DNA from: Candidatus Barnesiella excrementavium
Lineage (GTDB): Bacteria; Bacteroidota; Bacteroidia; Bacteroidales; Barnesiellaceae
Assembly (NCBI GenBank): GCA_019115485.1
Contig: DXDM01000022.1
Location: forward strand, 1 to 64,000
Direction of reading: 5' to 3'
Length of the DNA stretch: 64,000 nt
Part shown: piece by piece, positions 1 through 64,000 of the stretch
Layout: the number at the start of each line of letters is the position of its first letter
Position numbering within the stretch: position 1 is the stretch's first letter
Notes under the pieces: generated by a model
The model's input: only the letters and a program-made list of their open reading frames with translations
Told to the model about the DNA's origin: nothing
Databases searched by the model: none
Made by a program: the position numbers and the translations under genes

Positions 1-1
1 A

Positions 2-967
2 TCATTTTCATTGTTAGTGTCGATGAATTGCATGTGGGCAGCCGACGAAGATGTGACTCCCGCACACTTGAATTTTGCGGCTCAGGAAGTCGGTCCGTAT
101 GAGTTTGTAAAATCTTCAAACAAGGGTTCTAATCCTAATCCTGCTCCTGCGGCAGCCGATGCTGCTGGTACGGTGATTTTGACAGGAGGTCAGGTAAGTG
201 AGACTCTCAATGCCAATGTAGCCGGGTTTAATAAAGGTTGCCACATTGTGTCTTCTGATTATGGCAACATGTTGCTGATCAAGGGTAACGGTAGTACCGA
301 GGAGCCTAAACTGGAAGCTGCCGATGCGTTGGGCGGGTGGCTTGAAATACACATGTATACAGAGTCTGATTTCCCGACTCAAACGCCGGTGCGGTTTCAA
401 TTTGTATCGAAAGTTATAGGTGGAGTTACTACGGGGAGCGCTTTCAAAGTTGCCGTTTATAATTTTGGCGGATCTACGGAAAATAGTCCTTTGCCTACTG
501 AAAATGCCTATATTGACATGGATACTAAATGGTGGCCGGTAATCCGGGATTTGAATGTCAGTACGGTATTAGGTCCCGACCAAATTCCTCTGCGTATTAA
601 GTATTCGATACCTAAGGATCATGCCAATGGTCGTGCTATCTACATTGCTTCGATTAAATTCACGGCCGAGCCTTCGACCGAGTGTCCTACCTTCGATCCG
701 ATAAATTTCGATGGTTGGGATACTCCTACCGGCGAAGAGGTTTCGACGGGAATCAAAGGGGTAGAATCCACCCAAGGTTTCGTGGCCTGGGATCGTCAAA
801 ACATCTATCTCAACGAGATGGAGTTGGGCTCTACCGTATATATCTATTCGCTCTCGGGTGCTTTGGTAAAGACCCTCGAAGTAAGCGATTCGTTCATGGA
901 AGTTCCCATGAATCAAGGGGTTTACATCGTGAAATACGGTGACAAGACCTCGAAAGTTGTTCTTTGA
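2..967 (+). CDS. Secreted protein with C-terminal T9SS (Por-type) sorting domain; 5' end cut by window edge
   Basis: Reading frame is open to the window start (S-F-S-L-L-V-S... hydrophobic signal-like), so the TTG at 11 is probably not the real start. C-terminus NIYLNEMELGSTVYIYSLSGALVKTLEVSDSFMEVPMNQGVYIVKYGDKTSKVVL is a typical T9SS sorting domain. Confidence 0.75.
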   Translation, partial: SFSLLVSMNCMWAADEDVTPAHLNFAAQEVGPYEFVKSSNKGSNPNPAPAAADAAGTVILTGGQVSETLNANVAGFNKGCHIVSSDYGNMLLIKGNGSTEEPKLEAADALGGWLEIHMYTESDFPTQTPVRFQFVSKVIGGVTTGSAFKVAVYNFGGSTENSPLPTENAYIDMDTKWWPVIRDLNVSTVLGPDQIPLRIKYSIPKDHANGRAIYIASIKFTAEPSTECPTFDPINFDGWDTPTGEEVSTGIKGVESTQGFVAWDRQNIYLNEMELGSTVYIYSLSGALVKTLEVSDSFMEVPMNQGVYIVKYGDKTSKVVL

Positions 968-992
968 TTTTAATCAATAAGCCTTTGTCTGA

Positions 993-1031
993 AACCGGGG
1001 ATTCCTATCCCCGGCTTTCATTTGTTTTTTT
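993..1031 (+). terminator. Intrinsic terminator
   Basis: CCGGGGAT-tcct-ATCCCCGG hairpin (995-1014) followed by a T-rich tract. Confidence 0.75.
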
Positions 1032-1065
1032 ACGATCTTTTTGCACAACACCTAAATAAAATAAC

Positions 1066-3621
1066 ATGAAAACCAAGTTTCTGTTGCTTTTTTTCTTAGG
1101 CATCTTGTATGCCGGGTCGGCGGTTTCGCAGACAACCAATTTGGCGTTGCGTTTCAATGGCGACGGTCAAGTGGATTGTGGAACTATCCAGGACCTCGAT
1201 AATCTGGATTTATATGCCGTACAGTTTTTGGTGAATCCATCGGAGTGGGTGGAGAGTGCCTATCTATTTAAACGGGGCAGTGGTGACGAAGAGTTCTCCC
1301 TGCGCCTGGGCAGTACCGGCCAACTTATTTATAAGACCGGTGCACAAGAGATAACGGCCACAACCGAATTGCCGGTGGGCGAGTGGACTCAGTTGACCAT
1401 CTCGGCCTTTGCCAACGGTATCGATGTGTGGACCAATGGCGTGAATGCTTGGAAAGCCAATGCGTCGGGAGCGGTGATTCCTGCCTCGGAGTCGCCTTTT
1501 GTCATTGGCGAGCGTTTCAAAGGCCGCATCGATGAGTTCCGTTTCTGGAATACCGAGATGCCGGGTGACGAGCCTGAGAATCTGATGTTCCGCAACACGG
1601 TGAACAAGTTTCACCCTAAATATGACAATCTGTTAGTTTACTATAAATTCGATCAGGACCAATGCGACGACATTGTCGACTATAAACTGGCACATCACGG
1701 TACGCCGGTGAATGTAACCCGCGAGGCTGTGACCGACAACGACTATTTCAAATATCGGGTCGTGTCGGGCTATTCGTCGTTTGTACGTCACAGCGACCGC
1801 TTGCAGATAGACCGCGACATGCATCTGCTTACCAACGATGTCATTTTCCTCGACGGTCAGGTGTCGGGTTATACGGGTGAAATCACGATGACCTATCCCG
1901 ACAATCAGGGGACCTTGAACAACGCCGCCTATGTGAGTGAGTATGGGGGGCGCAAGGGAGTCCTCCATTTCGAAGGCGAAGGTGCCGGCATGCATGTGGG
2001 AGACAAGGTGTTGAATGCCAATTTGGGCTTGCCCACGCTCAATTATGCTACCATCGAGGCCTGGATTAATATTGAGGCGTGGAGTACTGATGCTGCTATC
2101 TTCAACAAGAGCGACGACAACCACCAACTGGCCATAAAGCTGGGCGACGAGTCGAAAAAAGAGTTGCTCGTGTTGGTGAACGGTTATACCTACAATTTTG
2201 AGAATGCGTTGACCGCCGACGGTTGGGAGCACATTGCTGTGGCTATCGTTTCGTCTACGGGGAGGACTAAGGCTCGTGTGTTATTATATACCAACAGCGG
2301 GACTACTCAGGCATATGCGACAAGAATCTCAACGACCGATGCCGACGACGACTTTACCTTCCTGAGCACGACGGCCGATGCCGTGGTGGGCGAGAACTTC
2401 AAGGGATATATCGACGAGGTGATGGTTTGGGGTAACTCCCGGTCGACTAGTCAAGTGGCACAGGATGCCGCCGGGACCTCGGGCGACCTGACATTCCCCG
2501 GTGGTGGCGACGGTGCCATTTACCTGTTGTCCTACTGGAAATTCGACGATGCCGAGAATCCCGGCAAGGATACCCGCAGTTGGAAAGAGATGCTGGGCGA
2601 GATTCGCAAGATGTACGACGGTTATCGTGGCTACAAGATTCGTATCGGTCTTATCTCGTCGGATAAGGACGATAGTGGGAACAAGGTATGGCTGTCGCAT
2701 ATTGCCGAGGCAGCGTGGCGCGAGCAACTGGTTGCCGATGTGAAAGAGTTGTTGCCCTATTGCGATGGTATAGATATCGACTTTGAGTGGCTTTATGCCG
2801 GCGATAACCGATGGAATACCGGTTATGGTCCCATGGTAGAGCAGTTGCGTGAAGCCATTCCCTCCGACAAGGTATTCAGTGTGTCGCTGCACCCGGTAGC
2901 CTATCATTTACCAACTCAGTATATCAATATGCCCGACTATTACACGTTCCAGATTTACGGGCCGGCTGTTACCTGGTTTGCTTACGACAATTACGTAGCG
3001 GCCTACAACGATTTTATTGCGTGGGGATTCCCCAAGGAGAAGATAGGCATGTCGTTCCCCACAACGTCCAGTACGGGCAAGACGGTTTCGGGGTATAAAA
3101 ATGTCGTGGAGGCCAATCCTGACCTGACTACTGACCAGAATACCGCCACGATGGGAGGATCGACCTATACCTTCAACGGGGTGGATTGTGTAAAGGACAA
3201 GATGAATTTCATTCTCGAGCAGAACAGTGGTACGGTGATGTATTTCGACATGGGTAACGACGTGGCTGTATCTGATCCGTTGAGTCTGATACGGGCATCC
3301 AGTCTGATAATCTCAGCCAATGTCGATACGCTTATTACCACCACGTCGAAACCTTCGGCTTTACCGACCTTGACCAAGGAATCACAGCAACAGGCCAAAC
3401 TGGTCTATGACGAGCAAGCTCGCCAGATTGTGGTGGCTTCGGTCTCTGATGCTGAGTTACTGCGGGTCTCACTTTTCTCGGTCTCAGGCATGATGATATG
3501 CGACGAAAAGGCTTCGGGAGTACAACACTTGATGAGGACCGATAGCCTGTTGTCGGGTATTTATATCGCTCAGGTACAGACGACCGAGGGAACCGATGTT
3601 TTTAAGTTTCGAGTTAAATAG
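1066..3621 (+). CDS. LamG-LamG-GH18 (chitinase/endo-beta-N-acetylglucosaminidase-like) protein with T9SS sorting domain
   Basis: Signal peptide; two LamG/concanavalin-like segments; GH18 DxxDxDxE motif in YCDGIDIDFEWLYAG; C-terminal Por-type domain (LLRVSLFSVSGMMICDEKA...GIYIAQVQTTEGTDVFKFRVK). Confidence 0.8.
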   Translation: MKTKFLLLFFLGILYAGSAVSQTTNLALRFNGDGQVDCGTIQDLDNLDLYAVQFLVNPSEWVESAYLFKRGSGDEEFSLRLGSTGQLIYKTGAQEITATTELPVGEWTQLTISAFANGIDVWTNGVNAWKANASGAVIPASESPFVIGERFKGRIDEFRFWNTEMPGDEPENLMFRNTVNKFHPKYDNLLVYYKFDQDQCDDIVDYKLAHHGTPVNVTREAVTDNDYFKYRVVSGYSSFVRHSDRLQIDRDMHLLTNDVIFLDGQVSGYTGEITMTYPDNQGTLNNAAYVSEYGGRKGVLHFEGEGAGMHVGDKVLNANLGLPTLNYATIEAWINIEAWSTDAAIFNKSDDNHQLAIKLGDESKKELLVLVNGYTYNFENALTADGWEHIAVAIVSSTGRTKARVLLYTNSGTTQAYATRISTTDADDDFTFLSTTADAVVGENFKGYIDEVMVWGNSRSTSQVAQDAAGTSGDLTFPGGGDGAIYLLSYWKFDDAENPGKDTRSWKEMLGEIRKMYDGYRGYKIRIGLISSDKDDSGNKVWLSHIAEAAWREQLVADVKELLPYCDGIDIDFEWLYAGDNRWNTGYGPMVEQLREAIPSDKVFSVSLHPVAYHLPTQYINMPDYYTFQIYGPAVTWFAYDNYVAAYNDFIAWGFPKEKIGMSFPTTSSTGKTVSGYKNVVEANPDLTTDQNTATMGGSTYTFNGVDCVKDKMNFILEQNSGTVMYFDMGNDVAVSDPLSLIRASSLIISANVDTLITTTSKPSALPTLTKESQQQAKLVYDEQARQIVVASVSDAELLRVSLFSVSGMMICDEKASGVQHLMRTDSLLSGIYIAQVQTTEGTDVFKFRVK

Positions 3622-3645
3622 TCAATTAATTATTATATAGATTCA

Positions 3646-6600
3646 ATGGGAAGAAATATTTTCAAAAGAGCATTATCTGTTCTGGCGGTATTCTTGTTGG
3701 GCATACCCTTTTTGTATGCACAGAATATCACGATAAAGGGTAATGTAAGTGACGCGAACGAGTCACTGATGGGGGTCACCGTACAGGTGAAAGGCACGTC
3801 GAAGGCGACTTCGACTGACTTAGACGGAAACTATACGATAACCGTAAACAACAAGAATGCGGTATTGGTGTTTTCGTATATCGGTTATGAGAAACAGGAG
3901 ATTACCGTAGGTAACCGCACGGTAATCAATGTGAAGATGAGTGACAACGCTCAACTGCTCGACGAGGTTGTGGTTGTAGGTTACGGTAGTGTGAAAAAGA
4001 GCGATGTGACGGGAGCTATTGCTTCGCTCCGTCCCGATGAGCGTGATGCCGCTACGAGCCTCTCGATCGACAATCTGTTGCAAGGCAAGGTGGCCGGTCT
4101 GGTGGTGGGGACTACCAGTGCGACGCCGGGTGCCGCTTCGTCAATCACGATACGTGGTGCCAGTTCGTTGCGTGGTGACAACCAGCCTTTGTATGTAATC
4201 GACAATATCCCCCAAGCCTCGACCGGCGAGTTTGCCGCTTCGGCATTTGGCGACGACGATTATCAGACGGCAGCCGATCCGTTGAGTAGTTTGAACCCTT
4301 CGGATATTGAGAGTATCGAGATTTTGAAAGATGCATCGGCTACGGCTATCTACGGTTCGCGTGGTGCCAACGGTGTAATTCTTATTACGACCAAGAAAGG
4401 TAAAACGGGTAAACCCCGGGTAACGGTCAATGCCAACTTTACGGTGGCCAATGCTACTCGTCTGTATGACATGTTGAATCTGAGCGATTATGCCGATTAC
4501 CGTAACGCACAAGCCGGTCCCGACGACCGTCAGTTCTTCAAGGAAGGCAACGAGGTACGTTATATCTTCTCGGGTGGTAAATACGACGCAAACGATCCTG
4601 AATCATACCGGGTGCTGCAAGAACGTGACTGGCAGCGTGAGATCTACCGGACAGCTTTCTCGCAGAACTATTCGGTATCGGTAAACGGCGGCTCCGAAAA
4701 AGTGCGTTACTTTGTATCGGCTGCCTTCAAGAATATCAATGGTATTGTGAAGCAGACCGGGTTGCAACAGGGTGATCTGCGGGCCAACTTGTCAATGGAC
4801 CTCTCGAAACGGGTATCGGTCGACTTGTCGTTGAGCGGATCTATTAAGAAAAACGACATGATGTCGGGTAGTAATGCCAACGGTGGTGCCCAAGGTTCGG
4901 TATCGGTAACGGCCATTACATCGCAGCCGTTTGAATACCCGGCCGACGACCCCTCGCTGAGCGGAACCAACGGTATGGAGAAACGTATCACGGTGTTCAG
5001 TTGGTTGAACGATTATGACGACCAGACAAACGAAAATGCCTTCCGTGCTTCGATGGATTTGAAATGGAACATCTGGAAAGGTCTTACATACAGTTTGCGT
5101 ACCGGTGGTAACTTGCGCGACGAGTATCGTGCCCGTTGGTTCGGTACAGAGACTTTCCGGGGTAATAACGATAAAGGTTCGCTGGGTATCACCGATTTGA
5201 GTCAGTATAACATTACGGTCGAGAATATGTTGAATTACCACCAGACATTCGACCAACTGCTCGACCTTGATGTGACGGCGGCTGTTACGTATGACGATTA
5301 CAACTATTTGAATAAACGGATTCAGGGACGCCAGTTCTCCAATCTGAGCTTCGGTATCGACGGTCTGCACATGGCCGAGCGTATCTCGTATCTCGAACCC
5401 GTACAGCGCGACTATCAGTTGCTCTCTTATCTGGGGCGTGTCAACTTGTCGTTCCTCGAAGGCCGCTATCTGGCTACGGCTTCGTTCCGTGCCGATGGTT
5501 CGAGCCGCTTTGCCAAAGGGCATCGTTGGGCCTACTTCCCCTCGTTCTCGTTGGCCTGGCGTATGGAGCAGGAAGATTTTATCAAAGATAATGTAGAATG
5601 GCTCGACCAGTTGAAGGTGAGAGTGGGTTACGGTCAGACCGGTAACTCGGCCATCGACCCGTACAGCAGTTTCTATAATTACAGTCAGATTATCGACTAT
5701 GCCACTGCCACAGGTGACAAGGTCTTGGCTATGGCGGTGGACAAGTTGCAAAACGAAGGCCTCACCTGGGAGACGACTGAGTCGTGGAACATAGGCCTCG
5801 ACTTCGGTGTATTCAAGAATCGGTTCAGGGGGTCGTTGGATTTCTATAACAAGCAGACGAAAGACCTGCTTATCTCGCGTATCTTGCCTCCGTCGGCCGG
5901 GTATTCGACCATCTATTACAACTCGGGTAACATGCGTAACCAGGGTATCGAGTTCAGCCTGGACGCCGATATTATCCAGACGAAAGACTTTACCTGGACA
6001 TTCGGCGGTAACATCGGCAAGAACAATGCCAAGATTATGGACTTGGGCGTATCGAGGGGAGACTTTGGCGTCTACAAGGATATTTTAGCTTATGAGGGTA
6101 ACTCCCTGGGTAATCATTTCGGCAATGCTCACCTCTTCTGGGTAGGACACGCTCCGGGTCTTTTCTTCGGCTATGAAACCGACGGTATCGTACAAGAAGC
6201 TGATCTTCCTGCCAATGGAGGTTCCTATAATGTGACTCAGGATTTGAGTACAGGTGGTGCCCCCCAAGCCGGTGACATCAAGATTATTGACCAAAATGGC
6301 GATGGTATTATCAATACCGACGACCGGGTGATTATCGGTGACCCAAATCCTGACTTTACCTATGGTTTCCACACCAGTTTTACCTGGCGGGGTATCAGCC
6401 TGTCGGCTCAGTTTAACGGGGTATATGGCAAAGACCTGATTAACACCAACCTGCGTTATCAGGCTATCCCTAACCTCACGGGAGGTAACTTGCGTACCGA
6501 GGCTTTCCAGGGTGCTTGGACGGCTGAAAACATGTCGAATACCTATCCGCGTGTGAATTATAAGTTGCCTACGCCGGCCGTACTCGACCGCTATGTAGAG

Positions 6601-6849
6601 GATGCCAGCTTCTTGCGTTGTTCCGATATTACACTGGCCTACACTTTGCCCAAACTGACGGTGCAGAAAATTGGTTTCAACTCGATTAACGTCTTTGCGT
6701 CGGTTAAGAACGCCTTCCTGATTACCAAGTATAGCGGTTACGATCCCGAGGTCGACTCTTTTGCCTTCGACGGTCTGCGTCCGGGTGTAGATATGAGTTC
6801 CTTCCCGCATGCCCGCTCGTTCATATTTGGTCTGAATGTTTCATTTTAA
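3646..6849 (+). CDS. susC-like: SusC/RagA-family TonB-dependent outer membrane transporter
   Basis: Signal peptide, CarboxypepD_reg-like domain (ITIKGNVSDANESLMGVTVQVKG...), plug motif (DEVVVVGYGSVKKSDVTGAI; SIEILKDASATAIYGSRGANGVILITTKKG), beta-barrel C-terminus ending in F. Confidence 0.97.
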   Translation: MGRNIFKRALSVLAVFLLGIPFLYAQNITIKGNVSDANESLMGVTVQVKGTSKATSTDLDGNYTITVNNKNAVLVFSYIGYEKQEITVGNRTVINVKMSDNAQLLDEVVVVGYGSVKKSDVTGAIASLRPDERDAATSLSIDNLLQGKVAGLVVGTTSATPGAASSITIRGASSLRGDNQPLYVIDNIPQASTGEFAASAFGDDDYQTAADPLSSLNPSDIESIEILKDASATAIYGSRGANGVILITTKKGKTGKPRVTVNANFTVANATRLYDMLNLSDYADYRNAQAGPDDRQFFKEGNEVRYIFSGGKYDANDPESYRVLQERDWQREIYRTAFSQNYSVSVNGGSEKVRYFVSAAFKNINGIVKQTGLQQGDLRANLSMDLSKRVSVDLSLSGSIKKNDMMSGSNANGGAQGSVSVTAITSQPFEYPADDPSLSGTNGMEKRITVFSWLNDYDDQTNENAFRASMDLKWNIWKGLTYSLRTGGNLRDEYRARWFGTETFRGNNDKGSLGITDLSQYNITVENMLNYHQTFDQLLDLDVTAAVTYDDYNYLNKRIQGRQFSNLSFGIDGLHMAERISYLEPVQRDYQLLSYLGRVNLSFLEGRYLATASFRADGSSRFAKGHRWAYFPSFSLAWRMEQEDFIKDNVEWLDQLKVRVGYGQTGNSAIDPYSSFYNYSQIIDYATATGDKVLAMAVDKLQNEGLTWETTESWNIGLDFGVFKNRFRGSLDFYNKQTKDLLISRILPPSAGYSTIYYNSGNMRNQGIEFSLDADIIQTKDFTWTFGGNIGKNNAKIMDLGVSRGDFGVYKDILAYEGNSLGNHFGNAHLFWVGHAPGLFFGYETDGIVQEADLPANGGSYNVTQDLSTGGAPQAGDIKIIDQNGDGIINTDDRVIIGDPNPDFTYGFHTSFTWRGISLSAQFNGVYGKDLINTNLRYQAIPNLTGGNLRTEAFQGAWTAENMSNTYPRVNYKLPTPAVLDRYVEDASFLRCSDITLAYTLPKLTVQKIGFNSINVFASVKNAFLITKYSGYDPEVDSFAFDGLRPGVDMSSFPHARSFIFGLNVSF

Positions 6850-6867
6850 TTAAATATAGCGTAGAAT

Positions 6868-8703
6868 ATGAAATTGATAAAATATATATTCGCATTAGGG
6901 GTAGTGAGCCTGTCGATGACTGCCTGTGAAGATTGGCTCGAAGAGAATCCCAAATATTCGATGGACAATATCGTGATCTTCGATTCGCAAGAGACGGCTG
7001 AGCAGGCTTTGGACGCTTGTTATGGTTATCTGACTACGACCGATTGCTTCGGTCAGGGCCTTTATGAAGTCTCGGTAGGAGGGTCGGGTTTGTCGTGGTG
7101 CCAGACCAATGGTTCGGAGTCCGACCGATACGCCTCATTAAATGCGATGCCTGCCGGAGATGCTCTGCTGTGGGCTTGGCGGGGCTTGTATAAGACGATA
7201 CAGGAGTGTAACTCTTTTATCGTGAATATGAATGCCGGTACGCTGAGTGATGAGCTGAAAGTTAATTATACGGCTCAGGCTTCGTTTATTCGCGGTCTGT
7301 GTTACTATTACCTCTCCATGATGTGGGGCGATGTACCTTTGCGTATCGAGCCTTCGAGTTCCGATGCGGTATCGATGGGAAAATCGTCTTTCACCGACGT
7401 GGTTAAACAGATTTTCATTGATTGGAAATATGCCTATGACAATCTGCCCGAAGATGGTCAGCATGAAGATGGATATATCGACAAGATGGGAGTGGCTGCC
7501 TATCTGGCCAAGTTGAACTGGTTGCTCTCCTGCAATCCCGATTTTGATGAGAATCAGCGGAAAACCTACCTCAACGATGCCAAGACGTGGTGCGATATGG
7601 TGTATGGTAAATACTCCTTACAAACTCGTTATGCCGACCTTTTTGTCAATCACGTACAAAATTCGCCCGAATCGATTTTCCAAATCAACTTTACCACCTC
7701 GTCAGATTATTCGTGGAATCGTATGAACTGGATTTTCTCGGCCGATAATGCTACTCCGGGTGTGGCTTATCAACGAGTTCGGGCCACCAAGGCATTCCAC
7801 GACTTATTCCGGGGAACCTATCCGGGCGATCCCCGTTACGATGCCACGTTCCTCACCCGCTGGTACGACGTGAAGAGTGGTAGTTCCTATCACTATGTGA
7901 GTGACTCGGTTTATACCTATCCTTATAAGAGCTATAAGACCAAGTCGACGAAACGTAATGTTGATGCCGTAGCTTATATCCCGTATGACCAGATGGCCGA
8001 TCCCACTAATCCCACGGTTGAGGAGCTGACGGCTTTGCAAGAGCAGTTCTACACCGAGAATACGACTACGGGTGAACGCACGGTAGTTAATCTGGTTGGA
8101 CAGTTTGCCACTTCGGTGGGCGACCATGCCGGTTGGCCCTTGTGGAAGAAACAAATCGATTTCAACTGCCAGGCTCAACAGAGCAACAACAATATTATTC
8201 TGTATCGTTATGCCGACTTCCTCCTGCTCATGGCCGATGTTTATAACGAACTCGACCAGACGGGACGAGCCATTTCGCTGGTCAACGAGGTGTTGAGCCG
8301 TGCTCGTAACTCGGTGACTCCTGCGGCTGCTCAGCCGGCCGACTTTGCCGCCGACCTGACGAAAGATCAGGTGAGAGACAAAATCTTTTACGAGCGTCTG
8401 TTCGAGTTGGCTGCCGAGCCCGATATGTATATTGACATACGTCGCGGCGGAACCGAAACGCTGAAAAAGGCTCTTGAAATTGTGAATCGTCACAATATTA
8501 CCTATGAGCACTGCGAGGGTGAAGCTCAACATAACAACCCCGACCAGCGTTTCCGTGACCGCTATTTCGGGGCTGATGCTACTTTCTATGGTAAGGTAAC
8601 CGACGAGAGCTTCTTGAAGAAGAATCTGCATTTGCCTATCCCGCACTCCGAGTTGAGTGCCAACGACGGGCTTTCGGCAGCCGATCAAAATTATGGGTAT
8701 TGA
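6868..8703 (+). CDS. susD-like: SusD/RagB-family glycan-binding lipoprotein
   Basis: Directly downstream of susC; lipobox MTAC-EDWLEE; SusD C-terminal pattern (YERLFELAAEPDMYIDIRRGG...LHLPIPHSEL). Confidence 0.96.
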   Translation: MKLIKYIFALGVVSLSMTACEDWLEENPKYSMDNIVIFDSQETAEQALDACYGYLTTTDCFGQGLYEVSVGGSGLSWCQTNGSESDRYASLNAMPAGDALLWAWRGLYKTIQECNSFIVNMNAGTLSDELKVNYTAQASFIRGLCYYYLSMMWGDVPLRIEPSSSDAVSMGKSSFTDVVKQIFIDWKYAYDNLPEDGQHEDGYIDKMGVAAYLAKLNWLLSCNPDFDENQRKTYLNDAKTWCDMVYGKYSLQTRYADLFVNHVQNSPESIFQINFTTSSDYSWNRMNWIFSADNATPGVAYQRVRATKAFHDLFRGTYPGDPRYDATFLTRWYDVKSGSSYHYVSDSVYTYPYKSYKTKSTKRNVDAVAYIPYDQMADPTNPTVEELTALQEQFYTENTTTGERTVVNLVGQFATSVGDHAGWPLWKKQIDFNCQAQQSNNNIILYRYADFLLLMADVYNELDQTGRAISLVNEVLSRARNSVTPAAAQPADFAADLTKDQVRDKIFYERLFELAAEPDMYIDIRRGGTETLKKALEIVNRHNITYEHCEGEAQHNNPDQRFRDRYFGADATFYGKVTDESFLKKNLHLPIPHSELSANDGLSAADQNYGY

Positions 8704-8719
8704 TTTTGATTGTGAGGTA

Positions 8720-8760
8720 GATAATGAGTGGTCCTGACTTGGGTCGGGCCATTCATTATC
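8720..8760 (+). terminator. Strong intergenic hairpin after susD (terminator or 3' stabiliser)
   Basis: GATAATGAGTGGTCC ... GGGCCATTCATTATC inverted repeat (about 15 bp with G-U pairs), no clean U-tract. Confidence 0.5.
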
Positions 8761-8845
8761 TTGTTAATAGCGATACCTGTTTGATGGGTAACAGTCCTGC
8801 TGAATATTGTTTGTTGTTTGTGTGGCTGTCCATGTCCCTTTTTAT

Positions 8846-8853
8846 TATATTTG
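8846..8853 (+). promoter_or_regulatory. Candidate Bacteroidetes -7 box upstream of sulfatase
   Basis: TATATTTG matches TAnnTTTG; upstream TTTG at 8817-8820 is spaced a little wide (25 nt). Confidence 0.45.
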
Positions 8854-8895
8854 TAAAAACTAATGTTTTAACTAACCGTATATGCTTGTTTTTTT

Positions 8896-10467
8896 ATGAA
8901 ATCGATAGACTCTAATTGGCTTTATACCGTAGCTTCTGTGGCCGCAGTGGGCAGTCTGGTCTCTTGTCAGCAGAGCAAGGAACCTCAGCGTCCCAATATT
9001 ATTTACATTATGACCGACGACCACACGGCTCAGATGATGAGCTGCTATGATACCCGTTACATCGAGACTCCTAATCTCGACCGAATTGCTCGCGACGGTG
9101 TGCGATTTACTAATAGTTTTGTGACCAATTCGTTGAGCGGTCCCAGTCGGGCTTGTATGTTCACGGGTAAGTTCAGCCATAAAAACGGTTTTACCGACAA
9201 TACTACCTGCAAGTTCGACGGTTCGCAGCAGACCATGCCCAAGCTCCTGCAACAGGCCGGTTATCAAACAGCCATCGTGGGGAAATGGCACCTCGAAACA
9301 TTGCCTACGGGATTCGATTTCTGGGAGATTCTGCCGGGGCAGGGCGACTACTACAACCCCGATTTCATTACACAGAACAACGATACGGTGCGCAAGCATG
9401 GTTATATAACCAACATCATCACCGACGAGAGTCTCGATTGGTTGCAAAACAAGCGCGACAAGAACAAACCATTCTGTCTTTTTATCCACCACAAGGCCAT
9501 ACACCGCAACTGGATGGCCGATACCTGCGACCTGGCTCTGTATGAGGATAAGGAGTTTCCGTATCCCGAGACCTTCAACGATACTTACGAAGGCCGTTTG
9601 GCGGCTGCCGCTCAGGAGATGAGCATTGCCAAGGACATGGACCTGATTTACGATTTGAAGATGTTGCGTCCCGACAAAGAGAGCCGTTTGAAATCGATGT
9701 ACGAACAGTTCTACGGTCGCATGGACTCGGCGCAGAAGGCTGCCTGGGACCGTTTCTACGACCCCATCATCGAGCAGTTCTACAAGGAGAATCCGCAAGG
9801 CGAGGATCTGGTTCACTGGAAATATCAGCGCTACATGCGCGACTATGCCAAGACGGTAAAATCGCTTGATGACAACGTGGGCCGGGTGCTCGATTATCTC
9901 GAAAAAGAGGGGCTGCTCGACAACACGCTCGTGGTCTATACCTCGGATCAGGGCTTCTATATGGGCGAACACGGGTGGTTCGACAAGCGCTTCATGTATG
10001 AAGAGTCGATGCACACGCCGCTCATCATGCACTTGCCCAAGGGGTTCGACAAGCGGGGCGACATTCCCCAGATGGTGCAGAATATCGATTATGCGCCTAC
10101 CTTCCTCGAACTGGCCGGAGTTACCGTGCCTGACGATATTCAAGGTGAGTCGCTGGTTCCGCTGTTGCGGGGCGAGTCGCCTGTCGACTGGCGTACTTCG
10201 ATGTACTATCACTTCTATGAGTTCCCGGCCGAGCACATGGTGAAACGGCATTACGGTGTACGCACCGACCGCTATAAGCTTATTCACTTCTATAATGATA
10301 TTGACGTGTGGGAACTCTATGACTTGCAGAACGACCCCTACGAGATGCATAACATCTACGGTCAGGAGGGTACCGAGGAGATAACCCGCGAATTGAAGAA
10401 AGAGCTGAAACGGTTGCAGATTCAATACGATGATCCTATTTTGAACGATTTTCCCATTAACGAATAA
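8896..10467 (+). CDS. Type I sulfatase (S1 family), Ser-type; resembles GlcNAc-6-O-sulfatases
   Basis: RPNIIYIMTDDHTAQMMSCY; sulfatase signature S-G-P-S-R-A-C-M-F-T-G with Ser at the formylglycine position; lipoprotein-like N-terminus (SLVSC). Confidence 0.92.
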   Translation: MKSIDSNWLYTVASVAAVGSLVSCQQSKEPQRPNIIYIMTDDHTAQMMSCYDTRYIETPNLDRIARDGVRFTNSFVTNSLSGPSRACMFTGKFSHKNGFTDNTTCKFDGSQQTMPKLLQQAGYQTAIVGKWHLETLPTGFDFWEILPGQGDYYNPDFITQNNDTVRKHGYITNIITDESLDWLQNKRDKNKPFCLFIHHKAIHRNWMADTCDLALYEDKEFPYPETFNDTYEGRLAAAAQEMSIAKDMDLIYDLKMLRPDKESRLKSMYEQFYGRMDSAQKAAWDRFYDPIIEQFYKENPQGEDLVHWKYQRYMRDYAKTVKSLDDNVGRVLDYLEKEGLLDNTLVVYTSDQGFYMGEHGWFDKRFMYEESMHTPLIMHLPKGFDKRGDIPQMVQNIDYAPTFLELAGVTVPDDIQGESLVPLLRGESPVDWRTSMYYHFYEFPAEHMVKRHYGVRTDRYKLIHFYNDIDVWELYDLQNDPYEMHNIYGQEGTEEITRELKKELKRLQIQYDDPILNDFPINE

Positions 10468-10481
10468 GCAAGGATCGAAGT

Positions 10482-12797
10482 ATGAAGAAGAGGAATATAG
10501 GAATAGTATGTGCTCTGTGTTTGTGCCTCTCGGTTTGGGCGAGTAAACCGGCCGACAGGCCGGTTCTGCCGGTAATACCGGCTCCCATGGAGTATTCTGT
10601 GGATAGCGGATATTTTTATTTCACGCCTGCCACGACCATCGGGGTGGAGAATGAGTCGCAGTTGCAGTTGGCCTCGCGCTTTGTGTCCCTGTTGGGGCGC
10701 ACGGCCGGGTTTTTGCCCGGGGTAGAGGTGGGCGCTCCTGCGGCCGATATTCAGTTCAAAACCGTTGCATCGATGGACGATGAGGCTTACCGCTTGTCGG
10801 TGACGACCGGGCATGTTACGATAGAGGCATCGGGCGATGCCGGATTTTTCTATGCGTTGCAGACCCTGCGTCAACTGCTCCCGCCGGCCATCGAAGGGGG
10901 TGAATCCATTGCCCGGAATCTCTGCCGGGTACCGGCGATGACGGTCAACGATGCTCCCCGGTTCGGATACCGGGGCCTTATGCTCGACGTGTCGCGCTAT
11001 TTTATCCCCAAGGCTGATGTGCTGAAAATGATAGAGGTAGCTTCGATGCTGAAAATCAATAAACTGCATCTGCATTTGGTCGACGACAACGGGTGGCGGA
11101 TTGAGATTAAGAAATATCCCCGGCTCACCCAGGTAGGAGCCTGGCGGGTGAAGCGCGACGAACCCTTTCCCAACCGGCGTAATCAGGAGCCGGGCGAGGA
11201 GGCTACCGAAGGCGGATACTATACCCAGAACGATATTCGGGAGATTGTGCGCTATGCCGCTGAACGGCAAATCGAGGTGATTCCCGAGATTGAGATGCCG
11301 GCACACACCAACTCGTCGTTGGCAGCCTATCCGCAACTGGCCTGTCCCGTGGAGGATCGCTTTATCGGGGTCTTGCCGGGTATCGGTGGAAAGAACTCCG
11401 AGATTGTCTATTGTGCCGGGAACGACAGCGTGTTTACCTTCCTCGAAGATGTCATCGACGAGGTGGTCGAGCTTTTCCCTTCGAAATACATTCACCTGGG
11501 AGGCGATGAGGCCTCGAAGGTAAACTGGGCTCGTTGTCCCAAATGCCAGGCACGAATGAAGGCCGAGCACATCGAGCACATCGAAGAGTTGCAAAGCTAC
11601 TTCATGACTCGCATGAGCAATTATGTGCGCAGCAAGGGCAAAGAGGTGATGGGGTGGGACGAACTCACCAACAGTACCCTGCCCGAGGGTGCCATTATCT
11701 ACGGCTGGCAAGGTATGGGCAAGGCCGCTCTCAAAGCGGCCGAACAGGGGCATCGATTCGTCATGACTCCGGCTCGGATACTTTACCTCATTCGTTATCA
11801 GGGACCGCAGTGGTTCGAGCCGGTTACCTATTTCGGGAACAATACGTTGAAAGATGTCTACCTCTATGAGCCGGTGCAGAAGGATTGGAAACCGGCCTAT
11901 GAGTCGTTGCTCATGGGGGTACAGGCCTCGATGTGGACCGAATTTTGCAACTCGGCTGCTGACGTGGAGTATCAGCTCTTCCCCCGGTTGCTGGCTTTGG
12001 CCGATGTGGCGTGGGCTCAAAAGGGAACGAAAGACTGGCCGGAATTCCTCGTTCGGTTGGACAAGGTGTTGCCCCATGTCGAGACGTTGGGTATGACCTG
12101 TGCCCGTTCGATGTACAACATCGACCACAAGGTTACCCCCGAGAAGAAACGTCTGCGGGTGATGCTCTCGTGCATCAGACCCGATGTGGAGATACGTTAT
12201 ACCTGTGACGGTACCGAGCCTACGGCTGCTTCTCCTCGCTATGACGACGCGTTTACGGTTGATGCCTCTACTTGTGTCAAGGCCGCAACCTTTGCCCAAG
12301 GGGTGAAGATGGGGCAGACCTTGACTCTCGACATGTCGTGGAACCTGGCTACGGGCAAGCAGGTGATTGCTTCCAACGAGAACAGCTATGTACTCACCAA
12401 CGGTGTGCGGGGCAGCTTGCGTCACACCGATTCCGAATGGGTGGGCTGGTACGACCAGGACGCATCGTTTGTGCTCGACCTGGGTAAGAAGATGCCGGTG
12501 AGCGAGGTGAGCCTCGGTTGTATCACCAATTCGGGTATGGCGGTTCACAAGCCGGCTGTCATACGGCTGTCGGTCTCGAACGACAAGAAGAACTACCGTC
12601 AGGTGGGCGAGCTTGTCTACACCCCCGAAGAGATATTTGCCAATCGCACGGCTGTCGAAGATGCTCTGTTTGACAACCTCGATGTGAAGACCCGTTATTT
12701 GCGGTTCGACATGAAGAGTCCGGGAGTATGCCCGGCAGGCGATGTCCGCGAAGGGCAGAAGATTTGGATCTACTTCGACGAAGTGATTGTGAAATAG
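10482..12797 (+). CDS. GH20 beta-N-acetylhexosaminidase with C-terminal F5/8-like beta-sandwich
   Basis: GH20b N-terminal domain, HLHLVDDNGWRIEIKKYP, catalytic HLGGDEASKVNW motif, chitobiase-like C-terminal segment. Confidence 0.95.
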   Translation: MKKRNIGIVCALCLCLSVWASKPADRPVLPVIPAPMEYSVDSGYFYFTPATTIGVENESQLQLASRFVSLLGRTAGFLPGVEVGAPAADIQFKTVASMDDEAYRLSVTTGHVTIEASGDAGFFYALQTLRQLLPPAIEGGESIARNLCRVPAMTVNDAPRFGYRGLMLDVSRYFIPKADVLKMIEVASMLKINKLHLHLVDDNGWRIEIKKYPRLTQVGAWRVKRDEPFPNRRNQEPGEEATEGGYYTQNDIREIVRYAAERQIEVIPEIEMPAHTNSSLAAYPQLACPVEDRFIGVLPGIGGKNSEIVYCAGNDSVFTFLEDVIDEVVELFPSKYIHLGGDEASKVNWARCPKCQARMKAEHIEHIEELQSYFMTRMSNYVRSKGKEVMGWDELTNSTLPEGAIIYGWQGMGKAALKAAEQGHRFVMTPARILYLIRYQGPQWFEPVTYFGNNTLKDVYLYEPVQKDWKPAYESLLMGVQASMWTEFCNSAADVEYQLFPRLLALADVAWAQKGTKDWPEFLVRLDKVLPHVETLGMTCARSMYNIDHKVTPEKKRLRVMLSCIRPDVEIRYTCDGTEPTAASPRYDDAFTVDASTCVKAATFAQGVKMGQTLTLDMSWNLATGKQVIASNENSYVLTNGVRGSLRHTDSEWVGWYDQDASFVLDLGKKMPVSEVSLGCITNSGMAVHKPAVIRLSVSNDKKNYRQVGELVYTPEEIFANRTAVEDALFDNLDVKTRYLRFDMKSPGVCPAGDVREGQKIWIYFDEVIVK

Positions 12798-12837
12798 CTT
12801 CCCACTCCCGATATTCGTCGGCGGGTATCGGGGGAAG
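12798..12837 (+). terminator. Intergenic hairpin between GH20 and the second sulfatase
   Basis: CTTCCCACTCCCGATA ... TATCGGGGGAAG inverted repeat followed by an AT-rich stretch. Confidence 0.45.
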
Positions 12838-12896
12838 TATAAATTTTTATGGAATGAAATTGTGTATCTTTCCTTGAAGAGAGATGCAACTGATAT

Positions 12897-14468
12897 ATGA
12901 ATAACATGAAGAAAGAGATAAAATCGATACCGTTTATTGTTCCGTTGATTACCTTGCCGTTGCCCTTCTCGGCAGAGGCTGCCGAGCGGGAGGCCGCCGA
13001 GTCGGCTACCCCCAATGTCATCTTCATTTATGCCGACGATATCGGGTATGGCGATTGGAGTTGTAACGGAGCCAGAACCATCAGTACTCCTCATGTGGAA
13101 CAACTGGCTGCCGAGGGGGTGCGGTTTACCAATGCCCACAGTGCGGCGGCAACGAGTACCCCGGCCCGTTATGCCATGCTCACCGGCGAGTATGCCTGGC
13201 GTCGGCTGGGTACGGGCATTGCCGACGGTGATGCCGGTATGATTATACGCCCCGACCGCTATACGCTGGCCGATATGTTTCGTGAGGCCGGTTATGTGAC
13301 CGGAGCCATCGGCAAGTGGCATTTGGGGCTGGGCGATAAAAAAGGGACCCAAGACTGGAACGGGCTCATTTCACCCAATCTGTCGGATATCGGATTCGAC
13401 TACTCCTACATCATGGCGGCCACGGGCGACCGGGTGCCTTGCGTCTTTGTCGAGAATGGTCGGGTGGTGAACCTCGACCCTAACGACCCTATCTATGTCA
13501 GTTATCAGAAGAATTTCCCCGGTGAGCCTACGGGCAAGAACAACCCCGAGTTGCTCACCATGCTCCCTTCGCACGGGCATAATCAGAGTATCGTGAACGG
13601 TATTTCGCGCATCGGTTTCATGAAGGGCGGCAAGTCGGCCCTGTGGAAGGACGACCAGATTGCCGACGAGTTGACCGGCAAGGCCGTCGACTTTATCGAA
13701 CAGCATAAGGACCACCCCTTCTTCCTCTATTTTGCCACGCAAGATGCCCATGTGCCCCGGGTACCCAATGCCCGTTTTGCAGGCAAGTCGGGTATGGGGC
13801 CGCGAGGTGATGTGCTGTTGCAGTTCGATTGGAGTGTGGGCGAGGTGTTGGCTACACTGAAACGGTTGGGGCTCGACCGGAACACCATTGTGATTCTTTC
13901 GAGCGACAACGGGCCGGTGGTCGACGACGGATATCAGGACCAGGCGGTTGAGTTGCTGGGCAACCACAAGCCGGGCGGACCTTTCCGCGGCGGGAAGTAC
14001 AGCTCGTACGAGGCTGGTACGCGGGTGCCGTGTATTCTTCGTTGGGCGGGACATGTGGAGCCCGCGGTCTCCGACGCGCTGGTCTGCCAGCTCGACTGGT
14101 TCTCTTCGCTGGCTTCGTTGCTGGGCGTGGAGATGCCTGCCGGAGCTGCTCCCGACAGTGAGAACTACTTGAATGCCTGGCTGGGTAAAGACCCTCAGGG
14201 ACGACCCGCTCTGGTGGAGCAGAATGCACAGAATAACCTGTCGATTATTACGGCCGACTGGAAATATATCGAACCGGGCAAGGGGAGTCCCTACAACCGC
14301 AATGTGGGTATCGAGACCGGTAACAGCCCCGACCCTCAATTGTACGATATGCACAACGACCTCGGTGAGAAGAACAACGTGGTCGACCGTTACCCGGCGG
14401 TTGTCGAGGAGCTGTCCCGACAGTTGAATGCCATCAAGGACGGTCGGGTAGGGCTCCCGTTAGAGTGA
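12897..14468 (+). CDS. Type I sulfatase (S1 family), Ser-type; possible galactose sulfatase
   Basis: PNVIFIYADDIGYGDWSCNG; signature S-T-P-A-R-Y-A-M-L-T-G; start could be 12906. Substrate is inferred from locus context. Confidence 0.9.
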   Translation: MNNMKKEIKSIPFIVPLITLPLPFSAEAAEREAAESATPNVIFIYADDIGYGDWSCNGARTISTPHVEQLAAEGVRFTNAHSAAATSTPARYAMLTGEYAWRRLGTGIADGDAGMIIRPDRYTLADMFREAGYVTGAIGKWHLGLGDKKGTQDWNGLISPNLSDIGFDYSYIMAATGDRVPCVFVENGRVVNLDPNDPIYVSYQKNFPGEPTGKNNPELLTMLPSHGHNQSIVNGISRIGFMKGGKSALWKDDQIADELTGKAVDFIEQHKDHPFFLYFATQDAHVPRVPNARFAGKSGMGPRGDVLLQFDWSVGEVLATLKRLGLDRNTIVILSSDNGPVVDDGYQDQAVELLGNHKPGGPFRGGKYSSYEAGTRVPCILRWAGHVEPAVSDALVCQLDWFSSLASLLGVEMPAGAAPDSENYLNAWLGKDPQGRPALVEQNAQNNLSIITADWKYIEPGKGSPYNRNVGIETGNSPDPQLYDMHNDLGEKNNVVDRYPAVVEELSRQLNAIKDGRVGLPLE

Positions 14469-14489
14469 TGTGAAAAAATAAATTTTTAA

Positions 14490-17603
<3,114 letters not shown>

Positions 17604-17641
17604 GAACCAGATACATGAGTGGCGCAGAGCCACGCATCACA

Positions 17642-17680
17642 CCGCCCCGGGAGAGAGAGGTCTCCCGGGGCGGCTCTTTT
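17642..17680 (+). terminator. Intrinsic terminator after the GH2 gene
   Basis: CCGCCCCGGGAGA-gagagg-TCTCCCGGGGCGG followed by CTCTTTT. Confidence 0.85.
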
Positions 17681-17825
17681 CAAAGGGGTGGTGTGGAAAG
17701 GATAGGGCAGGATAGGGGATATCATTTGGTTGTAGACGTAAAAACAGGAAGGTTGGTAAATCTTTTATAAGTAGCGAGTTACCTGAAAAACGATAATTTT
17801 TTTGACGAAAAAAAACGAAATATGC

Positions 17826-17856
17826 TTGTGTGGTTGAAAAAAACGACTTATCTTTG
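17826..17856 (+). promoter_or_regulatory. Promoter for tRNA-Ala
   Basis: TTG (17826-17828) - N20 - TATCTTTG (17849-17856), Bacteroidetes sigma-ABfr consensus. Confidence 0.7.
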
Positions 17857-17874
17857 CAGCGCAAATCAGCAGAA

Positions 17875-17948
17875 GGGGTATTAGCTCATCTGGCTAGAGC
17901 GCGACACTGGCAGTGTCGAGGTGAGCGGTTCGAGTCCGCTATACTCCA
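17875..17948 (+). tRNA. tRNA-Ala (anticodon GGC)
   Basis: Cloverleaf: GGGGTAT/ATACTCC acceptor with G3-U70, CGACA-CTGGCAG-TGTCG anticodon arm, AGCGG-TTCGAGT-CCGCT T arm; CCA not encoded. Confidence 0.93.
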
Positions 17949-17972
17949 CATTCCAATATCATTTGAGTTTAT

Positions 17973-18010
17973 AAAAAAGAGTTTCTTCCATGTGGAGAAA
18001 CTCTTTTTTA
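17973..18010 (+). terminator. Terminator after tRNA-Ala
   Basis: AAAAAAGAGTTTCT...AGAAACTCTTTTTT hairpin with U-tract. Confidence 0.8.
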
Positions 18011-18046
18011 TTTATCGGTTCAGTGGGTATTAGGGGGGGGAGGTGT

Positions 18047-18090
18047 GAAAAACAGAAGCGGCAAGAACTTCAAGTTCTTGCCGCTTCTGT
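18047..18090 (-). terminator. Terminator of the minus-strand tRNA-Asp/tRNA-His unit
   Basis: 19-bp perfect inverted repeat ACAGAAGCGGCAAGAACTT-c-AAGTTCTTGCCGCTTCTGT (18052-18090), followed on the minus strand by TTTTT. Confidence 0.85.
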
Positions 18091-18167
18091 GGGGTGCTAG
18101 ATGGGACTCGAACCCACGACCCTCGGAACCACAATCCGATGCTCTAACCAACTGAGCTACAGGCACC
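18090..18167 (-). tRNA. tRNA-His (anticodon GTG), CCA encoded
   Basis: GGTGCCTGTAGCTCAGTTGGTTAGAGCATCGGATTGTGGTTCCGAGGGTCGTGGGTTCGAGTCCCATCTAGCACCCCA; anticodon loop TTGTGGT; G-1 and C73 present. Acceptor stem contains two mismatches. Confidence 0.88.
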
Positions 18168-18205
18168 ATGTTCTGTTTTCAACAACCGAGTTTCCTCGTT
18201 TTTAC

Positions 18206-18282
18206 TGGCGGTGCGGACGGGACTCGAACCCGCGACCCCATGCGTGACAGGCATGTATTCTAACCAGCTGAACTACCGCACC
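18206..18282 (-). tRNA. tRNA-Asp (anticodon GTC), CCA encoded
   Basis: GGTGCGG/CCGCACC acceptor, CATGC-CTGTCAC-GCATG anticodon arm, GCGGG-TTCGAGT-CCCGT T arm, G73-CCA. Confidence 0.94.
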
Positions 18283-18300
18283 AGTTTGGTTTTGCGACGG

Positions 18301-18331
18301 CAAAGATAGGTCATTTTTTATTCCTGTACAA
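18301..18331 (-). promoter_or_regulatory. Promoter for the tRNA-Asp/tRNA-His unit
   Basis: Minus strand TTG (18329-18331) - N20 - TATCTTTG (18301-18308). Confidence 0.7.
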
Positions 18332-18490
18332 CAAGTTTGGCAAGAAATTTTTCAAAAAATCATCTTCGATTTTTTATCCTGCACATAGCCAAATACTTAC
18401 CTGTATAAACTTTTCCCGCTCTTTGGGTGTGGTCGTGTAGAATAGTTGTTCCTCAGACCGGTTGGTCTTGTCTTTGGCGTAAAGGGAGAG

Positions 18491-18537
18491 AAAACAAGTT
18501 GCCCGGATATGCTCGACAAGCACACCCGGGCAACTGC
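18491..18537 (-). terminator. Terminator of the downstream T9SS protein gene
   Basis: CAGTTGCCCGG ... CCGGGCAACTTG inverted repeat followed by TTTTC on the minus strand. Confidence 0.65.
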
Positions 18538-18589
18538 TGGATTGGTCAACGTGGAGGGAAATGTGTATTAGTTCTGTCCGGTTCGCGGT

Positions 18590-20875
18590 TTAGCGTACAA
18601 TAACCTTGTGGGTTGTGCTGGTACCCGCTGTGGTTACTTGTAGCAGGTAGATACCGCGAGCCAGTTCGGTCGTCTCTATCGATCCGTTTTCAGCGTTATA
18701 TTGACCGAGGTACAGGCCCGAAGCCGAATAGAGCGAGATTTGTTGCAACCCTTCGGCCGATACGTGTATGCGGTGGTTCGATTGGGTAATCGATACGGTC
18801 TGCACGTCGGCTCCGTCGATACCCGATTGATCTTTGACGAGCACCGACAGGGGAATGTATTTGTCGGCGGCACCGCGGGAGGCGAGTTTCACATAGGCTT
18901 CGTGTACCCCCGTGTTGTTGCTGTTGAAGGTCACGGTAAATGAGCCTCCTTCGGCGGGGAGCGATTGGGTCGAGAGTTTGAATTTGCTGGGGTTGGCTCC
19001 ACCGAGCGACAACTTGATGGTCTCGCTAAGGTTCTTGCCGGTAATCGTGATTTTACCGCTTGTCTGGTCTTTGCTCGGCGAGGCTATCATCGTCACTTGT
19101 GTTGAGTCGCTCTTTATTTCGGGCAGGTCGGTACGGCCCCAACCGATGTCGTCGAGGTAGTAGGTCACGGCATTTTCATTACCCCACAAGCCGGTATATT
19201 TGAAGGCCATGAAGAAAACGTCCGGGATATCCTGTCCTTCCAGATTTACGTGAATCTCGTTCCATTCGCCGTTCTGGTCGGGAGTGTCGGGGATACCTAC
19301 CTCGATGGGTTGGAAGTAGATGGGTTCGCCGGGTATGGTATCGATGTAGTAAAGTTCCAGCTTTGTGGGGCAGTTCTCGAAGAAATTCTCGGCCATCACC
19401 CGGAAGGTAAAGGTCTTACCCTCGGTTTTATAACTTAGAGGAGGTGTGACGAGCCACATCTCGACAGATTCCTGACTTGAAACCTGGCTCATGTAACCGG
19501 TAGCTTTGGCCATCTTTTCTCCATCGAGTTCATAGCCCCACCAGGGACGTTCTCCCTGGGGCGTTACGCTTTGCCAACCCTCGACTTGAAGGGTTTTGTT
19601 TTTAACCGCTCCGTCGAAAGTCTCGAACAGTTGGGCGCGCGGGTTGCTCATGTCCCAGTTGAATACGCGGTTCAGCGGCTCTTCTACCGGGGTGTCACCC
19701 TCGGTGGCCGTGCCGTTGAGGTCGACCACGACCTCCTGACCTTCGAGGGTGGTAAAGTGAATTTTCGAGTGGTATTCACCAGCAGCCTTGGGGGCAAAGG
19801 TAACGGTGACTGCGTTGGAGATATTCTTGACGAACAGGGTGTTTTTGATTGTGAAAGCTGCACCCTCAATATGCTCGACCGAGGCTCGTATGTCGTCGAT
19901 GCAGTTCTGGCTCGACAGGGTAATCTTTTGGGTACTGGTCTCATCGGCTTTTGCCGTGAAGGCCGGAACGGTGGCCGGTGTGACCGTTATCGTGGGAGGA
20001 TTGTCCGGGTCGATGCAATAGCCTTTCAGCGGGAAGGTTTGCGAGAGTTTATAATGTCCGGCACACTCGACGGTTACGGTTGCCGTGTGACGTCCGATAA
20101 CGGTAGGTGCATAGGTGAATACCACCTCTTGCGTTGGCTCGGTGGTCGATGTCACCGAGGCGCTGAAATATTGGGCATCTTTGCCTGTGATGGTGATGGT
20201 CACCGGCTGGTCAAGGTTGGCTTGCGTGAGGGTGACGGTGGGGTAGTCGACCGATTGGTTGAGGAGTCCCCGTAACTCGGTAAAGGAGGTGGGCGATACC
20301 GTCAAGGTGGGTTCGGTGGGAACAACGGGGTCGGTACCCTCGACCTTCTGGAAACTGAAATCGTCGAACAGTACAGAGGCATTCTTGGCCACCATTACGT
20401 TGAAGTAAAAGCGGGTAGCCCCTTCGGGGAAGGTAGTCTCGACACTCTTTTCGGTCCAGGTGTCGGCGGTGAAGAAGTCGGTTTTCAGCTTGTCGCTGTC
20501 GTGTTTGAGCTCGCCGTCGCGCGGAGACTCCCAATAGCAGTTCAGCTTAACGTCGTTGCCGCTTTGCGAGGTCAGCACTTTGTATTTGATACGCAGGCGG
20601 TAGGTTGCTCCCGCCTCGAAGTTGCCGGTAATCTCTTGGCTCAAATAGCTTTCGTTTCGCGTGGCTTTGGTGACTTTCAGAGCCTGTTCACCCTCGACCT
20701 TGTCGGTAGTTTCGACAGCCAGGGTAATTCCTGTGGCACTCCATTCGTCGAAGGTGGTTCCAAAGAGGATGTTGGAAGAGGAGTCTTCGAATCCCGGATT
20801 GAACAACATTTCGTCGGCCGCCAAAGCACTGGTTGCCAGCAGCCAGAGGGGGAGGAGCAGTAATAATTTTTTCAT
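18590..20875 (-). CDS. T9SS-exported surface protein: CBM4_9-like N-terminal module, Ig-like repeats, choice-of-anchor-J-like domain, Por sorting domain
   Basis: Signal peptide MKKLLLLLPLWLLATSALAADE; NPGFEDSSSN...; C-terminus ISLYSASGLYLGQYNAENGSIETTELARGIYLLQVTTAGTSTTHKVIVR. Confidence 0.8.
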   Translation of the reverse strand: MKKLLLLLPLWLLATSALAADEMLFNPGFEDSSSNILFGTTFDEWSATGITLAVETTDKVEGEQALKVTKATRNESYLSQEITGNFEAGATYRLRIKYKVLTSQSGNDVKLNCYWESPRDGELKHDSDKLKTDFFTADTWTEKSVETTFPEGATRFYFNVMVAKNASVLFDDFSFQKVEGTDPVVPTEPTLTVSPTSFTELRGLLNQSVDYPTVTLTQANLDQPVTITITGKDAQYFSASVTSTTEPTQEVVFTYAPTVIGRHTATVTVECAGHYKLSQTFPLKGYCIDPDNPPTITVTPATVPAFTAKADETSTQKITLSSQNCIDDIRASVEHIEGAAFTIKNTLFVKNISNAVTVTFAPKAAGEYHSKIHFTTLEGQEVVVDLNGTATEGDTPVEEPLNRVFNWDMSNPRAQLFETFDGAVKNKTLQVEGWQSVTPQGERPWWGYELDGEKMAKATGYMSQVSSQESVEMWLVTPPLSYKTEGKTFTFRVMAENFFENCPTKLELYYIDTIPGEPIYFQPIEVGIPDTPDQNGEWNEIHVNLEGQDIPDVFFMAFKYTGLWGNENAVTYYLDDIGWGRTDLPEIKSDSTQVTMIASPSKDQTSGKITITGKNLSETIKLSLGGANPSKFKLSTQSLPAEGGSFTVTFNSNNTGVHEAYVKLASRGAADKYIPLSVLVKDQSGIDGADVQTVSITQSNHRIHVSAEGLQQISLYSASGLYLGQYNAENGSIETTELARGIYLLQVTTAGTSTTHKVIVR

Positions 20876-20955
20876 AAAAAATGGGTGTTAAAGGTATAGA
20901 AGAGCCTGATGTCTCGGGTTCCTCCATACGGTTAAAAAATAGAATATAGATGGTT

Positions 20956-21036
20956 TTATTTGGCGATGTGTGCGTGGGGCAGGACTTCGGTTTTTACGGA
21001 GCTGATATCCCCTTGGGTGGTGTAGATTTTTTGCAT
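20956..21036 (-). CDS. Possible 26-aa small ORF (MQKIYTTQGDISSVKTEVLPHAHIAK)
   Basis: ATG and stop read directly; lies between the T9SS gene and the AraC gene; no other support. Confidence 0.2.
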   Translation of the reverse strand: MQKIYTTQGDISSVKTEVLPHAHIAK

Positions 21037-21256
21037 AAAAAGTGAGTTATACGATTAACTATTAACTATATTTTTCTCTTGGAGGGATAAATATAAAATG
21101 CACTTTTGCGAAAAACCGCAAAAGCGATATGACTTTTATTGTTTTTTAACGTATAAAATAGTTTAAAAATATTGAATTTTTAGTATGTGAAAAGAGGTGA
21201 ATTTGCTTTGTTAATCGGGTATTTAGTGGGGTAACAAATTGTTTTTCCTTCGGTTG

Positions 21257-22147
21257 CTATTTTCCTCTGGCTCCGTTGCGATATTGTTGGGGAGAGACTC
21301 CCGTGTTGGCTTTGAAGAATTTGCCGAAAGCCGACTGGTCCGAGAAGTTCAGTTCGTCGGCAATTGCCTGTATGGGAAGGTCGGTGTGAAGCAGCAGGCG
21401 GCAGGCTTCGGCATGAAGCAGTCCGGTGATGAAGTAGGCGGCTGTCTTGCCGGTGGTCTTGCGAATGATGCGCGATAGGTAGGAGGGCGAAATTGAAAGG
21501 CTGTGGGCGAAAAACCCGATGTAGTGCTTCTGCTTGTAGTGGGTGATGAGGAGCCCGATGAACTGTTGGAACAGCTGTTCGGAGTGGCTGAGAGTGGCGT
21601 GGGTATGGGCGCGGAGGGTAATCGGTTCGAGGGTTTGCAACAGAACGACGTGCAGCAGGTGGTGCAGAATGTCCTCCTGATAGGGACTCGGGTGCACGAT
21701 GTGGCGGGCGATTTGTTGCAGGTCGGCAGCCAGCGTCTCGGCCATTTCGTGATGCAGGTGCAGTATGGGCGACTGGGTTTGGCAGAAGAAGAGCGGGTAT
21801 TGCCGGTAGGCGGGATCGGTGGCCAGCAGCCGTTCAAACAGCGTGCGTTCGCACAACAGGTGCAGCGCCTTGAAATCGGGGCTTTGCCGGGTGAGCGAGA
21901 CCAGCAGGCTGGGCCAGAAGAGCAGCATGTCGTCGGTGGTTACTGTCTGCTCCCGATAGTTCAGCGAGAAGGTGGCCGAGCCCTGTCGCATCAGCATCAC
22001 CGAGAAGATATCGGCAAAGACCGGCGGTATGGTATCGATGTTCACCAGTCGGCTGTTCATCTCGAAACAGGCCAGACTATTTTTGTATACTTCTTTTATT
22101 TGATGATAATCTGTCAGTTCGCTCAGCCGTATAATGCGTTCCTTCAT
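21257..22147 (-). CDS. AraC-family transcriptional regulator
   Basis: C-terminal double HTH (IGFFAHSLSISPSYLSRIIRKTTGKTAAYFITGLLHAEACRLLLHTDLPIQAIADELNFSDQSAFGKFFKANTGVSPQQYRN). MKERIIRL is the likely start; the ORF track extends to 22219. Confidence 0.93.
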   Translation of the reverse strand: MKERIIRLSELTDYHQIKEVYKNSLACFEMNSRLVNIDTIPPVFADIFSVMLMRQGSATFSLNYREQTVTTDDMLLFWPSLLVSLTRQSPDFKALHLLCERTLFERLLATDPAYRQYPLFFCQTQSPILHLHHEMAETLAADLQQIARHIVHPSPYQEDILHHLLHVVLLQTLEPITLRAHTHATLSHSEQLFQQFIGLLITHYKQKHYIGFFAHSLSISPSYLSRIIRKTTGKTAAYFITGLLHAEACRLLLHTDLPIQAIADELNFSDQSAFGKFFKANTGVSPQQYRNGARGK

Positions 22148-22302
22148 CGTTTTACAGCGATATGTTCCGGGTGGTAAAGATAAGAAATGTTCAGTATTTA
22201 ACCAATAGTGGCCTCTCATTTAACAAGACTCTCCGGGGGAGATTGCCGAACTTTGCACATACAAGAAGAGATATATGTATTAATCGATGAAAGGATAATG
22301 AT

Positions 22303-24213
22303 ATGACAAGACAATGGATTTATGCAAGCGCTTTGTCGCTGATGGCCCTTTGCACGCAGTGCGGTGTGCCGACCCGTCAGGAGATTACCCTGCACGATGC
22401 GCAGGGATGTGAGATGAAGGTGCCGGTGCGCAAGGCGTTGCCGGTCGATGCACCGCGGGTGCGTTATCCGGGTTTCAAACCCGAGAAGTTGGTTTTAAAG
22501 GCCGGCAGTGTGCGGCGCGAGGGGGCCATGCCGTTGCCGTGCGATATTTTGCTCGAACGCGATGTGGCCATCAAATTGCGTGACGGGGTCACGATTTATG
22601 CCGATGTCTTCCGCCCTGTGGGCGATGAGGCTTGTCCGGCCATCTTGGCGTGGAGCCCCTACGGCAAGGAGATTGGCGGGCAGATGCTCGACGATGTACC
22701 CATGCGCTCGGGTGTGCCCTTGAATGCCACTTCGGGGTTGGAGAAGTTCGAGGGACCCGATCCCGCCTATTGGGTGGCCCACGGGTATGCCATTGTCAAT
22801 CCCGATAAGCGTGGTGCCTACATGTCGGAGGGTAATCTGCTCTATTGGGGGCACGAAGATGCCCTTGATGGTTGCGACGTAATCGAGTGGATTGCTTCGC
22901 AGCCGTGGAGCAACGGCAAGGTGGGCATGTCGGGTAATTCGTGGCTCACCGTGTCGCAATGGTTCATTGCCGCCGAGCGTCCCGAGCATCTGGCTGCTAT
23001 TGCCCCGTGGGAGGGATTCTGCGACCACTATCGTGAGTCGGGTACCCGGGGCGGCATACCGGCTCCCGAGTTTCCCGAGATGATTGCCGAGACCTTTGCT
23101 TCGGCTCACGGCATGTTGGAAGACCAGCCACGCATGATTGTCGAGAAGCCTTTCATGTGCGACTACTGGGAGGACAAGGCCGCCCGGGTCGAGAATATCG
23201 AGATACCGGCCTACGTCGTGGCCAGCTATACCAATGCGGTGCACACTCACGGCTCCTTTGCTGGATTTCGCCGCATGGCTTCGAAAGAGAAATGGTTGCG
23301 TGTACACAATACCAGCGAGTGGTTCGACTACTATACGCCCGAGAATGTGGAGGATTTACGCCGCTTCTTCGACCACTATCTGAAAGGTATCGACAACGGT
23401 TGGGAGCAGACGCCGCGGGTGCGCCTGTCGGTGTTGAATCCCGGAGGAACCGATATCGTGGGGCGTGCCGAGGAGGAGTTCCCGTTGGCCCGTACCCAGT
23501 ATCGCAAACTTTACCTGTCGGCTGCCGACAGTGCCTTGTGCACCACCTTGCCCGACAGGCAGGCTGTGAGTGAGTACCAGTCGGACAGTGCCCGCCACGA
23601 GGTGACCTACCGCTATCGCATGGAGAAGCCTACCGAGCTGACCGGCTACATGAAGCTGCACCTGTGGGTATCGGCACCCGACCACGATGATATGGATCTG
23701 GCCGTGCGGGTAGAAAAACTCTCGCGCGACGGTCAGCCGCTTCCCGACCGCATGGGCAATATCATTGCCGCTACCGGGTTGATGCGGGTATCGATGCGCC
23801 AGTTGGACGAGACTCGCTCGACCGAGGCCGAACCCTACTACACCTTTACCACCGAGCAGAAGTTGAAGCCGGGTGAGATTGTTCCCGTCGAGATTGAGAT
23901 ATGGCCCATGGGGCTCTACTTCGACGAGGGCGAAATGCTGCAACTCACCGTAGGGGCCTATCAACCGGCCAATGCCGTCATACCTTTTGGGTCGGCTTCG
24001 ATTTCGGTTCCGCGCGAGGGATATACCTTCATGCCGGGGCAGCCGGTCGAGATGATTACCGTGGGAGGCAATGCCACCCAGTGCGCCGACCCGACCGAGG
24101 TGGTCGTTTCGCCGGCCACTCACAATGCCGGGCGCCATTGCATCTACACCGGCGGGCCGTATGACAGCTATCTCTACGTGCCCGAAATCCCGACCGGTAC
24201 ACAAGCCGAATAG
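22303..24213 (+). CDS. CocE/NonD (S15-like X-Pro dipeptidyl-peptidase) family hydrolase lipoprotein
   Basis: DGVTIYADVFRP, nucleophile motif GKVGMSGNSWL, C-terminal jelly-roll; lipobox-like LCTQC. Confidence 0.9.
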   Translation: MTRQWIYASALSLMALCTQCGVPTRQEITLHDAQGCEMKVPVRKALPVDAPRVRYPGFKPEKLVLKAGSVRREGAMPLPCDILLERDVAIKLRDGVTIYADVFRPVGDEACPAILAWSPYGKEIGGQMLDDVPMRSGVPLNATSGLEKFEGPDPAYWVAHGYAIVNPDKRGAYMSEGNLLYWGHEDALDGCDVIEWIASQPWSNGKVGMSGNSWLTVSQWFIAAERPEHLAAIAPWEGFCDHYRESGTRGGIPAPEFPEMIAETFASAHGMLEDQPRMIVEKPFMCDYWEDKAARVENIEIPAYVVASYTNAVHTHGSFAGFRRMASKEKWLRVHNTSEWFDYYTPENVEDLRRFFDHYLKGIDNGWEQTPRVRLSVLNPGGTDIVGRAEEEFPLARTQYRKLYLSAADSALCTTLPDRQAVSEYQSDSARHEVTYRYRMEKPTELTGYMKLHLWVSAPDHDDMDLAVRVEKLSRDGQPLPDRMGNIIAATGLMRVSMRQLDETRSTEAEPYYTFTTEQKLKPGEIVPVEIEIWPMGLYFDEGEMLQLTVGAYQPANAVIPFGSASISVPREGYTFMPGQPVEMITVGGNATQCADPTEVVVSPATHNAGRHCIYTGGPYDSYLYVPEIPTGTQAE

Positions 24214-24437
24214 GATCAATCATCATACACCCTCATATCATCGAAAGGGGAGGGGCATTTCATGGCAGTGGAACGTTTCTCCCCTTTGTCTGTTCAGGAG
24301 ATGCGGCTCCCGAGTGTAGCCGCCGGGAAACTCTGCCCCCCTGCGGTTTATCCCTTTTGGGTGGGGCTGGCACGACCGTGACGGACAAAAGGGTAGAGAA
24401 TATGGCTTCCGATGGTTATAATCCCAGTTAAATTTTT

Positions 24438-24445
24438 TACATTTG
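24438..24445 (+). promoter_or_regulatory. Candidate -7 box for nadE
   Basis: TACATTTG, 24 nt upstream of the ATG at 24469. Confidence 0.45.
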
Positions 24446-24468
24446 TCGACACTAACCCCCGAGAGGAT

Positions 24469-26397
24469 ATGGTACAAAATTTCGGATTCGTAAAAGTGGC
24501 GGCGGCTGTCCCCGGTGTGGAGGTGGCCGATTGCCGATATAATACCCAGGAGATAGCGCGACAGATTACCGAGGCCGAGCGTCTGGGCGTGCAAATCATC
24601 GTCTTTCCTGAACTGTCGATTACGGCTTATACCTGTGGCGACTTGTTCGGGCACACCCTGCTGATCGAGCAGGCACAGCAAGCCCTGTCGCAGTTGCTCG
24701 ACGCGACCGCCTCTTGCCCGCTGTTGTGTGTGGCGGGTATACCGGTGGCGTGGGGCAACAGTCTGTACAACTGCGCCGTGGCGTTTCAACGGGGTCAGAT
24801 TCTGGGCGTGGTACCCAAGAGCTATCTGCCCAATTACAAAGAGTTTTACGAGGAGCGTTGGTTTGCCTCGGGCCTTGCGGTCACGGGCGAGACGGTCGAT
24901 TTGTGCGGCCGGCGGGTTCCCTTCGGTACCGACCTGCTCTTCGAGAGTGCCGGCGCGGTAGTCGGGATTGAGTTGTGCGAAGACCTGTGGGTCCCCATTC
25001 CCCCCAGCTCCTACCAGGCGCGGCAGGGAGCCGATATCCTTCTCAACCTCTCGGCTACGAACGAGTTGATCGGGAAGCACCACTACCTGCTTTCGCTCCT
25101 GAGGCAGCAGTCGGCCCGCTGTCTGGCCGGGTATGTCTACGCCTCGGCCGGGTTTGGCGAGTCGTCGACCGACCTGGTTTTCGCCGGGAACGGTATCGTG
25201 GTGGAGAATGGTTCGATACTGGCTCAGACCGAACGCTTCGTACAAACTCCCCGCCTGGCGGTAAGCGAAATCGATGTGGAGCGGTTGCGTAGCGAGCGGC
25301 GGGTGAAGAACTCGTTTGCACAGGGTTTCGACCCCAAGGGGCGCCCGGTGCGTCGCATTCCCTTCGAGTTGGCCGACGTGCCTTTGCAGCTGACCCGCCC
25401 GGTTGAGTCGCGTCCCTTCGTTCCGGCCGATTCCTCCACGCTGCGCGACCGTTGCGAGGAGATTCTCTCCATGCAGGCGGCCGGATTGGCCAAGCGGCTG
25501 GTTCACACCCGGGCGCAGAGTGCCGTGATTGGTATCTCGGGTGGTCTCGATTCGACCCTGGCTCTGCTGGTAGCGGTGAAGGCTTTCGACCGGTTGGGCG
25601 AGCCACGTCAAAAAATCATCGGGGTGACCATGCCGGGCTTCGGTACAACCGGGCGCACTTACCGCAATGCGGTGGCGCTGATGCAGGCATTGGGTATTAC
25701 GTTGCGCGAAATCTCTATCCGCGAGGCGTGCGAACTCCATTTCAGGGATATCGGGCACGATATGGCGGTGCAAGATGTCACCTATGAAAACTCGCAGGCC
25801 CGGGAGCGGACGCAGATATTGATGGATATTGCCAACCAGACGGGCGGCCTGGTGGTGGGTACCGGCGACTTGTCGGAACTGGCGCTGGGGTGGGCTACCT
25901 ACAATGGCGACCACATGTCGATGTATGGCGTTTCGACCAGCATTCCCAAGACGTTGGTGAAATATCTGGTGCAGTGGGTGGCCGAGAACGAATTGACGGG
26001 CGAGGCGCGCGATACGCTGCTCGATATCGTGAATACCCCGATTAGTCCCGAGCTGATTCCGGCCGACGAAAAGGGCGAGATTAAGCAGAAGACCGAGGAT
26101 TTGGTGGGGCCCTATGTACTGCACGATTTCTTCCTCTACAACATGCTTCGGTTCGGGTTCTCACCGGCCAAGCTCTATTTCCTGGCCCGGTATGCCTTCA
26201 AGGGCGAGTTTGACGACGAGACCATCAAGAAGTGGCTGAAAGTCTTCTGCCGCCGATTCTTCAACCAGCAGTTCAAGCGCTCCTGTCTGCCCGACGGGCC
26301 CAAGGTCGGTTCGGTGAGCTTGTCGCCGCGGGGCGACTGGCGCATGCCCAGCGACGCGTCGAGTGTCCTGTGGTTGCGCGAGTGCGACGAGTTGTAA
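24469..26397 (+). CDS. nadE: Glutamine-dependent NAD+ synthetase
   Basis: N-terminal nitrilase-type glutaminase plus C-terminal NAD synthase domain (GISGGLDSTLALLVAV, VVGTGDLSELALGWATYNGDHMSMYGVS). Start moved from 24412 because the -7 box overlaps the longer version. Confidence 0.95.
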   Translation: MVQNFGFVKVAAAVPGVEVADCRYNTQEIARQITEAERLGVQIIVFPELSITAYTCGDLFGHTLLIEQAQQALSQLLDATASCPLLCVAGIPVAWGNSLYNCAVAFQRGQILGVVPKSYLPNYKEFYEERWFASGLAVTGETVDLCGRRVPFGTDLLFESAGAVVGIELCEDLWVPIPPSSYQARQGADILLNLSATNELIGKHHYLLSLLRQQSARCLAGYVYASAGFGESSTDLVFAGNGIVVENGSILAQTERFVQTPRLAVSEIDVERLRSERRVKNSFAQGFDPKGRPVRRIPFELADVPLQLTRPVESRPFVPADSSTLRDRCEEILSMQAAGLAKRLVHTRAQSAVIGISGGLDSTLALLVAVKAFDRLGEPRQKIIGVTMPGFGTTGRTYRNAVALMQALGITLREISIREACELHFRDIGHDMAVQDVTYENSQARERTQILMDIANQTGGLVVGTGDLSELALGWATYNGDHMSMYGVSTSIPKTLVKYLVQWVAENELTGEARDTLLDIVNTPISPELIPADEKGEIKQKTEDLVGPYVLHDFFLYNMLRFGFSPAKLYFLARYAFKGEFDDETIKKWLKVFCRRFFNQQFKRSCLPDGPKVGSVSLSPRGDWRMPSDASSVLWLRECDEL

Positions 26398-26452
26398 CGA
26401 TAAGATTATACGATAAGCATAGAATAGAACAACGAGGCGAGTCGGGAGGGCG

Positions 26453-29400
26453 TTACTGCTCTTCCGACTCGTTTGGTTTTACGGCCGGTTGACGTTGTAC
26501 GGTCGAGGCCGAGTCGGCCGGTAGAGCGGGAGCCGCAGGCACGGTGGTTGGTTGGCTGTTGCGTATGGAGTCGGTCGGAGCTTGTACGGGTGTGGCGGGT
26601 TGTGCGCTGCGTGCGGTATCGGTCGATGCCGGTCGGGGAGTCCGCCGGAACAGGTCGGCCCAATTGTTGAAGTCGTGCCGCAACATGATACCCACACCCT
26701 GCGTCGTGAGGGCCGACTTGATGTAGTAGTTCTGGTCGTTGTAGTGGTTGTAGGCTTTGAGTCGTATGGTGCCGCTCTTGTTGAGCAGATATTCCAGGTC
26801 GAAGTCGCCGATGAAGGTGTTGTTGTTCATCGTGTTGTCGCGGTATCCGAAGTTGCCGTTGAAAATCAGCCGGTTGTTCAGCAACTGGCTCGACAGGGCG
26901 AGGTCCACCTCCATGTCGGAGAAGTCGCCCTTTTCGCTGCGGAAATTCGGCGAGATGTTCCAGTTGTCGCTCAGTTGTCCCAGAATATTCCCCAGCTGTG
27001 ACGAGAGGGTCGACGAGGCCACCGATACCAACTCGTTGTTCCGGGTCTGCCCCATGTTCATGAAGTCGGGGGTGTAGAAGCGGTTCAGTGCCAGCAGGTA
27101 GATGATTTGCCGGTTCATCATGTCGTTGGTACTGATGATGCTGCGCACCCGTCGGTCCACATCTTGGGTGAGGGTAGGGAAAGCGATGTCGAACGAGAGG
27201 TCGGGACGGCGCACGTCGCCCGCCACGTTCAGAATCGTCTGCACCGGTACGGTGGTACGGGTCAGCTCCTTGTCGTTGGCAAAGGTCTCGTCGAGGTCGA
27301 GCAGGTTGGCCGTGAGCGAGTAGATGGCCGATATGTCGAGGTTGGTCGCCATGGGGTCGCCGTGGAAGGAGACCCGGCTCCCCTCCTTGATGGAGAAGTC
27401 GCGGGTGATGATGTCCTGCAAGCTGAAATTGTAGCTACCCTTTTCCAGCACATACGAGCCGTAGAGTTTCATGTCGTCGTCCATCGAGTTGTATTCCAGT
27501 CGGATACTGCCTCGGCCGGTCGCCTTGATCATGTCGCCGGTCGATTTGTCCATGACCAGATTCATGCGGGCCTGGTTGGTCGCCTCGATTTGAAGATTGA
27601 GGGCCAGGATACTGTTCTCCTGAGCCGTCGACTCTTCGAGCATGCGGGCATTGTTTCTGATGGCGATGCTGTCGATTTGGCTCTCCGGAGCCTCGGCAGC
27701 CTGTTTGCTCGAATTGGTAAAGGTGATAAAGTCATATTCGCCGGCAGCTTCCGACCCCGACAGGACGAAAGTGAATTTCGACTGGTCGCCGGTCGACATG
27801 TTGACGTCAATCTGGTTGTAGCCCGGTACCCCCTTGATCAGGGCCGAGCCCGTGCCGTAGATGGTTCCGTAGTAGGTAGGGCTCTGGCGCTCGGTCATGT
27901 CGTAGGCCAGGAAGTCGCGGGCATCGGTGATGGCGATGTCGTAGGCGAGGTCCTTGAAGTTGTGGTGCGTGAGCCAGCCCGAGCCCTTGGCCGTGTGGCG
28001 CAGTTTGTCGTAGACGGTCACGTTGTCGAACCAGATGCGGGTAGGCGAGAGGTGTATGCTGTCGGTGAGCGTATAGCGGGTGTTGAGGTAGTCGATGCCG
28101 AAATTGAAGTTCTCGACATAGGCGTCGCCGGTCACGTTGAGCGCCTTGAACCGGCCGTAGAAGTCGATGTGTCCGCTGGCCACACCCGAGAGGTCGGTCA
28201 TGACCGTGCCCACAAAGGGGCGCAGGAAGGCGATGTTCAGTCGGTCGGGGTCGAACGAGAGGGACAGCGAGTCGCGGGTGGGGAAGATGTAGCCGTCGAT
28301 GTAGGTCTGCCGCTCCTCCTTGTTCTCGACAAACCCCTTCATGAGGATACCTTGATTGTCGTTGTCCCACATGCTGAACAAGTGCAGGTCGCCGAATACC
28401 GCATCGTTGTAGGCAAAGTCGGTCACGTCGAACTGCTCGGTGCTCAGTCGGGGTGCCCCGGTGAAGAGGTGGGAGGCCACCAGATTGCCGGTAGCCTGAC
28501 CTCCGAACGATACATGCCTGATGTTGAGTGTGCCGAAGATGTAGCCCAGGTCTACGTCGTTGAGCTGTATGTTCAGCTCGTCGTCCTCCTGGTCCGAAGC
28601 CACTCCGTCGATGAGTATGTACTGGGGGGCGTGTGAGATTTCAAAGTCGTGCACCTCGACGCGCTTGTTGCGGACGGTGAGCTCGGCCGGTTTCATCTGC
28701 CAGATGGTATCGTTGAATATCAGTTTCGAGGGGTTGATGCGGGTGGTGATGAGCAGTTCGTTTTCGTCGGGCGTGCGCGAGAACCGGGTTGAGGTATTCA
28801 GCTCGCCGTAGAAGGTCGACTGCGTGTCGTTGTTCCAGTTGAGCGTCAGGTCGAGGTTGTCCTGATGGGCTTTGCTGCGCAGGCTCCACGTGGTGCGCAC
28901 CTGTTTTTTGTTGTAGGTGTTGCTTTCGATTGAAAGAGATATGTCGGTGCTGTCTTGTCGGGCGGTAATGAAAGAATCCTCGATGTGGCGCCGTTTGTAC
29001 CAGAGGTGGGGTATCTGTCCCGTGATGAGGGCCGTGCTGCGATGGCTGTTCATCTCGCCTTCGATGACGGCCCGGTCGGTGAAGGTGACCGGCAGGTCGA
29101 ATACCTGGGCCATGTGCATGTTGGGTTCGATGGTGAATCGGAACTTGAAATCGTTGAGCGGTGTCTGCTCCTCCCGGCTCTTTTTCTTCTCCTTCTTCTG
29201 TCGGGCAACCGATGAACTTTCTTGGGGCTGAGCCATGAGCGAAGGCAGGGCCTGGGTGATGAGACGTTGCAACGACTGTTTCAGGGTCGAGAACCGGTAG
29301 TCGCCCTCGATCCAGCCGTTGAGGTAGTCGGAGGTGACGGCGATGCTCTTGGGCGTGTGTCGGTTGTGAGCCTCGATACTCAGTCGGTCGAGTTTGAAGA

Positions 29401-31144
29401 TATCGTTCGGCTTGGTGAAGGTGAGGCTGTCGAGTGTCACAGCCCCCTCGGCGTTGTCGAGGCTGTTGCCGGTGAACTGAGCCGTGACGTTGAATCCCAG
29501 TTTGGAGCCTTCGTACCGGGGCATGAGCCGCAGTTCGGCCACGTTGATGTCGCGGGCCTGTACGGTGAGGTCAAACTCCGATTCCTGCCGGTTCAGCCAG
29601 GCAAATCCCTCGACCTGTACCCGTCCGTTCGGGTCGTCGATGCGGGCGACACCGTTGTAGCGGTTGTCGCCGAACTCGCCGTTGAGGGTTATGTTCTCAT
29701 ACGGATAGCCTTTGTATTCGAAGTAGTCGACCGTCCCCGCCAGTTTGCCCGAGGGTGCCTGGTAGCGGTTTTTGCGGCTGTCGAGTTCTACCTTGAAGAC
29801 GATTTCGCCATAGGGATTCCCCTCGGCAAAGAGTCCGTTCAGGTTGAATTTTTGTGTCTCGATGAGGCCCGAATAGTGTACCGCTCCCAGGGTTTGGCTC
29901 TGTTTGACGGCCACGTCGGAGTGAATGGTACCCAGGTCGGTGGTGAGGGTACCGCAGGCCGTGAGGTCACGGTGCTGGTTGGTGATGTCGCCGTTGAACC
30001 GCACGTTGCCCAGTCGGGCGATGATTTGGCGCTGTTCGTCGGTGAGTGCGGGTATCTTGGAGAGGATAGCCTCTATCCCTTCGGCCGAGGCGTTGACCGT
30101 AATCGGATCGCACACGATGCTGCGGTTGGCGGCATCGGTTATCCGTTTGACGGCGATTTGGCTGTGGGTGGTGATGCTCCCTTTCCCGAAATCGAAGTCG
30201 AAGGTGTGGACGTAGAAGTCGTTGGGGGTTCCCGACAGATGTACCGTGAGGTCGGCCGAGGTCTCTATCTCGTCGAGCAGCGGGACGAAGGGGGCTATGT
30301 CGGGAAGCGATACTTGGGCATGCGGTATTTGCAGCGAGAAGCGGGTCTCGTTGAGAATCCGTTCGGTCGAGAGCGAGTCGGGCAAGGTAGCCGTCAAGGG
30401 TTTTATCTCGATGTGACTGCCTGGCAACTGTATCTTGAAATCACTGAGGTGAGCCTGTTGCCGGTTCGCCTCAATCTTGAATTGCAGGCGGTTGAGCGAG
30501 AATCCCGACCGCTCGTCAAAGGCCAGCCGCTTGATCGATACATTCACCGAGTCGTTGGTAAGTGACTTGATGGAGAGTTTCGACAAGAGATTTTTCACCT
30601 CGATGTGGTTCGGGTCGAACCGTCCCGGCTCGGCCGGCGTTGCCGACAGCAGGTCGTAGCGTATTTGGCCGCGGCGAACGATGGCGTTGTTTATCCTGAA
30701 TCTGATTTTCTCCTTGGGCTTGTCCGATTTGCTTTTGAAGGCGTCGATGACAAATTGCAGGTTGGTTGTCGTGTCGGGGGTGGCTCGGGTGATGCGGGCA
30801 TCGAGACCGAAGAGCTGGATATTGGTGAAGACCAGCTCCTTGTCGAAGATGAGGTTGGAGAGGGCGATACCCGCCGCCACCTTGTTGGCATAGAGCAGTG
30901 TGTCGCCTTTCAGGTCGGGGAGGTAGACCCCGAAGAGTTCGAGCTTGTTGAAGGGCGAGAACTGTATGCGGTCGATACTCACGGGAGTGCCCAGCAGGGC
31001 CGACAGCTCCTTTACCCCGGTCTGCCTGGCCCGGTCCTGGATACCGGGAATAGAGAGCAGGATATAAGAAAGCGTGTATATCGCTATGACAGAGATGATA
31101 ACGATATGCACGATTAAACGAAATGCCCAGTAGAATTTCCTCAT
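26453..31144 (-). CDS. tamB: TamB/DUF490-family translocation and assembly module protein
   Basis: Single N-terminal TM helix, very long beta-rich AsmA-like region, TamB C-terminal domain (NWNISPNFRSEKGDFSDMEVDLALSSQLLNNRLIFNGNFGYRDN...DFDLEYLLNKSGTIRLKAYNHYND). Confidence 0.9.
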   Translation of the reverse strand: MRKFYWAFRLIVHIVIISVIAIYTLSYILLSIPGIQDRARQTGVKELSALLGTPVSIDRIQFSPFNKLELFGVYLPDLKGDTLLYANKVAAGIALSNLIFDKELVFTNIQLFGLDARITRATPDTTTNLQFVIDAFKSKSDKPKEKIRFRINNAIVRRGQIRYDLLSATPAEPGRFDPNHIEVKNLLSKLSIKSLTNDSVNVSIKRLAFDERSGFSLNRLQFKIEANRQQAHLSDFKIQLPGSHIEIKPLTATLPDSLSTERILNETRFSLQIPHAQVSLPDIAPFVPLLDEIETSADLTVHLSGTPNDFYVHTFDFDFGKGSITTHSQIAVKRITDAANRSIVCDPITVNASAEGIEAILSKIPALTDEQRQIIARLGNVRFNGDITNQHRDLTACGTLTTDLGTIHSDVAVKQSQTLGAVHYSGLIETQKFNLNGLFAEGNPYGEIVFKVELDSRKNRYQAPSGKLAGTVDYFEYKGYPYENITLNGEFGDNRYNGVARIDDPNGRVQVEGFAWLNRQESEFDLTVQARDINVAELRLMPRYEGSKLGFNVTAQFTGNSLDNAEGAVTLDSLTFTKPNDIFKLDRLSIEAHNRHTPKSIAVTSDYLNGWIEGDYRFSTLKQSLQRLITQALPSLMAQPQESSSVARQKKEKKKSREEQTPLNDFKFRFTIEPNMHMAQVFDLPVTFTDRAVIEGEMNSHRSTALITGQIPHLWYKRRHIEDSFITARQDSTDISLSIESNTYNKKQVRTTWSLRSKAHQDNLDLTLNWNNDTQSTFYGELNTSTRFSRTPDENELLITTRINPSKLIFNDTIWQMKPAELTVRNKRVEVHDFEISHAPQYILIDGVASDQEDDELNIQLNDVDLGYIFGTLNIRHVSFGGQATGNLVASHLFTGAPRLSTEQFDVTDFAYNDAVFGDLHLFSMWDNDNQGILMKGFVENKEERQTYIDGYIFPTRDSLSLSFDPDRLNIAFLRPFVGTVMTDLSGVASGHIDFYGRFKALNVTGDAYVENFNFGIDYLNTRYTLTDSIHLSPTRIWFDNVTVYDKLRHTAKGSGWLTHHNFKDLAYDIAITDARDFLAYDMTERQSPTYYGTIYGTGSALIKGVPGYNQIDVNMSTGDQSKFTFVLSGSEAAGEYDFITFTNSSKQAAEAPESQIDSIAIRNNARMLEESTAQENSILALNLQIEATNQARMNLVMDKSTGDMIKATGRGSIRLEYNSMDDDMKLYGSYVLEKGSYNFSLQDIITRDFSIKEGSRVSFHGDPMATNLDISAIYSLTANLLDLDETFANDKELTRTTVPVQTILNVAGDVRRPDLSFDIAFPTLTQDVDRRVRSIISTNDMMNRQIIYLLALNRFYTPDFMNMGQTRNNELVSVASSTLSSQLGNILGQLSDNWNISPNFRSEKGDFSDMEVDLALSSQLLNNRLIFNGNFGYRDNTMNNNTFIGDFDLEYLLNKSGTIRLKAYNHYNDQNYYIKSALTTQGVGIMLRHDFNNWADLFRRTPRPASTDTARSAQPATPVQAPTDSIRNSQPTTVPAAPALPADSASTVQRQPAVKPNESEEQ

Positions 31145-31311
31145 ATTTAAAACGATACAAAAATAGTGTATCCTTTTGAAAGTTCCGACAGAATAGGCCC
31201 TTTTCTTTTGGACGGTCGTATGAAAAAAAATGTAAAGGCGGCCGCTTTTTGGTTATAAATATGTACTTTTGCACACCTATAAAAACGACAAGAAAGATAA
31301 ACGATACGGAT

Positions 31312-32331
31312 ATGAGTGTAACGATTTTAGGCATAGAGTCGTCGTGCGACGATACCTCGGCGGCTGTGATTCGCGACGAAGTGATGTTGTCGAACGTAAT
31401 TGCCAGCCAGGCCGTGCACGAAGCCTACGGCGGGGTGGTCCCCGAGTTGGCTTCGCGGGCTCATCAGCAAAATATCATACCGGTGGTTTCCGAAGCCTTG
31501 AAACGGGCTGGCGTCAAACCCGAAGAGTTGAATGCGGTGGCTTTTACCCGAGGTCCCGGTCTGATGGGGTCGCTGCTGGTAGGAACCTCGTTTGCCAAGG
31601 GATTCACTACGGCGCTCAACATTCCGCTGGTCGACGTGAACCATTTGCAGGCTCATGTGATGGCTCACTTCATCAAGCGCTCGCCCGACGACAATACGCG
31701 GCCTCCCTTCCCTTTCTTGTGCCTGCTTGTTTCGGGCGGCAATTCGCAGATTATTAAAGTCGAGGCCTATAACAAGATGACGGTTATCGGGCAGACTATC
31801 GACGATGCCGCCGGCGAGGCCTTCGACAAGTGTGCCAAGGTGATGGGGCTTTCCTATCCGGGGGGGCCTATTGTCGACCGTCTGGCCAAGGAGGGTAACC
31901 CCAAGGCCTTCGCACTGAACAAGCCGCATATCCCGGGGCTCGATTACAGTTTCAGCGGGTTGAAGACCTCGTTCCTCTACCTGTTGAGAGACCGGGTGAA
32001 GGAGGACCCCGATTTTATCGAGAAAAACAAGAACGACCTGTGTGCCTCGTTGCAGGCCACGATTGTGGATATACTCATGGACAAGCTCTACAAGGCGGTG
32101 AAGCAGACCGGTATCAAGCACGTGGCCGTGGCCGGTGGCGTGTCGGCCAATTCGGCCGTGCGGGGAGCCTTCGAGGAGTATGCCCGCCGGTATGGCTGGA
32201 CGGTCTATCTGCCGCCCCTCTCGTTCACGACCGACAATGCGGCCATGGTGGCCATTACAGGATATTACAAATATCTGGACAAAGAGTTTTGCAGCATCGA
32301 GAAGGCCCCCTTTGCCCGGGTGGAATTATAA
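31312..32331 (+). CDS. tsaD: tRNA N6-adenosine threonylcarbamoyltransferase
   Basis: SVTILGIESSCDDTSAAV; GLMGSLLVGTSFAKG; HLQAHVMAH. Start set at 31312 because a -7 box (TACTTTTG, 31264-31271) lies inside the longer ORF. Confidence 0.97.
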   Translation: MSVTILGIESSCDDTSAAVIRDEVMLSNVIASQAVHEAYGGVVPELASRAHQQNIIPVVSEALKRAGVKPEELNAVAFTRGPGLMGSLLVGTSFAKGFTTALNIPLVDVNHLQAHVMAHFIKRSPDDNTRPPFPFLCLLVSGGNSQIIKVEAYNKMTVIGQTIDDAAGEAFDKCAKVMGLSYPGGPIVDRLAKEGNPKAFALNKPHIPGLDYSFSGLKTSFLYLLRDRVKEDPDFIEKNKNDLCASLQATIVDILMDKLYKAVKQTGIKHVAVAGGVSANSAVRGAFEEYARRYGWTVYLPPLSFTTDNAAMVAITGYYKYLDKEFCSIEKAPFARVEL

Positions 32332-32344
32332 AGAGGCTTGAAAC

Positions 32345-33586
32345 ATGAATGTCGAGATTATTGTCATCGGTGACGAACTGCTGATTGGGCAGGTTACCGA
32401 TACCAACTCGGGGTGGATTGCCCGCGAGTTGAATCATGTGGGGTGGGAGGTCACCGAGATTACCACCGTGAGAGACCGGGAGCGCGAGATTACCGACGCA
32501 CTCGACAGCTCGTTTGCCCGGGTCGATGTGGTGTTGATGACCGGTGGTCTGGGCCCGACCAAAGACGATATTACCAAGCAGACCCTCTGTCGCTATTTCG
32601 GCGGGAAGATGGTCTTCGACGAGTCGGTGTATGCCAATGTTGAGGCGATTTTCGCCCGCCGTCATTTGCAGATGAACGCGTCGACCCATGACCAGGCCTA
32701 TGTGCCCGACGTCTGCACCGTCATACAGAACCCGGTGGGCACGGCTCCCGTCATGTGGTTCGAGCACGAAGGGAAGGTGCTGGTCTCGATGCCGGGTGTC
32801 CCCACCGAGATGAAGACGGTGATGCAGGAGACCGTTATCCATCGGTTGCGCCAACACTTCTGCGACCACTCGGCCATCTTGCATCGTACCTGCCTGGTCA
32901 AGGACTTTACCGAGTCGCGCCTTTCCGAGTCGCTGACCGACTTTGAAAAACAACTGCCTGCCTGCATCAAGTTGGCCTACCTGCCCACGCCGGGCGTCAT
33001 ACGTCTGCGGTTGACGGCACGGGGCGACGACGAAGCGCAGTTGCAGCCCGTTATCGACGGTGAGTTTGCCCGGTTGAAAACGTTGTTGGGCGAGCATCTC
33101 TTTTGCGATACCGACGCTACCCTGGCCGGTGCGTTGGGGCAGATTCTGGCCCGTCGGGGCGAAACCGTGGCTACGGCCGAGAGTTGCACGGGTGGAAATA
33201 TCGCACACGAGATTACCCGGGTAGCCGGCAGTTCGGCCTATTTTAAAGGTAGTGTGGTGGCCTACTCCAACGAGGTGAAGGCTCATGTGTTGCACGTCTC
33301 TCCCCAGACCCTCGAACAGTGCGGAGCCGTCAGTCGCGACACGGTGTTGCAGATGACCGCCGGCGTGCAGCGTCTGCTGTCGACCGATTGCGCGATAGCC
33401 ACCTCGGGTATTGCCGGGCCGGGTGGTGGTAGTGCCGAGAAACCCGTGGGCACGGTGTGGATTGCCGTGCGCTATGGCGAGCGCGACCGGGCCGAGTGCT
33501 TCCACTTCGGAGGCGAGCGCGAACAGGTCATAGCCCGGGCCACGCAATCGGCTCTGCTCATGCTGGTTCAACTCCTGACCGAGTAG
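32345..33586 (+). CDS. cinA: CinA-family protein (competence/damage-inducible; NMN amidohydrolase domain)
   Basis: IGDELLIGQVTDTNSGWIARELN; MTGGLGPTKDDITKQ; C-terminal TVATAESCTGGNIAHEIT, ATSGIAGPGGGSAEKPVGTVWIAV. Confidence 0.96.
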   Translation: MNVEIIVIGDELLIGQVTDTNSGWIARELNHVGWEVTEITTVRDREREITDALDSSFARVDVVLMTGGLGPTKDDITKQTLCRYFGGKMVFDESVYANVEAIFARRHLQMNASTHDQAYVPDVCTVIQNPVGTAPVMWFEHEGKVLVSMPGVPTEMKTVMQETVIHRLRQHFCDHSAILHRTCLVKDFTESRLSESLTDFEKQLPACIKLAYLPTPGVIRLRLTARGDDEAQLQPVIDGEFARLKTLLGEHLFCDTDATLAGALGQILARRGETVATAESCTGGNIAHEITRVAGSSAYFKGSVVAYSNEVKAHVLHVSPQTLEQCGAVSRDTVLQMTAGVQRLLSTDCAIATSGIAGPGGGSAEKPVGTVWIAVRYGERDRAECFHFGGEREQVIARATQSALLMLVQLLTE

Positions 33587-33709
33587 GGGGGGGACGAAAA
33601 AAGTTCCTATTTTAATCGTCTAAAAATTTGGAACCTATTCTTAAAATGCTTTACTTTGCACTCTGTTTGCGAAAGCAGTAAGAAAAAACAAATAAAATAA
33701 TAGATAGCG

Positions 33710-33964
33710 ATGTCAAAGATTTGTCAAATTACAGGGAAAAAAGCAATGGTTGGCAACAACGTTTCGCACTCGAAAAGAAGAACGAAAAGAAAATTCGATG
33801 TCAACCTCTTTACGAAGAAATTTTATTGGGTAGAACAGGATTGCTGGATTACACTTACACTGTCGGCTGCCGGTCTTCGTACGATCAATAAAATGGGATT
33901 AGATGCAGCTATCAAGCAAGCTGCCGAAAATGGTTATTTAACGGAAGTAAAAATGTTGTATTAA
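33710..33964 (+). CDS. rpmB: 50S ribosomal protein L28
   Basis: [33 protein letters not shown]. Confidence 0.97.
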
Positions 33965-33967
33965 GAT

Positions 33968-34156
33968 ATGGCAAAGAAAGCAAAAGGTAATCGCGTTCAA
34001 GTGATCCTCGAATGTACGGAACACAAGGCTAGTGGTATGCCGGGAACATCGCGTTATATTACCACCAAAAACAGAAAAAATACCACAGAGCGTTTGGAGT
34101 TGAAAAAGTACAACCCCATTCTGAAAAGAGTTACTGTTCACAAAGAAATAAAATAA
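33968..34156 (+). CDS. rpmG: 50S ribosomal protein L33
   Basis: [54 protein letters not shown]. Confidence 0.97.
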
Positions 34157-34170
34157 GGAAGGATTGAACC

Positions 34171-34323
34171 ATGGCAAAGAAAACAGTTGCATCGTTGCAA
34201 AAAGGCGAAGGCCGTACGTATTCCAAAGTGATTAAAATGGTGAAATCGCCGAAAACGGGGGCTTACACCTTCCAAGAGGAAATGGTACCCAATGACTCGG
34301 TGAAAGACGTGCTGAATAAGTAA
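34171..34323 (+). CDS. DUF4295-type small basic protein (50 aa), absent from the ORF track
   Basis: Read directly: MAKKTVASLQKGEGRTYSKVIKMVKSPKTGAYTFQEEMVPNDSVKDVLNK; conserved position between rpmG and ftsY in Bacteroidetes. Confidence 0.9.
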   Translation: MAKKTVASLQKGEGRTYSKVIKMVKSPKTGAYTFQEEMVPNDSVKDVLNK

Positions 34324-34344
34324 GTCATAATTAGCGCAATATAA

Positions 34345-34386
34345 AGAAAACTTTCTTATGCAAAATGTGTAAGGAAGTTTTTTTTT
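34345..34386 (+). terminator. Intrinsic terminator after the rpmB-rpmG-DUF4295 cluster
   Basis: AAAACTTTCTTA ... TAAGGAAGTTTTTTTTT. Confidence 0.75.
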
Positions 34387-34455
34387 ACCGTCATAATTTT
34401 ATAGCTTTGCATAACGTGCGGGTGCTCTGCACGACTACCGATTAAAATTTCATAT

Positions 34456-35409
34456 ATGGGATTATTCGATTTCTTTTCAAAAGAAAAAAAAGAGACCCTC
34501 GATAAAGGTCTTTCCAAAACCAAAGAGGGCGTATTTTCCAAATTGGCCCGTATCGTTGCCGGTAAATCGCAGGTCGACGATGCTATCCTGGACGACTTGG
34601 AAGAGGTGCTCATCACCTCGGACGTGGGCGTAGAGACTACGCTGCGCATCATCGAACGGATAGAGAAGCGGGTGGCTCGCGACAAATACATCAATACCAA
34701 CGAGTTGAATCGCATTCTGCGGGAAGAAATCACGGCGCTGTTGACCGAAAACGGCGTGGAGGAGTCGGGCGAGTTTACCGTCCCGGCCGATAAGAAACCT
34801 TATGTGATTATGGTTGTGGGAGTGAACGGCGTGGGCAAGACCACCACGATTGGCAAGCTGGCCTACCAGTACAAGAAGCGGGGTTACAGTGTCTATCTGG
34901 GTGCCGCCGACACGTTCAGAGCCGCAGCTGTCGAGCAGCTGATGATTTGGGGCGAACGGGTAGGCGTGCCTGTGGTGAAGCAGAAGATGGGGGCCGACCC
35001 GGCCTCGGTGGCCTTCGACACCCTCAGTTCGGCCAAAGCCAACCAGGCCGACGTGGTGATTATCGACACCGCCGGCCGTCTGCACAACAAGTTGAACCTG
35101 ATGAACGAGCTCACCAAAATCAAGAAGGTGATGGAGAAGATTGTACCCGGAGCTCCGCACGAGGTGCTGCTGGTACTTGACGGATCTACGGGACAGAACG
35201 CCTTTGAGCAGGCCAAGCAGTTTACGGCCGCGACCGAGGTGAACGAGCTGGCCATCACCAAGCTCGACGGTACGGCCAAGGGGGGCGTGGTCATCGGCAT
35301 ATCGGACCACTTCAAGATTCCCGTCAAGTATATCGGACTGGGCGAAGGCCTGGAAGACTTGCAGGTATTCCGCCGGAAAGAGTTTGTCGACTCTCTGTTC
35401 GGTGATTGA
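34456..35409 (+). CDS. ftsY: Signal recognition particle receptor
   Basis: VNGVGKTTTIGKLAYQYKKRG, DTAGRLHNKLNLMNELTKI, TKLDGTAKGGVVIGI; preceded by TAGCTTTG at 34402-34409. Confidence 0.97.
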   Translation: MGLFDFFSKEKKETLDKGLSKTKEGVFSKLARIVAGKSQVDDAILDDLEEVLITSDVGVETTLRIIERIEKRVARDKYINTNELNRILREEITALLTENGVEESGEFTVPADKKPYVIMVVGVNGVGKTTTIGKLAYQYKKRGYSVYLGAADTFRAAAVEQLMIWGERVGVPVVKQKMGADPASVAFDTLSSAKANQADVVIIDTAGRLHNKLNLMNELTKIKKVMEKIVPGAPHEVLLVLDGSTGQNAFEQAKQFTAATEVNELAITKLDGTAKGGVVIGISDHFKIPVKYIGLGEGLEDLQVFRRKEFVDSLFGD

Positions 35410-35428
35410 TTTTTCAACAATGTATTTG

Positions 35429-35468
35429 CGGCTGGGGAGTCGAGTGCCGACTCTCGTAGCCGTTTTTC
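35429..35468 (+). terminator. Hairpin/terminator after ftsY
   Basis: CGGCTGGGGAGTCG ... CGACTCTCGTAGCCGTTTTT. Confidence 0.65.
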
Positions 35469-35481
35469 ATGTAATGTCAAG

Positions 35482-36792
35482 ATGATAAAGAATAGCGTCG
35501 ATATTATTACGTTGGGCTGTTCCAAGAATCTGGTCGATTCGGAACGGCTGATGCATCGCTTTGCCGAAGCCGGTTACAAAGTGCGTCACGACCCCGAGAA
35601 GGTGTCGAGCGAATATGTGGTGGTCAATACCTGCGGTTTCATCGGCGACGCCAAAGAGGAGTCCATCGAGATGATTCTGCAAATGGTCGAGGCCAAGAAG
35701 GCCCGCAAGATACGCCACCTCTATGTGATGGGCTGTCTGTCGCAACGCTACCGCGAGGAGCTCGAAACCGAAATACCCGAGGTCGACAAGTTTTACGGGA
35801 AGTTCGACTGGACCAACCTCATTACCGACCTGGGTACCTGCGACAGCAACGACGCCCGGGATTTCGGCCGTATTCTCACTACCCCGCCGCACTATGCCTA
35901 TGTGAAGATTGCCGAGGGGTGCAACCGCTTCTGCTCCTACTGTGCCATACCGCTTATCACGGGTCGTTTTGTCTCCTATCCCATGGAGGAGCTGCTCGAC
36001 GAGGTGCGGTCGCTGGTAGCCCGCGGGGTGAAGGAGTTCCAGATTATCGCCCAGGACCTCTCGTCCTACGGCCTTGACCTGTATGGCGAGTTGAAGTTGC
36101 CTGAGCTCATCGACCGCATGGCGCAGATACCGGGGGTGAAATGGATACGGTTGCACTATGCCTATCCCTCGCAGTTCCCCTACGACATTCTGCCGGTGAT
36201 GCGTCGTCACGCCAACGTGTGCAACTACCTCGATATCGCCTTGCAGCACATCAGCGACCACATCTTGCAAGACATGCGCCGCCATGTGACCAAGCAGGAG
36301 ACCTATGATTTGTTGAAACGCATACGGGCCGAGGTGCCCGGTATCCATATCCGCACCACCCTCATGGTGGGCTATCCCGGCGAGACCGACGAGGATTTCG
36401 AGGAGCTGAAACAGTTTGTACGCGAAGCCCGCTTCGAACGCATGGGGGCGTTTGCCTACTCCGAGGAGGAGGGTACCTATGCCGCCAACCACTTCCCCGA
36501 CTCGGTTCCCGAGGAGGTGAAGCAGGCCCGGCTCGACGAACTGATGGCATTGCAGGAGGAGATTGCCCTCGAAAGCAATCGCTCGAAGGTGGGGCAGGAG
36601 TTTGACGTGATGGTCGACCGTGAAGAGGAGGATTACTATGTGGGGCGTACCGAGTACGATTCGCCCGAGGTCGACCCTGAGGTGCTCATCGCCAAGAGTC
36701 GCACGTTGCCTGTCGGTGAATTTTGTCGGGTGAAGATTGTCGAGGCCATGCCCTTTGAGCTGATGGCCGAGCCTGTCACGTCGGACCGATAA
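35482..36792 (+). CDS. rimO: Ribosomal protein S12 methylthiotransferase
   Basis: DIITLGCSKNLVDSERLMHR; radical-SAM CNRFCSYCAIP; TRAM domain. Confidence 0.96.
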   Translation: MIKNSVDIITLGCSKNLVDSERLMHRFAEAGYKVRHDPEKVSSEYVVVNTCGFIGDAKEESIEMILQMVEAKKARKIRHLYVMGCLSQRYREELETEIPEVDKFYGKFDWTNLITDLGTCDSNDARDFGRILTTPPHYAYVKIAEGCNRFCSYCAIPLITGRFVSYPMEELLDEVRSLVARGVKEFQIIAQDLSSYGLDLYGELKLPELIDRMAQIPGVKWIRLHYAYPSQFPYDILPVMRRHANVCNYLDIALQHISDHILQDMRRHVTKQETYDLLKRIRAEVPGIHIRTTLMVGYPGETDEDFEELKQFVREARFERMGAFAYSEEEGTYAANHFPDSVPEEVKQARLDELMALQEEIALESNRSKVGQEFDVMVDREEEDYYVGRTEYDSPEVDPEVLIAKSRTLPVGEFCRVKIVEAMPFELMAEPVTSDR

Positions 36793-36801
36793 TCCTCTGC
36801 G

Positions 36802-37905
36802 GTGATCATGAGTGGCGCATCTTCCGCAATATCGCTTTTGCGGCAAGCTTTCGAACAGAGCCTTGCCGCACGTTTTCCCGCCTTTGCCTTTCGTCTGCCG
36901 GGCGGGCACGACTTTTATTGGGGCGCTTGTGCAGCCAACAGGCTGGTCACTCTCGGCGCCGACCGGCTCCCGGACGAAGGGGCCGGATTCCTCTTTGCTC
37001 CTTTTGACCGGGAGGCTCTCCCCACGCTCTTTTTCCCGGTAAGACCTGCGCCGGTCGAAGAGCTCGACCCGACCACTTTGAAATCGTATGCCACCCCAGC
37101 AGTGACAACAGCCGAGGAGCCCATGCCGTTGTCCGATACGGATTATCCGTCGTATGAACGGCAGGCACAGACGCTGGTGGAGGCGATGGCTCGCGGGGAG
37201 TTGAGAAAAGCGGTACTTTCACGTACCGTCACGCTGCCTCGGCCGGCCGTTTCGGACGTCGAACTTTTTGTGCGGTTGGCGGCCAGGTATCCCGCAGCCT
37301 TTGTCAGCTGGGTGCATCTGCCCGGTGGCAGCCGTTGGATAGGAGCCACCCCCGAGACTCTGCTCGACTATGACGGGCGGGTGTTGTCGACCATGGCGCT
37401 GGCCGGTACCCGTCGGGCGGGCAGCCCGGGCGAGTGGGGGCAGAAGGAGCAGGACGAGCAGCAGATTGTGGCCGACTCGATTGTGGCATCGCTCGCGGGT
37501 TGCGGGCTGGCTCCCGTCGTGGGGAGCCGCTTTACCCGGCAGGCCGCTCAGGTCGAGCATCTGTGTACGCCCGTTTCGGTCGAGGGCCATCTCGACCGGG
37601 AGCAGTTGGCCCGGGTCTTGTCGGCACTGCACCCCACACCGGCGGTCGGGGGGTATCCCAAAGAGGCTGCAAAGGAGTGGATAGACCGTGTGGAGGCGCA
37701 CCGTCGCCGCTACTACGGTGGATTTCTGGGTCCGATAGAAAGGGAAGGGGTGCATCTGTTTGTCAACTTGCGTTGCATGGAGATGAACAAGACGCATGTG
37801 AGATTGTATGTAGGTGGTGGGCTTACGGCCCAATCGCTGCCTGCCAGTGAATGGAGCGAGACCGAGGCCAAGGCGCAGACCTTGCTCTCGGTCCTTAACG
37901 GTTAA
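36802..37905 (+). CDS. menF: Isochorismate synthase
   Basis: Chorismate-binding domain: WIGATPETLLDY, MALAGTRRAG, HPTPAVGGYPKEAA, GGLTAQS; followed directly by menD. Confidence 0.93.
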   Translation: MIMSGASSAISLLRQAFEQSLAARFPAFAFRLPGGHDFYWGACAANRLVTLGADRLPDEGAGFLFAPFDREALPTLFFPVRPAPVEELDPTTLKSYATPAVTTAEEPMPLSDTDYPSYERQAQTLVEAMARGELRKAVLSRTVTLPRPAVSDVELFVRLAARYPAAFVSWVHLPGGSRWIGATPETLLDYDGRVLSTMALAGTRRAGSPGEWGQKEQDEQQIVADSIVASLAGCGLAPVVGSRFTRQAAQVEHLCTPVSVEGHLDREQLARVLSALHPTPAVGGYPKEAAKEWIDRVEAHRRRYYGGFLGPIEREGVHLFVNLRCMEMNKTHVRLYVGGGLTAQSLPASEWSETEAKAQTLLSVLNG

Positions 37906-37909
37906 TCGA

Positions 37910-39604
37910 ATGAAACGTATGAAGACAACAGACAAACAGGGGTGTAATGCCCTCGTCGAGATTTTGGCAAAACAGGGGGTGAAACGGGTAGTCCTTTCGC
38001 CCGGGTCGAGAAACGCCCCGCTTTTGATGGCCTTTTCGAGAAGCGAGTCTATCGAGTCGTATGTGGTGGTCGACGAACGCACTGCCGCTTTCATGGCCCT
38101 GGGCATGTCGCAGCGCAGCGGCGAGCCGGTGGCGCTGGTCTGTACCTCGGGTACCGCCTTGCTCAACTATGCACCTGCCGTGGCCGAAGCCTATTATCAG
38201 CACATTCCGTTGATTGTCGTGTCGGGCGACCGTCCCATCGAGTGGATTGATCAGGACGACGGTCAGACCCTGCGCCAGTATGGAGCCTTGTCGCACGTGG
38301 TGAAACGGTCGTACGACCTGCGTGCCGAGTGGACCCTGGCGACCGACGGCTGGTATTTCAACCGTTGCGTGAATGATGCCCTGCTTACCGCTCTCTCGGG
38401 CGAGAAGGGGCCGGTACATATCAACCTTTCCATTACCGAGCCGCTCACCGGCGAGACCGACTGTCCGCCCCGTCCCGAGCGGTTGGTAACGAGAATCCCG
38501 GCGGCCCGTGTGCCCGACGAGGAGTCGATGTCGCTCCTGAGCGACGAGTTCATGTCGGCCCGCAAGGTGCTGGTCGTGGCCGCCTTCATGCAGCCCGACG
38601 AGGCGCTGGGTCGAGCCCTCTCGCAACTGGCTCGATTGCCTCAGGTGGTAGTCCTTACCGAGACTCTGGCCAATGTGCGGGGCGAAGGGTTTATCCCTAC
38701 CATCGACCGGGTCTACTCGGTGCTCGACAAGAGCGAGTGGCCCGAATTTGCCCCCGATCTGCTCATTACCCTGGGTGGTTCGCTGGTGTCGCGCATGATC
38801 AAGGCCTTTTTGCGGCAACACAAGCCCCGGGCCCATTGGCGCATCTCGCAGGGCGACCGGGTGGTCGATACCATGCAGGCGCTCACCCGTCAGATTGAGT
38901 CCGCTCCGTCTCCCTTTATCGAGGCGCTTGCCCGTCGGGTTTCGGCGGTCGGGAGCGATTACGCGGCCCGCTGGCACGACAAGGAGCGCCTGGCTACTCG
39001 CCTGCACGACGATTACATCGCCCGCATCGGGTGGTGCGACTTGAAGGCCTTCTCGATGATTCTGCCTGCCATACCGGCCGGAACCGCCCTGCAACTCTCC
39101 AACGGCACGACGGTGCGTTATGTCCAGCTCTTCGACTGCCCGCAGGCAAGCCGAAACGACTGCAACCGCGGGGTGTGTGGTATCGACGGCTCTACCTCGA
39201 CGGCCGCCGGTGCCTCGTGTGTGGACGAGTCCATGACCCTTTTCATCACGGGCGACATGAGCTTCTCCTACGATGTCAATGGCCTCTCGTCGGCCTATCT
39301 GTCGCCCCGGTTCAAGGTGATAGTCATGTGCAACGGCGGGGGTGGCATCTTCCGCTTTATCAAACCCACGGCCGGTCTGCCCGAGCTGGAGCGCTGCTTT
39401 GAGGTGCATCGCGATATTCCTGTCGAGAAATATGCCGACCTCTTTGGCTTGCGCTATTTCGAAATTCACGACGAGGCATCGGCTGCCGAGGTGCTGCCCC
39501 GCTTCTTTGCCGAGAGCGGACAACCGGCTATTCTGGCCGTGCATACGCCCAACGTCTATAATGCCGAGGTGTTGCGGGGCTACTTCCGCCGGGCCCGGTC
39601 ATAA
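37910..39604 (+). CDS. menD: SEPHCHC synthase
   Basis: ThDP enzyme: VLSPGSRNAPLLMAF, LVCTSGTALLNYAPAVAEAYYQHIPLIVVSGDRP. The ORF-track start at 37814 lies inside menF; likely start is 37910 or 37919. Confidence 0.96.
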   Translation: MKRMKTTDKQGCNALVEILAKQGVKRVVLSPGSRNAPLLMAFSRSESIESYVVVDERTAAFMALGMSQRSGEPVALVCTSGTALLNYAPAVAEAYYQHIPLIVVSGDRPIEWIDQDDGQTLRQYGALSHVVKRSYDLRAEWTLATDGWYFNRCVNDALLTALSGEKGPVHINLSITEPLTGETDCPPRPERLVTRIPAARVPDEESMSLLSDEFMSARKVLVVAAFMQPDEALGRALSQLARLPQVVVLTETLANVRGEGFIPTIDRVYSVLDKSEWPEFAPDLLITLGGSLVSRMIKAFLRQHKPRAHWRISQGDRVVDTMQALTRQIESAPSPFIEALARRVSAVGSDYAARWHDKERLATRLHDDYIARIGWCDLKAFSMILPAIPAGTALQLSNGTTVRYVQLFDCPQASRNDCNRGVCGIDGSTSTAAGASCVDESMTLFITGDMSFSYDVNGLSSAYLSPRFKVIVMCNGGGGIFRFIKPTAGLPELERCFEVHRDIPVEKYADLFGLRYFEIHDEASAAEVLPRFFAESGQPAILAVHTPNVYNAEVLRGYFRRARS

Positions 39605-39646
39605 ATCTGAATCTTCCGTTTTTTACGATACTAACAACGACACGAT

Positions 39647-40471
39647 ATGAAAAAATTTGATTGGAAACCCATCAAGGAGTATGAGGATATCCTCTTCGAT
39701 TACTACGACGGAATCGCCAAAATCACGATTAACCGCCCGCAGGTGTATAATGCGTTTCGTCCACAGACCAACAACGAGATGCTCGATGCCATGGCTATCT
39801 GCCGCGAGCGTCCCGATATCGGCGTGGTGGTACTCACCGGTGCCGGCGACAAGGCCTTCTGCTCGGGTGGCGACCAGAAGGTGAAGGGTATCGGCGGCTA
39901 TATCGACGGGAACGGGGTACCCCGTCTCAACGTGCTCGACCTGCACAAGGCGATACGCTCCATTCCCAAGCCGGTCATCGCCATGGTCAACGGCTATGCC
40001 ATAGGCGGCGGCCATGTGCTGCATGTGGTATGCGACCTGACGATTGCCTCGGAGAATGCCCGCTTCGGGCAGACGGGCCCCAAGGTGGGCAGCTTCGATG
40101 GCGGCTTCGGTTCCTCCTATCTGGCCCGCATCGTGGGGCAGAAGAAGGCGCGCGAAATCTGGTTCCTCTGTCGCCAGTACACGGCTCGGGAGGCCGAGGA
40201 CATGGGTCTGGTCAACAAGGTGGTGCCTTTCGACCGGCTGGAAGAGGAGACCGTCGAGTGGTGCCAGATGATTTTGAAACGCAGCCCCATGGCTATTCGC
40301 ATGATCAAGCGGGCGCTGAATGCCGAACTCGACGGACAGCGTGGTCTCATGGAGTTTGCCGGCGATGCCACATTGCTCTACTATCTTATGGAAGAGGCGC
40401 AGGAGGGGAAGAACGCCTTCCTCGAAAAGCGCGATCCCGATTTCCAGAAATTCCCCAAATTCCCCGGCTAA
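39647..40471 (+). CDS. menB: 1,4-dihydroxy-2-naphthoyl-CoA synthase
   Basis: Crotonase fold: [41 protein letters not shown], MenB-type [14 protein letters not shown]. Confidence 0.97.
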
Positions 40472-40472
40472 G

Positions 40473-41522
40473 ATGTTGAAGGCGAGCTACACCCCCTATA
40501 CCCTGCACTTCAAGGTACCGAGCGGGACTTCGCGCGGTATCCTCACCGACAAGGAGACTTATCTGGTGCGGGTGTGGGACGATGCCGCCCCCGACCGGTT
40601 CGGGGTGGGCGAATGTGCGCTGTTCAGAGGGCTCGGAGCCGATGACCGGCCCGAGTATGAGAGCGTGCTGCAACAGGTGTGTCGCGAGATTGACCGTTAC
40701 GACAGCCTCGACCTTGTGCCGTGGAGCTCTATCCGCTTTGGCGTGGAGACGGCTCTGCTCGATTGGCGGCATGGCGGTCGGCGGGTGGTCTACCCGTCGG
40801 CCTTTGCCGACGGGCAGCGGGGCATCACCATCAACGGGTTGATATGGATGGGCGACAAGCACACCATGGCGGCCCGCATCGAGGAGAAGCTGGCGGCCGG
40901 TTTCTCGTGCATCAAGTTGAAGATAGGAGCCATCGACTTTGACGACGAGTGCGACCTGCTCGCCTTTATCCGCCGGCGGTATCCCCGTGAGGTTATCGAA
41001 CTGCGGGTCGATGCCAACGGTGCTTTCGCGCCCGACCGGGCGTTGGAGTACCTGAAACGGCTGTCGGACTATGACCTCCACTCCATCGAACAGCCCATAC
41101 GGGCCGGTCAATGGGAGGCGATGGCCCGGCTGTGCGAGACTTCGCCCCTGCCGATTGCGCTCGACGAGGAGCTGATCGGGGTGAACGGTGCCGCCGAAAA
41201 GCGTGTGTTGCTGGAAACCGTCGCTCCGCAGTACGTGGTGTTGAAACCCTCGCTCGTCGGGGGCTTCACGGGCACGCAGGAGTGGATTGATGCTGCCCGT
41301 GTCACCGGGGCGGGGTGGTGGATTACCTCGGCTTTGGAGTCGAACGTGGGGCTGAATGCGATTGCCCAGTTTACCGCCACCCTTCCCGTGGAGATGCCGC
41401 AGGGGTTGGGAACAGGCGCACTCTATACCAACAATATTCCGTCGCCGCTCGAACAGGTGGGTGAACAGTTGCTTTACAACCCGGGCAAGGCGTGGAATTT
41501 TTCGGGACTGTCATGGAGATAA
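40473..41522 (+). CDS. menC: o-succinylbenzoate synthase
   Basis: Enolase superfamily: CIKLKIGAIDFDDECDLL, LRVDANGAF, SIEQPI, ALDEELIG. Start moved from 40320 to the ATG just after menB. Confidence 0.94.
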   Translation: MLKASYTPYTLHFKVPSGTSRGILTDKETYLVRVWDDAAPDRFGVGECALFRGLGADDRPEYESVLQQVCREIDRYDSLDLVPWSSIRFGVETALLDWRHGGRRVVYPSAFADGQRGITINGLIWMGDKHTMAARIEEKLAAGFSCIKLKIGAIDFDDECDLLAFIRRRYPREVIELRVDANGAFAPDRALEYLKRLSDYDLHSIEQPIRAGQWEAMARLCETSPLPIALDEELIGVNGAAEKRVLLETVAPQYVVLKPSLVGGFTGTQEWIDAARVTGAGWWITSALESNVGLNAIAQFTATLPVEMPQGLGTGALYTNNIPSPLEQVGEQLLYNPGKAWNFSGLSWR

Positions 41523-42535
41523 CCCTCAATCATCGTTTGTGCCGCACCCGCGAAGAGGTGCTGGCGGTTGCCACGCCACAGGTAGCCGACTTTCTCGACG
41601 AATGGCATTCGTCGGCCGATTTTGTGTGGGGGCATACCTCGGGTTCGACCGGGGCCCCCAAGCCGATAAAGCTGTTGAAACACGACATGGAGGAGTCGGC
41701 CCGGCTCACGGTCGACTATTTCGGACTTGCGGCCGGAACGACGATGCTGTTGTGCCTCTCGCCCGACTACATAGCCGGCAAGATGATGATTGTGCGGGCC
41801 CTTCTGTCGGGAGCCGATTTGCTGGTCGTGTCGCCGTCGAGCCGTCCGTTGGCGTCGGTCGACGAGCGGGTCGATTTTGCCGCGATGGTACCGGCACAGG
41901 TTGTCGAGTCGTTGCGCGACGATGCGCAGCGCGGGAGGTTGGCCCGGGTGGGAGCCCTTATTGTCGGCGGGGCACCGCTTCCGCCAGTGGCCGAAGAGCG
42001 GTTGTCCAACTTGCCCGTTCGTTCCTACGCTACCTATGGCATGACCGAGACGGTGTCGCACGTGGCTCTGCGTCGTATCGGCGACCCCACGATGACCTAT
42101 CGGGCTCTCGGACAGATTACCTTTTCGGCCGACAACCGGGACTGTCTGGTCATTCACACCCCCCATTTTGCCGTCAAGGAGTTGGTCACCAACGATGTGG
42201 TAGAGTTGATTGACAAGTACAGCTTCCGATGGATTGGACGATACGACCATGTGATTAACAGCGGGGGCGTCAAGGTCTTTCCCGAACGGATTGAGCAGCA
42301 GATAGCCTCCCTATTTACCCGTCGTTTCTTTGTCGCCGCTTGCGCCGACGAAAAGTGGGGCGAGTGTGTGGCGCTGGCCATCGAAGGCGACCCTTTGTCG
42401 GCAACCGACGAGGCCGCTTTGCTTGCTCGCATTCGGGAGCGGGTAGGGCGCTATGAGGTACCTCGGCGGCTCTTTTATTTGCCGACGTTTGCCGAAACCT
42501 CGTCGGGCAAGGTAATCCGTTGGTTACCCGGATAG
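41513..42535 (+). CDS. menE: o-succinylbenzoate-CoA ligase
   Basis: AMP-binding enzyme: HTSGSTGAPKPIKLLK, YATYGMTETVSHVALR, SSGKVIRW; overlaps the menC stop. Confidence 0.92.
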   Translation: MEITLNHRLCRTREEVLAVATPQVADFLDEWHSSADFVWGHTSGSTGAPKPIKLLKHDMEESARLTVDYFGLAAGTTMLLCLSPDYIAGKMMIVRALLSGADLLVVSPSSRPLASVDERVDFAAMVPAQVVESLRDDAQRGRLARVGALIVGGAPLPPVAEERLSNLPVRSYATYGMTETVSHVALRRIGDPTMTYRALGQITFSADNRDCLVIHTPHFAVKELVTNDVVELIDKYSFRWIGRYDHVINSGGVKVFPERIEQQIASLFTRRFFVAACADEKWGECVALAIEGDPLSATDEAALLARIRERVGRYEVPRRLFYLPTFAETSSGKVIRWLPG

Positions 42536-42562
42536 GCGTTTTGATAAGATAAGTATAAAGGG

Positions 42563-42601
42563 ACAAGCCGCTCTCCTCCTTTCGGACCGACAGCGGCTTG
42601 T
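42563..42601. terminator. Bidirectional terminator between convergent menE and crp-like gene
   Basis: ACAAGCCGCT ... AGCGGCTTGT inverted repeat. Confidence 0.7.
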
Positions 42602-42631
42602 ATAATAATATGGGGGAAGATTGTGAACGGA

Positions 42632-43333
42632 TTATCCGAATTTGCTGATTTTGCGCAGTCGCTCCTCGTCGATGATTTGAATGCGTCGGCCGTCGACGGT
42701 GATAATCTTTTCGTTGGTAAAGCTCGACAGGGTGCGAATGGCGTTCGAGGTGGTCATGTTCGAGAGGTTGGCCAGGTCTTCCCGGGCCATGTAGATGTTG
42801 AGGGTGAGCCCGTCTTCCTCGACACCGTAGTTCTCTTTGAGTACCAGCAGCGACTCGGCCAGCCGGCCCCGAATGTGTTTTTGGGTGAGGTTTACCGTGC
42901 GGGCGTCCGAGATACCCAGGTCGTTGGAGAGCTCCTTGATGAAGAACCAGGCCAGCCCGTTGTTCTTGCGGATATACTCCTCGACCAGCGGCATGGGCAA
43001 GGATCCTACCGTCGAACTTTCGATGGCGGCAGCGGCCGTCACGTAGGGCTCGCGCGAGAAATAGGCCCGGTAGCCGAAATATTGTACCGGACGAATCAGG
43101 CGAATGATTTGACTGCGACCTCCCACACCGTCTTTGTAGATTTTGACTTTCCCTTTCAGCAAGCACATGAGTTGCGAGGGATTCTCTCCTTCGCTGTAAA
43201 TGATTTCGTTTTTCTTGAAATTCTGAATTTTGAAATTCTCGGCAATCGTGCGTTTCTCTTCGTTTTCGAGCAACGCCCAAAAATCAGACATCTCTTTTTG
43301 CAGGATAGACTCTAATGTGCTTTTCTTGACCAT
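42632..43333 (-). CDS. Crp/Fnr-family transcriptional regulator
   Basis: cNMP-binding-like N-terminus (IIYSEGENPSQLMCLLKGKVKIYKDG) and HTH_Crp C-terminus (ARTVNLTQKHIRGRLAESLLVLKENYG...MAREDLANLSNMTTSNAIRTLSSFTNEKII). Confidence 0.93.
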   Translation of the reverse strand: MVKKSTLESILQKEMSDFWALLENEEKRTIAENFKIQNFKKNEIIYSEGENPSQLMCLLKGKVKIYKDGVGGRSQIIRLIRPVQYFGYRAYFSREPYVTAAAAIESSTVGSLPMPLVEEYIRKNNGLAWFFIKELSNDLGISDARTVNLTQKHIRGRLAESLLVLKENYGVEEDGLTLNIYMAREDLANLSNMTTSNAIRTLSSFTNEKIITVDGRRIQIIDEERLRKISKFG

Positions 43334-43443
43334 TTGCCTTATAGCTATGTTTTACAGCACAAAAATAGGCAAAAAATTGATATATTGTCTATTAAAAGAG
43401 TGAAAACATTTGTTTTTTATAATAAATCGAGAGTTATAACTAT

Positions 43444-43482
43444 AAAAAAATAAGGAGAAAGATTTAATTCTTTCTCCTTTTG
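43444..43482 (-). terminator. Hairpin between the crp-like gene and trxB
   Basis: AAGGAGAAAGA-tttaa-TTCTTTCTCCTT with a T-rich tract on the minus strand. Confidence 0.5.
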
Positions 43483-43506
43483 AGCTGCTCGGTCAAAAAA
43501 CGTTTT

Positions 43507-44454
43507 TCATAACTTGTTGTTGGCGAGGTATCGTTCGGCATCGATGGCAGCCTTACACCCCGAGGCGGCAGCCGTGATGGCCTGGCGGTAGCGGGGATCG
43601 GCCACGTCGCCGGCGGCAAATACACCGGGCACGTTGGTGGCCGTCGTGTAGGGGTCGGTCACGATGTAGCCGTTTTCGTCGAGGTCGATTGAGCCTTTGA
43701 ATATGTCGGTGTTGGGCTTGTGACCGATGGCCAGGAAGAAGCCGTCGATAGCCAGGTCGTAGCGCTCTTCGTGGTCGGTATCCTTTCCTTTGACCAGATG
43801 CACTCCTTCCACGCCGTTCTCACCGAACAGGCCTTCGGCCTGGGTCTCGAACAGGATTTCGATGTTGGGGTTCTCGATGACCCGCTGCTGCATGATGTTG
43901 GAGGCTCGCAGGAAGGTTTTGCGTACAATCAGATAGACTTTCGAGGCGAGGTGTGACAGATATTCGGCCTCTTCGCAGGCAGTGTCGCCGCCACCTACTA
44001 CGGCTACAATCTTCTTGCGGTAGAAGAATCCGTCGCACGTGGCGCAGGCCGATACACCCATGCCGGCATACTTGGCTTCGTCGGGGAGACCCAGATACTT
44101 GGCCGAGGCTCCGGTCGAGATGATGACGGTGTCGGCTTCGACCACCTTTTCGCCCTCGATGGTAATGCGGTAGGGGTGGGCCGCGAAGTCGGCGGCGGTG
44201 GCGATACCTCGGCGAATGTCGGTACCGAACCGGGCGGCCTGTTTCTTCAAGTCCTCCATCATGTCAAGACCCGATCGGCCATCGGGATACCCGGGGAAAT
44301 TTTCTACTTCGCTGGTCGTCGTGAGCTGACCACCGGGTTGCATGCCCTCGTAGAGGACCGGTGAGAGGTTGGCCCGTGCGGCATAGATGGCTGCCGTGTA
44401 ACCGGCGGGGCCGGAACCGATGATAAGGCAACGGATATGTTCGTTCTGTTCCAT
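43507..44454 (-). CDS. trxB: Thioredoxin-disulfide reductase
   Basis: IGSGPAGYTAAIYAARANL, SACATCDGFFYRKK, VVGGGDTACEEA, GVFAAGDVADPRYRQA. Confidence 0.97.
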   Translation of the reverse strand: MEQNEHIRCLIIGSGPAGYTAAIYAARANLSPVLYEGMQPGGQLTTTSEVENFPGYPDGRSGLDMMEDLKKQAARFGTDIRRGIATAADFAAHPYRITIEGEKVVEADTVIISTGASAKYLGLPDEAKYAGMGVSACATCDGFFYRKKIVAVVGGGDTACEEAEYLSHLASKVYLIVRKTFLRASNIMQQRVIENPNIEILFETQAEGLFGENGVEGVHLVKGKDTDHEERYDLAIDGFFLAIGHKPNTDIFKGSIDLDENGYIVTDPYTTATNVPGVFAAGDVADPRYRQAITAAASGCKAAIDAERYLANNKL

Positions 44455-44482
44455 AGCTTTTTTCTATTTTAGAGGTGAATAA

Positions 44483-45124
44483 TTAGCGTAAATCGATCAC
44501 TTCGGCATGGGGGTACTGCTTCTTGTCGAAAACAAAGGTGGCGTCGGGAAAGTTCTGCCCGGCGGTATATTTCGACAGCACGATGGTGCTGTGGGTACGG
44601 TCGCTGTAATGGAGCTGGAACGACTGAGGGGTCCACGACGAAGCGTTGACGGTGATGACTACCCGGTCGATGTTCGTCCCCTTCTTCTTGGGGGTGAGCT
44701 CAGCCACACGCAACTGGCTGTTTTTCGATTTCAGTGCCTTGACAGTGAAGTTCTGTTTGTAGGTATTGATGAGAATATAGGGGTTGATGCTGGCTACTTC
44801 GTCGGCGGTGGGTTCGGTGAGGTTCACCTCTTGGGTTGAAGCCACGTAGGCCCATTGCAACTGGCCGTTGTACCACACGGTCATGGAGGGAGTTTTCCAG
44901 TAGAATTTATCTCCTGCGAGTTTGATGGTTCCGGTCTGTTTGTCGACCGGCTCGTTCAAGGCGTTGTAGAGAGTCAGGGTGAAGTGGGCCGACAGGTCGC
45001 CCGAGTGGCGGAATTTCTCCACCACCTTGTCGAGTGCGGCCGTACCGCTTTGAGCCTGAGCTGCCTCGGAGCAGGTCAAGACGAGGAGTGCGGCGATGAG
45101 TAGAAGAATACGGTTGATTTTCAT
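44483..45124 (-). CDS. LolA-like outer-membrane lipoprotein carrier
   Basis: Signal peptide; LolA-fold pattern (TGTIKLAGDKFYWKTPSMTVWYNGQLQWAYVASTQEVNLTEP); 4-nt ATGA overlap with ftsK. Confidence 0.85.
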   Translation of the reverse strand: MKINRILLLIAALLVLTCSEAAQAQSGTAALDKVVEKFRHSGDLSAHFTLTLYNALNEPVDKQTGTIKLAGDKFYWKTPSMTVWYNGQLQWAYVASTQEVNLTEPTADEVASINPYILINTYKQNFTVKALKSKNSQLRVAELTPKKKGTNIDRVVITVNASSWTPQSFQLHYSDRTHSTIVLSKYTAGQNFPDATFVFDKKQYPHAEVIDLR

Positions 45125-47682
45125 TTCATTAATTCCAATTTGTTTTCAAGGGCCATGATGTCCGATATCAATACCTGGCGCGGTTTGCCCCCCTCGCTCG
45201 GACCCACGATGCCGGCGGCTTCGAGCTGGTCCATCAATCGGCCGGCCCGGTTGTAGCCGATGGAGTAGCGCCGTTGCAGCGAGGAGGTCGAGGCCTGTCC
45301 CGAGACGACAATCATCTTGGCGGCCTCTTCAAAGAGGGGGTCGCGATTGGCGATGTCGTTACTGCTGCCCGTGTCGTTGTCGGCATTCTTGTATTCGGGC
45401 AGTTCGTAGGCTTCGGGGTATCCCTGTTGTTTGCTGATGTAGTCGCAGATGCGTTTCACCTCGGGCGTGTCGATGAAGGCACACTGGATACGCTTCAATT
45501 CACCCCCTTCGGTGAAGAGCATGTCGCCCCGGCCGATGAGCTGGTTGGCACCGGGTGCGTCGAGAATGGTGCGCGAGTCGACCATCTGCATCACCCGGAA
45601 GGCGATACGGGCCGGGAAGTTGGCCTTGATGTTACCCGTGATGACCGTTGTCGAGGGGCGTTGGGTGGCGATGACCATGTGGATACCCACGGCCCGGGCC
45701 TTTTGGGCGATACGGGCGATAGGCATTTCGACATCGCGCCCGGCCATCATGATGAGGTCGGCAAACTCGTCGATGACCACTACGATATAGGGCATGAACT
45801 TGTGTCCGTTGTTGGGGTTGAGCCGGCGGTGGATAAACTCCTCGTTGTACTCCTTGATGGTTCTCACGTTGGCCTTGGCCAGCAGGGCGTAGCGGTTGTC
45901 CATCTCGATACAGAGCGAGTTGAGGGTAGCGATAACCTTGTCGCTGTCGGTGATGACCGCCTTCTCGGCATCGGGGAGCTTGGCCATGAAGTGCCGTTCG
46001 ATGGACGAGTAGATGCTGAACTCGACCATCTTGGGGTCGACCAGCACGAATTTAAGTTGGGCCGGGTGCTTCTTGTAGAGCAGCGAGGTGATGATGGCAT
46101 TCAGCCCTACCGACTTGCCTTGACCCGTAGCACCGGCTACCAGAATGTGGGGCATCTTGCAGAGGTCGGCAATGAACACCTCGTTGGTGATGCTTTTGCC
46201 CAGTGCCAGCGGCAACTCGTATTTGCATTCCTGGAACTTGCGCGAGGCGAGTACCGAGTACATCGAGACCATCTTGGGGTCTTTGTTGGGCACCTCGATA
46301 CCCACCGTTCCCTTGCCGGGAATGGGGGCGATGATGCGGATACCCAGTGCCGAGAGGCTGAGGGCGATATCGTTTTCGAGGCTTTTGATGCGGGCGATGC
46401 GCACGCCGGCCTCGGGTTTGATTTCGTAGAGGGTGACGGTGGGGCCCACGGTGGCCGTGATGGAGCTGATGCCGATGTTGTAGTTTTTCAGCGTCTCGGT
46501 GATGAGCTTCTTGTTGGCCGCCTGTTCCTCCATGTTGATTTCGACCTCGCTGCTCTCGCGCTTGTCGAGCAGGTCGAAGGTGGGCCGCTTGTAGTGCGAC
46601 AGGTCTTTGGTGGGGTCGTAGTCCTCCATGGGAGCCGCCTGTGTAGCCAGCTCCTCGGTCTCGGCCGTTTCGATGACAAACGAGGGGTCGCCCGTGTCGA
46701 TGGTCATACGTTTGGTCTCTTCGTGGTCGTGAGGGGTATTCCCCTGTATCTCCTCGGGGGTAGGTATGGGCTCTACCGGAGCATCGAGAAATTCGGGCAT
46801 CGTGTCGGCCGGCTCCTCGTCGAAGCGGGTAGTGCTTGTGTCGTTTGTGTCGGCAGGCTCCTCGTCGGTCTCTTCGGGAGTCCCTTCCGGCTCTGCGGTT
46901 TGTCGAGCCTGTGCTTCCGGTTCGTCGGTCGTTTCGATTTCCTCGTCATGCCCTTGATTCTCTTCTGCTATTTTGGAGGCCTTGTGTTTGATGGCCTGTA
47001 TGGCCCGGCCGGTGAGGTTGACTGAGGAGGCCCGGCGTATGTAGTCGATGGTCTTGTAACTGAGGTGCACCAGCAGAATGATGGTGAGGACAGCGATGAG
47101 CAGGGCCGTGCCCCACGGTCCTATCCAGGCGTTGAGCCATTGGGTGGCATAGTAGCCGTGGTAGCCTCCCAGGTACAGGAACGTGTGGTTGTAGCTGTGC
47201 AGGAAGATGAAGCCGAAGAAGAGCGAGAGTACGATAATGGAGAGGGCGCAACTGATGGTGAAACGTATCATGCGCGTGTGCGACACCTTGATGAAGCGGC
47301 GCCCTACCACGTAAAGCCACAGTGCCACGATGAAGGCCGAGATGCCCATCCAGCGATTAATCATGAGGTTGGAGAGGTAGGCACCGAAAGCCCCCGTCCA
47401 GTTCTGTATATCGTTGCTTATCGACGAGAGTTCGCCTACCGACAGGTTTTCGATTTTGCTCTGGTCGGCGCTCCCGGTGAAGAAAAACGAGATGAACGAG
47501 ATGGTGAGATAGAGCGAGAAAATAATGAGAATCACCCCCGTGATGAAACTTGCCTGTTCGTTCTTGAACAAGCCTTTGCGGGGTTTCTCCTCTCCTTGCG
47601 ATACTTCCTGAGTGGTTTCCTTGGGAGCACTCTCTTCGGGTTGTGTCGCTTTTATTTTGGTTTCTTCTTGGTCCTTGGGCAT
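45121..47682 (-). CDS. ftsK: DNA translocase FtsK/SpoIIIE
   Basis: N-terminal TM helices, Walker A AGATGQGKSVGLNAI, Walker B VVVIDEFADLIM, C-terminal gamma domain. Start revised to MPKDQEE (47682). Confidence 0.96.
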   Translation of the reverse strand: MPKDQEETKIKATQPEESAPKETTQEVSQGEEKPRKGLFKNEQASFITGVILIIFSLYLTISFISFFFTGSADQSKIENLSVGELSSISNDIQNWTGAFGAYLSNLMINRWMGISAFIVALWLYVVGRRFIKVSHTRMIRFTISCALSIIVLSLFFGFIFLHSYNHTFLYLGGYHGYYATQWLNAWIGPWGTALLIAVLTIILLVHLSYKTIDYIRRASSVNLTGRAIQAIKHKASKIAEENQGHDEEIETTDEPEAQARQTAEPEGTPEETDEEPADTNDTSTTRFDEEPADTMPEFLDAPVEPIPTPEEIQGNTPHDHEETKRMTIDTGDPSFVIETAETEELATQAAPMEDYDPTKDLSHYKRPTFDLLDKRESSEVEINMEEQAANKKLITETLKNYNIGISSITATVGPTVTLYEIKPEAGVRIARIKSLENDIALSLSALGIRIIAPIPGKGTVGIEVPNKDPKMVSMYSVLASRKFQECKYELPLALGKSITNEVFIADLCKMPHILVAGATGQGKSVGLNAIITSLLYKKHPAQLKFVLVDPKMVEFSIYSSIERHFMAKLPDAEKAVITDSDKVIATLNSLCIEMDNRYALLAKANVRTIKEYNEEFIHRRLNPNNGHKFMPYIVVVIDEFADLIMMAGRDVEMPIARIAQKARAVGIHMVIATQRPSTTVITGNIKANFPARIAFRVMQMVDSRTILDAPGANQLIGRGDMLFTEGGELKRIQCAFIDTPEVKRICDYISKQQGYPEAYELPEYKNADNDTGSSNDIANRDPLFEEAAKMIVVSGQASTSSLQRRYSIGYNRAGRLMDQLEAAGIVGPSEGGKPRQVLISDIMALENKLELMK

Positions 47683-47716
47683 ATTGGGAATAAATGATAT
47701 AATAAACAAATTACTA

Positions 47717-47905
47717 CAAAGATAGTGAAAGGCGAGAGCAGTGGCAAACGAAAACAAAGTTTTCAGGTTTGACAAGGCCGAGCCGCCTCCTATTTTTTAC
47801 AAAGATAGTGAAAGGCGAGCGCAGAGACAAATGAAAACAAAGTTTTCAATTTGGCCTATGCCGAGCCGCATCTTGTCTTATTCAAAGATAGGGAAAGTCG
47901 TATGT
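47717..47905 (-). repeat. Tandem 83-bp promoter-bearing repeat (2 full units plus a partial third)
   Basis: CAAAGATA at 47717, 47800 and 47883 (exact 83-bp period); full units roughly 80% identical; each full unit encodes TTTG-N20-TATCTTTG on the minus strand facing ftsK. Confidence 0.88.
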
Positions 47906-47977
47906 AAAACATGACACGAGCTGATATTTTTACACGGAATCTCCCCCTTGTGTGGAGTTGGCGAGGGAGTGGTGCCC

Positions 47978-49441
47978 CTACGAGTTTTTCCAGAAATAGG
48001 TGGTAAACAGAATCAGTACCGTGAACAGCTCGAGACGACCGATAAGCATGATGAACGAGAGGGTCCACTTGCCTACATCGGGGATAAAGGCGTAGCTTCC
48101 GGTAGGCCCGGTAGCTCCGGCTCCCGGGCCGATGTTACTCAGACACGATAGGGTCGAGCCGAAGGCCTCTTCAATCGAAAGGCCCAAGGCTGTCAGGATA
48201 ATGGAGCCGGCAATGAGAACCATGACATAGACCAGGATAAAGGCCAGAATCTTGGAAACCACCTCGTGCGAAATGGCCTTGCCGTTGACTCGCACCGGCA
48301 TTATGGCATTGGGGTGGATTGCGCGGAAGAACTCGTTGCGTGTGTTCTTGGCGAGTACCACCAACCGGTCTATCTTGGCACCACCGCAGGTCGAACCCGC
48401 ACAGGCTCCGAAGAACATGAGCAGCAGGAACACCGTGGTGAAGAAGGGTCCCCATGCCACATAGTCGCCTACCGTATAGCCTGTGCTGGTGACAACCGTA
48501 ACCACTTGGGCAAGCGATACCCGCAGCGTCTCCTCAAACGAGTCGTTCTGTCCCGTTACATACAGTCCGGCCGTTACCACGAGGGTGGCTCCTATCACGA
48601 TAAAGGTGTACCACCGTGTCTCCTCGTTGGAGAAGAGCCGCTTGAAATCGCCGGTGACGGCCCGATATACCAGGGCAAAATTGATACCGGCAATGAAGGT
48701 AAATATCGTGATGACATAGTCGATGTAGGCCGAATTCCAATAGTTGAGGCTGGCCTGTTTGGTCGAGAATCCACCCGTGGCCATGGTGCTGAATGCATGG
48801 CATACGGCATCGAAAGGCTCCATCGGGCCCAGGCATAGCAGCAGGCAAAGTATGGCGGTGAGCGATACATATACGTACCACAGTTTCTTGGAGGTCTCAC
48901 CGATTTTGGGTTTCAGTTTTTCGTGCGAGATACCCGTCACCTCGGAGTTGAAAAGGAACAATCCACCCTGATGGTTGAGCATGGGGAGTATGGCGATGGT
49001 CAAGAGGATAATACCCATACCACCGATAAGCTGGATAAAGCTGCGCCAGAACAGAATGCCATGAGGCATGGCCTCGACATTCACAATGATGGAGGCGCCG
49101 GTAGTGGTCAAACCCGATACCGATTCAAAGAATGCGTCGGTAATGCTCAGGGGGTTGGGCATGAGGCAGAAGGGCAACATGCCGAAGACCGTGAAAAAGA
49201 ACCATATCGAGGTGACAATCAGGTAGCTTTCGCGTTTGCCCACCTCGTTGCGGACATTCCTGAACAGGTAGAACAAGAGTCCGCCCGTGAAGGCTGTAAT
49301 CAGGGTCGACAGCAGGAAGGCTGTGGCGTCGCCGTTACCGTAGAAGAGGGCGACGAAATAGGGAACGAGCATGAATATCGACTCCATGCACAGCAGCATT
49401 CCGATGAATTTCAGTATGACGCGAACATTGATTTTTGCCAT
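47978..49441 (-). CDS. trkH: TrkH-family potassium uptake protein
   Basis: Multi-TM; selectivity-filter segments TTTGASI, STMATGGFSTK, TSTGYTVGDY, LSNIGPGAG. Confidence 0.95.
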   Translation of the reverse strand: MAKINVRVILKFIGMLLCMESIFMLVPYFVALFYGNGDATAFLLSTLITAFTGGLLFYLFRNVRNEVGKRESYLIVTSIWFFFTVFGMLPFCLMPNPLSITDAFFESVSGLTTTGASIIVNVEAMPHGILFWRSFIQLIGGMGIILLTIAILPMLNHQGGLFLFNSEVTGISHEKLKPKIGETSKKLWYVYVSLTAILCLLLCLGPMEPFDAVCHAFSTMATGGFSTKQASLNYWNSAYIDYVITIFTFIAGINFALVYRAVTGDFKRLFSNEETRWYTFIVIGATLVVTAGLYVTGQNDSFEETLRVSLAQVVTVVTSTGYTVGDYVAWGPFFTTVFLLLMFFGACAGSTCGGAKIDRLVVLAKNTRNEFFRAIHPNAIMPVRVNGKAISHEVVSKILAFILVYVMVLIAGSIILTALGLSIEEAFGSTLSCLSNIGPGAGATGPTGSYAFIPDVGKWTLSFIMLIGRLELFTVLILFTTYFWKNS

Positions 49442-49459
49442 ATTCTTCTTTTCCCTCTC

Positions 49460-50794
49460 CTAATTGAACAGTTTGTCTATTTTGTGCAGGGCCGTGTCGA
49501 GGCAGAATATCACGACGTGGTCGTTGGGTTGTATCCAGGTGTTACCGGTCACGATCATACCGTGGCCGTTGCGCACCAGACCGCCAATGGTCAGGTCCGA
49601 CGGGAGTTTCAGCTCCTTTACCGGAGCTTTGGTGATTTTCGAGTTCTCCTTGGCCACCAGCTCCATCACCTCGGCGTCCGACAGGGCCAGACACTTGGCG
49701 TTCGACGAGTCTTCGTCGAGCAGCAGCTGGAAAATGCGGCTGGCCGCCAGCAGTTTCTTATTGATGATGTTGCCGATGTTCAGCCGTTCGGCCGTAGAGA
49801 TGAATTGCAGATTCTCTACCTCGGCAATGGTCTTTTTCACTCCCAGCTCTTTGGCCGTTAGGCAGGCCAAGATGTTGGTCTCGGAGCTGTCGGTGAGGGC
49901 GATAAAGGCATCGACGTCGCGAATGCCCTCCTCTTTCAGCAGGTCGACGTTGCGGCCGTCGCCCTGGATAATAATCACGTCGCTCATGTACTCGGCCAAC
50001 TTGTAGCTCTTCTGCCGGTCACACTCGATGAGCTTGATGGTCATGTCGTCGGGGGCGTAGCTTGAAATGCGAATGGCGATGCGGCTTCCGCCCATAATCA
50101 TGATTTTGTGGATTTCAGCTTCGCTTTCGCCCGAGAGTTGCTGAATCTCCTGTATGTGGTTGGGTGTGGTGGTGAAGTAGGCGATGTCGCCCACCTTGAT
50201 TTCGTCGTTACCACGCGGTATGATGGTTTCGTGCAATCGCTTGATGGCCGCAATATGATATTGGCTGTCGGCCGTGGTGAGTTCGTAGAGTTTTTTGTTG
50301 AGTATCTTGGCATTTTCGTGTAGCTTGACGCTCAGCACGATGAGCTCGCCGTTGCACAGTTCGAACCAGTTGCGGGTCCAGGTGTGGCGCAGGGCGGTGA
50401 TAACCTCTTCGGCCGCCAGCTTCTCGGGGTAGATGAGTTCGTTTACCCCCAGCGAGTCGAAGAAACTTTTATTCTCGGGCAGCAGATATTCGTAGTTGTC
50501 GACCCGGGCCAAAGTCTTCTTGGCCCCCAGTTTCGAGGCCATGGTGCAAGCCATGATGTTACGCGTCTCGAAAGGCATGACGGCGATAAAGAGGTCGGCC
50601 TGGTGAACTTTGGCCTGTTCCAGTGTTTGGAAGGCGGTGGGGTTACCTACAACCGTCATAAGGTTGTAGTTGGCGTCGAGTTCCCTCAGCTTCTCTTCGT
50701 TGTTGTCAATCAGGATAATGTCCTGCTCTTCCCGGGAGAGTAGCTTGGCCAGGTGAGTTCCCACCTCTCCGGCGCCGGCGATGATGATTTTCAT
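49460..50794 (-). CDS. trkA: Trk potassium transport NAD-binding protein
   Basis: Two TrkA-N Rossmann domains (MKIIIAGAGEVGTHLAKLL; IMGGSRIAIRIS) and TrkA-C domains. Confidence 0.96.
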   Translation of the reverse strand: MKIIIAGAGEVGTHLAKLLSREEQDIILIDNNEEKLRELDANYNLMTVVGNPTAFQTLEQAKVHQADLFIAVMPFETRNIMACTMASKLGAKKTLARVDNYEYLLPENKSFFDSLGVNELIYPEKLAAEEVITALRHTWTRNWFELCNGELIVLSVKLHENAKILNKKLYELTTADSQYHIAAIKRLHETIIPRGNDEIKVGDIAYFTTTPNHIQEIQQLSGESEAEIHKIMIMGGSRIAIRISSYAPDDMTIKLIECDRQKSYKLAEYMSDVIIIQGDGRNVDLLKEEGIRDVDAFIALTDSSETNILACLTAKELGVKKTIAEVENLQFISTAERLNIGNIINKKLLAASRIFQLLLDEDSSNAKCLALSDAEVMELVAKENSKITKAPVKELKLPSDLTIGGLVRNGHGMIVTGNTWIQPNDHVVIFCLDTALHKIDKLFN

Positions 50795-50825
50795 AATTAA
50801 TAATTAATACCCTTATACTTTTGTT

Positions 50826-52730
50826 TTACCAATTCCCCGTGAAGGTTGCATAAATACTCTCTTCGTCGATGCCGCACAGCCGATGTAGCTCTTTGACCGA
50901 GCCCTGGGCAATGAAGCGGTCGGGGATTCCCAGCCGTTTGATGCGCGGGGTGTAGCCGTTGTCGGCCATAAATTCCAACACGGCGCTTCCGAATCCGCCG
51001 GTGATGCAGCCATCTTCGAGGGTGATGATTCTTTTGTATTTCTTTCCTACCTGGTGCAGTATCTCTTCGTCGAGCGGCTTGACAAATATCATGTCGTAGA
51101 GAGCCGCTTGTGTACCAGCCTCCCGGGCCCGTTGTACGGCATGCAGGGCATCGACTCCGACGGGTCCGATGCTGAGCACGGCCAGGTCGTCGCCTTCGCA
51201 AAGTTGCCGTCCCTTGCCGATGGGAATCTCGTGCATGGGGCATCGCCAGTCGACCTGGCTGCCGCTTCCCCGCGGATAGCGTATGGCAAAGGGTCCGTTG
51301 TTGCGTAGTTGGGCCGTGTACATGAGGTGTCGCAAGGTGTGCTCGTCCATGGGGGCGGCGATGGTCATGTGGGGAATGCTGCGCAGGTAGCAGATGTCGA
51401 ATACCCCGTGGTGGGTCACACCGTCTTCGCCCACCAGTCCGGCCCGGTCGATGCAGAAGGTCACGGGCAGATTCTGTATGGCCACGTCGTGTATCACCTC
51501 GTCGAAGGCTCTTTGCAGGAAGGTCGAGTAGATGCTGCAAAAGGGTTGCAGCCCCTCTTTGGCCAGCCCGGCGGCAAAGGTGACGGCATGCTCTTCGGAG
51601 ATGCCCACGTCGAACGACCGGTGCGGGAACCGCTCCATCATGAAGCACGACGAACTGCCTGTGGGCATGGCCGGTGTGATGACCATAATCTTTTCGTTCT
51701 TCTCGGCCAGTTCGACCAGCGTATGGCCGAAGACGTCCTGAAACTTGGGAGGTTTGTTACCCTCGGGTTCGCTCTTGCGTTCGCCGGTAGCGGGGTTGAA
51801 GCAGCCGGGAGCGTGCCAGATGGTGGGCTCTTTCTCGGCCGGCGCATACCCTTTGCCCTTGATGGTGCGCAGGTGCAGTATCTTGGGCCCCGTCATCTCT
51901 TTGATGTCGTTCAGTTTGTTGACGATGTTGATGACGTTGTGCCCGTCGATGGGGCCGAAGTAGCGTATGTCGAGCCCCTCGAATATGTTCTGCTGCTTGG
52001 TGAGCAGCGCTTTCAGGCTGTTGTTGAAACGCAGTATGGCACCCCGGTGCTCCTCGTCGATGAGGTTGAAGCGTCGCAGGGTGCGATAGGCGTCGTAGCG
52101 CAGTTTGTTGTATCCGCGCGAGGTGGTGATGTTGACCAGATATTCGTTAAGCCCGCCCACGTTATGGTCGATGGCCATATCGTTGTCGTTGAGAATGATG
52201 AGCAGGTTGTTGGGGTTGGTCGAGGCGTTGTTCAATCCCTCGAAGGCCAGTCCGCCCGCGATGGAGGCGTCACCGATGACGGCAATCACTTTGCGCTCTT
52301 TCTTTTCGTGTTTGAGCTGTGTGGCGATGGCCATGCCCAAAGCGGCCGATATGGAGTTGGAGGCGTGTCCGGCGATGAAGGCGTCGTATTCGCTCTCGGC
52401 CGGGTTGGGGAATCCGCTCAGTCCGTTCAGTTTGCGAATGGTGTCGAACTGTTCGCGGCGACCGGTGAGTATCTTGTGCCCGTAGGCCTGGTGCCCTACG
52501 TCCCACACGATGCGGTCGTAGGGGGTGTCGAACACGTAGTGCAGGGCCACGGTCAACTCGACGGCACCCATGCTCGACCCGAAATGTCCCGGGTTGTGGG
52601 CCAGCGAGTCGATGAGGAAGCGGCGTATCTCGGCACACACCTCGGGCAGTTTCTCGACCGGCAGTTTGCGCAGGTCGGCTGGGAAGTTTATCTGTTTGAG
52701 TAGTTCTATATTTTCGGGTTCCATTGTCAC
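50826..52730 (-). CDS. dxs: 1-deoxy-D-xylulose-5-phosphate synthase
   Basis: [81 protein letters not shown]. Confidence 0.97.
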
Positions 52731-52752
52731 AGCTTTTTATCGGCTCGACGGC

Positions 52753-52932
52753 TCATTTGCCTTTGCTTTCTTGTTTCCATCGTTTATAGAGGGGGACGAA
52801 TACAATGATTCCCGAAGCAATCAGGGCAAACACCACTTGCCCGTCAAGGCCTCTCGCCCAAATCAATGTCACGGCACAAAAAAGCCAGAGCAGTGCGATA
52901 CACGAAATGCGGAACACATTATATTTTCTCAT
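52753..52932 (-). CDS. Small predicted membrane protein (59 aa)
   Basis: Below the ORF-track threshold; read directly as MRKYNVFRISCIALLWLFCAVTLIWARGLDGQVVFALIASGIIVFVPLYKRWKQESKGK with two hydrophobic segments. Confidence 0.6.
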   Translation of the reverse strand: MRKYNVFRISCIALLWLFCAVTLIWARGLDGQVVFALIASGIIVFVPLYKRWKQESKGK

Positions 52933-53126
52933 ATCAAATTTCTGATTTTTCGATGTATTGACATCGACCTCCTAAGTCAACCTACAAATATAGATATTCT
53001 TTTGCAAGAAAAGAAAATAATATACCAAAATCACGGGATAAATAAAAATGGCGAACAGGTAAATATAAGAAAATCAGTGTGCTATTGAAACCTGTCCAAT
53101 CGAAGGTCCGATGGGGGGAGAAGAGA

Positions 53127-53163
53127 CAAAGATAGCGTGCCGCACGGAGGTGGCACGCTATCT
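53127..53163 (-). terminator. Hairpin/terminator at the end of the aromatic amino-acid operon
   Basis: GATAGCGTGCC ... GGCACGCTATC inverted repeat downstream of tyrA, followed by TTTG on the minus strand. Confidence 0.6.
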
Positions 53164-53202
53164 CGATGGGTTTGTCTGGAAAGCGGTTGTAGCCGATAGT
53201 GC

Positions 53203-53976
53203 TCACTCGATATTTTTCCGCACCCGGGTGAGGTATGCTTTCATGCGGTCGGTGTCCTTGTGTTCGATGATATCGAGCAGTGCCGACATCTGCTCTTGTA
53301 TCTGCCTCACCTGCTGGGGAGTGTTGGGGTTGAAGAGTATCTCGGTGAGCAGGTAGTCGTCTTCCGAGAGCAGCCCGCGGGCTATTTCCAGGTGCTTTTT
53401 GAAGGTGGTTCCCGGGGCCTCCTGGTGTTTCATGATCGAGGCGAATACCAGGGTCGAGGTGAAGGGTATCGAAAGGGAGTAGGCGATGGTCTCGTCGTGC
53501 TCGCGGAAGGAGTATTCGAATATGTTGAGCCGCAGGCGCTGGTAGATGTCCTTGAAGAAGACTTTACCCAGGTGGTCGCCCTCGGTAATGATGATGACGT
53601 GTTGCGTGCTCAGGTCGCTGAGGTTGGCAAAGGTGGGCCCGAACATGGGGTGGGTCGATACGAAGGGGTGACCCGCCCGGGCATAGAATTCGGGCAGACC
53701 GGTCTTGACCGAGGCGATGTCCGACAGGATAGTACGGTCGGGCAGGTAGGGGAGTACCGACTCGAAGGCCTCGATGGTGTATTTGACCGTGGCGGCGTTG
53801 ATGACCAGGTCGGGGGCAAACTCGCCTATCTCTTCGGGGCGGGTCATGCGCAGGGTGTTGAAGGCAAACCGCAGCCGGTTGGGGTCTACGTCGTAGAGGG
53901 CGACTTCGTGGTCGAAACTGAGTACGTCGGCAAAAAACGACCCCATCTTGCCGGCGCCGAGAATCACTATTTTCAT
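53203..53976 (-). CDS. tyrA: Prephenate dehydrogenase
   Basis: MKIVILGAGKMGSFFADVLS Rossmann motif; SDIASVKTGLPEFYARAGHPFVSTHPMFGPTFANLSDL. Confidence 0.93.
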   Translation of the reverse strand: MKIVILGAGKMGSFFADVLSFDHEVALYDVDPNRLRFAFNTLRMTRPEEIGEFAPDLVINAATVKYTIEAFESVLPYLPDRTILSDIASVKTGLPEFYARAGHPFVSTHPMFGPTFANLSDLSTQHVIIITEGDHLGKVFFKDIYQRLRLNIFEYSFREHDETIAYSLSIPFTSTLVFASIMKHQEAPGTTFKKHLEIARGLLSEDDYLLTEILFNPNTPQQVRQIQEQMSALLDIIEHKDTDRMKAYLTRVRKNIE

Positions 53977-54004
53977 AGGGCAATGCGATGACTGGGTGAA
54001 ACGG

Positions 54005-55069
54005 TTATTGGTTGATAATCTCCATCTGCTGGTGTACCGACTCCTCGTGAATGGCCTGCATCACCTCTTTCATGAACTCGGCTCCCATGCCCAGCTCCAC
54101 GGCCTGGGCCATACGCTTTTGCAGAATCTCGTCGTAACGCGAGGTCTGCAACACGGGCATGCTGTGCTCCTTCTTGTATTGGCCTATCTCGCGCGACACG
54201 CGCATGCGCTTGGCCAGCAGTTCGAGCAGCTGGTTGTCGAGCTGGTCTATCTGGTGGCGCAGCTCCGAGAGGTTTTCAGTTGTTTGGGTTGTTTCGCGGA
54301 TTACCAGCATGTTGAGTATATAGGAGAGCGCTTCGGGGGTCACCTGCTGGTTCTTGTCGCTCCATGCACAGTCGGGGTCACAGTGCGACTCGACGATGAG
54401 TCCGTCGAAACCCATGTCCATCGCCTGCTGGCAGAGCGGAGCTACCAGCTCGCGCTTGCCTCCGATGTGGCTGGGGTCGCAGACGATGGGCAGGTTGGGC
54501 AGTCGTCGGCGCAGCTCGATGGGGATATGCCACTGAGGCATGTTGCGGTAGAGGTGTTTGTCGTAGCTGCTGAACCCGCGGTGGATTACACCCAGCCGGC
54601 GCAGGCCGGCGTTGTAGATGCGCTCGACAGCCCCGATCCAAAGTTCCAGGTCAGGATTCACGGGGTTCTTGATCAGTACGGGGATGTCCACTCCCTTTAA
54701 TGCGTCGGCAATCTCCTGTACGGCGAAGGGGTTGGCTGTGGTGCGGGCACCTATCCACAAGATGTCGATGCCGTGTTTGAGGGCTTCGAACACGTGACGC
54801 TCGGTAGCCACCTCGGTGGCGGTGTACATGCCGGTCTCCTCTTTCACCCGTTTGAGCCAGGCCAGTCCCTCCACGCCTACGCCTTCGAAACCTCCCGGTT
54901 TGGTACGGGGTTTCCATATCCCGGCGCGGAATATCTTGATACCTTGCCCGGCCAGTTGGCGGGCGGTGTTCATGACCTGTTCTTCGGTCTCGGCGCTGCA
55001 AGGGCCGGCTATGATAAGGGGGCGTTTGCGGTCGACCCCGGGCAGTAAAATCGGTTGTAAATCTTTCAT
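54005..55069 (-). CDS. Bifunctional DAHP synthase / chorismate mutase
   Basis: RPLIIAGPCSAETEEQVMNTARQLAGQGIKIFRAGIWKPRTKPGGFEGVG (DAHPS) plus C-terminal chorismate mutase helices (LSELRHQIDQLDNQLLELLAKRMRVSREIGQYKKEH). Confidence 0.96.
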   Translation of the reverse strand: MKDLQPILLPGVDRKRPLIIAGPCSAETEEQVMNTARQLAGQGIKIFRAGIWKPRTKPGGFEGVGVEGLAWLKRVKEETGMYTATEVATERHVFEALKHGIDILWIGARTTANPFAVQEIADALKGVDIPVLIKNPVNPDLELWIGAVERIYNAGLRRLGVIHRGFSSYDKHLYRNMPQWHIPIELRRRLPNLPIVCDPSHIGGKRELVAPLCQQAMDMGFDGLIVESHCDPDCAWSDKNQQVTPEALSYILNMLVIRETTQTTENLSELRHQIDQLDNQLLELLAKRMRVSREIGQYKKEHSMPVLQTSRYDEILQKRMAQAVELGMGAEFMKEVMQAIHEESVHQQMEIINQ

Positions 55070-55085
55070 GACGGTATATAAGTTT

Positions 55086-56273
55086 TTAGAGTTTTACGGA
55101 TTGGATTCGTTGCAAGGCTTCGTTCATTCGCTCCTCGGTGGCGCAGAGCGAGATGCGCAGGTAGCGGTTGCCGCGGCTGCCGAAGATGAATCCCGGGGTG
55201 ACAAAGACGCGGGCTTCGTGGAGTATCCGGTCGGCCAGCGATTCGGCATCGGGTGCCGTGTCGGGGATTCGGCCCCAGACGAACAGCCCCACCTGCGACG
55301 GGTCGTAGTGGCAGTCGAGTGCCTGCATGATTTGCTCGGCTATCTGTCGGCGGGTGCGGTAGACGCGGTTCACCTCGTCGTACCATTCGGGGCCGCACGA
55401 GAGGGCCTTGATGGCGGCACTCTGCAACGGGCGGAACATGCCCGAGTCGATGTTGCTCTTTACCCGCAGTATCCACTCGACGAACCGGGGGTTGGAGGCC
55501 AGCATGCCGATGCGCCAGCCGGCCATGTTGTGCGACTTGCTCAGCGAGTTCATCTCGATGCAGCACTCCCGGGCGCCCGGTACCGACAGCAGGCTGAGGG
55601 GTCGGTCGTTGAGGATAAAGCTGTATGGATTGTCGTTGACGATGACGATGCCGTGACGCCGGCCGAACTCCACCAGCCGGGTGAACAGCTCGGTCGAGGC
55701 GTTGGTTCCGGTGGGCATGTTGGGGTAGTTGACCCACATGAGTTTGATGCGGTCGAGCGGCATCGATTCGAGTTGGTCGAAGTCGGGTTGCCACCCGTTT
55801 GCCTCGTCGAGGTCGTAGGTGAAAATCTCGGCTTCGGCCAGTCGGCTTACCGAACTGTAAGTGGGGTAGCCGGGATTGGGCACCAGTACTCCGTCGCCGG
55901 GATTGAGGAAGGCAAGGCTGATGTGCAGGATTCCCTCTTTCGACCCGATGAGGGGTTGTATCTCCCGTTGCGGGTCGAGCTCTACGCCATACCAGCGGGC
56001 ATACCAGTCGGCAAACGCCCGGCGCAATTCGGGAATACCCACATAGGGTTGGTAGCTGTGCGTGTCGGAGCGTCGGCTTTCGGCACACAAAGTCTCGATA
56101 GTCTCGGCATGAGGGGGCCGGTCGGGGCCGCCAATACCCAGGCTGATGATGTCGAGTCCGCGGGCATTCAGCGCGGCAATTTCTTTCAACTTGCGTGAGA
56201 AGTAGTATTCGCTCACGCTGTTCACCCGGTTGGCGGGACGTATGGTATCAAAGGGGTTGGTTGAATTCTGCAT
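55086..56273 (-). CDS. PLP-dependent class I/II aminotransferase
   Basis: LGIGGPDRPPHAETI, VPNPGYPTYSS, WVNYPNMPTGTNAS, NSLSKSHNMAGWRIGM; start overlaps the end of pheA by 26 nt. Confidence 0.95.
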   Translation of the reverse strand: MQNSTNPFDTIRPANRVNSVSEYYFSRKLKEIAALNARGLDIISLGIGGPDRPPHAETIETLCAESRRSDTHSYQPYVGIPELRRAFADWYARWYGVELDPQREIQPLIGSKEGILHISLAFLNPGDGVLVPNPGYPTYSSVSRLAEAEIFTYDLDEANGWQPDFDQLESMPLDRIKLMWVNYPNMPTGTNASTELFTRLVEFGRRHGIVIVNDNPYSFILNDRPLSLLSVPGARECCIEMNSLSKSHNMAGWRIGMLASNPRFVEWILRVKSNIDSGMFRPLQSAAIKALSCGPEWYDEVNRVYRTRRQIAEQIMQALDCHYDPSQVGLFVWGRIPDTAPDAESLADRILHEARVFVTPGFIFGSRGNRYLRISLCATEERMNEALQRIQSVKL

Positions 56274-57093
56274 ATTCTCCGAGTATTTTGAAGTTCTTGG
56301 TCAGAGGTCGTATGGCTTCGAGCGACTGTTTGTAACGGGTGAAGTTGTCGAAGGTGAGGTCGATGTAGAAGCGATATTCCCATTCCCGTCCGATGATGGG
56401 CATCGATTGAATCTTCGACAGGTTGATGTCGTAGAAGGAGAGTATCGTGAGCACCTTTGACAGGCTGCCCTGCGTGTGGGGCAGGCTGAATACCAGCGAC
56501 GACTTGTTGATGCGTTTGCCGGCGGTGAGCAGGTCGCTGTAAAGCGGGTCGGCCACGATAAGAAACCGGGTGAAGTTGCGCTTGTTGGTCTCGATGCCCT
56601 CGGCCAGAATGTCCAGTCCGTAAATCTCGGCCGCCAGTCGGCCGCAGATGGCGGCATGCCCTTCGAGTCGTTGTTGGGCTATCTCCTGTGCGCTACCCGC
56701 CGTGTCGTCCTTCTCTACGAGTTTCATGCGGGGGTGAGCTTTGAGAAATTCGCCGCACTGCATCAGGGCCATGGGGTGGGAGTTTACCTCGCGAATGTCG
56801 TCGAGCTCCTCGCCCGGCAGGGCGGCAAGCACGTGCGAGATGCGCAGTTTGTATTCCCCTACGACGTTCAGATTGCTTTTGCGCAGCAGTTCGTGGTTTT
56901 GCAGCAGGCTGCCGGCGATGGTGTTCTCGATGGCCATGATGCCCAGCAGGGAACGGTCGGAGGCCATGCGGTCGAACATCTCGGGAAAGGTGGTGCAGGC
57001 GACGGTCTCAATCTCCTCCTCGCCGAAGTAGGCTCGGGCGGCGGCTTCGTGATAACAACCGGCTATGCCTTGTATGGTAACTCGTTTCTTCAT
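56248..57093 (-). CDS. pheA: Prephenate dehydratase (monofunctional, with ACT domain)
   Basis: RVTIQGIAGCYHEAAARAYF, GIMAIENTIAGSLLQNHELL, ACT domain VFSLPHTQGSLSKVLTILSFYDINLSKIQSMP. Confidence 0.96.
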   Translation of the reverse strand: MKKRVTIQGIAGCYHEAAARAYFGEEEIETVACTTFPEMFDRMASDRSLLGIMAIENTIAGSLLQNHELLRKSNLNVVGEYKLRISHVLAALPGEELDDIREVNSHPMALMQCGEFLKAHPRMKLVEKDDTAGSAQEIAQQRLEGHAAICGRLAAEIYGLDILAEGIETNKRNFTRFLIVADPLYSDLLTAGKRINKSSLVFSLPHTQGSLSKVLTILSFYDINLSKIQSMPIIGREWEYRFYIDLTFDNFTRYKQSLEAIRPLTKNFKILGEYAEFNQPL

Positions 57094-57100
57094 AGGTCGA

Positions 57101-57138
57101 AAATAAAAAATCCCGTTCGTGCAATGAACGGGATTTTA
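57101..57138 (-). terminator. Attenuator terminator upstream of pheA
   Basis: Minus strand AAAATCCCGTTC-attgcac-GAACGGGATTTTTTATTTT, ending just before the pheA ATG (57093). Confidence 0.93.
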
Positions 57139-57195
57139 CTGAATATGTGTTATTGTCTTGTTTTACATCATGTTTATTTGCATAAAACCCCGTTC
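57126..57195 (-). promoter_or_regulatory. Antiterminator pairing segments of the Phe/Tyr attenuator
   Basis: GAACGGGGTTTTA (57183-57195) can pair with TAAAATCCCGTTC (57126-57138): 13 bp with one G-U, mutually exclusive with the terminator. Confidence 0.85.
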
Positions 57196-57255
57196 TTATT
57201 TTGGTCCAAAATAAAAATAAAAGTAAAAGTAATATGCAAAATCAAAATTCTTCAT
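57196..57255 (-). CDS. Phe/Tyr leader peptide MKNFDFAYYFYFYFYFGPK (19 aa)
   Basis: ATG AAG AAT TTT GAT TTT GCA TAT TAC TTT TAC TTT TAT TTT TAT TTT GGA CCA AAA TAA: 6 Phe and 5 Tyr in 19 codons, directly upstream of the antiterminator segment. Confidence 0.92.
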   Translation of the reverse strand: MKNFDFAYYFYFYFYFGPK

Positions 57256-57282
57256 TGTTTCTCTGTGGTGAGTTTTATGTTG

Positions 57283-57313
57283 CAAATGTAATGAAATCAT
57301 TTTTTAATCCAAA
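57283..57313 (-). promoter_or_regulatory. Promoter of the leader-pheA operon
   Basis: Minus strand TTTG (57310-57313) - N19 - TACATTTG (57283-57290), consensus Bacteroidetes promoter. Confidence 0.85.
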
Positions 57314-57452
57314 CAAATCGTTATAAATTTTTGAATAAAACGACAATTTTTTTATTTTTATTGCAGGTGATGTGTACATTGTGCTTGTGAATGGTGTAGA
57401 GCCGGGTGGAAAAATTGACGAACGGGAGAGGACGAACCCCGCATTTTTTCAC

Positions 57453-57460
57453 TACCTTTG
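57453..57460 (+). promoter_or_regulatory. Candidate -7 box for the hypothetical gene at 57484
   Basis: TACCTTTG 24 nt upstream of the ATG. Confidence 0.5.
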
Positions 57461-57483
57461 TAATCATAATAATGGAATAAGTT

Positions 57484-57945
57484 ATGGAAGCTTCGGAACA
57501 AAAACTTTTCTCTGCCCTGTGCGAGACCCTGTGTGTAGCCGTAGAAAAGGCTCGTGCAGAGTCCATGTCGTTGACCGACCTGTATGTACAGGTGAAGTAT
57601 GACGACCAGCAGTTTGTCGTCTACGACGATGCCGACGGGGTGTTGGCTCAGGCAACCGTCGAGGCACTCGACGAGTGGCGCACGGCTCACGAAGGCGAGT
57701 CGTCGGAGAGTGCGCTGATTGCCTTGTTGAGAAAGGTGTTGGAGCATGACGACGTGAACCGGGCTCTTCACTCGCTGGATTTCATATCGCCCTTCTCGGT
57801 CGTATTGGTGAATGCCGACATGGAACCGGTGGCCGACCTCGTTACCCTCGACGACGAGAATGTCTATCTGCACGACGATTTCTGGGAGAAGATGGACAAG
57901 GAGCTCGACGATTTCTTTGAGCAACTCATGGCCGATACCAAGTGA
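57484..57945 (+). CDS. Conserved-looking acidic protein of unknown function (153 aa)
   Basis: MEASEQKLFSALCETLCVAVEKARAES...; own -7 box; no family recognised. Confidence 0.7.
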   Translation: MEASEQKLFSALCETLCVAVEKARAESMSLTDLYVQVKYDDQQFVVYDDADGVLAQATVEALDEWRTAHEGESSESALIALLRKVLEHDDVNRALHSLDFISPFSVVLVNADMEPVADLVTLDDENVYLHDDFWEKMDKELDDFFEQLMADTK

Positions 57946-58035
57946 CGCCAGTCGCAGGAAGCGAATCAGCTCTCTCTTTGGACGGCCTGGAATGTGTTGC
58001 CGACCGGCCGCTCACAAGAAAAATTTTAATAATAA

Positions 58036-58066
58036 TTTGATTATCGAAAGATAAGCACTAATTTTG
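58036..58066 (+). promoter_or_regulatory. Promoter for tig
   Basis: TTTG (58036-58039) - N19 - TAATTTTG (58059-58066). Confidence 0.75.
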
Positions 58067-58148
58067 CGCTCTCAAAATTTGCACGCTTTTTGCAGGGAAT
58101 AGAGAGTAAATAAGTAAAAACATAAATAATTTAATAAAATATATAAGA

Positions 58149-59510
58149 ATGAACGTTTCACATCAAAACACCGACAACCTGAACGCCGTGATTTCGATTG
58201 AAATAACGAAAGCCGATTATCAGGACAAAGTTGATAAATCTCTTCGCGCTTACGGGCAGAAAGCCAATATCCCCGGTTTCAGAAAGGGGAAAGTACCGTT
58301 CAGCATCCTCACGAAGATGTTTGGAAAATCGGTTCGGGTAGAAGAGATAAACCGTTTGGTTTCAGAAGCTCTGTACAATTATATCCGCGACAACAAACTC
58401 AATATCCTGGGCGAGCCGATGACGGCCGAAGATATGACGGTCGACCTCGATGCACAGGACGATTTCACCTTCCGTTTTGATGTAGCTTTGGCTCCCGAAC
58501 TGGACGTGAAAGTCGACAAAAAGATAAAAGTTCCCTACTACACGATTACCGTTGACGACGACATGGTAAAACGTCAGAACGAAGCTTTCCTGTCGCGCTT
58601 TGGCAAACAGGTTTCGGTCGACGAGTCGACCGACGAGCGTGACCTCATCAAGGGGTCGATGGTCGAGCTCGCAAGCGACGGCACGCCCCTCGAAGGCGGC
58701 ATCACGGTAGAGAGCACGATTGTTTCGCCCAACTACTTCAAGAGTGACGACGAGAAGGCCAAATTCGCCGGCGTGAAGAAGGGCGACAAGGTGGTGTTCA
58801 ATCCCTCGAAGAGCTGCAACGCATCGGTAGCCGAACTTGCTTCGATGCTCAATACCGACAAGGAGAAAGCTGCCAATGTGACATCTGACTTTGAGATGAC
58901 AGTGACAGATATTACTCATCTGCAACCGGCCGAGTTGAACCAGGAGTTGTTCGACAACGTATTTGGCAAAGATGCCGTAAAAAACGAAGAGGAGTATTTC
59001 GCCAAATTGCGTGAGATGATTGCCCGTCAGCTGGTTCCCGAGAGCGACTACAAGTTCTCGATTGACTCCCGCGCAGCCATCGAAAAAGCCGTAGGCGATT
59101 TCGAGTTGCCCGACGCATTCCTCAAACGCTGGTTGCTGGCTACCGACAAGGAGCGTAAGGCCGAGACCATCGACGACGATTACTCTCGCATGGTGCCCGA
59201 CTTGAAATGGCAGTTGATTAAGGAGCAAATTGTAAAACAGTTCGATATCCACGTCGACGACAACGACTTGAAGGCTTTGGCCAAACGGGTCGCTGCCAGC
59301 CAGTTCGCCCAATACGGTATGACCGGTGTGCCCGACGATGTACTCGAACGTTACGGCAACGAGATGCTGTCGAGCAAGGAGACCCGTTCGCGCCTCATCA
59401 ACCAGGCTACCGAGCAAAAGATTCAAACCGCTATCAAGGAGTCGGTAACCCTCAATCACAAAGAGGTATCGATGGAAAAATTCCAGAAACTGTTTGAAAC
59501 AGCCGAATAA
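58149..59510 (+). CDS. tig: Trigger factor
   Basis: N-terminal ribosome-binding domain with IPGFRKGKVPFSILTKMFGKSVRVEEINRLVSEAL; upstream of clpP-clpX. Confidence 0.94.
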   Translation: MNVSHQNTDNLNAVISIEITKADYQDKVDKSLRAYGQKANIPGFRKGKVPFSILTKMFGKSVRVEEINRLVSEALYNYIRDNKLNILGEPMTAEDMTVDLDAQDDFTFRFDVALAPELDVKVDKKIKVPYYTITVDDDMVKRQNEAFLSRFGKQVSVDESTDERDLIKGSMVELASDGTPLEGGITVESTIVSPNYFKSDDEKAKFAGVKKGDKVVFNPSKSCNASVAELASMLNTDKEKAANVTSDFEMTVTDITHLQPAELNQELFDNVFGKDAVKNEEEYFAKLREMIARQLVPESDYKFSIDSRAAIEKAVGDFELPDAFLKRWLLATDKERKAETIDDDYSRMVPDLKWQLIKEQIVKQFDIHVDDNDLKALAKRVAASQFAQYGMTGVPDDVLERYGNEMLSSKETRSRLINQATEQKIQTAIKESVTLNHKEVSMEKFQKLFETAE

Positions 59511-59537
59511 AAAAGAGCAGGATATAAACCCTCTCAG

Positions 59538-59571
59538 AAGCCCCGGAACCTCTCGTTTTCGGGGCTTTTTG
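59538..59571 (+). terminator. Terminator after tig
   Basis: AAGCCCCG ... CGGGGCTTTTTG. Confidence 0.85.
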
Positions 59572-59677
59572 TCACGGTGTGCTCCGGCCCGGCCCAGCCG
59601 GTGGGCGAGGGGCTGTTCGCGATATATTATTTTTTGTGAAAGATAAGGATAAAAAAGTAGACCGCCTCCCGATTTTA

Positions 59678-59710
59678 TTTGGGGCATAACTGTTTTTATT
59701 TATATCTTTG
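59678..59710 (+). promoter_or_regulatory. Promoter for clpP-clpX
   Basis: TTTG (59678-59681) - N21 - TATCTTTG (59703-59710). Confidence 0.7.
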
Positions 59711-59749
59711 ACTGAAAATAGGGATTGAAAACAATTAAAAAAGAAGTAT

Positions 59750-60430
59750 ATGATGACAAACGATTTTAGAAATTATGCGGTAAAGCATTTAGGAATGAAT
59801 GGCCTTGCGCTGGATCAGTATGCACAGATTACCAGCAGCTACCTCTCTCCCACGATTATGGAAGAGCGTCAACTGAATGTGACACAGATGGACGTATTTT
59901 CACGTCTGATGATGGACCGTATAATCTTTTTAGGAACGCCTATCGACGATTATACGGCCAATGTCATAGAGGCTCAGTTGCTCTATCTCGACTCGGCCGA
60001 CCCCGGTAAAGACATCTCTATCTATTTCAACACCCCGGGCGGGTCGGTCTACGCCGGTCTGGGCATCTACGACACCATGCAGTTCATCAGCTGCGACGTG
60101 TCGACCATCTGTACCGGTATGGCCGCCTCGATGGGTGCCGTGCTGCTGGTAGCCGGTACCAAGGGCAAACGCTTCGCACTGAAACATTCGCGGGTAATGA
60201 TTCACCAGCCGATGGGCGGCGCTCAGGGCCAGGCTTCCGATATCGAGATTACGGCTCGGGAGATACAGAAATTGAAGAAAGAACTCTATACGATTATCGC
60301 CGACCACTCGGGAAATCCCTACGAGCGGGTAGAGAAAGACTCCGACCGCGACTACTGGATGACCGCCGCCGAAGCCAAGGAGTATGGCATGATTGACGAA
60401 GTGTTGGTGAAATCACAGAAAACCATTTAA
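59750..60430 (+). CDS. clpP: ATP-dependent Clp protease proteolytic subunit
   Basis: [53 protein letters not shown]. Confidence 0.97.
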
Positions 60431-60433
60431 ATC

Positions 60434-61663
60434 ATGGCGAAAAGCGAAAAATGTAGTTTCTGCGGACGAGGGGCGAACGAGGTGAGGCTCTTGATGCCGG
60501 GCCGCGACGGCTGTATCTGCGACGAGTGTGCCGAACAGGCCTACCTCCTCTCCGAAGAGTATCTGCACAAGAAGAGAAAAAAGAATTCCAAGTGGGCCAT
60601 CTCCCGGGAGGAGTTGCCCAAGCCCGACCAGATAAAGGCCTTCCTCGACGAGTATGTCATCGGGCAGGACGATGCCAAGCGCTACCTGGCCGTATCGGTC
60701 TACAACCACTACAAACGCATCATGCAGGCCGCCGATGACAGTGACGACGTGGAGATCGAAAAGTCGAACATTATCATGGTAGGTCCTACGGGTACCGGCA
60801 AAACCTTGCTGGCCAAGACAATAGCCCGTTTGCTCAAAGTGCCCTTCACCATTGTCGACGCCACCGTGCTCACCGAGGCCGGCTATGTGGGCGAGGATAT
60901 CGAGAGCATTCTCACCCGCCTGCTCCAAGTGGCCGACTATGACGTCGAGGCTGCTGAGCGCGGCATCGTGTTTATCGACGAAATCGACAAGATAGCCCGC
61001 AAGAGCGACAACCCCTCGATTACCCGCGACGTGAGCGGAGAGGGGGTGCAGCAGGGATTGTTGAAACTGCTCGAAGGCTCGATTGTGAACGTACCGCCCC
61101 AAGGTGGTCGCAAGCACCCCGAACAGAAGATGATTGCGGTGAACACCAAGAACATACTCTACATCTGCGGCGGAGCCTTCGACGGCATCGAGCGCAAGAT
61201 AGCCATGCGGCTCAACACCCATGTGGTAGGGTATAACGGTGGTGGCAGCAACAGCAGGGTCGACCGCGACAATCTGTTGCAATACATCGCTCCGCAAGAC
61301 TTGAAGGCCTATGGGCTTATCCCCGAAATCATCGGCCGTCTGCCCATACTCACCTACTTGCAACCCCTCGACCGGGAGGCGTTGCGCCGTATTCTGGTCG
61401 AACCCAAGAACTCGATTATCAAACAGTATGTCAAACTGTTCGAGATGGACGGTGTGAAGCTCACCTTCGACGACGACATGCTCGACTATGTGGTCGACAA
61501 GGCTATCGAGTTCAAACTGGGAGCTCGTGGGTTGCGTTCGATTGTCGAGACGGTGATGATGGACGCCATGTACGAAACCCCTTCGTCGAACAAGAAAAAA
61601 CTGCATATCACACGCAGCTATGCAGAAAAGAAATTGGAGAAAGCAAAACTATTGGCCGTATAA
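60434..61663 (+). CDS. clpX: ATP-dependent Clp protease ATP-binding subunit
   Basis: Zn-binding [11 protein letters not shown]...[46 protein letters not shown]. Confidence 0.97.
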
Positions 61664-61762
61664 AAAACAGCAGGAAAAAATTTGGTAATTACGCAGAGTT
61701 GTTTATAAATTTGTTAGACCGATAAGAGTTTCGGCCAAACAATAACGAGAAAGAGATACCGT

Positions 61763-63943
61763 ATGGCAAAAGAAGTAAATTTGACTGAGGAACTGAAAAA
61801 GAATTTCGGATTCGATACCTTCAAAGGAAATCAGGAAGCGATTATCAAGAATTTACTCGCCGGGAAAGACACCTTTGTATTGATGCCTACCGGAGGAGGT
61901 AAGTCGCTTTGTTATCAACTACCGTCTCTGATTCTTGACGGGACGGCCGTCGTGATTTCTCCCTTGATTGCATTGATGAAGAATCAGGTCGATGCCATGC
62001 GGAATTTCAGTGCCGAAGACGGTGTGGCTCACTTTATAAACTCATCGCTCAACAAGGCTGCCATCGATCAGGTGAAGAGCGATATCCTGTCGGGAAAAAC
62101 CAAATTGCTGTATGTAGCGCCCGAGTCGTTGACCAAGGAAGAGAATATCGACTTCCTGCGTCAGGTAAACATCTCGTTCTATGCCGTGGACGAGGCGCAC
62201 TGTATCTCGGAGTGGGGACACGATTTCCGCCCCGAGTATCGTCGCATACGCCCCATCATCAACGAGATAGGGGTAAGACCGGTCATCGCCCTCACGGCGA
62301 CCGCCACCCCCAAGGTGCAGCACGATATCCAGAAAAACCTGGGCATGCTCGACGCCACGGTCTTCAAGTCGTCGTTCAACCGTCCCAACCTCTACTACGA
62401 GGTGCGCCCCAAAACGGCGAATATCGACAAGGACATCATCAAATACATCAAGTCGCAGGAGGGCAAGTCGGGTATCATCTATTGCCTCAGCCGCAAGAAG
62501 GTGGAAGAGCTGGCCGAACTGTTGCAGGTCAACGGCATACGGGCATTGCCCTACCATGCCGGCATGGACTCGGCCACCCGCACACAGAACCAGGACGCAT
62601 TCCTGCTCGAGAAAATCGATGTCATTGTAGCCACGATAGCCTTTGGCATGGGAATCGACAAACCCGATGTGCGCTACGTCATACACTACGACATACCCAA
62701 GAGTCTCGAAGGCTATTACCAGGAGACGGGACGTGCCGGACGGGACGGCGGAGAAGGTCAATGTATAACTTTTTATATCAATAAAGATTTGCAGAAACTC
62801 GAAAAGTTCATGCAAGGGAAACCCATTGCCGAGCAGGAAATCGGGAAGCAGTTGCTGCTCGAGACGGCGGCCTATGCCGAGTCGTCGCTCTGCCGGCGCA
62901 AGATTCTGCTGCACTACTTTGGCGAGGAGTATGAAGAAGATAATTGTGGAAATTGCGATAATTGCCTAAATCCTAAGAAACAAGTGGAAGCAAAAGATCA
63001 ACTTTGTGCGGTTCTTGAAACTATCATTGCACTGAAAGAGAAATTTAAAGCCGAATATGTGATCGATGTCCTGATGGGCAAGGAGACCAGTCAGGTCCTT
63101 TCCTATCAGCACGAAGATCTCGAAGTCTTCGGTAGCGGACAGGGCGAAGACGAGCGCACGTGGAACGCCGTGATTCGCCAGGCATTGATTGCCGGCTATA
63201 TCGATAAGGATATTGAAAACTACGGATTGTTGAAGGTGACCAAAGCCGGGCACGCATTCCTGAAAAATCCGGTATCGTTCAAGATTGTGAAGGACGTAGA
63301 TTTTGAGGAGATGGAAGAAGAGGTGCCCATGAAGGGTGGAGCCGCCTGTGCCGTCGACCCCGAACTGTATGCCATACTCAAAGACCTCCGCAAGAAGATA
63401 GCCAAGCGGCTCGAACTGCCGCCCTACGTCATCTTCCAGGACCCGTCGCTCGAAGCCATGGCCACCACCTATCCCATTACCCTCGAAGAGTTGCAGAATA
63501 TCCCGGGAGTGGGAGCCGGCAAAGCCAAACGCTACGGCGAGGAGTTTATCAAGGTCATCAAGGCACATGTCGAGGAGAATGAAATCGAGCGTCCCGAAGA
63601 TTTGCGGGTGCGCACGGTAGCCAACAAGTCGAAGTTGAAAGTCTCGATAATCCAGGCCATCGACCGCAAGATAGCCCTTGACGAACTGGCCGAATCGAAA
63701 GGGCTGGAATTCGGCGAACTGCTCGACGAAATTGAAGCCATCGTCTACTCGGGTACGAAGATAAACATCGACTATTTCCTGCGCGAGATTATGGACGACG
63801 AGCACATCGACGACATCTTCAACTACTTCAAGGAGAGCGAGAGCGACAGCCTCGAAGATGCCATCGAAGAGTTCGGCATGGAATACAGCGAGGAGGAGAT
63901 ACGGTTGATTCGCATCAAGTTCCTCTCCGAGATGGGCAACTAA
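61763..63943 (+). CDS. recQ: ATP-dependent DNA helicase RecQ
   Basis: MPTGGGKSLCYQLP, DEAHCISEWGHDFRPEYRRI, QETGRAGRDGGEGQCI, Zn-binding Cys cluster CGNCDNC, HRDC domain. Confidence 0.96.
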   Translation: MAKEVNLTEELKKNFGFDTFKGNQEAIIKNLLAGKDTFVLMPTGGGKSLCYQLPSLILDGTAVVISPLIALMKNQVDAMRNFSAEDGVAHFINSSLNKAAIDQVKSDILSGKTKLLYVAPESLTKEENIDFLRQVNISFYAVDEAHCISEWGHDFRPEYRRIRPIINEIGVRPVIALTATATPKVQHDIQKNLGMLDATVFKSSFNRPNLYYEVRPKTANIDKDIIKYIKSQEGKSGIIYCLSRKKVEELAELLQVNGIRALPYHAGMDSATRTQNQDAFLLEKIDVIVATIAFGMGIDKPDVRYVIHYDIPKSLEGYYQETGRAGRDGGEGQCITFYINKDLQKLEKFMQGKPIAEQEIGKQLLLETAAYAESSLCRRKILLHYFGEEYEEDNCGNCDNCLNPKKQVEAKDQLCAVLETIIALKEKFKAEYVIDVLMGKETSQVLSYQHEDLEVFGSGQGEDERTWNAVIRQALIAGYIDKDIENYGLLKVTKAGHAFLKNPVSFKIVKDVDFEEMEEEVPMKGGAACAVDPELYAILKDLRKKIAKRLELPPYVIFQDPSLEAMATTYPITLEELQNIPGVGAGKAKRYGEEFIKVIKAHVEENEIERPEDLRVRTVANKSKLKVSIIQAIDRKIALDELAESKGLEFGELLDEIEAIVYSGTKINIDYFLREIMDDEHIDDIFNYFKESESDSLEDAIEEFGMEYSEEEIRLIRIKFLSEMGN

Positions 63944-63965
63944 ATAAGCATACAGATACCCGATA

Positions 63966-64000
63966 GGGTGGGGCTATCCGCAAGCGGGTGGCCCCACTTT
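63966..64000 (+). terminator. Terminator after recQ (cut by window edge)
   Basis: GTGGGGC ... GCCCCACTTT inverted repeat. Confidence 0.6.

Follow-up and report, generated by a model that had tools for sequence, protein, structure and literature searches.

A dispersed palindromic repeat carrying a predicted promoter is stacked in front of ftsK in a Barnesiella genome

Introduction

In the genome of Candidatus Barnesiella excrementavium, the sequence CAAAGATA occurs at positions 47717, 47800, and 47883, at a spacing of exactly 83 bp, in the gap that precedes ftsK. Each full repeat looks like a complete promoter facing that gene, and the locus therefore raises the question of whether a promoter was duplicated in place or whether the units are copies of something that is found, and perhaps moves, elsewhere. 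Positions refer to the 64,000-nucleotide stretch of contig DXDM01000022.1 that was analyzed, called the window throughout. We describe the array, the family to which its units belong, and the sites at which related species have or lack them.

Results

Layout of the ftsK array

The array sits between a trkH-like gene and ftsK, both of which are on the minus strand (Table 1). Its two 83-nt units, 47715-47797 and 47798-47880, align without gaps at 82% identity, close to the roughly 80% of the original prediction, and Tandem Repeats Finder reports them as the top tandem repeat of the window (period 83, 2.2 copies, score 247). Read on the minus strand toward ftsK, both units contain TTTG-N20-TATCTTTG, the inverted repeat GAAAAC-NNN-GTTTTC, and GCGGCTCGGC, which had been given earlier as GCCGAGCCGC; the predicted coordinates, the 83-bp spacing, TTTG-N20-TATCTTTG, and the palindrome proved correct in both. 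The -7/-33 consensus, with TAnnTTTG as the -7 box, is that of the Bacteroides sigma factor ABfr (PMC7366714). A third, partial unit had also been proposed at 47883-47900. The copy of CAAAGATA is indeed there, but the stretch is better read as the -7 region of an older promoter than as part of a unit, since CGACTTTCCCTATCTTTG at this place has CGACTTTTCGCTATATTTG as its aligned counterpart in a unit-less sister genome. Rfam gave no match in the array region. A second, outward promoter on the reverse strand of the units was considered and judged weak: TTTG-N20-TATCTT is present, and the final TTTG is absent.

Table 1 Features of the ftsK array and its flanking genes
Feature	Position	Strand	Remarks
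Proximal (gene-side) unit, 80-nt core plus 3-nt linker	47717..47796	-	Subfamily nearest to L028 unit 1 (92%)
Distal unit	47800..47879	-	Shares 98% identity with L033 unit 3, which precedes an mgtC-family gene at another locus of the genome
Proximal unit, predicted -7 box TATCTTTG	47717..47724	-	Last box, 34 bp before the ftsK ATG; matches the TAnnTTTG consensus (PMC7366714)
Proximal unit, predicted -33 box TTTG (TTTG-N20-TATCTTTG)	47745..47748	-	
Distal unit, predicted -7 box TATCTTTG	47800..47807	-	
Distal unit, predicted -33 box TTTG	47828..47831	-	
Proximal unit, central inverted repeat GAAAAC-AAA-GTTTTC	47750..47764	.	Pairing maintained across copies
Distal unit, central inverted repeat	47833..47847	.	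Pairing maintained across copies
Third TATCTTTG box	47883..47890	-	Directly 5' of the array; presumed -7 region of the pre-existing trkH-ftsK promoter; orthologous boxes in G003 and G008
ftsK, 853 aa, FtsK/SpoIIIE with 4TM and gamma domains	45121..47682	-	Gene downstream of the array; ATG 47682 is, of the starts conserved in sister species, the one nearest the array
trkH-like gene (by inspection)	47978..49441	-	Upstream of the array; syntenic in 8 of 9 genus genomes

A dispersed family that faces genes

Within the 2.68-Mb genome, a BLAST search with the array as query found at least 43 matching places, with E values down to 2e-56 outside the window, a similarity far beyond chance. An iterated nucleotide profile search of these loci and their flanks, whose counts are accordingly lower bounds, recovered at least 72 units in at least 40 arrays of one to three units each. 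Read in promoter orientation, the full-length consensus is AAGATAGGAGGCGGCTCGGCNTAGNCAAANTTGAAAACTNNGTTTTCGTTTGTCTCTGCTCTCGCCTTTCACTATCTTTG, and successive units are joined by a 3-nt linker, commonly CAG, GAT, TAG, AAT, or CAT. In 2.57 Mb of loci from our genome and related ones, similarity is confined to the right third of the unit (-33 to -7) at a further 153 places; these may be decayed units, or they may represent the promoter style that gave rise to the repeat.

The next gene is codirectional in all 40 arrays listed for the genome, and the box typically lies 20 to 50 bp before the gene start. The same orientation was found in 35 of 37 arrays (median distance, 37 bp) in an unbiased 1.2-Mb sample of G001, the sister species closest to our genome within the genus, and in 101 of 101 cases among 8-kb loci from named Bacteroidales genomes that were located by a 32-base pattern; all three counts rest on gene calls by a simple in-house caller. 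Random intergenic placement would give about 0.575 codirectional, and between two codirectional genes, where 0.5 is expected, the count is 42:1 in favor of facing the gene. Among genes of the sister genome that have no units, TAnnTTTG peaks 20 to 40 bp before the start on the sense strand, with no such peak on the other strand, so the box of a unit is placed exactly where an ordinary -7 box is. These data strongly support the earlier suggestion of a dispersed promoter-carrying repeat, the copies of which were to be sought here and in other Bacteroidales for a consistent orientation to genes.

The two arrays of the sister species that lack a codirectional gene deserve separate description. At 326735-326801 of segment S3 (L222-L241 joined), a good unit (51 bits) has no codirectional gene within 580 bp; its target may be a small RNA or a small gene missing from the annotation. 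At 58322-58441 of segment S2 (L202-L221 joined), two degenerate units point away from an mgtC-like gene, the ortholog of which in our genome (L033) is preceded by three units in the usual orientation.

The genes downstream include ftsK, priA, dnaB, uvrD/pcrA, a tyrosine recombinase, RNase H1, rsgA, rnr, argS, ispD, rpe, mgtC, MATE and MFS transporters, GH92, alpha-fucosidase, and more. They are nonhomologous and belong to unrelated Pfam families; gene duplication is not how the promoters spread. Those of replication and repair that appear to be unit driven are priA, dnaB, uvrD/pcrA, RNase H1, and ftsK (arrays L028, L047, L059, and L055 and that of the window).

Distribution among the Bacteroidales

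All nine genomes of the genus match the repeat, as do 18 of 295 genomes sampled from the order (E ≤ 1e-6), which come from 10 genera and several of which have high copy numbers. Among 297 genomes drawn from the phylum, our genome was the sole match. Named carriers include Barnesiella, Paraprevotella, Mediterranea, Muribaculaceae, Phocaeicola, Alistipes, and Tidjanibacter, and loci from an uncultured Barnesiella share up to 93% identity with our own. One relative from another family of the order (G036) has many copies of a shorter form, of about 65 nt. A contig labeled Gastranaerophilales (L131, CALVEV010000052.1) carries a unit, is 78% identical to the Barnesiella-type locus L049, and is probably misbinned. 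Full-length units were also seen in a Phocaeicola plasmid record (L262, OY726013.1) and in two unverified fecal contigs named "Bacteriophage sp." (L263 and L264, MT835991.1 and MT836672.1); a route between families and bacterial contamination are both possible readings of these records.

Growth and turnover of arrays

In multiunit arrays, the closest relative of 24 of the 33 full units lies in another array. The window array follows this pattern, as each of its units is nearer to a unit elsewhere (Table 1) than to its neighbor; judged by their sequences, the two belong to different subfamilies and are of independent origin. The proposal that the stack was made by duplication is thus not supported for this array: the nearest-neighbor identities speak against tandem duplication as its origin and make successive acquisition the likelier course. 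True local tandem duplication was found at other loci, namely L041 and the ftsK array of G003, in which units 1 and 2 and units 3 and 4 form identical pairs. Between the two closest species, orthologous arrays differ in unit number (3 versus 1, 2 versus 3, 2 versus 1, and 1 versus 3), and at L046, L035, and L027 units have been replaced by those of another subfamily inside conserved flanks (∼92% identical). The gene-proximal unit fits the family model better than the distal unit in 32 of 45 arrays.

Filled and empty sites

At the trkH-ftsK site, our genome and G001 have two units each, G003 has four, and the remaining six genomes of the genus have none. A TAnnTTTG-type box lies upstream of ftsK in all six of the latter; five of them keep the trkH-ftsK synteny, with a single short promoter at the orthologous position (CGACTTTTCGC-TATATTTG in G008), and in G004 the synteny is broken. 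Directly upstream of the array, the older box is still visible as CGACTTTCCC-TATCTTTG in our genome and as CGACTTTGCC-TATCTTTG in G003. When filled and empty sites were compared over the whole 64-kb window in six sister genomes, ftsK was the sole informative site.

Elsewhere in the genome, L043 provides a clean case of presence and absence between species, in which the sister lacks exactly 83 bp, through insertion in one species or loss in the other. Here the insert appears to lie just before the ancestral box and to bring its own left box, and the exact junction is therefore not uniform across sites; boxes flank the units, but no clean target-site duplication can be read from the L043 junctions. 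At L061, an unusual box, TATTTTTG, is common to the filled site and the empty sister site, and the TAnnTTT box is again present at further unit-less sites. The left end is intact in 24 arrays, and in 12 of these a TAnnTTT box lies upstream at precisely -11.

A hairpin conserved by pairing

Pairing in the middle of the unit is maintained throughout the family, although this region varies in sequence and in length (26 to 46 nt). When the arms of 52 representatives were exchanged, with kinship among copies left in, pairing energy was -9.7 kcal/mol with the own partner and -6.5 kcal/mol with shuffled partners, and none of 10,000 permutations was as good. The sequences thus indicate that the central stem is conserved through base pairing and not through its sequence. 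RNAalifold returned no consensus fold for the full 52-unit alignment because gap-rich stems of unequal length are misaligned in it, and the arm-swap energies were used instead. The ends of the unit, AAGATAG and CTATCTT, are inverted, and the 3' copy doubles as the -7 box; the left arm changes together with the box before it, AATATAG occurring with TATATTT in 9 of 10 cases. Of the two strands, the one complementary to the promoter strand more often tolerates G.T wobble pairs (123 versus 27 in the outer stem and 30 versus 12 in the inner stem), which hints at the strand that folds. The bias suggests a role for that strand as single-stranded DNA; alternatively, it could arise nonselectively, from templated correction of imperfect palindromes during replication.

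Discussion

The dispersal, orientation, and distance to start codons, the presence and absence between species, and the box at empty sites are all established at the level of sequence. In our judgment, the family is quite probably a mobile, noncoding, palindromic repeat that carries a promoter and is either placed at existing -7 boxes or retained only there. Each 83-bp unit would be one copy of this repeat, whose 3' end holds a complete Bacteroidetes housekeeping promoter, TTTG-N20-TATCTTTG; that the units are active promoters is suggested by their match to the consensus, by where they lie and how they face, and by their conservation. A copy would be placed where a gene already has its -7 box (TAnnTTTG) and would rebuild the box at that spot. 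Such placement and restoration would fix the orientation, let the new promoter drive the gene, and allow a further copy to stack. Most units of an array would have come successively from elsewhere, and some from tandem duplication on the spot, and the units within an array would differ as a result.

We infer that placement uses the -7 box and is not the outcome of selection retaining useful copies, and that copying involves the hairpin as single-stranded DNA; selection alone, without targeting, could yield the same orientation pattern. As for the agent, a search of 2.57 Mb of own and related sequence for separated left and right ends enclosing a gene found no autonomous parent. An integron attC site was considered and rejected, as the integrase model TIGR02249 never scored above cutoff in 15 carriers. 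The remaining routes are an element moved by an enzyme and nonreciprocal copying at shared boxes, both of which amount to promoter replacement at an existing -7 box. A more specific version, which we put forward tentatively and would not bet on, is a self-spreading promoter whose left arm base pairs with an existing -7 box, whereupon the element is copied there and the box rebuilt, so that genes are captured singly and stacking is possible. The copying would then probably be of a folded single strand, by some enzyme.

Several other explanations were weighed. The one that survives best, though we still consider it improbable, does without a mobile element: ordinary promoters would undergo gene conversion (concerted evolution) and spread by homologous or microhomology-mediated recombination at shared boxes. 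This accords with the swaps of subfamily within conserved flanks at L046, L035, and L027, with the 8 to 12 bp of homology that the boxes on either side of a unit supply, and with the lack of a detected transposase or parent element. However, whole-unit gain or loss of 83 bp at L043 and ftsK would have to be initiated from about 8 bp of homology, pairing kept over a variable stem sequence is not predicted by conversion alone, and the few genera with high copy numbers are spread across several families.

Rather unlikely, too, is untargeted insertion in the manner of a MITE, followed by selection so strong that only copies that give a promoter persist. The units are short and noncoding, with inverted ends and a high copy number, and other promoter-bearing MITEs are known (PMC4596501, PMC2649163). 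Yet with 58 of 414 gaps being convergent, neutral placement predicts that about 11 of 77 arrays in the two species lie in such gaps, and at most one does; no degenerate copies were seen reversed or inside genes in our genome; and the sister keeps its -7 box in place at unit-less sites.

We give little credence to a regulatory repeat, in which the palindrome would be a transcription factor site and the shared sequence the mark of a regulon. The central GAAAAC-NNN-GTTTTC is common and adjoins the -33 box, but the stem sequence is freely exchanged provided that pairing holds, and the genes concerned have no single theme. It seems equally improbable that the stacked promoters form an expression switch that works through copy number change, a reading suggested earlier along with a possible boost to ftsK expression. 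Unit numbers do differ, at ftsK (0, 2, or 4) and at other loci (3 versus 1, 2 versus 3, and 1 versus 3), but this variation is seen between species only, and distal units tend to decay, as expected if the proximal promoter alone matters. Elements of the IS200/IS605 group use guide/target pairing, which the possible pairing of the left arm AAGATAG with the box resembles, and the units are palindromic, intergenic, and dispersed like REP/RAYT elements; nevertheless, movement by a Y1 tyrosine transposase is largely refuted and very unlikely, as 14 of the 15 carrier genomes tested lack Y1_Tnp (PF01797), which 24 of the 30 noncarriers in the first set possess, with control genomes as expected.

If placement or retention at -7 boxes is indeed how this family spreads, a sizeable set of genes in one Bacteroidales genus of the gut, core replication genes included, would be driven by one mobile cassette that turns over between species, and the birth and replacement of promoters would be directly observable at defined sites. 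It would give a reason for possibly different expression of orthologous genes among these species, and geneticists working on Bacteroidales would gain a compact promoter part of natural origin. The bacterium appears to be rewiring its genes through copies of a single promoter cassette. Known promoter-bearing repeats are placed more loosely; the strict orientation seen here is what opens targeting versus selection to a test.

Mobile promoters are a known concept; a search of open-license papers found none on intergenic repeats of Barnesiella or on the present family, nor its landing site or conserved hairpin. Comparison with known systems places the family among, and apart from, several of them. 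Like REPs and REPINs with their RAYT transposases, the units are intergenic palindromic repeats present in large numbers, but nearly all carriers lack the Y1 transposase, and REPs are not known to act as promoters of the next gene. The Correia repeat enclosed elements of Neisseria have 26-bp terminal inverted repeats (TIRs), insert at TA, and lie near genes in either orientation. They are likewise short inverted-repeat elements that form hairpins and create promoters (PMC2649163), the latter being predicted in our case; unlike them, the present family has an essentially fixed orientation and is placed at -7 boxes. The BrickBuilt MITE of Porphyromonas gingivalis, also of the Bacteroidales, is similarly intergenic and dispersed, with variable tandem repeats and a promoter, again only predicted here; it consists of 23-nt repeats, its IS5-like TIRs measure 12 nt, the target is duplicated over 4 nt, and its promoters are bidirectional (PMC4596501). 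Our units differ in their 80-nt length, their ends, and their single gene-facing promoter, and neither the 23-nt unit nor TIRs of the GAGACCTTTGCA type were found in them, the period being 83.

The closest concept is that of putative mobile promoters and promoter propagation in prokaryotes, reportedly described by Matus-Garcia and colleagues in 2012. As in that concept, homologous promoter sequence stands before nonhomologous genes, here in at least 40 arrays, and orthologous sites differ in its presence, here at ftsK (nine genomes), at L043, and at further empty sites. Beyond it, the present family is defined by units of a fixed 83 bp that share a conserved hairpin and can stack, by a proposed landing site at the -7 box, by empty sites, and by a patchy spread across the order.

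What the first reader, a model, noticed from the sequence alone, without database searches (positions are those of the whole stretch)
57094..57313. Complete Phe/Tyr ribosome-mediated transcription attenuator controlling a Bacteroidales aromatic amino-acid operon
All parts of a classical attenuator are visible on the minus strand and in the right order. (1) Consensus promoter TTTG-N19-TACATTTG. (2) A 19-codon leader ORF, MKNFDFAYYFYFYFYFGPK, with 11 of 19 residues Phe or Tyr. (3) Directly after its stop codon, GAACGGGGTTTTA. (4) TAAAATCCCGTTC, which pairs with segment 3 over 13 bp as an antiterminator. (5) GAACGGGATTTTTT, which instead pairs with segment 4 as an intrinsic terminator, 8 nt before the pheA ATG. 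Stalling at Phe/Tyr codons would leave segment 3 free to pair with segment 4. A ribosome at the stop codon would cover segment 3 and allow termination. The operon is pheA - aminotransferase - DAHPS/chorismate mutase - tyrA, so one leader alternating Phe and Tyr would sense both end products. The classical pheA leaders known from enterobacteria are Phe-rich; a mixed Phe/Tyr leader driving all four genes in Bacteroidetes looks little described or undescribed. The leader falls below the ORF-track size cutoff.
Basis: partly seen in the sequence, partly recalled or inferred. Interest (0 to 1): 0.95.

Follow-up and report, generated by a model that had tools for sequence, protein, structure and literature searches.

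The report
Phe/Tyr-sensing transcription attenuator before pheA
A short Phe/Tyr-rich reading frame, followed by two competing RNA hairpins, very probably lets gut Bacteroidota of the genus Barnesiella switch on their phenylalanine/tyrosine synthesis genes only when these amino acids run short; the same device, sometimes doubled, sits before pheA across the class Bacteroidia.

Summary
On the minus strand a Bacteroidota promoter, the 19-codon leader MKNFDFAYYFYFYFYFGPK, an antiterminator pairing and an overlapping intrinsic terminator lie in order before pheA. The organism is a Barnesiella species. In 208 distinct pheA upstreams, 179 carry a short ORF with at least 7 F/Y in 12 codons, against 1 of 208 on the opposite strand and 1 of 1,040 shuffles. 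Both Phe and Tyr recur in 226 of 234 units found. Segments 3, 4 and 5 covary, and aromatic codons end about 12 nt before segment 3. The device extends to other orders of Bacteroidia. This strongly supports ribosome-mediated attenuation; no starvation response was measured.

There is no conserved 1:2 protector hairpin. An RNAP-pause-like G-10/Y-1/G+1 signature follows segment 3. At least 24 relatives carry two complete attenuators in series behind one promoter. His- and branched-chain-rich leaders before hisG and ilvD suggest a general Bacteroidales strategy.

Known kind, new variant: leader attenuation is classical. A 2021 Flavobacterium paper flagged a structured element before pheA and leader-peptide clues before amino-acid operons. 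A 2010 comparative survey could not be read here.

The parts
57310..57313 (-). -33 promoter element TTTG
   Evidence: -7 box with a TTTG at the usual spacing in 80 of the 161 loci with a -7 box
57283..57290 (-). -7 promoter element TACATTTG (TAnnTTTG)
   Evidence: TAnnTTTG 10-60 nt before the leader ATG in 161/209 loci vs 9.6 expected from shuffles and 2/209 in a control region after the leader
57196..57255 (-). Leader ORF MKNFDFAYYFYFYFYFGPK* (regulatory Phe/Tyr codons within 57246-57208)
   Evidence: conserved class-wide
57183..57195 (-). Segment 3: 5' arm of the antiterminator, GAACGGGGTTTTA
57181..57192 (-). Putative elemental RNAP pause site: G-10 = 57191, Y-1 = T57182, G+1 = 57181 (TATG overlapping the end of segment 3)
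   Evidence: G...YG at exactly distance 10 in 47 of 71 non-redundant units vs 22 expected, z 7.1; RG and YA controls show no peak
57126..57138 (-). Segment 4: TAAAATCCCGTTC, shared by antiterminator (with 3) and terminator (with 5)
57105..57118 (-). Segment 5: GAACGGGATTTTTT, 3' arm and U-tract of the intrinsic terminator
56248..57093 (-). pheA, prephenate dehydratase (PF00800)
55086..56273 (-). class I/II aminotransferase (PF00155)
54005..55069 (-). DAHP synthase fused to chorismate mutase (PF00793 + PF01817)
53203..53976 (-). tyrA-like prephenate dehydrogenase (PF02153, weak but above cut-off)

Best explanation
This is a ribosome-mediated transcription attenuator of the three-segment type, sensing charged tRNA-Phe and tRNA-Tyr. 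Transcription starts about 20 nt before the leader ATG (inferred from the promoter). A ribosome follows RNA polymerase on the leader. If Phe- or Tyr-tRNA is short it stalls in the aromatic run; its leading edge then leaves segment 3 free, 3 pairs with 4, the terminator cannot form and the four-gene operon is read. If both are plentiful the ribosome reaches the stop codon, covers segment 3, and 4 pairs with 5, stopping transcription before pheA. No conserved protector hairpin exists, so an untranslated leader should by default give the antiterminator and readthrough, unlike E. coli trp. A pause-like site just after segment 3 probably holds the polymerase, with segment 3 still inside it, until the leading ribosome arrives. 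Shown: sequence parts, conservation, covariation, spacing, promoter. Inferred: stalling, masking, pausing, termination.
For: F/Y leader in 179/208 distinct pheA upstreams vs 1/208 reverse strand. Leader-plus-terminator units in 171/207 Bacteroidales-set and 39/64 wider-set upstreams vs 2/207 and 0/64 on the reverse strand. Codons TTT 904, TTC 277, TAT 536, TAC 342 but TTG only 7: third positions vary while the amino acids hold, so the peptide is selected, not T-richness. Own 3:4 pairing stronger than pairing with another locus's segment 4 (median 22 vs 15). Triples 3-4-5 keep pairing as G-C-G, C-G-C, T-A-T, A-T-A. Aromatic run ends a median 12 nt before segment 3, IQR 10-14, near the ~10 nt a ribosome covers past its A site (established knowledge). 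Promoter before the leader in 161/209. Fold z -4.19. Operon makes Phe and Tyr.
Against: No expression, term-seq or starvation data exist here; the mechanism is read from comparative sequence. MFE folding cannot decide kinetic competition: with the first 10 nt after the last Phe codon removed, the predicted fold still contains the terminator, so the antiterminator must win co-transcriptionally. 36/207 upstreams of the Bacteroidales set gave no unit, from contig cuts, changed gene order or loss, not sorted out. The loci are related, so raw counts overstate independent events; the pause and triple tests used only loops sharing no 9-mer.
Confidence: 0.92

Rival explanations
1. The short ORF encodes a functional aromatic-rich microprotein (for example a membrane peptide) and the terminator merely ends its own transcript.
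For: The peptide is conserved at amino-acid level.
Against: Only the F/Y run, its distance to segment 3 and the alternative pairings are conserved; N- and C-termini vary freely and the ORF may stop before or run through segment 3. Antiterminator pairing covaries, which a microprotein gene would not need. His- and branched-chain-rich leaders precede hisG and ilvD.
Confidence: 0.03
2. The leader acts mainly by translational coupling or reinitiation, with the hairpins affecting pheA translation rather than termination.
For: The terminator ends 11 nt before the ATG in the window; reinitiation at leader genes has been proposed for Bacteroidetes (PMC4833913).
Against: The second hairpin has an intrinsic-terminator U-tract, and in some relatives it lies well upstream of pheA (for example L021). 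Tandem loci have a complete terminator far upstream of pheA.
Confidence: 0.04
3. A side question: the TATG-rich motif after segment 3 is a reinitiation start codon or part of an extended antiterminator helix, not an RNA polymerase pause. The attenuator itself would stand.
For: 33 of 78 G-10/YG sites end in ATG; a weak extra pairing of this part with the bases before segment 4 is seen (p 0.03).
Against: The ORFs it would open are of arbitrary length (1-62 codons), GTG, TTG and NCG also occur, and the enrichment peaks at exactly G-10 to G+1. It holds whether or not the leader ORF reads through.
Confidence: 0.35

Closest known systems
Enterobacterial pheA (pheL) and trp leader attenuators (Rfam Phe_leader, Trp_leader)
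   Same: Promoter, short leader ORF rich in codons of the end product, mutually exclusive antiterminator and terminator before the first gene.
   Different: Leader alternates Phe and Tyr rather than Phe alone (E. coli from memory); no conserved 1:2 protector hairpin; no Rfam family matches; operon also holds DAHP synthase and tyrA.
Structured 5' elements upstream of pheA and hisG in Flavobacterium psychrophilum and other Flavobacteriaceae (PMC9723704)
   Same: Same phylum, same gene, no Rfam match, leader-peptide attenuation suggested upstream of amino-acid operons.
   Different: The passages read give no Phe/Tyr code, three-segment anatomy, pause signal, tandem units or order-wide distribution; its supplement could not be read.
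Simple actinobacterial trp and leuS attenuators (PMC1262725)
   Same: Candidate attenuators with leader, antiterminator and terminator in complementary triples.
   Different: Different phylum and amino acids; that survey found none for Phe or Tyr operons.
Tandem attenuators of Salmonella mgtCBR (PMC3641672)
   Same: Two leader-ORF attenuators in series on one transcript.
   Different: There the two units read different signals (ATP, proline); the tandem pheA leaders found in relatives here read the same Phe/Tyr signal twice.

Membership tests
Ribosome-mediated (leader-peptide) transcription attenuator | Short leader ORF rich in codons for the operon's end product | tested here: met
   11/19 Phe/Tyr; 179/208 vs 1/208 reverse strand
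Ribosome-mediated (leader-peptide) transcription attenuator | Intrinsic terminator between leader ORF and first gene | tested here: met
   (sequence only; termination not measured)
Ribosome-mediated (leader-peptide) transcription attenuator | Alternative antiterminator sharing the terminator's 5' arm, with covariation | tested here: met
   median 8 shared nt
Ribosome-mediated (leader-peptide) transcription attenuator | Spacing such that a ribosome stalled on regulatory codons frees, and one at the stop covers, segment 3 | tested here: met
   median 12 nt, IQR 10-14; in the window a ribosome at the stop would cover about the first 10 nt of segment 3 (footprint from established knowledge)
Ribosome-mediated (leader-peptide) transcription attenuator | Promoter upstream of the leader | tested here: met
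   161/209 with TAnnTTTG, 9.6 expected
Ribosome-mediated (leader-peptide) transcription attenuator | Readthrough rises when the cognate charged tRNA falls | not testable with these tools
   needs experiment
Enterobacterial four-segment layout (1:2 protector/pause hairpin) | Conserved leader:segment-3 (1:2) pairing | tested here: not met
   12 vs 11 for swapped partners, p 0.055; as strong as 3:4 in 1/60 units. The window has a weak A/U hairpin at the leader end
Rfam Phe_leader or any Rfam 15 family | Match to the covariance model | tested here: not met
   no match up to E 1 in window 50000-64000; no gathering-level leader match in nine relatives

The most novel reading that the evidence does not exclude
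Bacteroidota run a distinct, ancestral, class-wide attenuation architecture: a dual Phe/Tyr leader, no protector hairpin, an embedded consensus polymerase pause after segment 3 that synchronises ribosome and polymerase, and repeated evolution or retention of two same-signal attenuators in series to steepen the response. This would imply close transcription-translation coupling in a phylum that mostly lacks Shine-Dalgarno sequences.
Probability: 0.55. Interest if true: 0.75.

Novelty: new variant of a known kind. Interest (0 to 1): 0.6.

Why it matters
It gives a clean, testable case of ribosome-controlled transcription termination in a dominant gut phylum where such control is barely described. 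Stalling-dependent readthrough only works if the first ribosome stays close to the polymerase, so the element can serve as a direct reporter of transcription-translation coupling in Bacteroidota. One leader reading two amino acids, and serial same-signal attenuators, are unusual regulatory logic.

Tried and rejected
Rfam search of the window neighbourhood and nine relatives: no leader family. T-rich composition as an artefact: rejected by shuffles, reverse strand and near-absence of TTG. A conserved 1:2 protector hairpin: not found. Reinitiation ORF after segment 3: arbitrary lengths. trpE by family PF04715: no match in the two Barnesiella genomes, and no convincing Trp leader in the 660 nt examined for the other three. 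Key earlier survey (Lopatovskaya 2010) is not held. No covariance model was built: segment sequences turn over too fast for a plain alignment, so an in-register triple count and a partner-swap test were used instead.

Full report
OBSERVATION. The only correction is that segment 5 ends 11 nt, not 8, before the ATG. The leader RNA folds significantly (z -4.19), and antiterminator and terminator are of similar stability alone (-18.1 and -16.2 kcal/mol). The genes behind it are prephenate dehydratase, a class I/II aminotransferase, DAHP synthase-chorismate mutase and a prephenate dehydrogenase. The nearest named genomes are Barnesiella.

CONSERVATION. pheA upstream regions were collected from relatives. 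Of 208 distinct ones, 179 have a short ORF with at least 7 Phe/Tyr in a 12-codon window, against 1 on the opposite strand and 1 in 1,040 dinucleotide shuffles. A stricter search for leader plus terminator finds units in 171/207 of this set, with 2/207 on the reverse strand. In a phylum-wide sample, most loci from other orders of the same class carry F/Y(W) leaders and so do a few placed outside the class, while most distant members of the phylum do not. The device is therefore probably ancestral to the class; no tree was built.

THE PEPTIDE IS SELECTED. In the aromatic windows the codons are TTT 904, TTC 277, TAT 536, TAC 342, TTG 7. Third positions vary while Phe and Tyr are kept. Of 234 units 226 have at least two of each, so mixed Phe/Tyr sensing is the rule; 45 Trp residues also occur in these windows.

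THE SWITCH IS SELECTED. Segment 3 pairs better with its own segment 4 than with another locus's (median score 22 vs 15). Bases of segment 4 that pair in both states (median 8) occur as G-C-G, C-G-C, T-A-T and A-T-A triples. The aromatic run ends a median 12 nt before segment 3 (IQR 10-14), which fits the roughly 10 nt covered past the ribosomal A site (established knowledge). The leader stop may lie before or after segment 3; either way an unstalled ribosome would cover it. A TAnnTTTG promoter precedes the leader in 161/209 loci (9.6 expected), a median 25 nt before its ATG, compatible with the 23-nt 5' UTR commonest in B. thetaiotaomicron (PMC7366714).

HOW IT DIFFERS FROM THE TEXTBOOK. Leader:segment-3 pairing is not better than swapped partners (p 0.055) and rivals 3:4 in only 1 of 60 units, so no protector hairpin is conserved. 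Directly after segment 3 there is an excess of TATG (25/71 non-redundant units vs 6.7 expected). More tellingly, pairs G...YG peak at exactly the G-10/G+1 distance of the consensus elemental pause (47 vs 22, z 7.1), with no peak for RG or YA. In the window this is G57191, T57182, G57181. A polymerase paused there would still hold segment 3 (inference). That this consensus applies to Bacteroidota polymerase is assumed from other bacteria.

TANDEM UNITS. At least 24 relatives have two complete leader-plus-terminator units in series, for example L111, L115, L162, L186, L197 and L221; L114 and L117 also show two leaders. No TAnnTTTG lies between the units in 23 of 23 tested, so one transcript should pass both. 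The window has one unit. The known tandem case, mgtCBR, reads two different signals (PMC3641672).

OTHER OPERONS. hisG is preceded by His-rich leaders in all five genomes examined, including the window's (L334, MLFLSLHHHHLHIPYGGVR), and branched-chain-rich leaders precede ilvD; terminator-like hairpins follow them (read by eye).

PRIOR ART. PMC9723704 reports for F. psychrophilum structured 5' elements upstream of pheA and hisG conserved in other Flavobacteriaceae and leader-peptide attenuation clues. PMC7366714 mentions sORFs reminiscent of leader peptides. Lopatovskaya et al. 2010 surveyed attenuation across bacteria but is not held, so absolute novelty cannot be claimed.

VERDICT. A genuine ribosome-mediated attenuator (0.92), a new variant of a known kind. 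Stalling, masking, pausing and termination remain to be shown by experiment.

Noticed in passing
L111, L112, L114, L115, L117, L119, L131, L162, L186, L197, L221, L223-L225, L227, L232 and others: Two complete Phe/Tyr attenuators in series before pheA, with no promoter box between them; at least 24 loci.
   Followed up: partly
L334 (own genome G000 contig C6), L331-L333, L335: His-rich leader peptides followed by terminator-like hairpins upstream of hisG in all five Bacteroidales genomes examined.
   Followed up: partly
L339 (own genome G000 contig C18), L340-L343: Ile/Val/Leu-rich leaders upstream of ilvD with a shared TATGTAGTT-like stretch before the terminator in several.
   Followed up: no
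Leaders of L173, L199, L218, L238, L254 and others: Trp codons mixed into the Phe/Tyr leader (45 units), perhaps sensing all three aromatic amino acids, since the window's operon holds DAHP synthase.
   Followed up: no
L120, L121, L122 (genomes G362, G144, G303, one genus): pheA match reported with one in-frame TAG in three species of one genus; these also gave no clear leader.
   Followed up: no
G000 and G001: No Anth_synt_I_N (PF04715) match in either Barnesiella genome, suggesting absence of trpE and Trp auxotrophy.
   Followed up: no
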